From contig JAHIVO010000008.1 in assembly GCA_018816445.1 (NCBI GenBank), positions 1-37,902 on the forward strand: DNA of 37,902 nucleotides, written 5' to 3'. The notes beneath the pieces were generated by a model, which saw nothing but the letters and a program-made list of their open reading frames with translations, was not told the DNA's origin and made no database searches. Source of the DNA: Patescibacteria group bacterium (GTDB lineage Bacteria; Patescibacteriota; Patescibacteriia; UBA10025; JAHIVO01). Shown here one piece after another: positions 1 to 37,902 of the stretch. Every line of letters begins with the position of its first letter. Positions within the stretch are counted from its first letter, which is position 1. The position numbers were made by a program, and so were the translations under genes.

Positions 1-25
1 GGCGAACCGACAGCCTATCGGTTAA

Positions 26-47
26 CCCCGCCATGCGGCGGGGCAGG
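26..47 (-). repeat. Short palindromic element (CCTGCCCCGCCGCATGGCGGGG)
   Basis: Palindrome CCCCGCC-atg-(G)GCGGGG plus CCTG tag, sitting between a D-arm-like fragment and TTAACC of a tRNA-Asn fragment. Confidence 0.6.
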
Positions 48-107
48 CAGCCTCTACCAATTCAGACGAATTTCTAACAACTCTCTGCTCCGTGGGCCAG
101 ATTCGAA

Positions 108-142
108 TCCCGTACATTCGCTACCGCTCGTTACGGGACAAG
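108..142 (-). repeat. Short palindromic element (CTTGTCCCGTAACGAGCGGTAGCGAATGTACGGGA)
   Basis: TCCCGTA/TACGGGA termini, CTTG tag, immediately before TTCGAATC of a tRNA-like 3' fragment. Confidence 0.65.
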
Positions 143-193
143 CTGTCAGTCTTTTATAAATTAAGATGGAAAGCTCCGCGAGTCGGATTCGAA

Positions 194-233
194 TCCCGAA
201 CAGTTCTCGCTACGCTCGAACTTACGGGACAGG
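194..233 (-). repeat. Short palindromic element (CCTGTCCCGTAAGTTCGAGCGTAGCGAGAACTGTTCGGGA)
   Basis: TCCCG/CGGGA termini with inner GTTC..GAAC pairing, CCTG tag, inserted between GTCGG and TTCGAATCCGAC of a tRNA-Asn 3' fragment. Confidence 0.7.
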
Positions 234-266
234 CCGACAACCTATCTGACTAATAGAAGCGGAAAG

Positions 267-338
267 CTCCGCGAGTCGGATTCGAACCGACAGCCTATCG
301 GTTAACAGCCGATTGCTCTACCATTGAGCTATCGCGGA
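267..338 (-). tRNA. tRNA-Asn (anticodon GTT)
   Basis: Minus-strand cloverleaf TCCGCGA-TA-GCTC..GAGC-A-ATCGG CTGTTAA CCGAT-AGGCT-GTCGG TTCGAAT CCGAC-TCGCGGA-G; anticodon GTT; no encoded CCA. Confidence 0.95.
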
Positions 339-383
339 GCTTTCCGCTTTATTTAACTATACTATCGATTGTAAATACCATTG

Positions 384-422
384 CTTGCCCCGCATAACTG
401 AACGCAGTTAAGTTTGTGCGAG
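384..422 (+). repeat. Short palindromic element (CTTGCCCCGCATAACTGAACGCAGTTAAGTTTGTGCGAG) flanked by a 9-bp direct repeat
   Basis: Direct repeats ataccattg at 375-383 and 423-431; inner AACTG..CAGTT hairpin. Confidence 0.6.
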
Positions 423-443
423 ATACCATTGAGCTACCCAGGA
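423..443 (-). pseudogene. Truncated tRNA 5' half
   Basis: Minus strand TCCTGGGTAGCTCAATGGTAT resembles an acceptor 5' strand plus D-arm; no remaining tRNA body after the inserted element. Confidence 0.55.
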
Positions 444-474
444 AAGCCAAAATGTGCAGTCTTAACATTTAAAC

Positions 475-519
475 GTATCGCGAAACTTGGGTCTCGCGGG
501 TTCCCAAGGTGAGCGATAC
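475..519. other. Structured element copy A (nested hairpin)
   Basis: GTATCGC(475-481)/GCGATAC(513-519) outer stem, GAAA/GTGA internal loop, CTTGGG/CCCAAG inner stem, loop tctcgcgggtt. Confidence 0.6.
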
Positions 520-575
520 AATTAAGGAAAAGGGGGAGCGTCAGAGGGGAAAACCGTAGGTTTTCCACCCGAAAA

Positions 576-1814
576 CTAATAATCCCTTAATTTTCTCATA
601 CCACTATGCTCCTCAATTTTTTCAAGTGCTTTAGCTTCTATCTGTCTGATGCGCTCGCGGGTAACACCAAATTCCTGGCCCACTTCCTCTAAAGTATGCG
701 ACACGCCGTCTATTAATCCAAAACGCATTTCTAATATTTTTTGTTCGCGCGGTGAAAGCTCCCTGATAATATCCTTAACATGATCTTTCAGAAGCTGCAT
801 GGCCGCTACCCTGTCCGGAGTAATTGTCTTAACGTCTTCTATGAAATCACCGAGCACTGAATCTTCATCATCGCTGTCACCAACCGATGTTTCCAAAGAT
901 ACAGTGTCCTGCGATATTTTCATAATATGGTGAATTTTATCCACCTGCTCGCCCATCTCTGCGGCAATCTCTTCTGGCAGCGGTTCGCGGCCCAAATCCT
1001 GGATCAGCTGGCGTTCTACCTGCTGAAATCGGTTAATTGTTTCTACCATATGGACCGGGATTCTAATAGTACGAGATTGGTCAGCCAGCGCCCTGGTAAT
1101 AGCCTGCCTTATCCACCAGGTGGCGTAAGTGGAAAATTTATAACCCTTGCGGTAATCAAACTTTTCTACTGCCCTAAATAAGCCGATATTGCCCTCCTGG
1201 ATCAGATCCAATAATGACAATGAACGGCCGGTAAATTTTTTTGCTATTGATACTACTAAACGCAGATTTGCTTCAACTAACTTTCTCTGAGCCTCAACTT
1301 CTCCCTTTTCCTTTCTTTTTGCTAACTGCATTTCCTCTTCACCTGTTAAAAGCGGGACTTTCCCGATCTCCCGGAGGTACATTTGTATTGAGTCATTAGA
1401 TATGTCAGACAGGTCCAGGCGCCGCTTATCAACTGCTTTTCTGCCTTTTTTTGGCGGCGGTTCTTCTTTTTTTTCTTCCAAAATTGAACCTGAACTTTCT
1501 ACAACCTGGATACCCCCGGCTTCCAGCCTGCCCAAAAAGTCTTCATATTCTTCTATAAATTCTTCCAGCTCAGGGAAGCCGTATAAAATTTCCGTTTCAG
1601 TAACAAAACCGCGCGAATGCCCCTTATAAAAAAGCTTATCAAGCTTGCTGTAGTCAATGGCAACTTTAACAGCCGCTCTTTTAGCGACTCTCTTTTTATT
1701 CGTCTTTTTTTTGGCAGTAGGCGTTTTTTTTGTTTTTTTCCCTGCTGGGCGGCCTCTTTTAGCGGCTTTCTTTGTTGCCCTCCCTTTAGCGGACTTAATT
1801 GCTTTTTTCGGCAT
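576..1814 (-). CDS. rpoD: RNA polymerase primary sigma factor (sigma-70/RpoD)
   Basis: Sigma-70 regions 2-4 ([69 protein letters not shown]). Confidence 0.95.
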
Positions 1815-1822
1815 ATTTAAAA

Positions 1823-3622
1823 TTATGAAATTTTATTTAACTCTGCGGATAGTTTGGAAAACTCCTGGGTATAGCTGTCTATTGCCTCTTTATCATTAGC
1901 CTTCTCAGACTGACTTAATTTCTGCTGAATGGCTACTAATTTTACCTGAATACTGTGGCGTTTAAGATCTTTTACGCCCCCTACCACTTCCTGCTTTATA
2001 AATTCATCTTCCTCTTCACTAAAATCATGGTCTGATCTTAAAGACAAAACCTCGGCATAAGCGGCCAGATCGCTATCCTCCACTGCCATGGTTTTAATGA
2101 AGTCCTTATAATCAAAAACTTGCTTTTTAGTATAATGAATAATTATATTTTTGTAAAGGCGCACTAACTTATCTTCCATTATCTCTTCAGGTAATAAGTG
2201 ATCAATTATATAGGTCAAGTTTACGGGCGCAGTCAGGGCAATACCGATGATACGCTCTGCCAGTACCGCAAACCTGTCCTGATATTTTGGCGCTGGTTTG
2301 TCGTCTCCCTTTGTCTCACTAACCGGTTTTTTTTGCTTATTTAATATTTGCCCTAACTTGTCCCTTAGGATCTCCTCTTCTACCTGCAGCAAGCCAGCTA
2401 GCTTTTGAATATAATGCGTCTGTTCAATAGGATCTGCCAGCTTAGAAATTATATTTAGCAATATCTTGGCTACTTTTTTCTTATCTTCAACATTATCCAA
2501 ATCTGCTTTAGCCAGGGTGGATTCAAAATAAAACTCCATAATAGATTGTGCTTTGGCAATAGCCGCTGGCCATTGTGCCGGGTCTTTCTTGATTAATTCA
2601 TCGGGGTCTTTACCCTGTGGCAGACGGATAATCTTGGTGCTAATTTCCTCCTGCCAAGCCACCTCTATGCCGCGTTTAGCCGCATTATCACCCGCTAAAT
2701 CCTGATCAAACGCAAAAGCTACATTAATACTGTATCTCTTTAGTAAGCGCACCTGTTCAGGTGTCAGGGCTGTGCCGGAAGAAGCAACTACATTGGTAAC
2801 ACCCGCTTCGTGAGAAGAAATACAATCCATATATCCCTCTACCACTACGGCCAGTTTTTCTTTTTTAATATCCTGCCTGGCCTTATCAATTCCGTATAAT
2901 ACCCTGCTCTTATCATAAATAAGTGTTTGCGGGGAATTAATATACTTAGCTACGCCTTCCTTATCTTCTCCCAGCCAGCGCCCGCCAAACCCGATCACGT
3001 TGCCATGAATATCCCAGATTGGAAACATCAGGCGATTCCGGAAGCGGTCAATATATCCTACGCCCCTGTCCTTCTTTAAACTTAAGCCGGCCAGGAATAT
3101 ATCTTCCTCATTATAGCCTTTTTGTACTAAATATTTGTTCAGTGTATCCCAGGCTTCAGGCGCATAACCCAGCTGCCAGGTTTCAATGGTCATGTCTTTC
3201 ATCTGCCGCCCTTTTAAATAATCCCGGACTACTTTCGCCTTAGGATGGTCAACTAAAACTTTATGGTAAAAACGCGCCGCCGCCCTGCAGATGTCTTGCA
3301 GTTTAGTTTTCTGGTTTGAAATTGCCGGATCCTGATATTGCAATTGTACGCCGGCTTTCTTGGCCAGGATGCGCAGGGCTTCTGGAAATTCCAGGCCCTC
3401 CATCTTCATTAAGAAGCCAAAGATGTCCCCCCCTTCCCCGCAGCCAAAACAATGCCAGATCTGCTTGTCTCGCGACACCATAAAAGAAGGCGTTTTTTCA
3501 TGATGAAATGGACAATTAGCCTTGAAATTATTAGTGCCAGCTGGTTTGAGCTGGATAAATTCCTGGATCAGGTCAACTACGTCAACTTTTGATTTTATTT
3601 CATCGATATTATCCTGTGCCAT
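1823..3622 (-). CDS. dnaG: DNA primase
   Basis: Zinc-binding [34 protein letters not shown] and Toprim [11 protein letters not shown]. Confidence 0.95.
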
Positions 3623-3687
3623 AGTTATATAAATTGCTTTAACTTTTTTACATACTATCAGATTATATTACTCTATCCAATCCGGAA

Positions 3688-3774
3688 CGGAAGGGGGGAG
3701 ATTCGAACTCCCGAGGCTCGTGAAAGCCTATCTGCTCTCCAAGCAGACGCACTAGGCCACTATGCGACCCTTCC
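3688..3774 (-). tRNA. tRNA-Ser (anticodon GGA)
   Basis: GGAAGGGTCGCATAGTGGCCTAGTGCGTCTGCTTGGAGAGCAGATAGGC..CCTCGGGAGTTCGAATCTCCCCCCTTCC with long variable arm; discriminator G; no encoded CCA. Confidence 0.93.
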
Positions 3775-3803
3775 ATACTGGATTACTATTCAGGAACCAC
3801 TAT

Positions 3804-3846
3804 GCTTGCCCCGTAACTTTGAACGTCAGTGAAAAGTGTACGGGAC
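3804..3846 (+). repeat. Short palindromic element (GCTTGCCCCGTAAC...GTACGGGAC)
   Basis: CCCCGTA/TACGGG termini with GCTTG tag; abuts a tRNA 5' half and a 9-nt copy of tRNA-Ser sequence. Confidence 0.65.
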
Positions 3847-3878
3847 ACGTGCGCCTTAAACCGCTCGGCCATCTTTCC
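3847..3878 (-). pseudogene. 5' half of a class II tRNA (Ser/Leu-like), interrupted
   Basis: Minus strand GGAAAGATGGCCGAGCGGTTTAAGGCGCACGT is a typical Ser/Leu tRNA 5' part; continuation replaced by the palindromic element. Confidence 0.65.
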
Positions 3879-3995
3879 AAAATAATTAACGCCCTTTTCA
3901 AATATCATTTACCATGAACTATTAACCATAAACCAGATATATTGTCAATATACCATAACATTTACCAGTTAAAAAGGAAAGATAGGGCAAAGTAC

Positions 3996-4026
3996 TTGAC
4001 AAATAAAAAAATCTCTCTAGTATTAT
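3996..4026 (+). promoter_or_regulatory. Putative sigma-70 promoter for small ORF
   Basis: TTGACA (3996-4001) and TAGTAT/TATTAT (4018-4026). Confidence 0.55.
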
Positions 4027-4046
4027 AACCGGAAGGAGGAGTAGGA

Positions 4047-4199
4047 ATGGTTTTTGTTCTTTTATTCCGAAACTCTCCGGACGTAACTTTACAGTTAAAT
4101 CCCGATTGTCCTGGTTGGGACTGGACCAGTGAAGGAAGAACTGCAGGCCCAACCTGTGATCATCGTTGCAGATTACGGTACTATAGTGGATTTACTTAA
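4047..4199 (+). CDS. Small Cys-containing protein (50 aa), unannotated
   Basis: ATG preceded by GGAAGGAGGA; MVFVLLFRNSPDVTLQLNPDCPGWDWTSEGRTAGPTCDHRCRLRYYSGFT*; own promoter and downstream terminator. Confidence 0.5.
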   Translation: MVFVLLFRNSPDVTLQLNPDCPGWDWTSEGRTAGPTCDHRCRLRYYSGFT

Positions 4200-4262
4200 T
4201 GCACGTCAAGGAGAGAAAAATAATATGTTTCATAGGGTCCGTAAGGACCTATGAGCGTCTTT

Positions 4263-4292
4263 GAGCGGCTTCACCAGAAGTCGCTCTTTTTT
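4263..4292 (+). terminator. Intrinsic terminator of the small-ORF unit
   Basis: GAGCGgCTTCaccaGAAGtCGCTC followed by TTTTTT. Confidence 0.7.
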
Positions 4293-4312
4293 GTAACAGC
4301 AGAACTATATAG

Positions 4313-6712
4313 TTATCGTCTTTTCTTCTTCAAAGCCTTTTCCGTCTTGATAATATCAATAGTAGTTTTAATTACTGTGTCAGGATTCAGGGACATGCTG
4401 TCAATGCCTTCCTTGGTGATAAACCTGGCAAACTCCGGATAATCGGACGGCGCCTGGCCGCAAATGCCAATCTTTCTTTTGTGCTTATGGGCAATGCGAA
4501 TTACATCAGCAACCAGCTTTTTCACTGCAGTATTACGCTCATCATATATGTGCGCCACTAATTCAGAATCTCGATCAACCCCCAAAGTTAATTGAGTCAA
4601 ATCATTTGTACCGATGGAAAAACCGTCAAATATTTTAGCAAACTCTTCGGCAATAATTACATTGGAAGGAATTTCACACATTACATATATTTCCAAACCT
4701 TTATCCCCTTGCTTTAATCCGTACTTGGCCATTTCGGCAATAACCTTTTTGCCTTCTGTCACCGTGCGGCAAAACGGCACCATGACCTTAACATTATGCA
4801 GACCCATTGTATTACGGACTTTATTGAAAGCTTTACATTCAAGGGCAAAAGCGGCCTTGTAATTCTCGTCATAATAACGCGAAGCACCACGCCAGCCAAT
4901 CATTGGATTATCTTCAACCGGTTCAAACTCCTTGCCGCCGATTAAATTGGCATATTCATTTGATTTAAAATCTGAAAGGCGAAAAATTACATCCTTAGGA
5001 TAAAAAGCCGCGCCAATCAGCGCCAACCCGCCAGCCAGCTTATCAATATAATACTGCGGCTTATTCTTGTACATTCTGGTCAGCTGTGCAATTTCCTTGA
5101 CCGCCTTTTTATCTTTCAGGTAAGGATATTTCAGCAGTGCCAATGGATGAATTTTTATATAGCTGGAAATAATAAACTCTTCCCTGGCCAGGCCTACGCC
5201 GTCATTAGGGATCATGCTTTGCGAAAACGCCAATTCCGGAGCGCCTAAATTCATCATGATCTTGGTTTTTGGCCTTTTTAATTTCTTAATATTTGTTTTA
5301 CGGACTTTAAACGGAATAATGCCTTCATAAACAAAACCTTCTTCACCTTCAGCACATGAAACTGTCACTTTGTTGCCAGTCTTTACCATGCGGGTCACAT
5401 TGCCAGTGCCTACAACACACGGTATGCCTAATTCACGGGAAATTATGGCGGCATGGCATGTCCTGCCCCCGCGATTAGTGACAATGGCTGAAGCAATCTT
5501 CATTATCGGCTCCCAGTCAGGATCAGTCATGTCGGTCACCAGCACTTCGCCTTTTTTAAAATCATGAATTCCCTTAACGTCCAAAATTACTCTAGCTAGT
5601 CCAGCGCCAATCTTCTCACCAACTGGCGAACCAGCCGCCAATACCTTGCCTCGTCTAGACAGTTGATAATCTTCCAATATAGAAGAGTCTTTTTGTGACT
5701 GCACAGTTTCTGGCCTGGCCTGAACTATATATAATTTATTATTAACGCCGTCCTTGGCCCATTCCATGTCCATCGCTTTTTTATAATGGTTTTCAATAAC
5801 AACAGCCCACTTGGCTAATTGCAGTATTTCTTTTTCGTTCAAGCAATACGAATCTCTTTCTTTTTGGGATGTTGGAATATTTTTAGTCGGATTCTTGCCG
5901 CTGGCGTAAATCATTTTTATTCTTTTTGTGCCCGGCTTTCTGGACAAAATTGGTTTAAACTTACCCAGGGTCGGTTTAAATACATACCATTCATCCGGCG
6001 TAACAGAGCCCTGGACAATGTTCTCACCCAATCCCCAGGAGCCGTTAATCAACACGGCATTTTTAAATCCGCTTTCCGTATCTATTGAAAACATTACGCC
6101 TGAGCTCGCTTTATCAGAGCGAACCATTTTTTGCACGCCTATGGACAAACCGATTTTGAAATGATCAAAACCTTTATCCACGCGATAAGAAATAGCGCGG
6201 TTGGTAAATAATGAAGCAAAACACTTTTTGCAGGCTTCTAGCAGGGCTTTTTCTCCGCGGATATTGAGATATGTTTCCTGCTGACCAGCAAATGAAGCGT
6301 CCGGCAAATCCTCCGCAGTAGCAGATGAACGAACAGCCACATCGCAATTCCTACCGTATTCTTTTTCCAGCTTTTTATACGAGGCGACAATTTCTTTTTT
6401 CAGATCCTCCGGAATCTCAGCCTGCAAAATAGTCTGGCGTACCTTGGCTCCCCGCTCCATTAGATTCCTTAAATTGCGGGTATTTAGATCTGACAGGATT
6501 TCCTTAATGTGTTTTTTTATGCCGGCCTCTTTCAACATGTAATGGTAGGCATATGCCGTTACTGCATAACCATTTGGGACAAGCACGCCTTTTTTCACTA
6601 AATTCCTGTACATTTCGCCTAATGAGGCATTTTTTCCGCCAACCAGGGGCACGTCCTTCACACCCAATTCCTTAAACCACATAATAAATTTTTTTGATTC
6701 AATTTTTGCCAT
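4313..6712 (-). CDS. ppsA: Phosphoenolpyruvate synthase
   Basis: N-terminal ATP-binding GGKNASLGEM, swivelling His domain GGRTCHAAIISRELGIPCVVG, C-terminal PEP-utilizing barrel GIDSMSLNPDTV. Confidence 0.93.
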   Translation of the reverse strand: MAKIESKKFIMWFKELGVKDVPLVGGKNASLGEMYRNLVKKGVLVPNGYAVTAYAYHYMLKEAGIKKHIKEILSDLNTRNLRNLMERGAKVRQTILQAEIPEDLKKEIVASYKKLEKEYGRNCDVAVRSSATAEDLPDASFAGQQETYLNIRGEKALLEACKKCFASLFTNRAISYRVDKGFDHFKIGLSIGVQKMVRSDKASSGVMFSIDTESGFKNAVLINGSWGLGENIVQGSVTPDEWYVFKPTLGKFKPILSRKPGTKRIKMIYASGKNPTKNIPTSQKERDSYCLNEKEILQLAKWAVVIENHYKKAMDMEWAKDGVNNKLYIVQARPETVQSQKDSSILEDYQLSRRGKVLAAGSPVGEKIGAGLARVILDVKGIHDFKKGEVLVTDMTDPDWEPIMKIASAIVTNRGGRTCHAAIISRELGIPCVVGTGNVTRMVKTGNKVTVSCAEGEEGFVYEGIIPFKVRKTNIKKLKRPKTKIMMNLGAPELAFSQSMIPNDGVGLAREEFIISSYIKIHPLALLKYPYLKDKKAVKEIAQLTRMYKNKPQYYIDKLAGGLALIGAAFYPKDVIFRLSDFKSNEYANLIGGKEFEPVEDNPMIGWRGASRYYDENYKAAFALECKAFNKVRNTMGLHNVKVMVPFCRTVTEGKKVIAEMAKYGLKQGDKGLEIYVMCEIPSNVIIAEEFAKIFDGFSIGTNDLTQLTLGVDRDSELVAHIYDERNTAVKKLVADVIRIAHKHKRKIGICGQAPSDYPEFARFITKEGIDSMSLNPDTVIKTTIDIIKTEKALKKKRR

Positions 6713-6769
6713 AAATAAATTAATTTAATTAATAATTTAGTAACAATATTTTACCATATTTCAATGGAT

Positions 6770-6800
6770 AAAAAAAGCCGTTCCCTTGAGCTGGAACGGC
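6770..6800 (-). terminator. Intrinsic terminator after pgpA-like gene
   Basis: Minus strand GCCGTTCC-agctcaag-GGAACGGC-TTTTTTT. Confidence 0.8.
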
Positions 6801-6823
6801 CCTAAATGTCTTTTCTCCCGCAG

Positions 6824-7372
6824 CTATAAAAAAATAGCGATTGGGATCATAAGGAGCGAGGCATAGAGCCCGGCAAAAAAATCATCCAACATGACCGCAT
6901 ACCATCCCCGGCTGCCGTCAAAAAAGCTGGCTGGCCATACCTTAGTGCCGTCAAAAACCCTGAACAGAAAAAAAGCGATAATCAAGGTCAATAACCACTT
7001 GTCAGGCTGCCATACTATCATTGGCCAGATAGTCACCAACATGCCCCAAACTTCATCAATGACGATTTCATACTGGTCAAAAGCGATTTTTCCTTCTGGC
7101 CGGTGGGAACGATTACGGCGGATCCAACCCTCCATTGATGCCGCTGCCATAGGGACAACCCAAGCGCTTAGGAAAAAAACTGAAAAAAGAACTGCCCCCA
7201 GTATGAGCAGGCCTGATAAGACGGTAACTCCATTAGTCATCCAGTACACTAGATAGCAAAACGGCAAACTGAATAGAGTACCCCAGGTGCCTGCCCAACC
7301 CTTAGTAATTATCGGGGGTATTAATCCCGAATAAAACCAAGTAGCCAATACAACTGAAAAATTATGCCTCAC
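6824..7372 (-). CDS. pgpA: Phosphatidylglycerophosphatase A-like protein
   Basis: GTWGTL, YEIVIDEVWGMLV, LFRVFDGTKVWP, VMLDDFFAGLYAS motifs typical of PgpA. Confidence 0.8.
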   Translation of the reverse strand: MRHNFSVVLATWFYSGLIPPIITKGWAGTWGTLFSLPFCYLVYWMTNGVTVLSGLLILGAVLFSVFFLSAWVVPMAAASMEGWIRRNRSHRPEGKIAFDQYEIVIDEVWGMLVTIWPMIVWQPDKWLLTLIIAFFLFRVFDGTKVWPASFFDGSRGWYAVMLDDFFAGLYASLLMIPIAIFL

Positions 7373-7449
7373 GATAAGCCTCCACTTTTTTCTCCATATG
7401 TAAATTATTAGTAGGTTATTTTAACAAAACTGTTCTTGCTAGTCAAATA

Positions 7450-7484
7450 ACAAAAGACCTGAAAACAAATCTCAGATCTTTTGT
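7450..7484. terminator. Probable intrinsic terminator
   Basis: ACAAAAGAcCTGA...TCAGaTCTTTTGT hairpin between genes. Confidence 0.55.
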
Positions 7485-7516
7485 AAAAAATTTATTTTAA
7501 TGTGAAAATTGGTTGG

Positions 7517-7828
7517 CTAAATGTTAATCTTTGACGCTAAATCACCAACCAATGGAATTTTATATTTTTCTCCTGACAAGGCCTTGATAAATCCGATAAT
7601 TATAAAGAGTACCACTACAACATCAATAATCCAGCCAATAACCGGAACAATGCCAATCCAAGAAACTATAAACAGAATTAGTCCCTGCTTAGCATGAAAT
7701 TTTACGAATTCATCATCTTTCTTGATAACCAGCATGACTACACTCAAAATCCAAACATAAGCCAGTGCGCCCATCAGGTTACTGTCTGAATTTTTTGAAA
7801 CTGGATTCTTTTCCTCCATATATGCCAC
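7517..7828 (-). CDS. DUF4870-like small membrane protein
   Basis: LMGALAYVWILSVVMLVIKKDDEFVKFHAKQGLILFIVSWIG plus multiple hydrophobic helices; true start may be the internal ATG (MEEKNP) after AAAGGAGG. Confidence 0.65.
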   Translation of the reverse strand: MAYMEEKNPVSKNSDSNLMGALAYVWILSVVMLVIKKDDEFVKFHAKQGLILFIVSWIGIVPVIGWIIDVVVVLFIIIGFIKALSGEKYKIPLVGDLASKINI

Positions 7829-8288
7829 CTCCTTTCGGTTCTTTATTTTTTTTCTTAGTTTTTAAACTGCCTATTAATAAATATAGTACAAAGCTGGTTG
7901 CCATACCTACTGCGGCAATGATAAACGGCTGACGAATAAGATTTAACAGGTACCACCATTGATGATACCAAATTATCTCAAATATAGCCAGCACCAGACC
8001 GGAGGTTACCCCAATAAAAGCTGCGGTAGTAATTGTAGGCATTAATTTAATTCTGAACCTCAAAACCAGCCACACAGAGAATAATATAAAGACTGCTACC
8101 TCAGCTACCCAGCTGCCGTATTCATGAACTTCCAGCACGATGTTTAGTATTTCCAGAACAACTAAGAGCAAAATAAAAAACTTCGCTACCCGCCAATAAA
8201 ATTCAAGACTTTTTCCGGCTAAATGAATATCTTGGCCTTGGCTTTGGGTTTGATTTTTTGACTCTGGTGAGTGTCCGTTTGGTGACAT
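7779..8288 (-). CDS. Hypothetical membrane protein (4 TM)
   Basis: Open frame with several hydrophobic segments; overlaps the downstream ORF. Confidence 0.6.
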   Translation of the reverse strand: MSPNGHSPESKNQTQSQGQDIHLAGKSLEFYWRVAKFFILLLVVLEILNIVLEVHEYGSWVAEVAVFILFSVWLVLRFRIKLMPTITTAAFIGVTSGLVLAIFEIIWYHQWWYLLNLIRQPFIIAAVGMATSFVLYLLIGSLKTKKKNKEPKGGGIYGGKESSFKKFRQ

Positions 8289-8335
8289 AAATTAATCCTC
8301 CATTTTTATTATAAGCCAACACGCGCCTATTGTAA

Positions 8336-8359
8336 AACAAAAACCCCTGGTTCCCCAGG
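8336..8359 (-). terminator. Putative groESL terminator
   Basis: Minus strand CCTGG-ggaa-CCAGG-GGTTTTTG. Confidence 0.5.
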
Positions 8360-8397
8360 AGCTTTGTTAATTTTAATTGAATTTATTTATTCTCATA

Positions 8398-8437
8398 GTC
8401 GCGAACCGGAGGTCTCGGGTTACCTGCGGTGAGCGAC
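8398..8437. other. Structured element copy B (nested hairpin)
   Basis: GTCGC/GCGAC outer stem, GAA/TGA internal loop, CCGgAGG/CCTgCGG inner stem, loop tctcgggtta; matches copy A. Confidence 0.6.
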
Positions 8438-8496
8438 ACAAATATTTTACGGAAAGTGATGAAAACCACTTTTTATAAAAGGGGTTTTCATATTCT

Positions 8497-10152
<1,656 letters not shown>

Positions 10153-10225
10153 TTATTAATTATTATTCGGATCGTAAGCTTTTTTAAACTGAGTAAAGCC
10201 GAAGGCAGTTTTGCAAAAAAATCAG

Positions 10226-10501
10226 TTATTCAATCTTTGCTAAAACGTCCTCATCTTTAAGCACCTTATACTCCACTTCATCAACTGTAACCTCTTCACC
10301 GGAATATTTGCCAAATATCACTTTATCTCCCTTTTTTAGGTTAAGTTTTTGGATTTTTTCTCCGTCACCTATAGCCATGACCTCGCCCTCTTCTTTTTTC
10401 TCCTTTTCTACAGTATCAGGTATGATTATTCCGGATTTTGTAATTTCCTCCTCAGTTACTGGTTTGACGATTATTCTATCGCCCAATGGTTTGAGTCTCA
10501 T
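10226..10501 (-). CDS. groES: Co-chaperonin GroES
   Basis: MRLKPLGDRIIVKPVTEEEITKSGIIIPDTVEKEKKEEGEV...KKGDKVIFGKYSGEEV. Confidence 0.97.
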   Translation of the reverse strand: MRLKPLGDRIIVKPVTEEEITKSGIIIPDTVEKEKKEEGEVMAIGDGEKIQKLNLKKGDKVIFGKYSGEEVTVDEVEYKVLKDEDVLAKIE

Positions 10502-10553
10502 ATTATATTTATTAATTATTATTTTGCTAAGATAAGATTATTCTTGGTTTAAA

Positions 10554-10580
10554 TTAGCACTCTTTAATTTAGAGTGCTAA
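10554..10580. promoter_or_regulatory. CIRCE element (HrcA operator)
   Basis: TTAGCACTC-TTTAATTTA-GAGTGCTAA, exact 9-N9-9 inverted repeat upstream of groES. Confidence 0.97.
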
Positions 10581-10593
10581 TATTGTAATAATT

Positions 10594-10622
10594 ATTATAT
10601 ATTAGGCTAAAATACGTGTCAA
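10594..10622 (-). promoter_or_regulatory. Consensus sigma-70 promoter of groESL
   Basis: Minus strand TTGACA-N17-TATAAT directly upstream of CIRCE. Confidence 0.9.
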
Positions 10623-10667
10623 CAACCTAAAGTTATCCACAATTCAATACTTAAATTTTGCCATGGC

Positions 10668-11978
10668 TCAATCCATAGAACGGCGCAGCCATAAGGCAAA
10701 AACTAACCAAAACATCAATATGCCGGCTGATAATGTCCATAAATAATGGTCCAGCAGGCCGATTAGCATAAAAGTAAAAAAAGCTGAGCCAAAAACCATC
10801 ATCCACTCATCATTGAACTTTTTTTTATCGTATATAAAATGCCGCCGGAAAAATTCAATGCCTATAATTATTAAAAAAAAGCCGCCAAATATTCCTGCTT
10901 CAGCCGCTGCTAAAACATAAATATTATGAATGGGCTGGTATGACCATGATTCCTGGGTTGAATTCTGGTCATAAAGCTCCTTAGTATAAGTACCTATGCC
11001 GGTACCCTGGTACCACTTGTCCAATATTATTTCTCCGGCTTGTTCATAAGACTCAGTGCGTTCAGCCAGAGACATTGCCTCCAGACGATTCTGGACATTA
11101 ATCCTGGTCTGCCACAATTCCGGCAGCATTAAAAAACTGGCTATGGCCACCAGCAACAGCCACACAGCCGCCCGTGATAATACTTTCACTTCCAGCTTTT
11201 TATTTTTCCATAAATAAATCGCAATATTAATAAAAAATACTAAAATAAAAAATAACAAAGCTGAGCGGGAAAAAGTAAGCAGCAAAGCAAATGCATTTAA
11301 GACCAGCAAGCCCGAAAATAAAACCAGCTGCCAAACTTTTTTCTGGCGGTGCTTATAAAATTGTATTAAAAAACCCAGCAGCACAAATATAACAATTACC
11401 AAAAAACCAGCCAGCATATTGGGATGCGGGAATGACCCATAGGCCCGTAAAAAACGGCCGCTCGACGCCTCCACTACAAAGTCACCCAAAATATCCGGCC
11501 GGTGCTCTGCCAAACCCAGCCATTTACTGGCTATAACCTGCTGGGAAAAAAATTGGTATATTGCCATTACCGACTGGATCAAACCGGAAGCAATAAAAGC
11601 CGCGCCTACATAGTGCCACTTAAATTTTGCTTTTAGCACAAACCAGACTAGAAGCAACATCGCCAGCAGCCTAATAACAGCATACCAGGCAATATTCTTG
11701 TCATCCGACTGTAATACTGAAAAAAAACAAAAAAAGAAAAATACAGTCAGCAGCAGCCGAAAAATTCCAGACCGCGCTTGGCGATCGCTGTAAACGGCCC
11801 AACCAAATATTAAAATTATTATTAATAAAATATCAACCAGGTAAATACTAAAACTGCCATACTCCCATTGACCGCCGTTAAGCAGGCCCGGCTGCCAGAT
11901 CCAGCGCGTTTGCCAGGGCAATAAAAAAATCAGCAAATAAAACCCATACTGCACAATTTTTTCTACAGCTCGTATCAT
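10668..11978 (-). CDS. O-antigen ligase/polymerase-like (Wzy/WaaL family) membrane protein
   Basis: About 12 hydrophobic segments, GSFPHPNMLAGFLVI, TFSRSALL, GTGIGTY and PIHNIYVLAAAEAGIFGG motifs. Confidence 0.8.
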   Translation of the reverse strand: MIRAVEKIVQYGFYLLIFLLPWQTRWIWQPGLLNGGQWEYGSFSIYLVDILLIIILIFGWAVYSDRQARSGIFRLLLTVFFFFCFFSVLQSDDKNIAWYAVIRLLAMLLLVWFVLKAKFKWHYVGAAFIASGLIQSVMAIYQFFSQQVIASKWLGLAEHRPDILGDFVVEASSGRFLRAYGSFPHPNMLAGFLVIVIFVLLGFLIQFYKHRQKKVWQLVLFSGLLVLNAFALLLTFSRSALLFFILVFFINIAIYLWKNKKLEVKVLSRAAVWLLLVAIASFLMLPELWQTRINVQNRLEAMSLAERTESYEQAGEIILDKWYQGTGIGTYTKELYDQNSTQESWSYQPIHNIYVLAAAEAGIFGGFFLIIIGIEFFRRHFIYDKKKFNDEWMMVFGSAFFTFMLIGLLDHYLWTLSAGILMFWLVFALWLRRSMD

Positions 11979-12889
11979 ATTATTTCAGTTTTTCTTTGTT
12001 CCCAGCGTTTAAGAAAAAATTCACGCCGGTCATTATCATGGAATTTAAGCATATAATCCTGTATTATCACCCGGCTGTCTTGATTAGCCATCTTCTTCAG
12101 GTTAGCCGGCATTATTCTCATTTGCTGTTTTTTGAAAATCCGTTCCGGAAATAGCATGAAAAAAACAGAATATAATTTTTTCAGCCAGTCCAGCTGTTTA
12201 ACCTGGCGCCTGGCTGTTGGTTTAACGCACAGCCAGTTTGGAATTTTTTCTTTTAGCCAGCTATTAGCCTGGATAAATTCTTCATAAACTCCATCGTCAT
12301 ACACAGGAAAAACCTGGCTCACCCAGTACAGCAGATAAATATCATTATCAATTCTTAATTTTTGTAAATCCAAATTATCTTCATCAGTAAAAAAGCTGGG
12401 GCAAAGTGTATCCCTGGTTTTTCCTAAGCGCGGCCGTAAATCAAAAATTTTTAAAAAGCCGGTTACCCACCAGCGCACCTGCCACACCCTGCGCCGTGAG
12501 GTAATTATAAATAAATCAATATCAGCCTCAGGCCGGCTGTTGTTAAAAGCCAGGGTATTGCAGACTGCCACCATTTTTACAAATGGAACTAGCCGCAAAA
12601 TTTTAATAATTCTTTTCGCTTTGACGAATTTTTGCTCTGCTATCCGGTATCTGTCCATTCTCATTTTAACAATCTCTTGCCTGCCCTTGATAAAATAAAA
12701 TCCGTTTTTAACTGCTAATTTATTTTTTAACAGTTCACTGTCATCTAAGGCTGTTTGCACTTGTGAAATATTCACCTTCTCGTCCTGCTCAACCATCAGC
12801 CACTTCCAAATCTCCATCAAGGTTAATGGATAATCAAAAATATCAAAATAACTGATGGTGGCTAGGATGGACTTTTCTAAATTATTCAT
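11975..12889 (-). CDS. Winged-helix/nucleotidyltransferase-like protein
   Basis: NTLAFNNSRPEADIDLFIIT resembles the NTase DxD motif; N-terminal wHTH-like segment; stop overlaps the next ORF start. Confidence 0.55.
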   Translation of the reverse strand: MNNLEKSILATISYFDIFDYPLTLMEIWKWLMVEQDEKVNISQVQTALDDSELLKNKLAVKNGFYFIKGRQEIVKMRMDRYRIAEQKFVKAKRIIKILRLVPFVKMVAVCNTLAFNNSRPEADIDLFIITSRRRVWQVRWWVTGFLKIFDLRPRLGKTRDTLCPSFFTDEDNLDLQKLRIDNDIYLLYWVSQVFPVYDDGVYEEFIQANSWLKEKIPNWLCVKPTARRQVKQLDWLKKLYSVFFMLFPERIFKKQQMRIMPANLKKMANQDSRVIIQDYMLKFHDNDRREFFLKRWEQRKTEII

Positions 12890-12975
12890 ATATAGATTAT
12901 ATCCTTTTTGACGCCATTATAAAAGATTAAAAAAAAGACGGACTAAAAGTCCGCCTTATATGTACGAGAATTTAT

Positions 12976-13191
12976 TCAAGAAAGTAGTGCTTCTACCTTC
13001 CGTCTAATTCCTGTGCTAATTGCCTCCTCGTCAATAACCAACGAAGCGAGCCATGGCAGGTTAATAACAATCACGATTTGTGACTGATTAACCTGCACAT
13101 TGCCAGATATGGATTGGCCGCTGGCCGTAAAAGTAAAAGTTGCTGAATGTCCGTCCCACCGTGGGGAGAAATTACTGACCTCGCTAGGCAA
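12976..13191 (-). CDS. PHA_gran_rgn-like protein, C-terminal part (TTG-start ORF)
   Basis: PRWDGHSATFTFTASGQSISGNVQVNQSQIVIVINLPWLASL matches the pattern of polyhydroxyalkanoic acid system proteins. Confidence 0.55.
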   Translation of the reverse strand: MPSEVSNFSPRWDGHSATFTFTASGQSISGNVQVNQSQIVIVINLPWLASLVIDEEAISTGIRRKVEALLS

Positions 13192-13198
13192 GGTGGAA

Positions 13199-13267
13199 TC
13201 AAGATTCTCCTTCAGATATAGTTACTACTCTGTCAGGAGATAATGCGTGATTAATACTTACTTTCAT
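13199..13267 (-). CDS. N-terminal part of the same gene in a different frame (22 codons, ends TGA)
   Basis: GGAGG SD, ATG, MKVSINHALSPDRVVTISEGES*, then +1 frame continues to LPSEVSNFSPRWDG. Confidence 0.55.
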   Translation of the reverse strand: MKVSINHALSPDRVVTISEGES

Positions 13268-13456
13268 GGAATCCTCCATATCTGGTTGGTTATTGTTGGT
13301 TTTCTTAAAAAGAACTTATCTTCAATTCAACAATAATCTATCACTGCTATACTATTTAGTCAAACTAAAATTTGCCCAATATCTTCTGCGCCCACACTGA
13401 TGAGGTGGGATTAGTAATCCCACCTCTCCACACGAATCCCGTCTCCACTCACGTTT

Positions 13457-13492
13457 TGACAATATATACATAATATATTAAAATTTAGCAGG
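13457..13492 (+). promoter_or_regulatory. Putative sigma-70 promoter of csrA
   Basis: TTGACA-N17-TAAAAT, spacer containing AATATAT-acata-ATATATT. Confidence 0.65.
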
Positions 13493-13531
13493 AAAAATAA
13501 ACATATTTGAAATATAAAAAGTCCCTACCAA

Positions 13532-13570
13532 CCTTGTTAGCCGGAGGTGTTTGTGCTGATTTTAACAAGG
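13532..13570 (+). promoter_or_regulatory. Hairpin enclosing the csrA SD and start codon
   Basis: CCTTGTTA (13532-13539)/TAACAAGG (13563-13570), loop holds GCCGGAGGTGTTTGTGCTG. Confidence 0.65.
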
Positions 13571-13750
13571 AAGTTAGGTGAGAGCATTACTATCGGGGAT
13601 AACATCAAAATAACAGTACTAGGCATCTATGGTCGGCAGGTCAGAATAGGTATTGAAGCACCGCTCAAAGTAGTGGTGCACCGGGAAGAGATCTACGTGA
13701 AAATCGCAAATCAGGATAAGGACAAAAAAGATGACCAGCAGCAAACTTAA
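13553..13750 (+). CDS. csrA: Carbon storage regulator CsrA
   Basis: [48 protein letters not shown]; start set at GTG 13553 rather than track 13547, which overlaps the SD. Confidence 0.93.
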
Positions 13751-13771
13751 CAATGCTTTACCTAACTTAAC

Positions 13772-13820
13772 AAAAGTTCCGCAAAAGACTATACAAGCCT
13801 AGTGGAACTTTTATTTTTTT
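13772..13820 (+). terminator. Intrinsic terminator downstream of csrA
   Basis: AAAAGTTCC...GGAACTTTT followed by a T-run. Confidence 0.75.
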
Positions 13821-13832
13821 TATTGAATTATA

Positions 13833-16724
13833 TTATTTCAACATCTGTTTCAAAAACTGCCCAGTATAGCTTTTAGCCACTTTGGCTACTTCACGAGGCG
13901 TACCTTCAGCCACGATCTCCCCGCCTTTAAATCCGCCTTCCGGACCCAGGTCAACAATCCAGTCTGCTGACTTGATAACGTCTAAATTATGTTCAATAAC
14001 CAGCACTGTATTGCCTTTTTCAACTAATTTGTTTAAAACATTTAGCAAACGCTTAACGTCATCAAAATGCAGGCCAGTAGTGGGTTCATCCAAAATATGT
14101 AATGTTTTGCCGGTAGCGCGTCGGGATAACTCAGTGGCTAACTTAACACGCTGGGCTTCGCCGCCGGACAGGGTGGTAGCCGACTGTCCCAGATGGATAT
14201 AACCCAAGCCTACCTCAAATAAAGTTTTTAATTTCTTATGAATGGACGGCTGATTCTTGAAAAAATGCATTGCCTCCTCTACTGTCATATTAAGCACATC
14301 AGAAATATTCTTATTGCGGTAATGGATTTCCAAAGCCTGCTGGTTATAGCGCCTGCTTTTGCATTCTTCGCATTCTATATATACATCCGGCAGGAATTGC
14401 ATTTCTATTTTTACCAGACCGTCGCCCTGGCAGGCTTCACACCGGCCGCCGATTACATTGAAGCTGAATCGCCCTGGTGAATAGCCGCGGATACGCGCTT
14501 CCGGCACTTGGGAAAATAAATCTCGGATATAGGTAAAGACGCCGGTATAAGTTGCCGGGTTTGAACGCGGCGTCCGGCCGATCGGCGACTGGTCAATATT
14601 AATAACCTTATCAAGATTTTCAACACCTACCAAAGCCTTATGCTTGCCTGGTGAATCCTTAGCCCGGTAAAACTTTTGAGCTAATGCCCTGGCCAGGATG
14701 TCAATCATCAGGGTTGACTTGCCTGATCCGGATACTCCGGTAATGCAGACAAACTTACCTAATGGAATTTTTACATTAATGTTTTTCAGGTTAAATTCTG
14801 CTGCTCCTTTGATCTCCATACTTTTACCATTGCCGTTTCTGAATTTTTTCGGAACGGGGATAGATTTTTTTCCTGACATATACTGGCCGGTTAATGACCT
14901 TGGATTTTTCTTAATTTCCTGGGGTGTGCCCACGGCAACTACTTTGCCGCCATGCTCGCCTGCTCCCGGGCCAATATCAATTACATAATCAGAAGATAAT
15001 ATTGTCCCCTCGTCATGTTCCACTACAATAACTGTATTGCCTAAATCGCGCAGGGCCTTTAAAGTGGCGATCAATTTAGTATTATCGCGTTGGTGCAAAC
15101 CAATTGAAGGTTCATCAAGAATATATACTACTCCTACCAATGAAGAGCCAATCTGGGTAGCCAACCTGATGCGCTGTGCCTCGCCGCCAGCCAATGATGA
15201 AGCGGTCCTGTCCAAGCTTAAGTAATCCAAACCTACGTTATGTAAAAATTCTAAACGAGCTGAAATTTCTTTTAATATCTGCCTGGCAATAATTTTCTCT
15301 TTGCTGGTCGTAAACTTAATTGTATTAAAAAACTTACGGGCTTCTTCAACAGTCATGTTGGTAACTTCAGAAATGCTCCTGTCAATTACAGTTACCGCCA
15401 AAGCTTCTGGTTTTAATCGCTTACCCCTGCATATTGGGCATGGTAAAACCCGCATATACCTCTCAATTTCTGAACGAATGTAATCTGATTGTGTTTCCTT
15501 ATACCGACGCATTAAATTCGGCACTACGCCTTCAAAATTCCTGGTAAACTCACCATCAAAACGGTCACTATTATATTCCATTGTATATTCCTTGGTACCA
15601 GTGCCATGTAAAATCATGTCCATCTGTTTTTTTGTCAATTTCTCAATCGGCACATCCAGGGAAAAATTATTGGCTTTAGCCACACCATCTAAAAATCTTA
15701 AATACCATGACTGGTTGGACGAAGTTCGCGACCAGGGCCTGATAGCTCCCTGGGCTATGGTCAAACGTGGGTTGGGAATTATCAGCTTCGGGTCTATCTC
15801 CAATCGAGTGCCTAGGCCCGTACATTCCGGACAAGCCCCGTGCGGACTGTTGAACGATAAATTTCGCGGTTCTATAGGCGGCAAGTTAATATTACACTTA
15901 GGGCAGACAAAGTGCTGCGAAAAAAGCATATCTTCATCTTTATCCGCAATTTTAATAATAACCAGCCCATCACCCAAATCTAAGGCTGATTCTAAAGATT
16001 CAATTAATCGTTTTTTATCAAACTTTTTCTCTCTGGCTAAACGGTCAACTACCACTTCTACATTATGCTTTTTATTCTTATCTACCCTCAGGTCTTCTGC
16101 TTCTTCAACTGAATAAATCACATTATCAAAACGTACGCGCACGTAACCAGCTTTCCGCACCTCACTAATAACATTCTTATGCTCCCCTTTTTGGTCACGA
16201 ATTACAGGGGCCAGAATCATGAACTGGACTCCTTCAGGCAGGGCTAAGACTTTGTTGGCAATCTGTTCAATAGTCTGCCTGACCACCAGCTGGCCGCAGT
16301 TGGGGCAATGAGGCTTGCCTACCCGGGAAAATAACAGGCGGAGATAATCATAAACTTCCGTCACTGTGCCCACGGTAGAACGGGGATTATGAGAAGTTGA
16401 TTTTTGGTCAATAGAAATGGCCGGCGACAATCCGTCAATCTGGTCAACGTCAGGCTTGTCCATTAAGCCTAAAAACTGCCTGGCGTATGCAGACAATGAT
16501 TCCACGTACCGGCGCTGGCCTTCTGCATAAATAGTGTCAAAAGCCAGTGATGATTTACCGGAACCTGAAATGCCGGTTATAACTACTAATTTATCACGGG
16601 GAATATCAATATTGATATTTTTCAAATTATGCACCCGGGCACCACGTATGGTAATAGTGTGATTATTATTATTCATAATTAAATTTTTTTCACTACTCAA
16701 GATACGAAAGCCATTATACACCAC
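13833..16724 (-). CDS. uvrA: Excinuclease ABC subunit A
   Basis: Two ABC domains ([45 protein letters not shown]), zinc CPxC motifs; likely start at internal Met 16676 ([20 protein letters not shown]). Confidence 0.97.
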
Positions 16725-16790
16725 CTGTCAAGATCGGTCAATCTATGCAGGTTGATACCAGCTTGAATAAACGTTAAAAATATGAAATAA

Positions 16791-18578
16791 TTGGCTTACT
16801 TTATGGCGATATCCAACCCCAAAACCATTCCCCAAAAACCCGGCGTCTACCTGTTTAAAGATGCGCAGGGCAATATTTTATATATTGGCAAAGCCGCTAG
16901 CCTCAAAAATCGGGTAGCTTCGTATTTCCACCAGTCAAACCAGCTGACGCCGCATAAAAAAATAATGGTGGAAAAAATATCTAAGGTGGAGTTTATCGTA
17001 ACCTCGTCGCCCACCGAAGCACTGCTACTTGAATCAAATCTGATAAAAAAGCACCAGCCGCCATTTAATATCGACCTAAAGGATGATAAGAATTTCAAGT
17101 ATATTAAAATCACCGTAAACGAAGAATTTCCGCGGGTTTTTACTGTACGGCAGGTATTGAATGATAAGGCAAAATATTTTGGCCCTTATGTTTCTGCAAT
17201 TTCTGTAAATCAAACATTAAATTTTCTGAGGAAGTTATTCCCGCATCGAAATTTTGCCAAACAGCCTTCACAGCAACAGCTGGGTCTGCTTATACAGCGC
17301 TACCCACAATTGATAGGGCCGCTAGACAAGAATGAATACAATAATTCAATTAAAAAAGTTATAAATTTTCTGAAAGGCCATTATGAGGATATAATTTCCG
17401 ATCTGGAGGATAAAATGAAACAGGCAGCCGTGCATCATTCTTTTGAAAAAGCAGCCGGATTTCGCGATAAGATCTCTGCCATTGAAAAAATCATGGCCAG
17501 ACAAAAAGTAGTGACTATAAAAAAAGAAAAGTTTGACATAATAAGTCTGGCCAGAGAGGAAGACATGTCTGTTATTAATCTTTTTAATATCAGGTACGGT
17601 AAATTGATTAATAAACAAAATTTTGTCCTGAAAAATACTGCCGACCAACAAGATTATGATATTATTCAGGCGTTTATTGAGCAGCTATACCCCCGGATTA
17701 TTGACCGGCCTCGAGCTATTCTAGTACCGATTAAACTACCTAATCAAGGTTTAATTGAAAGAACATTCAAAACTAAAATTATTGTTCCCCGTAAAGGCGA
17801 TAAGAAAAAACTGATCAAGCTGGGCGAAGAAAACGCCGATATTTTTCTAAACCAAATCCAGGCTTCCTGGCAAAAAGACGAAGCTAGGATAACTACAGCA
17901 CTTACAGAGCTGAAAGAAAAATTACAACTTGAAAAAATCCCACTGCGGGTAGAAATTTTTGACATTTCAAATATCCAGGGCCAGAATGCTGTTGGTTCTA
18001 TGGTAGTTTTTACTAACGGCCATCCTGATAAAAAATGGTACCGCAAATTTAAAATCAAAACTGTTACTGGCGCTAATGATCCGGCTATGATGGCCGAGGT
18101 GTTGTGGCGGCGTTTCAACCACGCCCCCTCTCCCCAGCGGGGAGAGGGCCAGGGTGAAGGGGAGGCCTGGCCCCAACCTGATCTAGTCATCCTGGATGGC
18201 GGCAAGGGCCAGCTTAGCGTGGTGCAAAAAAATGTTAAAATTAACTGTCCAATTATTGCCCTAGCTAAAAAAAAGGAGGAAATATATCTACCCGGTCGGC
18301 TAAAACCATTCACTTTTCCGGCCAACTCTGAAGTATTATTTCTCATACAGCGCATGCGGGATGAAGCTCACCGCTTTGCCATTACCTTTTTCAGACAAAA
18401 GCATTCGACAGAACTGACTAAATCACCTTTAGATAATATCTCAGGCATTGGACCTAAAACAAAAAAACTTCTCATCAGACATTTTGGTTCTGTCCAAAAC
18501 TTGAAAAACACCACCCCGGCTGAATTAGAAAAGATTATTGGGCATTCTAAAACAAATAAAATAATCAAACAATTATGA
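16791..18578 (+). CDS. uvrC: Excinuclease ABC subunit C
   Basis: GIY-YIG PGVYLFKDAQGNILYIGKAASLKNRV, UVR motif, RVEIFDISNIQGQNAVGSMVVF, C-terminal HhH; ATG at 16803 is a likely alternative start. Confidence 0.96.
   Translation: MAYFMAISNPKTIPQKPGVYLFKDAQGNILYIGKAASLKNRVASYFHQSNQLTPHKKIMVEKISKVEFIVTSSPTEALLLESNLIKKHQPPFNIDLKDDKNFKYIKITVNEEFPRVFTVRQVLNDKAKYFGPYVSAISVNQTLNFLRKLFPHRNFAKQPSQQQLGLLIQRYPQLIGPLDKNEYNNSIKKVINFLKGHYEDIISDLEDKMKQAAVHHSFEKAAGFRDKISAIEKIMARQKVVTIKKEKFDIISLAREEDMSVINLFNIRYGKLINKQNFVLKNTADQQDYDIIQAFIEQLYPRIIDRPRAILVPIKLPNQGLIERTFKTKIIVPRKGDKKKLIKLGEENADIFLNQIQASWQKDEARITTALTELKEKLQLEKIPLRVEIFDISNIQGQNAVGSMVVFTNGHPDKKWYRKFKIKTVTGANDPAMMAEVLWRRFNHAPSPQRGEGQGEGEAWPQPDLVILDGGKGQLSVVQKNVKINCPIIALAKKKEEIYLPGRLKPFTFPANSEVLFLIQRMRDEAHRFAITFFRQKHSTELTKSPLDNISGIGPKTKKLLIRHFGSVQNLKNTTPAELEKIIGHSKTNKIIKQL
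18126..18162 (+). repeat. Palindromic repeat inserted in frame in uvrC
   Basis: CCCTCTCCCC-agc-GGGGAGAGGG plus CCAGGGTGAAGGGG, encoding PSPQRGEGQGEGE. Confidence 0.7.
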
Positions 18579-18721
18579 AAAAGATTGACCCTGAAAAAAT
18601 CCAGTCAGATTTGGAGAAAAAACATTCCCTCCGCCAGAAAAGAAAAAAACCTGTCATGAAAGTATCGGGCCGCAGTGTCAAAGCATTGCAAAGATTACTT
18701 ATCAAAAAGTCAAAAAAATAG
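18575..18721 (+). CDS. Small basic protein (48 aa), translationally coupled to uvrC
   Basis: ATGA overlap with uvrC stop; MKKIDPEKIQSDLEKKHSLRQKRKKPVMKVSGRSVKALQRLLIKKSKK*. Confidence 0.6.
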   Translation: MKKIDPEKIQSDLEKKHSLRQKRKKPVMKVSGRSVKALQRLLIKKSKK

Positions 18722-18743
18722 TTAATAGTCCCCCTGCTTCATG

Positions 18744-18801
18744 GCGACTTAAGTCGCGTAGATCTTTAAACTCATTATTCAACTAACGCCACTAAAGTGG
18801 C
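18744..18801. repeat. Two small palindromes with variable stems
   Basis: GCGAC-TTAA-GTCGC (18744-18757) and GCCAC-TAAA-GTGGC (18788-18801). Confidence 0.5.
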
Positions 18802-18938
18802 TAAGAATAAAAAATTAGTAAAAACCTTATAAGGATTACTATTAAAAAGTGGGGAAAATTAGACTTTTTATTATACTTGACAAACTCCCTGCTTTTTGAT
18901 ACCTTTTACTAAGCCTTATAGGACTTATTTTTTTATAT

Positions 18939-19160
18939 ATGGAACAAATTTTAAATATCATAATAATCATCTTAGCAGTACTATTGGTAGCCTCCATCTT
19001 GCTACAGAAACGCGGGGCGGGGTTATCAACTGCTTTTGGCGGCGAAGGTAATGTTTACCGGACCAAACGCGGTTTTGAAAAAACCCTGTTCATCGCCACT
19101 ATCGTGTTAAGTGTGCTTTTTTTAAGCGTTGCTTTTGTTAACGTTTTAATCCGCCAATAA
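18939..19160 (+). CDS. secG: Preprotein translocase subunit SecG
   Basis: Two TM, LLQKRGAGLSTAFGGEGNVYRTKRGFEKTLF. Confidence 0.92.
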   Translation: MEQILNIIIIILAVLLVASILLQKRGAGLSTAFGGEGNVYRTKRGFEKTLFIATIVLSVLFLSVAFVNVLIRQ

Positions 19161-19201
19161 TTCTTGTGATAATATTTTCAATAGACACAGTATAAATTAC
19201 A

Positions 19202-21013
19202 ATGATCAAGCGGATTAAAAATATCTTCAAACAAAAAAAATCCAACCCTCAAGAGCCGGTTCAAATTCCCTCAATATTGAATGAGCAGGTTGATTTGGAT
19301 AAGAAATTAGTTTTTTCGCTGGCTAAACAGCGCTTCCCCTCCTGGCAGCAGCTTCAGTATCTGCCCCAATATCTCTCAAAAAAAGAAAAAATTATTATTC
19401 GCACACTGATAGTGCTGACTATAATTTGTGTCGGCTTTTTAATATTTAATTTCTACCAACGGCACGTTATTTATATGCCACGCCAGGGCGGCACTTATAG
19501 TGAAGCTCTGGTCGGCCAGCCAACTTATATAAACCCTATACTGGCACAGAATGATGTTGATCGGGATATAACGAGGCTGACTTACTCTGGTCTATTTAAG
19601 TATAATGAGCATCTTGAACTTGAACCAGATATTGCTACCCATTATGAACTGTCTGAAGATAAAAAAACATACACTATTCATCTTAGACAAAACGTAAAAT
19701 GGCATAATGAAAATTCACTCATAGCTGATGACGTTATTTTCACTTTTGAAACCATTAAAGATACGGACTTTAACAGCCCTTATTACTCTAGCTTCAAAGG
19801 AGTCAGCCTGGAACGTATTGACGACTATACCGTCTCCTTTACCCTAGAAGAGCCCTTTTCCCCATTCCTTTCAAATTTAACTATCGGCATACTGCCAGGC
19901 CATATCTGGGGCGATGTAGCAGCCAGTAATTTCAAATTAGCCGAGTACAACACCAGGCCAATTGGCTCAGGCCCGTTCCAGTTCAAAGAACTGACCAAAG
20001 ACCAGTCTGGCAATATTAAATCCTACGTGCTTGAAACAAATCCAAATTTTTACAATAACCCTCCATATACTGAAAAAATTATATTTAAACTATATGCTGA
20101 CTTTGAATCAGCTTTAAATGCTCTTCAGAACAATAGCGTAGACGGCATAAACTTCATACCCCAAGACTACCGTGATTCACTGGCAAAAAATAAGGATATT
20201 ACTTCATATTCATTGCAGCTGCCGCAATACACCGCCGTATTTTTCAATCAGAAAAATTCATTATTAAAAGATAAGGAATTAAAACAGGCTCTAGCTTTTG
20301 CCACAGACAAACAGCGCATACTGGAAGAAGCACTCCAAGATCAGGGACAGATCATTCAAGCACCCATACTTGAAGGATTCCTGGGATACCATCCTGAAGT
20401 ACAGGTCTATGAATACAATATTGAAAAAGCCGCTCAAATGCTAGACGAGCAGGGCTGGGAAGTGCCCGAAGACGGTGGATTAAGAAAAAAAGGTGATCAA
20501 GAGTTGGCTTTTTCCCTGACCACGGTTGATCAGGTTGAATATTTAAAAACTGCAAATATTTTAAAGGAAGGATGGGAGTCAATTAATATCGGTATTGAAT
20601 TGAAAATTATGAACCCTATGCGGGTTAATAAGGAAATTATTAAGCCTAGAAACTACGAAGCTTTTCTTTATGGAGAAATATTAGGTTCAGACCCCGATCC
20701 TTATCCCTTCTGGCATTCAAGCCAGAGCCTAGCCGGAGGCTTGAATCTTTCTAATTACTATAATAAAGATGTTGACCAACTCCTTGAACAGGCTAGGCAA
20801 ATTGACAACCGTGACGAAAGAATATTAAAATACGTCCATTTCCAGAATATACTGGCTGATGAAATGCCGGCTATCTTTCTTTACAGCCCGTCATACTACT
20901 ATGGAGTGACTAAAGACGTTAAAGGTATTGAACTCACGCGTATCACCATCCCTTCTGACCGATTCAATGGGGTTGAAAACTGGTATATAAAAACTAAGCT
21001 CGGCTGGGAATAA
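19202..21013 (+). CDS. Family 5 extracellular solute-binding (OppA-like) protein with N-terminal TM anchor
   Basis: GGTYSEALVGQPTYINPILAQNDVDRDITRLTYSGLFKYN...; SBP_bac_5 pattern; TM IIIRTLIVLTIICVGFLIFNF. Confidence 0.9.
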   Translation: MIKRIKNIFKQKKSNPQEPVQIPSILNEQVDLDKKLVFSLAKQRFPSWQQLQYLPQYLSKKEKIIIRTLIVLTIICVGFLIFNFYQRHVIYMPRQGGTYSEALVGQPTYINPILAQNDVDRDITRLTYSGLFKYNEHLELEPDIATHYELSEDKKTYTIHLRQNVKWHNENSLIADDVIFTFETIKDTDFNSPYYSSFKGVSLERIDDYTVSFTLEEPFSPFLSNLTIGILPGHIWGDVAASNFKLAEYNTRPIGSGPFQFKELTKDQSGNIKSYVLETNPNFYNNPPYTEKIIFKLYADFESALNALQNNSVDGINFIPQDYRDSLAKNKDITSYSLQLPQYTAVFFNQKNSLLKDKELKQALAFATDKQRILEEALQDQGQIIQAPILEGFLGYHPEVQVYEYNIEKAAQMLDEQGWEVPEDGGLRKKGDQELAFSLTTVDQVEYLKTANILKEGWESINIGIELKIMNPMRVNKEIIKPRNYEAFLYGEILGSDPDPYPFWHSSQSLAGGLNLSNYYNKDVDQLLEQARQIDNRDERILKYVHFQNILADEMPAIFLYSPSYYYGVTKDVKGIELTRITIPSDRFNGVENWYIKTKLGWE

Positions 21014-21024
21014 ATACTTTTTGT

Positions 21025-21111
21025 GCCGAAGTGGTGGAACTGGCAGACACGCACGGTTCAGAGCCGTGTGGGCGCAAGCTCGTGTGGGTTCGACTCCCAC
21101 CTTCGGCACCA
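21025..21111 (+). tRNA. tRNA-Leu (anticodon CAG), CCA encoded
   Basis: GCCGAAGTGGTGGAACTGGCAGACACGCACGGTTCAGAGCCGTGTGGGCGCAAGCTCGTGTGGGTTCGACTCCCACCTTCGGCACCA. Confidence 0.96.
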
Positions 21112-21163
21112 TTATTAGCTTAACTAACAGTCAAACGAAAAATTGACAATAAATAACTAAATT

Positions 21164-22876
21164 ATGAACAGAAAACATCAAATATTAATACAAAAAAAAA
21201 CAAAAAAGTTTACTAACAAATTGCGAATCATTACTTTAGGCGGCCAGGAAGAAGTTGGCCGCAATATGACAGTATTTGAATACGGTCATGATATTGTAAT
21301 CCTTGACATGGGCATTCAATTTCCGGAAGAAGACATGCCGGGCATTGACTACATAATTCCCAATACTGCCTATCTTCAAGGCAAGGAAAAAAACGTCCGT
21401 GGAGTAATTTTTTCACACGGACATCTTGATCATATTGGCGCTGCTCCAATTTTACTTGAAAAGCTGAAAACCCCAACTGTTGTCGGTCGGCCGCTAACCT
21501 TAGCGCTGATCAAAAACCGGATGGAGGATTATAAAAAAGGATCAGCTAAATACCTGAGGTCAATCAATGTAAAATCTGCCCAGCAGGTTATTAAGCTTGG
21601 CCAATTCACAATTAAATTTTTCCCGGTTGACCATTCAATTATGGACGCTATTGGTGTGATAATACAGACGCCCCTTGGTACTATTATTCACCCAGGTGAC
21701 TGGACATATGAAAAAAATCCACTGACCCGCCAGCCCATTACCTACCATCATTTAGCTAAATTACCAAAGCCAACCATACTGATGCTGGAAAGCCTGGGCT
21801 CAACTGCTATGAAGGAGCGCATATCGGAAAGAACAATGTACCAAAATCTTGATCAATTAATCCGTCAGGCGCCAGGCCGCATAATTATAGGCACTTTTTC
21901 CTCACAGCTGGAAAGGATTAAATGGGTCATAGAAAGGGCATCCATACTCGGCAAAAAAATCGCCCTAGACGGTTATAGCATGAAAGTCAACGTTGAAGTG
22001 GCTAAACAGCTTGGTTATATCAAAGTCAAAAAAGGATCATTGATTACAGTTGACCAAATAAATAAATTTCCGGATCGGCGCGTCATAATCATGTGCACTG
22101 GCGCCCAAGGCGAGCCCCGGGCGGTACTCTCAAGAATCATCAGCAAGAACCACCGCTTCATTAAAATTAAAAAGCAGGATACGGTTGTCTTTTCCTCATC
22201 CATCATTCCCGGGAATGAAAGAACTATTCAAAAACTTAAAGATAATTTATACCGTCTTTGCGACAATGTCGTGCACACGGAAATTATGGATGTCCATTCC
22301 AGTGGACATAGCAATGCTCAGGATTTAATCACTGTTGTTAAACAAATAAGGCCCACTTATTTCCTGCCTGTTTATGCTAATCATTACTACCTCAAAGAAG
22401 CGGAAAAATTAGCCATCCGCAATGGTTATCCTAAAAATAATATTTTTATCCTGGATAATGGCTCAGTTTTAGAGCTGGCAAATAATAAAGCCCAAATTCT
22501 CCCTAAGAAAGTACCTTCCCACTATATCTTCGTTGACGGGCTGGGTGTTGGGGACGTATCTAATGTGGTTCTACGAGACCGGCAGCTACTAGCGGGTGAC
22601 GGCATGTTTGTAATCATTGTTACAATTGACTCAAAAACAGGCAATATAATTAATAGCCCAGACATTATCTCGCGCGGCTTTATTTATATGAAAGAAAACA
22701 AAACATTATTAGAGCAGGTGCGGAAAAAAGTAAAACAAATCCTAACAGACAAAGAACCGCGCGCTAAAGCTGATGATGTGTATATAAAAAATAAAATCCG
22801 CGACCAAATCGGACAATTTTTATTCACCAAAACTGAACGCCGCCCCATGGTCATGCCCGTAGTAATAAAAGTATAA
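21164..22876 (+). CDS. rnj: Ribonuclease J (metallo-beta-lactamase/beta-CASP)
   Basis: SHGHLDHIGAAPILL, GDWTYEKNP, HSSGHSNAQDL and LPVYANHYY motifs. Confidence 0.93.
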   Translation: MNRKHQILIQKKTKKFTNKLRIITLGGQEEVGRNMTVFEYGHDIVILDMGIQFPEEDMPGIDYIIPNTAYLQGKEKNVRGVIFSHGHLDHIGAAPILLEKLKTPTVVGRPLTLALIKNRMEDYKKGSAKYLRSINVKSAQQVIKLGQFTIKFFPVDHSIMDAIGVIIQTPLGTIIHPGDWTYEKNPLTRQPITYHHLAKLPKPTILMLESLGSTAMKERISERTMYQNLDQLIRQAPGRIIIGTFSSQLERIKWVIERASILGKKIALDGYSMKVNVEVAKQLGYIKVKKGSLITVDQINKFPDRRVIIMCTGAQGEPRAVLSRIISKNHRFIKIKKQDTVVFSSSIIPGNERTIQKLKDNLYRLCDNVVHTEIMDVHSSGHSNAQDLITVVKQIRPTYFLPVYANHYYLKEAEKLAIRNGYPKNNIFILDNGSVLELANNKAQILPKKVPSHYIFVDGLGVGDVSNVVLRDRQLLAGDGMFVIIVTIDSKTGNIINSPDIISRGFIYMKENKTLLEQVRKKVKQILTDKEPRAKADDVYIKNKIRDQIGQFLFTKTERRPMVMPVVIKV

Positions 22877-22921
22877 GCTAAATACGGTTAAATTATCACT
22901 AGTTAATTTACAACCAACTCT

Positions 22922-22961
22922 CGCCCCGTAAATTGCGAATAAGATGAGTAATTGTACGGGG
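22922..22961 (+). repeat. Palindromic element CCCCGTA...TACGGGG
   Basis: CGCCCCGTAAATTGC..ATTGTACGGGG. Confidence 0.6.
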
Positions 22962-22971
22962 TGGTCATGCC

Positions 22972-23015
22972 TGCTTGCCCCGCGAACCCTGAGCAGGGGC
23001 GAAGGGGAAGCGGGG
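22972..23015 (+). repeat. Composite palindromic element with GCTTG tag
   Basis: gCTTGCCCCGC-GAACCCTGAGCAGGGGCGAAGGGGAA-GCGGGG; includes a CCCTGAGC..GCGAAGGG type palindrome. Confidence 0.6.
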
Positions 23016-23046
23016 TGGTTATAAAAGTTTAAAACCCTCACAATAC

Positions 23047-23075
23047 AAAAAGCCCTGATATATTCAGGGCTTTTT
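23047..23075. terminator. Bidirectional terminator between rnj and surface protein
   Basis: AAAAAGCCCTGA-tatat-TCAGGGCTTTTT. Confidence 0.85.
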
Positions 23076-23091
23076 GGTTTATACTAAACTG

Positions 23092-25107
23092 CTATTCTTT
23101 CGGCTGGACTGGTTTTTTCTTAGCAATAACGAATATCAATATTACTATAACAACTGCCGCGGCTCCAATAATTAACCAGGTGGTAGTAGTAAAACCAGCT
23201 TCTTCTAGAGTATCCGTAATTGTTGAAGTAACTGATGATGAAGAAGTAACCTTGAAACTAACTGCTTCACTTTCACTTATTGCTTCACCGCTGGTGTCGG
23301 TTACGGCCACCTTTACCGTGTGATTACCGGTTTCTAAAGGTCCAGGTAATGTATAAACCCAATACCCCTCATTATTACTTCTGGTTGTAACCACCATCGC
23401 GGCTTCACTGGCAATTTCCAGGGTTACTACAGAATTAGGCGTAGTTGTACCTGTAAAGGTAATTTCATCCGTGTCTTTAAATGATAATGATTGGGTTTCA
23501 TCTTTCAAACCAACCGTGGAACCAACATCTTCAAATTCTATTTTGGTACCGGTAATGTCACTTGGGGTTAATGGCACATCAACCTCAGTAGTCGTGGTTG
23601 CTTCAGGTACATTTTCTTCTAACCAACTGGTTAATCTCTTAATAGGCGTAGCATGGTCCAGATGAAACTGCATTTCGGTACATCTGGGATAGCGTCCCCA
23701 ATTATCATAATAAGCATCATATACTTCACCTAGATACTCATCATTATCGCTGCCTAAAGTAAATAAGCTTTTTACTCTGACAGTATTGTCATCGGACAAA
23801 GTTGTTGAGTATTTACACCCATACTTCTCGTCAATAGTTTCTTCTGCTAACCAATTAGTTAATCTGTCCAAAGGAGTTGAATGATCTAAGTGGAACTGCA
23901 TTTCGGTACATCTGGGATAGCGTCCCCAATTATCATTGTATAAATTATAAACACTTTCTAGGTATGAATCAGTATCACTACCATCAGTAAATAGCGAATT
24001 TACCTTAATTGTATCTTCATCTTGTATGGATGTTGAAAAGCTGCAATCAAAACCTTCATTTAAATAATTAACAGTTGTTCCTACAGGACCTGTATTGGTA
24101 TCAGTTGCAGCTGATCCACTCCCTACAACCCTAAACTCCGGACCCTGAACAGTAAAAGCATCAAAATCTGAAGTTCCAACATTCCACCTTTTTGCCACAT
24201 AAACTGGTCCGGTTGAAGAATGCGAGTTTGTTTCAATAACTATACTTGAATCTGACCATGAAATAATATCCGCACTAAAACAATTAGAATAATTTATTGG
24301 ACTACATCCAATCCCAACTAGTTTTGTAGCAAAATCTGATGCACCAAAATTCTCACCTGATATTGTCACTTCGATCCCATTTGGTCCTTGTGTAGGATTA
24401 ATTGAATTTACCTTTGCTAACCCAGTTGTGGTGAATGATAAAATATCAGATTCAGTTGAATCAGCTTCTTCATAATAACCAAGCATTGTTCCGCTTCGTC
24501 TAGCAGTTGCTTGAATATAATAGGTCGTATTCGGTGTTAAGCCAGAAACAATCCATTTTTGTGTTTGTGCACCACCAATACTGTATATATCCCCGTTAAT
24601 ATTTTCTGGAGCTGTTAAATTTTCTTGAGTAGTGCCAATCATTACACCAGGGAAAGCACTTTTATTCGTTAATGAATGAACATATACTTTATCACTAGCA
24701 ATATCATATATCTCGAATTTATCAAAGCGGAGATTTTGTGACGAGGTTGTAATAGAATATTCCTCAGAAGTAGTTGTATTGCCCTCTAAATCTGTTGCTT
24801 CAATCACATAGTAATAAACTGTTTCATATTCAAGGTCAACATCTCGTGTCCAAACATAGTGAGATGAGGTAGAAGTACTGCTCTCTAATGTATAAATATA
24901 ACTTCCTGAACTTGTTCCAATTTTAACTACACCGGTTGTGCTAACATCAGTATTCCAGCGGAAACTAATGTCATTTAGTGTAACATTTACATCAACATTC
25001 ATAATTTTAGGGCCGGTTTGGGCTTTTACATTTTTAAATTGCACAGCAAAAACCCCTGTCCCAATTACCACCACCAGAGCCAAGCTAATTAATAGCGTTT
25101 TTTTCAT
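23092..25107 (-). CDS. Large surface protein: signal/TM, Fn3-like, IPT/TIG-like, duplicated Cys domain, Ig-like, C-terminal TM
   Basis: N-terminal hydrophobic MKKTLLISLALVVVIGTGVFA, GPNGIEVTISGENFG, two ~75-aa repeats with NWGRYPRCTEMQFHLDH, C-terminal WLIIGAAAVVIVILIFVIAKKK. Confidence 0.75.
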   Translation of the reverse strand: MKKTLLISLALVVVIGTGVFAVQFKNVKAQTGPKIMNVDVNVTLNDISFRWNTDVSTTGVVKIGTSSGSYIYTLESSTSTSSHYVWTRDVDLEYETVYYYVIEATDLEGNTTTSEEYSITTSSQNLRFDKFEIYDIASDKVYVHSLTNKSAFPGVMIGTTQENLTAPENINGDIYSIGGAQTQKWIVSGLTPNTTYYIQATARRSGTMLGYYEEADSTESDILSFTTTGLAKVNSINPTQGPNGIEVTISGENFGASDFATKLVGIGCSPINYSNCFSADIISWSDSSIVIETNSHSSTGPVYVAKRWNVGTSDFDAFTVQGPEFRVVGSGSAATDTNTGPVGTTVNYLNEGFDCSFSTSIQDEDTIKVNSLFTDGSDTDSYLESVYNLYNDNWGRYPRCTEMQFHLDHSTPLDRLTNWLAEETIDEKYGCKYSTTLSDDNTVRVKSLFTLGSDNDEYLGEVYDAYYDNWGRYPRCTEMQFHLDHATPIKRLTSWLEENVPEATTTTEVDVPLTPSDITGTKIEFEDVGSTVGLKDETQSLSFKDTDEITFTGTTTPNSVVTLEIASEAAMVVTTRSNNEGYWVYTLPGPLETGNHTVKVAVTDTSGEAISESEAVSFKVTSSSSVTSTITDTLEEAGFTTTTWLIIGAAAVVIVILIFVIAKKKPVQPKE

Positions 25108-25220
25108 AGTTTCTTTATTTATTTATTAACTAATATTACTTATAAAATAATTATAACACATAAAAATTGAGGCGGTAAATCTTAAATTGCAAAAAAATAT
25201 AATTATGATAAACTAACTTT

Positions 25221-26354
25221 ATGAAACACGTAGTATTATCCGGCATCCAACCGTCAGGGCAACTTCATATTGGCAATTACTTCGGGGCAATCCAGTCCTG
25301 GCTTGAGCTGCAGAAAGACAAAAATAACGACTGTATTTTCCAGATAGTTGACTATCATGCTTTAACCGAAGGCCCGGAGCCTAAAGAACTGGAACAGCGT
25401 ATTTTTGATACGGCTGTCGATTTTCTGGCAGCCGGAGTATCGCCAGCCAAGAGCATTGTCATGCTCCAGTCCATGGTACCTGAACACACTGACCTGGCCT
25501 GGATCTTGAATTGCATTACGCCGGTTTCCTGGCTTGAACGGGTACCTACTTACAAAGAAAAATCAGAACGTTTTGCTCATAACTTAAACATGGGTTTAAT
25601 GGACTACCCCGTGCTTATGGCGGCTGACATACTACTGTATAAAGCAAATATTATCCCGGTGGGCATTGACCAGCTGCCTCATTTAGAAATTACTCGTGAA
25701 ATTGCCAGAAGCTTTAATACCCGCTATGGTAAGACTTTTATAGAACCTAAAGAAAAAATAACACCTACTCCGAAAATTATGAGCCTGACTGACCCAACCA
25801 AAAAAATGAGCAAAAGCCTCGGGCCAAAATCATATATCGCCCTAGCCGACTCTCCAGCTACTATTGAAAATAAAGTCAAATCCATGCCCACTGCCACTGG
25901 CGATGAAAAAGACATTATCAGGGAATTCCTGAAAAATACCAAGGAAGTTAATATTGAATTCAAGGATATGGCCACTGAATATCCGCCTGACAAGGAAATT
26001 AAAGCTGAGCAGGACCTAAGTGCCATTGCCAAACGCCTGGGTGCCAATAAATTCAAGACTTTCATGGCTTTATTTAATTTTTATATGCTACTGTACATCT
26101 TTGCTGAAACAAGTGACAGGAGAAAATTTATTAATCATCTTGAGGATGGCAACATCCACTTTTCAGAATTTAAAACATTGCTGGCTGATAAAATAATAAA
26201 AAATCCGGCCTTAGCGAAATTCCGAAGGCAACGCGCCCAGCTGATAAAAAATCCTAAAGAGATAGAAAATGTGCTTAAACAAGGCAGCGCCAAGGCCAAA
26301 CGCATTGCCCAAAAAAACCTGGTGCAAATAAAGAAAAAAATCGGCTTAGCTTAA
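25221..26354 (+). CDS. trpS: Tryptophanyl-tRNA synthetase
   Basis: SGIQPSGQLHIGNYFGAI and KMSKSLG signatures. Confidence 0.96.
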   Translation: MKHVVLSGIQPSGQLHIGNYFGAIQSWLELQKDKNNDCIFQIVDYHALTEGPEPKELEQRIFDTAVDFLAAGVSPAKSIVMLQSMVPEHTDLAWILNCITPVSWLERVPTYKEKSERFAHNLNMGLMDYPVLMAADILLYKANIIPVGIDQLPHLEITREIARSFNTRYGKTFIEPKEKITPTPKIMSLTDPTKKMSKSLGPKSYIALADSPATIENKVKSMPTATGDEKDIIREFLKNTKEVNIEFKDMATEYPPDKEIKAEQDLSAIAKRLGANKFKTFMALFNFYMLLYIFAETSDRRKFINHLEDGNIHFSEFKTLLADKIIKNPALAKFRRQRAQLIKNPKEIENVLKQGSAKAKRIAQKNLVQIKKKIGLA

Positions 26355-26383
26355 ATTTCTATTGGCAATACATGTATTGACAG

Positions 26384-26412
26384 TCCAATAATATTAAACT
26401 AAGCTTATTTAA
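26384..26412 (+). promoter_or_regulatory. Putative promoter of small ORF
   Basis: TTGACA-N17-TAAGCT upstream of a GGAGG SD. Confidence 0.4.
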
Positions 26413-26444
26413 AATTGAAATGGATCCTTATTGAAGGAGGGCAT

Positions 26445-26618
26445 ATGCTAAAAAAAGGAGAAAAACTCCGCACAGAAGAACATGCTCACACATGGACAGA
26501 CCGGGGTGGGAACACAATCAAATCAACCCTAAAATATAATATTTTTGCTACGAATGACCCTAATATGGTCATGTGGGAAGCAGTGCCATCAAGTGAGAAG
26601 CGTGAGATTGTCCAATAA
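26445..26618 (+). CDS. Small hypothetical protein (57 aa)
   Basis: AAGGAGGgcatATG; MLKKGEKLRTEEHAHTWTDRGGNTIKSTLKYNIFATNDPNMVMWEAVPSSEKREIVQ; track start 26415 lacks an SD. Confidence 0.6.
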   Translation: MLKKGEKLRTEEHAHTWTDRGGNTIKSTLKYNIFATNDPNMVMWEAVPSSEKREIVQ

Positions 26619-26626
26619 TAGCTATC

Positions 26627-26661
26627 AAAAAACGCCACATGTATTGATGGCGTTTTATTTT
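26627..26661 (+). terminator. Intrinsic terminator
   Basis: AAAACGCCA-catgtattga-TGGCGTTTTATTTT. Confidence 0.8.
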
Positions 26662-26681
26662 ATCTTCATAACACATCTAAA

Positions 26682-27254
26682 TCATTTACCAGTATTTACT
26701 TTACCAACGTACTTGCCGGTTTCAGTATTAATTTCTAATAAATCACCCTCTTTAATAAATAAAGGCGTATCAACTACATAATCATTTTCCAGGATAACTT
26801 TCTTAGTCACTGATCCCTGGGCAGTGTCACCGCGAATACCGGGCGGAGACTGCTTAACTTTTAGCTTTATCTTATTGGGTATTTCAATATTAATTGGCTC
26901 ATTATTATAATTTAATACCTCGGCTTCCATATTCTCAAATAAAAATTCTTTCTTATCGCCAATCTGCTCTTCAGTAATAAAAAACTGGTCATACGACTCA
27001 TTGTCCATGAAATAGTAATTACTATCTTCCTTATACAAGTAATTAGCTTTTGAATGCTTAATATCAGCTTGTTCCACTTTTTCCTGGCCTTTAAAGCTTT
27101 CTTCAAGAATTTTCCCGGTTTTAAGGTTTTTAATAGTAGCGCGCATGACTCCCTTGCCGCGGCCCATTTTAACAAAATCATGTTTCATCACTACAAAAGG
27201 GTCTCCTCGGAACGTGATATAGGTGCCGGATTTTATATTATTAATACTGAGCAT
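26682..27254 (-). CDS. efp: Elongation factor P
   Basis: SINNIKSGTYITFRGDPFVVMKHDFVKMGRGKGVMRATIKNLKTG; three-domain EF-P layout. Confidence 0.93.
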   Translation of the reverse strand: MLSINNIKSGTYITFRGDPFVVMKHDFVKMGRGKGVMRATIKNLKTGKILEESFKGQEKVEQADIKHSKANYLYKEDSNYYFMDNESYDQFFITEEQIGDKKEFLFENMEAEVLNYNNEPINIEIPNKIKLKVKQSPPGIRGDTAQGSVTKKVILENDYVVDTPLFIKEGDLLEINTETGKYVGKVNTGK

Positions 27255-27260
27255 AAGTTA

Positions 27261-27512
27261 TTATCTGGTTGTGTATGGGATTAACGCCATTTGCCTGGCC
27301 CGCTTAACAGATTGAGCCAGCTTTCTCTGGTGCTTAGCACATAAGCCGGTCTTTTTTCGCGGCAGAATCTTAGCATAGGACGACAAAAACTTCTGTAAAA
27401 CTTGGGTCTCCTTATAATCCACCTCGCGAATGCCATGTGTACAAAAATGGCATACCCTCATCTTGGCTGTCAGTCTCGGCTGATTTATCTTTGACGAATT
27501 TCTATTGCGCAT
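27261..27512 (-). CDS. rpsR: 30S ribosomal protein bS18
   Basis: CHFCTHGIREVDYKETQVLQKFLSSYAKILPRKKTGLCAKHQRKLAQSVKRARQMALIPYT. Confidence 0.95.
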   Translation of the reverse strand: MRNRNSSKINQPRLTAKMRVCHFCTHGIREVDYKETQVLQKFLSSYAKILPRKKTGLCAKHQRKLAQSVKRARQMALIPYTTR

Positions 27513-27530
27513 TATTTTCTAATAAACTTT

Positions 27531-28007
<477 letters not shown>

Positions 28008-28508
28008 TTATATTTCTTCTTTTAAAATGTCATCAAGTTTTTTATCCAAATCTTCAAGACTGATTTTTGGCTCTGTTGGTTTGGGCTTTTCCGGTTCTGT
28101 CTTTTTTTCAACAACTGCCGGTTTGGCTACTTCCTTTTCTTTTTCTTGCTCTTGCTCTTCTTTGGCAGCAATTTTTTCTTTGATGCGCTGTTCTTTAGCC
28201 AGCTCCTTTTCTGATTTAATGCGCTTCTGCACTAAAGAGTGCCTGATTATTTCCGGCATTAATTTGATGGCTGAGGTAATTTTTTTTATATGCTCGTTCT
28301 CAATTTCAAATTCCATCAGGATATAATTGCAAAATTTCTCGCCATTTATTTCATAAGCAAGCCTTCTGCGTCCCCAATCCTCTAGAGTAACCATAGAACC
28401 TCCGGAATCAGTAATTACTTTTTGGATTTTTTTTACCAACGCTTCATGCGACTTTTCGCCGGCCTTCTTCAAAGAAATTATGAATAATAATTCGTAATTT
28501 TGCAACAT
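28008..28508 (-). CDS. rpsF: 30S ribosomal protein bS6 with C-terminal extension
   Basis: YELLFIISLKKAGEKS..GGSMVTLEDWGRRRLAYEINGEKFCNYILMEFE; followed by ssb and rpsR. Confidence 0.92.
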   Translation of the reverse strand: MLQNYELLFIISLKKAGEKSHEALVKKIQKVITDSGGSMVTLEDWGRRRLAYEINGEKFCNYILMEFEIENEHIKKITSAIKLMPEIIRHSLVQKRIKSEKELAKEQRIKEKIAAKEEQEQEKEKEVAKPAVVEKKTEPEKPKPTEPKISLEDLDKKLDDILKEEI

Positions 28509-28652
28509 ATTAATAATTTATGTAATTTTTAACAATAATTTAGATTAAAAAAAAGCCGTTACTCTCACTCCAACATTACAATCCAGCTTATCATATAGCA
28601 TAAAATATAGCAAGTTCAGGCCAATTTTAGTGGTTTAGCCCATTTCCCTACT

Positions 28653-29927
28653 TTGTTATATAATACATCTATGAATCGTTATTGCATCATCTTGGGCCGA
28701 AATCCCATCCTCTCAATTGCCGAGATATTCAACCGGGAGCCGGCCTTGACTAACAAATTACGCATTATTGACCTGACCAAAAATGCCCTTATTCTAGAGG
28801 CTGATTCGTCTTTTGAGGCTAAAAAATGGCAAGCCAGCCTCGGTGGCACAATCAAAATTGGAGAAGTAGTTGAAGAGTTTAAAACGTTAAAAGAGCTGAT
28901 AAGTTCTCTGACAACCGACTATCTGATAAATAAATTTACCAATAAATCAGATAAAAAAATTATCTTCGGCTTTAGCCTATATGGAGATACCCTGTGGCGC
29001 TACCATGCTGAGCTTAATACTCTCGGCTTGCGCCTGAAAAAAGAATTACTAAAAAAACACCATAAAGGCAGATTTATTTCTGCCCAGGACGGCGTACTGA
29101 CCAGCGTACAGGTAACAAAAAACAAGATGATTGCCAAGGGTGCTGATATCCTGGTAATCAGCGGTTTATATTCTTTTTACCTATGCAAAACCGTAGCGGT
29201 ACAGGATTTTGAGGAATATTCTGAACGGGATTACGGTCGTCCCCAAAGGGATGCTCATTCCGGCATGCTGCCGCCTAAGCTAACTCAGATAATGCTTAAC
29301 CTTGCCCAAGGTGATTCCCAAAAAAAACTCCTTGATCCTTTTTGCGGCTCAGGCACAGTACTCCAAGAAGCTGCCCTGATGGGTTACAAAAATATTACTG
29401 GCAGTGACATCAGTGAAAAAGCCATTAATGACACTAAGGAAAACCTTAAATGGCTAGCCGGCAAATATAAGTTAAATAATATTAAAAGTAAATTAATACT
29501 TTCAGACATAAAAAAACTGCCAGAAAAAATTCCAACCAATTCAATTGACATAGTAGTTACCGAGCCATACCTAGGCCCGCTCATCAGAAAAAATATCAGC
29601 GTAATCAGCATGCTGGCTATTATCCAGGAACTGGAATCACTTTATCTGGCATCTTTCAACTCACTGGCCAAGATGGTCAAGCAAAATTCCAGGCTGGTTA
29701 TTGTTTTCCCTCTTTTTAAAACTGATCACGGCATTTACTCATTGAAAATCCTTGAGCAGCTGGGTAAAATAGGTTTTAACCGTATTAATCCTATCCAAGA
29801 AAAAATTTCACTCTTTGCCAAGGTCGGACCCACGGCCCGTGGCTCGCTAGTTTACCAGCGTCCTGACCAAAAAGTTGAAAGGGAAATATTCATTTTTAAA
29901 TATCATAAAAAAACCGAGGCTGATTAA
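28653..29927 (+). CDS. Trm11/TrmG10-like RNA methyltransferase
   Basis: LDPFCGSGTVLQEAALMGYKNITGSDIS SAM site and TEPYLGPLI motif; likely start MNRYCI at 28671. Confidence 0.7.
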   Translation: MLYNTSMNRYCIILGRNPILSIAEIFNREPALTNKLRIIDLTKNALILEADSSFEAKKWQASLGGTIKIGEVVEEFKTLKELISSLTTDYLINKFTNKSDKKIIFGFSLYGDTLWRYHAELNTLGLRLKKELLKKHHKGRFISAQDGVLTSVQVTKNKMIAKGADILVISGLYSFYLCKTVAVQDFEEYSERDYGRPQRDAHSGMLPPKLTQIMLNLAQGDSQKKLLDPFCGSGTVLQEAALMGYKNITGSDISEKAINDTKENLKWLAGKYKLNNIKSKLILSDIKKLPEKIPTNSIDIVVTEPYLGPLIRKNISVISMLAIIQELESLYLASFNSLAKMVKQNSRLVIVFPLFKTDHGIYSLKILEQLGKIGFNRINPIQEKISLFAKVGPTARGSLVYQRPDQKVEREIFIFKYHKKTEAD

Positions 29928-29941
29928 ACACACCTCGGTTT
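29905..29941 (-). terminator. Intrinsic terminator of minus-strand small-ORF unit
   Basis: Minus strand ACCGAGG-tgtgtttaatcag-CCTCGGT-TTTTTT. Confidence 0.7.
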
Positions 29942-29971
29942 AAATTCAATCCTCCTTCTTTTCACTAGTAT

Positions 29972-30127
29972 TTACCTCATACAACACGAACGCTGAGGCG
30001 GGTTTATGACATTGTTCGTGAGGGCAGGGGGATAAGCCCCGCATGCGAGGAGAAATTCTCCTCGACTCGATAGACCACCTCCTCTTCCTATTATTGAACT
30101 ATCTTGTACAGAAAATGTTTTTCCCAT
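29972..30127 (-). CDS. Candidate small ORF B (51 aa)
   Basis: ATAGGAGcttgtaATG; MGKTFSVQDSSIIGRGGGLSSRGEFLLACGAYPPALTNNVINPPQRSCCMR*. Confidence 0.35.
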   Translation of the reverse strand: MGKTFSVQDSSIIGRGGGLSSRGEFLLACGAYPPALTNNVINPPQRSCCMR

Positions 30128-30257
30128 TACAAGCTCCTATCGTTTTTGAGGTGGACGATTTTCCTGCAGAGGCAATTAATTTCGCCCGTGCAAATTGTCT
30201 TAATCTGCGTCTAAGATGACCATTCCTGGGGTCATCTTCTCTGTTTTTTTCAGCCAA
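30099..30257 (-). CDS. Candidate small basic ORF A (52 aa, TTG start)
   Basis: AAGGAGG SD; MAEKNREDDPRNGHLRRRLRQFARAKLIASAGKSSTSKTIGACNGKNIFCTR*. Confidence 0.4.
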   Translation of the reverse strand: MAEKNREDDPRNGHLRRRLRQFARAKLIASAGKSSTSKTIGACNGKNIFCTR

Positions 30258-30304
30258 AAAGGCCTCCTTGACGCTAAATCATTCTCAAAGATCTTTATAA
30301 TATT

Positions 30305-30333
30305 ATTATATCAAATTAATAATTTTATCACAA
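30305..30333 (-). promoter_or_regulatory. Putative promoter of the small-ORF unit
   Basis: Minus strand TTGTGA-N17-TATAAT. Confidence 0.5.
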
Positions 30334-30373
30334 ATATTAAAAATAGCTTGTGTTTTTAATATACATTTCATTT

Positions 30374-31438
30374 TTATATTCGGAAATAAATCACATCACC
30401 ATCCTTAACTACATATTCCCGCCCTTCAATTTTAATTTTTCCTTTTTCTTTAGCCGGTAATTCACCGCCGTACTCAACTACGTCCTGCCATTTAGCAACT
30501 TCTGCACGAATAAACTTTAGTTCAAAATCAGAATGAATCCTGCCGCCGGCTACTGGCGCCAGAGCGCCTCTTTTTACTGTCCAGGCATGAACTTCCTTGG
30601 GACCGGCCGTAAAAAATGTAATTAAATCAAGCAATTCATAAGACGCTTTGATAAGCCTTTCCAAGCCGGTGCTTTGCAAACCTAAAGACTTTAAATAATC
30701 CATAGCTTCATTAAGGGGCATTTCGGCTAACTCTGACTCCACTTTGGCGCTAATAGTTAAAAAACCAGGTTTTTCAGTGGCTGCATCAGCTTCATCGGCA
30801 TTGAGAATATACAGCATTGGTTTCATGGTCAATAAATTGAGTTCAGAAATTACTTTTAATTCATCTTTATTAAAATCTGCTCGGGACAGTAATTCCCCTG
30901 TATCCAAGAATGTTTTAGCTTTTGCATAAATATCCACTAACTGTTTAATTTTTTTATCGCCGCTTTTTGCCTTGGGTTCAATATCCTCCAGCCTGTTATC
31001 CAGAGTGGCCATATCCGCATAAATCATCTCCAAATTAATTGTCTGCCTGTCATCCTCTGGATTGATTTCGCCATTGACATGTACCACGTCCGCATCACTA
31101 AACTGCCTGACTACCTGGCAAATTGCTGTGACCTCACGGATATTGGCCAGGAAAGCATTGCCCAAACCTTCACCTTTATGCGCACCCTTAACTAAACCGG
31201 CGATATCAACAAACTCAATCACGGTCGGCACAATCTTTTCCGGTTTATAAATTGACGCCAAGCTAACTAAACGTTCATCAGGCACTTCTACAACACCCAC
31301 GTTTGGATCAATAGTGCAGAAAGGGTAGTTGGAAGTGTCTACCTGTTTTTTGGTTAAAGCTTGAAATAAAGTTGACTTGCCCACATTGGGCAGGCCAACT
31401 ATGCCGATTGAAAATTTCATATGTTTATTGTAGCACAA
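30374..31438 (-). CDS. ychF: Redox-regulated ATPase/GTPase YchF
   Basis: GIVGLPNVGKSTLFQALTKKQVDTSNYPFCTIDPNVGVVEVPDERL, C-terminal TGS domain; likely start at MKFSIG. Confidence 0.96.
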   Translation of the reverse strand: MCYNKHMKFSIGIVGLPNVGKSTLFQALTKKQVDTSNYPFCTIDPNVGVVEVPDERLVSLASIYKPEKIVPTVIEFVDIAGLVKGAHKGEGLGNAFLANIREVTAICQVVRQFSDADVVHVNGEINPEDDRQTINLEMIYADMATLDNRLEDIEPKAKSGDKKIKQLVDIYAKAKTFLDTGELLSRADFNKDELKVISELNLLTMKPMLYILNADEADAATEKPGFLTISAKVESELAEMPLNEAMDYLKSLGLQSTGLERLIKASYELLDLITFFTAGPKEVHAWTVKRGALAPVAGGRIHSDFELKFIRAEVAKWQDVVEYGGELPAKEKGKIKIEGREYVVKDGDVIYFRI

Positions 31439-31504
31439 AACGGTATTTAGGATTCAACCTCTCGGCTGTCTAACCAAACGGCGCCGCCTGTTTAATTTAT
31501 TCCA

Positions 31505-31528
31505 AGCGCAACCCTCTGTGGTTGCGCT
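31505..31528. repeat. Palindrome AGCGCAACC-ctctgt-GGTTGCGCT
   Basis: 9-bp perfect arms in intergenic region. Confidence 0.6.
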
Positions 31529-31640
31529 AGCCTCTTTAATATACAGTCGCAGCCGCAGAGGGCTGCTCCTGGGGTAGTATAATGCGAGCGGTGCTATAAA
31601 TCCAAACAAAAAAAGACCCAACGCGACTCTCTGCAAACGC

Positions 31641-31746
31641 AATAATCAAATCGCCGCATAGCTGACCTGTCCGCCTTTGGCGGGAGATTTATCTCCAGCT
31701 GTAGAATTGACGGCGGAGATAAATCTCCGCCTACGCGATTATTATT
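31641..31746. repeat. Nested palindromic (MITE-like) element
   Basis: Outer AATAATCaaATCGC/GCGATTATTATT; inner GGCGGgAGATTTATCTCC and GGCGGAGATAAATCTCCGCC. Confidence 0.55.
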
Positions 31747-31831
31747 CAAACAACAAAAACACAATACGCCATAAACTATACACCATTAACCATATACCAT
31801 AAGCCACGCGCCATATGCTATAATACTCTAT

Positions 31832-32551
31832 ATGCTCCCACGTTTTTATTTGCCCCAAGTTAATATTACCAATGATCAGATAATAATCAGTGACAAGGAA
31901 ATTATCGATCAATTAACAAAAGTACTACGTTTAAAAACAAACGATCTCTTTATCATTTTCGCACCGCAAGCTGAATACCAGCTAGCACTGAAAGAAATTG
32001 GGGATAAAACAGCTATCGCAACCATTATCGAAACTCAACCAGCTATGCGCGAGCCAGGGCAAAAGCTAACATTATACCAATCTTTATTAAAAAAAGATAA
32101 TTTCGAATGGATTTTACAAAAAGGCACAGAGCTGGGTATTAGCTGTTTTGTGCCGATGATCACCAATCATACCATTGTCCGGGAAATTTCCGAAAATAAA
32201 TTAAAGCGCTATCATAAGATTTTGACCGAGGCTACGGAACAATGCGGCGGCCGGCAGGTGCCCGAACTGAAAAATTTGCTCCCTTTTAACCAGGCTATCG
32301 CCGCTGCAGCACAACAACCCGGCCAAAAGTTGATTGCCTGGGAAGGACAGACAGACAGCACTCTGGAGGAAAAACTCGACCCAAACGTTCAGTATTACCA
32401 TATATTCATCGGTCCGGAAGGGGGTTTTTCTCCACAGGAAGTTGAATTGGCCAAACACGATAATTTTACACCCGTAAGTCTAGGAAATAGAATTTTACGG
32501 GCTGAAACTGCGGCTATTGCAGCAGCCAGCCTAATTTTATTGAGCCAATAA
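31832..32551 (+). CDS. rsmE: 16S rRNA (uracil-1498-N3)-methyltransferase RsmE
   Basis: LRLKTNDLFIIF, QKGTELGISCFVPM, EATEQCGGRQVPEL, IGPEGGFSPQEVELAK, LGNRILRAETAAIAA. Confidence 0.95.
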   Translation: MLPRFYLPQVNITNDQIIISDKEIIDQLTKVLRLKTNDLFIIFAPQAEYQLALKEIGDKTAIATIIETQPAMREPGQKLTLYQSLLKKDNFEWILQKGTELGISCFVPMITNHTIVREISENKLKRYHKILTEATEQCGGRQVPELKNLLPFNQAIAAAAQQPGQKLIAWEGQTDSTLEEKLDPNVQYYHIFIGPEGGFSPQEVELAKHDNFTPVSLGNRILRAETAAIAAASLILLSQ

Positions 32552-32610
32552 TTATTTTATGTTATAATTCACACATAAGATCATCAACTATTAACTATTT
32601 ACCATATACT

Positions 32611-32642
32611 ATCACCTTTCGGGTGATCTCCCGTAGGGAGAT
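32611..32642. repeat. Twin hairpins
   Basis: ATCACC-tttc-GGGTGAT followed by ATCTCCC-gta-GGGAGAT. Confidence 0.5.
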
Positions 32643-32669
32643 AAACTATCAACCATTAACAACAAATAT

Positions 32670-33401
32670 ATGTTTGAAAACGTACAACGACCCCAGCAGC
32701 AAAATCAACCGCCACAGCCGCAGCAAAAAGACTGGGGCCCCTGGAAACCAGTTGACTCCAATAGAAAATCTGCTGGGCCTGTTCCCCCGCCGCCTATGGA
32801 CCAAAATACACCTGCCGGTACTCCGCCGCTAAACCGGCCACCGGTTACTCCTCCGCCTATTGGGCCAGTACCAAGTATGGGCTCTCCTATTTCACCCGAA
32901 CCGCAAAAACCCAGTAAAAGAAAATTCGTGCTTATAGGCGTTATTATCTTCGCCATAATTGTCGTCCTGGTAGCTGGCGCAGTCCTGGTCTTACAGTATA
33001 TCAGCAATAATTCAAATACGGATAATACAAACGTTGAAGCCAATGTTAATACGGAAACAAATGAAAATGCTGTAACTAACACTACAGCTAATACAAATAC
33101 AGCGGCTAATATTAATACCAATGCAGCTAACGAGAATACTAACACCAATACAGCAAATGCCAATGCTAATATTAACTCTGCCGCCAATACCAACACAACC
33201 AACGCAAATGCCAATACCAACACAGCTACTAATGCCAACACTAATACCGGCCCGCTAGACTCAGATAATGATGGGCTGACTGATGAGCAAGAATTAATAT
33301 ATGGCACGGATGAAATGAACCCGGATACTGACGGAGACGGCTTTTTGGACGGTACTGAAGTTGAGAATGGATTCAACCCGCGCGGCACAGGATTATTATA
33401 A
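32670..33401 (+). CDS. Membrane protein with Pro-rich N-terminus, N/T/A repeat linker and TSP3-like Ca-binding repeats
   Basis: PPPPMDQN.., TM KFVLIGVIIFAIIVVLVAGAVLVLQYI, NTNTAANINTNAANENT.., DSDNDGLTDEQELIYGTDEMNPDTDGDGFLDGTEVENG. Confidence 0.8.
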   Translation: MFENVQRPQQQNQPPQPQQKDWGPWKPVDSNRKSAGPVPPPPMDQNTPAGTPPLNRPPVTPPPIGPVPSMGSPISPEPQKPSKRKFVLIGVIIFAIIVVLVAGAVLVLQYISNNSNTDNTNVEANVNTETNENAVTNTTANTNTAANINTNAANENTNTNTANANANINSAANTNTTNANANTNTATNANTNTGPLDSDNDGLTDEQELIYGTDEMNPDTDGDGFLDGTEVENGFNPRGTGLL

Positions 33402-33429
33402 TCAACACAAATAAAATAAATATAAACCA

Positions 33430-33456
33430 AACCCGGGGATCAACTCCCCGGGTTTT
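33430..33456 (+). terminator. Intrinsic terminator
   Basis: AACCCGGGG-atcaact-CCCCGGGTTTT. Confidence 0.8.
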
Positions 33457-33473
33457 CTGATTTAATAACTCCC

Positions 33474-33502
33474 TTGACATGATTATCATCTTCTGATACT
33501 AT
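33474..33502 (+). promoter_or_regulatory. Putative promoter
   Basis: TTGACA-N17-TACTAT upstream of 33563 ORF. Confidence 0.6.
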
Positions 33503-33562
33503 TGACCATCCTATTTGCTATTTAAAAAAGAAAAATAAATCTAAGATAAATGGAGGGATGTT

Positions 33563-34435
33563 ATGCACGAAAAATGCACGGACGTTATAATCCGGACATT
33601 TAAGACCGGTGCTGGTCCCAGAAAAAAACCGCCGCCTGATGAGCATATCCGCTACCGGGATCAGATAGCTGAGGCAATTAAACGCATAAAGGACAGTGTT
33701 TTTGTCCGGCATGTGTACGTAGTTGTCAACGGAGATCCAGACTCACCTTTAGCAGAAATTCCCTATGCTGATGGCTCAACCTATACTACTAGATTGATCC
33801 GGCAACTCTTCCCGCATTCGAATGTCAGAACATTGGTCTGTACAGAGTGGGGAATGAATCCTGGCAGTGATAGTGCTCTTAATCAAGCAATTTACACTAT
33901 CAAGAATTCTGGTGATCATCCGCGATGGGTACTCATGCTGTCGAAAGAAATCCAGATGAACGAATTAATCCTGCATGAAGCAATCCTGCTAAATGACCGG
34001 CACGATTTGGTAGTCTGCGGATTTTTCCGTCAGAACTGGTGGGAGCGGTATCAGTGGCAAATGGTGCAGAACACGGCTGCCCTGTGGGATTTCAAGACCC
34101 TGATTAAATTCGACGGATTTGACCATCGCTGCAATGGAACAGGTGAAACAATAGAGGTTGATGGCATAAATGTGCCATTAGCCGGCATGGAAGACTTTCA
34201 CCTCTTGCTCAGAATTCAAGCTGTACGCGGACGATCCTACCGCTGGGGTATGGTTATGAAAACAGAACCACTAACCTGGGATCTGTCCAGGAAAAACCTG
34301 GCTGAAATGACACTACACAACATAAAAGTTGCCCGGCAAGCTGCAGTCATGCATAGATGGGCTGATGAAATAATGCCGAAAAGTGATTGGTCCACTATCA
34401 TGAACCTTTGCTTTTCCCGGCAAGTTTCACTCTAA
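33563..34435 (+). CDS. Glycosyltransferase family 2-like protein
   Basis: HVYVVVNGDPDSPL, NPGSDSALNQAIYTIKNS, RWVLMLSKEIQMNE, LAGMEDFHLLLRIQ pattern consistent with GT-A fold; SD GGAGGG. Confidence 0.5.
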   Translation: MHEKCTDVIIRTFKTGAGPRKKPPPDEHIRYRDQIAEAIKRIKDSVFVRHVYVVVNGDPDSPLAEIPYADGSTYTTRLIRQLFPHSNVRTLVCTEWGMNPGSDSALNQAIYTIKNSGDHPRWVLMLSKEIQMNELILHEAILLNDRHDLVVCGFFRQNWWERYQWQMVQNTAALWDFKTLIKFDGFDHRCNGTGETIEVDGINVPLAGMEDFHLLLRIQAVRGRSYRWGMVMKTEPLTWDLSRKNLAEMTLHNIKVARQAAVMHRWADEIMPKSDWSTIMNLCFSRQVSL

Positions 34436-34452
34436 CATCCAGCGAACGTCAA

Positions 34453-34490
34453 AAAGCCATCCTACAACCAAATGGATGGCTTATTTTTTT
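34453..34490 (+). terminator. Intrinsic terminator
   Basis: AAGCCATCC-tacaaccaaat-GGATGGCTT-ATTTTTTT. Confidence 0.85.
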
Positions 34491-34498
34491 ACTCTTAA

Positions 34499-35362
34499 TT
34501 AATCAAAAGCAATTAAAATCACGCCGATCATCATAAACATGGCTCCCAGCAATCTTTCCTTAAGGCCTTTTTCCCTAAAAAATAATATACCACCCAGCAC
34601 GCTGAAAATCGCGCTGGTTCTTTTAATTGATATTACATATACTACTAAGGTTAAGTTAACGGCTGCCATCTGAAAAATTATCATTACACCCCATAGCAGG
34701 CCAATCGGTAAAATTGTACCAATGCGTTCTTTGATCTGGTACAAATCCTTCCTTGCCTTTACCAGCATGATTGGCGTCAAGATAGCGGCGACTACCAGAT
34801 ACGCAGCCACAGGCCAAAAAATTACTGAAGAATTCTGAATACCAATTTTATCAAAGTTTGCTGTAATACTCCAGATAGCTGCCACTCCCAGCATATACCT
34901 GACACCCTTTTCTTTAAATAATGCCTTAAAGGGTCCCAAAAAACCGCTCTGTATTTTTTTAATATTAAGAAAATATGATCCAACAACGATAAAAACAATT
35001 CCTCCAATGCCCAGCCAGCCCGGCAGCTCCCCTATAATCAATGGTGACGTAATCAGCAGGAAAAGAGGCGTCATTGTCAGCATGGGAGAAGCCAGGGATA
35101 ATGGCGAATGCTTAATTGCTTTTAAATATAATATAGTAACAATAACATTCAAAATTCCACTAACCACCAAAGCTAATACAAACTGATCACCAATCTGTGG
35201 AATACCATCAATTAACAATAGAGGTAATAAAAGAATCAGGGCAAAAAACCTGGAAGCCCAGGCAATCAGGTATTCGTTAGTATGCCGTAAGCCGCGCTTA
35301 CTAACAACATCCTGGGCTGCCACGGCCAGTGCTGTGACAATGGAAAACAGAAACCAGATCAT
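34499..35362 (-). CDS. EamA/DMT-family transporter
   Basis: About 10 TM helices, two EamA-like halves (ALVVSGILNVIVTILYLKAIKHSPLSLASPMLTMTPLFLLI). Confidence 0.85.
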   Translation of the reverse strand: MIWFLFSIVTALAVAAQDVVSKRGLRHTNEYLIAWASRFFALILLLPLLLIDGIPQIGDQFVLALVVSGILNVIVTILYLKAIKHSPLSLASPMLTMTPLFLLITSPLIIGELPGWLGIGGIVFIVVGSYFLNIKKIQSGFLGPFKALFKEKGVRYMLGVAAIWSITANFDKIGIQNSSVIFWPVAAYLVVAAILTPIMLVKARKDLYQIKERIGTILPIGLLWGVMIIFQMAAVNLTLVVYVISIKRTSAIFSVLGGILFFREKGLKERLLGAMFMMIGVILIAFD

Positions 35363-35365
35363 ACT

Positions 35366-35896
35366 CTAGTAATTATAATTCAACCAATCTTTTAAAGCCG
35401 GCTTTATCCATTTAAAGGCCAATCTAGGCCAGGGAATCTTTGAAGGCAAAAACCATCTGGTTGAACTAACATCGCTCATGGGCTTAATTTTACCGGATAT
35501 TATTCTGGCCTGGTAAGCAATATTCAAAGTCCTGATCATATACTGGTGATTGTACAAATCCATATAAATGCCTAGCAAACGCACAACTCTGACGTTTACG
35601 CCGAGCTCCTCCTTAATTTCGCGTTTAATACCTACTACCGGGTCCTCGCCTTCTTCCAAAAAACCGCCTGGGGTGTCCCAATAGCCTTTTTTAGGATTAA
35701 TGCCCCTTTTAACCAATAATACTTTCCCGTCCGAACTGATTATTATTGCCGAGACAGTCGGACTTGAATTTTGATAAAAAACAAATTCGCATTTTTTGCA
35801 AATTAAACGGCCTGCAGTGTGCCCTTTTTTACGCAACACTAATTTATCCGCACAACGAGGGCAATATTTAAAATACTTTTCAGATTTTACGCTCAT
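35366..35896 (-). CDS. Nudix hydrolase with N-terminal zinc ribbon
   Basis: CPRCADKLVLRKKGHTAGRLICKKCEF; Nudix box GGFLEEGEDPVVGIKREIKEELG. Confidence 0.92.
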   Translation of the reverse strand: MSVKSEKYFKYCPRCADKLVLRKKGHTAGRLICKKCEFVFYQNSSPTVSAIIISSDGKVLLVKRGINPKKGYWDTPGGFLEEGEDPVVGIKREIKEELGVNVRVVRLLGIYMDLYNHQYMIRTLNIAYQARIISGKIKPMSDVSSTRWFLPSKIPWPRLAFKWIKPALKDWLNYNY

Positions 35897-36719
35897 ATGA
35901 TTTTAATGTGTTTAATAATAACATGGCCACAGTCACCGGGCCTACGCCTCCAGGTACCGGCGTTATCCAGCCTGGCATATCCTTTACAGACTTATAATCC
36001 ACATCTCCCACTGGTTTACCTTTTAACCTATTATAACCCACGTCAATAACTATAGCACCTGGTTTTATACTCTCACCTTTTATTAATTCAGGCTGTCCCA
36101 CGGCGGCTACTAAAATATCCGCTTCCCGGCTCAAACTCTGACAGTCACTCTTATCCGGATCGCAGGCTTCCATCTTAACTCCTGCCTGCTCCAATAAATA
36201 ACCAAGTGGTCCGCTAAACACTTTGCTATTGGCAATAACCAGGGCTTTTTTGCCAATTAATGTCTGACCTGTAGTTTGAATCAGCATTACTATTCCAGCT
36301 GCTAAGCCTGGAATAATGCTCGGCCGGCCGGCTAACAAAGACTCGATATTCTCCGGATGAAAACCATCCACATCCTTGTCCGGCGCTATGGAGGTAATAA
36401 TTTTTTCTTTGCTAAAATCCCTGGGTAAAGGAAATTGTACTACTATCCCATGGATGTCTGAATCAGTATTTAACTTTTTTATCAAATCTAACACCTTACC
36501 TTGAGCAACTGTAGCAGAAAATTCATGCTTCACCAAATTTATGCCCACTTCTAAAGCGGCTTTTTGTTTGAGGTCCACATAAATATGCGAAGCTTCGTCA
36601 TCCCCAATTAAAATTATTCCCAAACCAGGCCTTTTTTCCTGATGGCTATATTTTTTAATCCTCTGCTTTATTTCCTGCTTAATACTGAGGGCTATCTTAT
36701 GGCCGTTAATTATCTCCAT
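35880..36719 (-). CDS. folD: Bifunctional methylene-THF dehydrogenase/cyclohydrolase FolD
   Basis: GLGIILIGDDEASHIYVDLKQKAA, GIVVQFPLP, PDKDVDGFHPEN, TPVPGGVGPVTVAMLL. Confidence 0.96.
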   Translation of the reverse strand: MEIINGHKIALSIKQEIKQRIKKYSHQEKRPGLGIILIGDDEASHIYVDLKQKAALEVGINLVKHEFSATVAQGKVLDLIKKLNTDSDIHGIVVQFPLPRDFSKEKIITSIAPDKDVDGFHPENIESLLAGRPSIIPGLAAGIVMLIQTTGQTLIGKKALVIANSKVFSGPLGYLLEQAGVKMEACDPDKSDCQSLSREADILVAAVGQPELIKGESIKPGAIVIDVGYNRLKGKPVGDVDYKSVKDMPGWITPVPGGVGPVTVAMLLLNTLKSYERKI

Positions 36720-37902
36720 AAATCGGATATTTGGCTGTTAATTCTTTTACCTTTTTCCTCGCTTCTTCCTTAATGATTTCTTTTTTAGGATTATGAAGCA
36801 CATCAGAAATTATTTTTGCAACCATCTCCATGTCTTCCTGTTTAAATCCGCGTGTGGTTAGGGCTGGCGTTCCAAGACGAATACCAGAAGGATCCATTGG
36901 CTTTCTGGAATCAAACGGTATGGTGTTCTTATTCACGGTAATGCCAACCTCATCTAATACTAATTCAGCTTCTCCTCCTGAGATATTCTTACTGGTCAGA
37001 TCAACCAGCACCAAATGGGTATCAGTACCTCCTGTAATTAATTCAAACTTATTTTCTAACAGGCCTTCGGCTAAAGCATTAGCATTTATTACCACTTGTT
37101 CACCGTATTTTATAAATTCTGGGGTAGTCGCCTCTTTTAAAGCCACGGCAATGGCAGCTGACTGGTGGTTGTGCGGGCCGCCCTGCAAACCCGGAAATAC
37201 CGCCCGGTCAATTAATTCTGCCAGGTTCCACTTGGAATCAGGGTGGTATTTTTCTTTCAGGCGGTCGGTTTTTCGCGGGCACATAAGGATCGCGCCGCGC
37301 GGACCCCGCAATGTCTTGTGGGTTGTAGACATAACTACATCAGCATACTTAACTGGCGACTGATGAACACCAGCAATAATTAAACCAGAAATATGGGAAA
37401 TATCCGCTAATAAATAAGCTCCCACCTCGTGGGCTATACGGCCAAAAGCTTCAAAATTTATTTCACGGGGATATGCAGTGGCTCCGGCAATTAACAGCTT
37501 TGGCTTTTCTTTTTTGGCCTGCTCATAAAGCTCGTCATAATCAATTAAATGCGTTTGCTTATGTACACCATAAGGAATTGAATGGTACTGTTTGCCGGAA
37601 AAGCTGACTTTCCAGCCATGAGTTAAATGCCCGCCGTGAGTTAAACTTAAACCCATAACCTTATCTCCTGGTTTAAGTAGGGCAAAATAAACCGCCTGGT
37701 TGGCAGGAGATCCGGAATAAGGCTGCACATTAGCATGTTCAACACTAAAAAGCTTTTTAGCTCTCTCTATAGCTTCTTTTTCAATAACATCAATGTACTT
37801 ATTGCCGCCATAATAGCGTTTACCCGGATACCCTTCTGAATATTTATTTGTCAAAACAGAACCCAAAGTCTTTAAGACATCCTGGGAAACATAATTTTCT
37901 GA
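36706..37902 (-). CDS. glyA: Serine hydroxymethyltransferase (5' end beyond window)
   Basis: SENYVSQDVLKTLGSVLTNKYSEGYPGKRYYGGN..; frame stays open to the window edge, so the track start at 37866 is not the real start. Confidence 0.96.
   Translation of the reverse strand, partial: SENYVSQDVLKTLGSVLTNKYSEGYPGKRYYGGNKYIDVIEKEAIERAKKLFSVEHANVQPYSGSPANQAVYFALLKPGDKVMGLSLTHGGHLTHGWKVSFSGKQYHSIPYGVHKQTHLIDYDELYEQAKKEKPKLLIAGATAYPREINFEAFGRIAHEVGAYLLADISHISGLIIAGVHQSPVKYADVVMSTTHKTLRGPRGAILMCPRKTDRLKEKYHPDSKWNLAELIDRAVFPGLQGGPHNHQSAAIAVALKEATTPEFIKYGEQVVINANALAEGLLENKFELITGGTDTHLVLVDLTSKNISGGEAELVLDEVGITVNKNTIPFDSRKPMDPSGIRLGTPALTTRGFKQEDMEMVAKIISDVLHNPKKEIIKEEARKKVKELTAKYPIYGDN

Follow-up and report, generated by a model that had tools for sequence, protein, structure and literature searches.

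Tagged hairpins and nested same-isotype tRNA genes at a tRNA-Asn locus of a Patescibacteria group bacterium

Described systems resembling the locus

REP sequences form superfamilies of short imperfect palindromes of about 20–40 bp that carry GTAG or CGTC tags (PMC3733652). The hairpins described here resemble the REP/RAYT/REPIN system in being imperfect palindromes of 19–46 nt with a short unpaired tag at one end, dispersed and sometimes arranged in inverted pairs. Nevertheless, their tag is CYTG instead of GTAG or CGTC, they are concentrated in tRNA genes, their polarity is fixed around an intact gene, and copies are not found beside RAYT genes, whereas REP sequences mobilized by RAYT would be expected to flank such a gene.

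Fragments of tRNA genes have been described as scars of integration (PMC9897764). The present locus shares with tRNA-targeting integrative elements an intact tRNA, a displaced 3′ piece and a break in the T-loop or anticodon loop. As in att scars, direct repeats also extend to the tRNA 3′ end from a crossover in the T-loop or anticodon loop; they are exact over 17–22 nt in a second, structured-core family and similar in the hairpin family. However, the inserts are only about 50–300 bp long and contain no ORFs, no integrase-bearing element lies between the repeats, a hairpin sits at the break, and 5′ ends are displaced too, in several layers. Integron cassettes are likewise short units with a structured hairpin at one end that are inserted serially beside an anchor, a likeness most apparent in the core-family arrays (L220/L237 and L235). 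Yet attC ends are RYYYAAC and GTTRRRY, whereas the hairpin ends here read directly as CYTGYCCCG and CGGGR; the anchor is a tRNA gene, there is no cassette ORF, and no integron integrase was identified.

Rickettsia palindromic elements and mitochondrial hairpin elements (sponge RHE; PMC2800124) are also small mobile hairpins able to enter genes, but the descriptions consulted contain no tRNA-replacement geometry (PMC2800124; PMC3733652). Group I introns of bacterial tRNA genes are present at the same syntenic tRNA-Asn in two relatives (G004 and G005); they are self-splicing RNAs, whereas the CYTG hairpins have no such structure. The literature searched yielded no account in which tRNA genes are nested with same-isotype pieces and tagged hairpins mark their bounds, an absence that does not prove novelty.

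The tRNA-Asn locus and its hairpin family

The window, i.e., the whole stretch of DNA analysed (37,902 nucleotides), is the entire contig C77 of a 1.34 Mb genome in 97 contigs that is 92% complete. A sequence-only reading had reported four tagged palindromes next to or within tRNA fragments at 1–443, and direct reading finds all of them (Table 1). On the minus strand, hairpin A lies exactly between ...GATAGGTTGTCGG and the tRNA-Asn 3′ piece TTCGAATCCGACTCGCGGAGC. Hairpin B exactly precedes TTCGAATCTGGCCC, at the same place as A (53/54) in a more diverged piece. The other two had been said to abut tRNA sequence; their association with tRNA holds, but both actually lie inside it. Hairpin C splits the anticodon loop (between CTG and TTAACCGATAGG) of a third Asn piece, and it stands at the contig end because the window begins at base 1 of C77, its left end falling within the hairpin array. 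Hairpin D occupies the D-loop of the displaced 5′ piece. It has kept its CTTG tag while its arms are damaged (CCCCGC...GCGAGA), and it is the only one among A–D with a clear flanking direct repeat (TACCATTG, 376–383 and 424–431). Rfam returned tRNA matches only in the window. Misassembly is unlikely as a general cause, since the same structures occur in relatives assembled as 2–3 contigs.

Table 1. Features of the window, with the loci of the second (structured-core) family in the last line
Feature	Position	Strand	Evidence
Displaced tRNA-Asn piece C, cut off by contig end	3–25	−	sequence match
Tag-hairpin C, 22 nt, in anticodon loop (34/35) of displaced piece C	26–47	−	direct reading, pattern search, excision test, polarity count
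Displaced tRNA 3′ piece B, TTCGAATCTGGCCCACGGAGC	87–107	−	weaker Asn-like match, joined score 15.6
Tag-hairpin B, CTTG-TCCCG...CGGGA, preceding TTCGAATC in displaced 3′ piece B	108–142	−	direct reading, pattern search, polarity count
Displaced tRNA-Asn 3′ piece A, 21 nt, identical to intact gene (266–338)	173–193	−	sequence match
Tag-hairpin A, CCTG-TCCCG...CGGGA, at T-loop 53/54 of displaced 3′ piece A, tag toward intact tRNA	194–233	−	direct reading, pattern search, excision test, polarity count
Short piece of tRNA, GATAGGTTGTCGG, next to the tag end of hairpin A	234–246	−	direct reading; joined match L13/R21
18-bp perfect palindrome lengthening the acceptor stem	257–274, partner 332–349		palindrome search
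Intact tRNA-Asn(GTT), current gene of the locus	266–338	−	ARAGORN; Rfam 76.2 bits; synteny across the six genomes of the order
Degenerate tag-hairpin D, reversed relative to tRNA strand, tag toward intact tRNA	384–423	+	direct reading
Displaced tRNA-Asn 5′ piece, 85% to tRNA nt 1–20	424–443	−	sequence match
rpoD, synteny anchor	576–1814	−	synteny
Tag-hairpin between tRNA-Ser(GGA) and displaced tRNA 5′ piece (3850–3871), tag toward tRNA	3805–3845	+	pattern search, polarity count
Tag-hairpin away from any tRNA	22974–23015	+	pattern search
Second-family loci	L196, L191, L156, L161, L164, L220/L237, L235, own C84:6022–6127, C93:51553–51696		

The pattern CYTGYCCCGN{4,34}CGGGR has 28 matches in the genome of the window, 26 of them distinct, while a backward-pattern control has none. 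The hairpins are 19–46 nt long and fall into two classes (19–23 and 33–46 nt), and their outermost pair covaries (C-G 17, T-A 6 and C-A 2; n = 25). About 18 of the 26 distinct copies are found at tRNA loci or within ~400 bp of a tRNA gene, neighbourhoods estimated at 2–3% of the genome, and about 8 lie away from tRNAs. The strict pattern overlooks degenerate copies. Most copies are without a target duplication. The earlier claim of a genuine tagged-hairpin family tied to tRNA loci is borne out by these counts, and the search of the genome and its relatives revealed a strong tRNA association and not random placement. Another type of tag-hairpin, GGAGTTTA-YCCCG...CGGGR, was also seen at tRNA pieces (L054, L134 and L059). 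At locus L116 of the same genome (C5:1–7000), a complete tRNA-Thr is the apex of a CTTG-CCCCGCCAGA...TCTGGCGGGG hairpin, which sits in the D-loop of another complete tRNA-Thr(GGT) whose anticodon loop holds an additional hairpin.

Insertion points were determined by removing each copy by script, joining the flanks and scoring the tRNA match across the joint. With a threshold of ≥14, tRNA sequence is seamlessly rejoined by excision of 25 of the 56 copies in the order's six genomes. Cuts placed at random in a comparable locus set reached a score of 16 in 4 of 300 cases. The 25 joints fall in the T-loop (8, at positions including 53/54 and 57/58), the anticodon loop (4), the D-loop (3), the D-stem beside the loop (4), the anticodon stem (3), the T-stem (2) and the acceptor stem (1). 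Only the T-loop is clearly enriched (8/25 vs 12% under a uniform expectation). Strict insertion into loops was rejected, loops as a whole holding 15 of 25 joints against 47% expected, which is not significant. The T-loop targeting proposed in the sequence-only reading is therefore right insofar as the T-loop is over-represented, but it is not the whole story, and insertions in the D-arm and anticodon loop are equally real.

The strict 57/58 T-loop form is rare, since among 380 Patescibacteria genomes it was found only in that of the window. A scan of GTDB representatives (85,000 species) gave 12 matches, about ten of them convincing tRNA 3′ pieces, in records titled Kerfeldbacteria (3), Falkowbacteria, other Patescibacteria, Saganbacteria, Tritonobacter (2), Elusimicrobia and Cryomorphaceae. 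A match in Myxococcales looks like chance.

Nested tRNA genes, tag polarity and related loci

For each intact tRNA gene, as defined by ARAGORN, recurrences of its own 5′ half upstream and its own 3′ half downstream were sought over 400 nt, with the halves of other isotypes as the comparison. In the genome of the window, same-isotype 5′ pieces lie upstream of 16 of 42 tRNAs (0.2 expected) and 3′ pieces downstream of 8 of 42 (0.5 expected), with 0 and 3 pieces, respectively, on the wrong side. The corresponding figures for G002–G005 are 5–7 and 3–9 of 31–34 tRNAs, with 0 to 2 expected. About half of the tRNAs of the genome are affected, and many displaced pieces occur without a strict hairpin. 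The intact gene is thus enclosed by what is left of an older same-isotype gene, not by random tRNA debris. For instance, two-sided cases are known from the window, from a tRNA-Ile (L111) and from a tRNA-Leu (L131), layered arrays from the window, L130 and C12, and two-sided or layered nesting from C39 tRNA-Ile, C40 tRNA-Asp, C12 tRNA-Arg and L111 tRNA-Ile. Nesting is cleanest at L131 (record titled Saganbacteria), where an older tRNA-Leu flanks a complete one, with its D-arm to one side, its T-arm to the other and a hairpin in each of the two loops.

Of the 31 strict copies that lie near a tRNA in the order, 27 point their tag at the intact tRNA and four do not (one-sided binomial about 2e-5, this and the other statistics being based on copies and not on independent events). 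The 9 upstream copies all have the opposite orientation to the downstream ones. Where the rule is followed, the end of the hairpin abuts the displaced piece. In other organisms, 12 of 12 tags point toward the tRNA, most of these copies having been found with a pattern that fixes T-loop orientation. Independent insertion into dead copies would not produce a polarity that is fixed relative to the intact gene. Same-isotype pieces and tag polarity together suggest, therefore, that the hairpins mark the outer boundary of units supplying a fresh tRNA or tRNA end. These two observations go beyond the earlier reading of the window.

Except for details, the order of rpoD and then tRNA-Asn is conserved across six genomes of the order. 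At this locus G002 has a single tRNA gene, G001 two intact tandem copies, and G004 one tRNA gene carrying a group I intron. In G005 an intact intron-free gene is followed by a displaced old 3′ part that retains its group I intron, and in G003 and the window an intact gene has pieces on both sides together with hairpins. It follows that the displaced parts are parts of the old gene and that the process recurred in different genera. Group I introns in tRNA-Asn correspond to loci L259 and L260. In addition, acceptor stems are extended outward by 8–20 paired bases in 9 of the 42 tRNAs of the genome and in many tRNAs of the order. At orthologous tRNA-Asn genes of several genera the pairing is kept while the sequence differs, and a T-run follows in G002, G003 and G005; the extension is therefore read as terminator-like, and the idea of the tRNA as the apex of a mobile hairpin, to which it had given rise, was dropped.

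The hairpin at C45:8126 separates a complete metG from the initial ~48 bases of an older copy and is reversed at this junction (L208:3573–3740). Old and new copies show six coding differences, of which five are synonymous, so the displaced piece was probably a working allele when it was displaced.

Inserts of 90–190 bp make up a second family. They rebuild the tRNA from C56/G57 of the T-loop through its 3′ end and terminate in a conserved core, GGANTCGAAGGGCAGAAGCGA...GCGCTGCCCAGGAC, which is followed immediately by the displaced piece. The structured core measures ~90–115 nt, its left end is the inverse complement of the target T-arm, and the family leaves exact 17–22 nt direct repeats of tRNA 3′ ends. 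With model R1, 22 copies were recovered from five of the order's six genomes, most beside tRNAs and some in tandem. A search of Rfam found no family for these inserts, only tRNA and chance matches.

No transposase or recombinase linked to the hairpin family was found. Y1_Tnp genes are present in five of six genomes of the order, but the 60.5 kb around 19 Y1/RAYT genes contain no strict copy, and G003 has copies and no Y1_Tnp hit. A link to RAYT was accordingly rejected, and the earlier suggestion of REP-like mobilization by RAYT/Y1 enzymes is unsupported. At least one PF00589 gene occurs in each of the six genomes, one of them beside tRNA-Arg(TCT). A Xer-like tyrosine recombinase beside tRNA-Arg(TCT) was seen in the order at L265, L266, L270 and L277 and near L272 and L273; in the G002 and G003 versions the HxxR motif appears, by eye, to have been lost.

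Possible origins of the nested genes

The hairpin family, the seamless tRNA junctions, the same-isotype pieces on the predicted side, the fixed polarity and the recurrence at one syntenic locus in several genera are direct observations. The nesting and the tagged breaks suggest an undescribed way of overwriting essential RNA genes. Tentatively, each hairpin may be the outer end of a short unit whose insertion overwrites a tRNA gene and puts a restored copy in its place. Such a unit would bring either a new tRNA end or an entire tRNA, then a spacer, and at its far end a short tRNA stretch and a tag-hairpin, the hairpin presumably serving as the recognition end. It would enter the resident gene at a defined point in the T-loop, anticodon loop or D-arm, so that the resident part on one side and the fresh part would make an intact gene, while the old part would be pushed outward, directly behind the hairpin. 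Repeated rounds on either side would give layered arrays. Insertion may be Campbell-like, possibly via a folded single strand as in integron cassettes, with an enzyme acting in trans. With slightly more reserve, it is conceivable that an undescribed class of mobile units overwrites tRNA genes, and occasionally others such as metG, by inserting a restored copy between inward-tagged hairpins, yielding nested or layered tRNA genes, and acts in several phyla through recognition of the folded hairpin. The geometry, with resident part, fresh part, spacer, short tRNA stretch, tag-hairpin and old part, is that of a Campbell-type insertion, and the terminal hairpin and serial arrays recall integron cassettes or single-strand transposons. 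The metG case, which has the same geometry as the tRNA cases, and the exact repeats made by the second family both count in favour of insertion units. Against them, units of 50–300 bp would be very short for double-stranded site-specific recombination, and no free insertion unit was found. The lack of a linked transposase or recombinase, the many displaced pieces with no strict hairpin, the hairpins away from tRNAs and the four exceptions to the polarity rule weigh against them too. Piece C, farthest from the intact gene yet identical to it, also does not fit a simple order in which the newest piece lies nearest.

Campbell-like insertion of hairpin-ended units is favoured, with hairpin-driven template switching as its main and serious rival. 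In the latter, hairpins in tRNA genes would stall replication, repair by strand switching or unequal recombination would duplicate one tRNA end and leave the hairpin at the junction, and selection would retain those outcomes in which the tRNA is intact. Since Patescibacteria usually carry a tRNA gene only once, nothing but restored versions would survive. Partial direct duplications at junctions, two recent Lys cases in which the repeat continues into the terminator and the lack of any enzyme found are all consistent with this account. It is nonetheless rather unlikely, as the same tag and arms recur at many unrelated loci and in other phyla, the sequence following the intact copy is usually not that following the displaced piece (L111), and the metG copies differ mostly at synonymous sites, like diverged alleles and not like a decaying duplicate.

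REP-like elements moved by RAYT/Y1 might instead insert independently into tRNA sequence and accumulate in dead copies, since living ones cannot bear them. The tag plus imperfect hairpin, the usual lack of target duplication and the Y1_Tnp genes of the order would fit; the empty surroundings of the RAYT genes, the copies in G003, the deviating tag and a polarity that is fixed relative to the intact tRNA and opposite on its two sides make this improbable. A little less probable still is that the displaced pieces are att repeats of islands integrated by tyrosine integrases, later reduced to scars and invaded by hairpins. Integrases do use the T-loop, anticodon loop and 3′ end of tRNAs, and complete-plus-partial tRNA pairs are their usual signature (PMC9897764); the repeats of the second family span T-loop to tRNA end, and the PF00589 genes described above are in agreement. 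But the inserts are gene-free and only 50–300 bp long, 5′ pieces are displaced as often as 3′ pieces, about half of the tRNAs of one genome are affected, and known att sites have no conserved hairpin at the crossover. Finally, seamless junctions in loops and the genuine group I introns at the same locus in G004 and G005 might suggest that the outer tRNA works and has the hairpins removed from it as introns. This is highly improbable, given that a complete tRNA interrupts the outer genes, arms are often missing from them, the hairpins are oppositely oriented in the two halves, and an intact gene of the same isotype is present.

Usually, tRNA genes are regarded as the most stable genes of a small genome. 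Here they appear to have been overwritten time and again, and every round has left a datable fossil next to the new gene. If dedicated machinery is responsible, mobile elements of a new class would be at work, each repairing through its insertion the essential gene that it breaks; if hairpin-driven repair is responsible, these loci would be an unusually clear natural record of that process. Either way, nested pieces can mislead tRNA annotation, and the polarity rule makes the mechanism testable.
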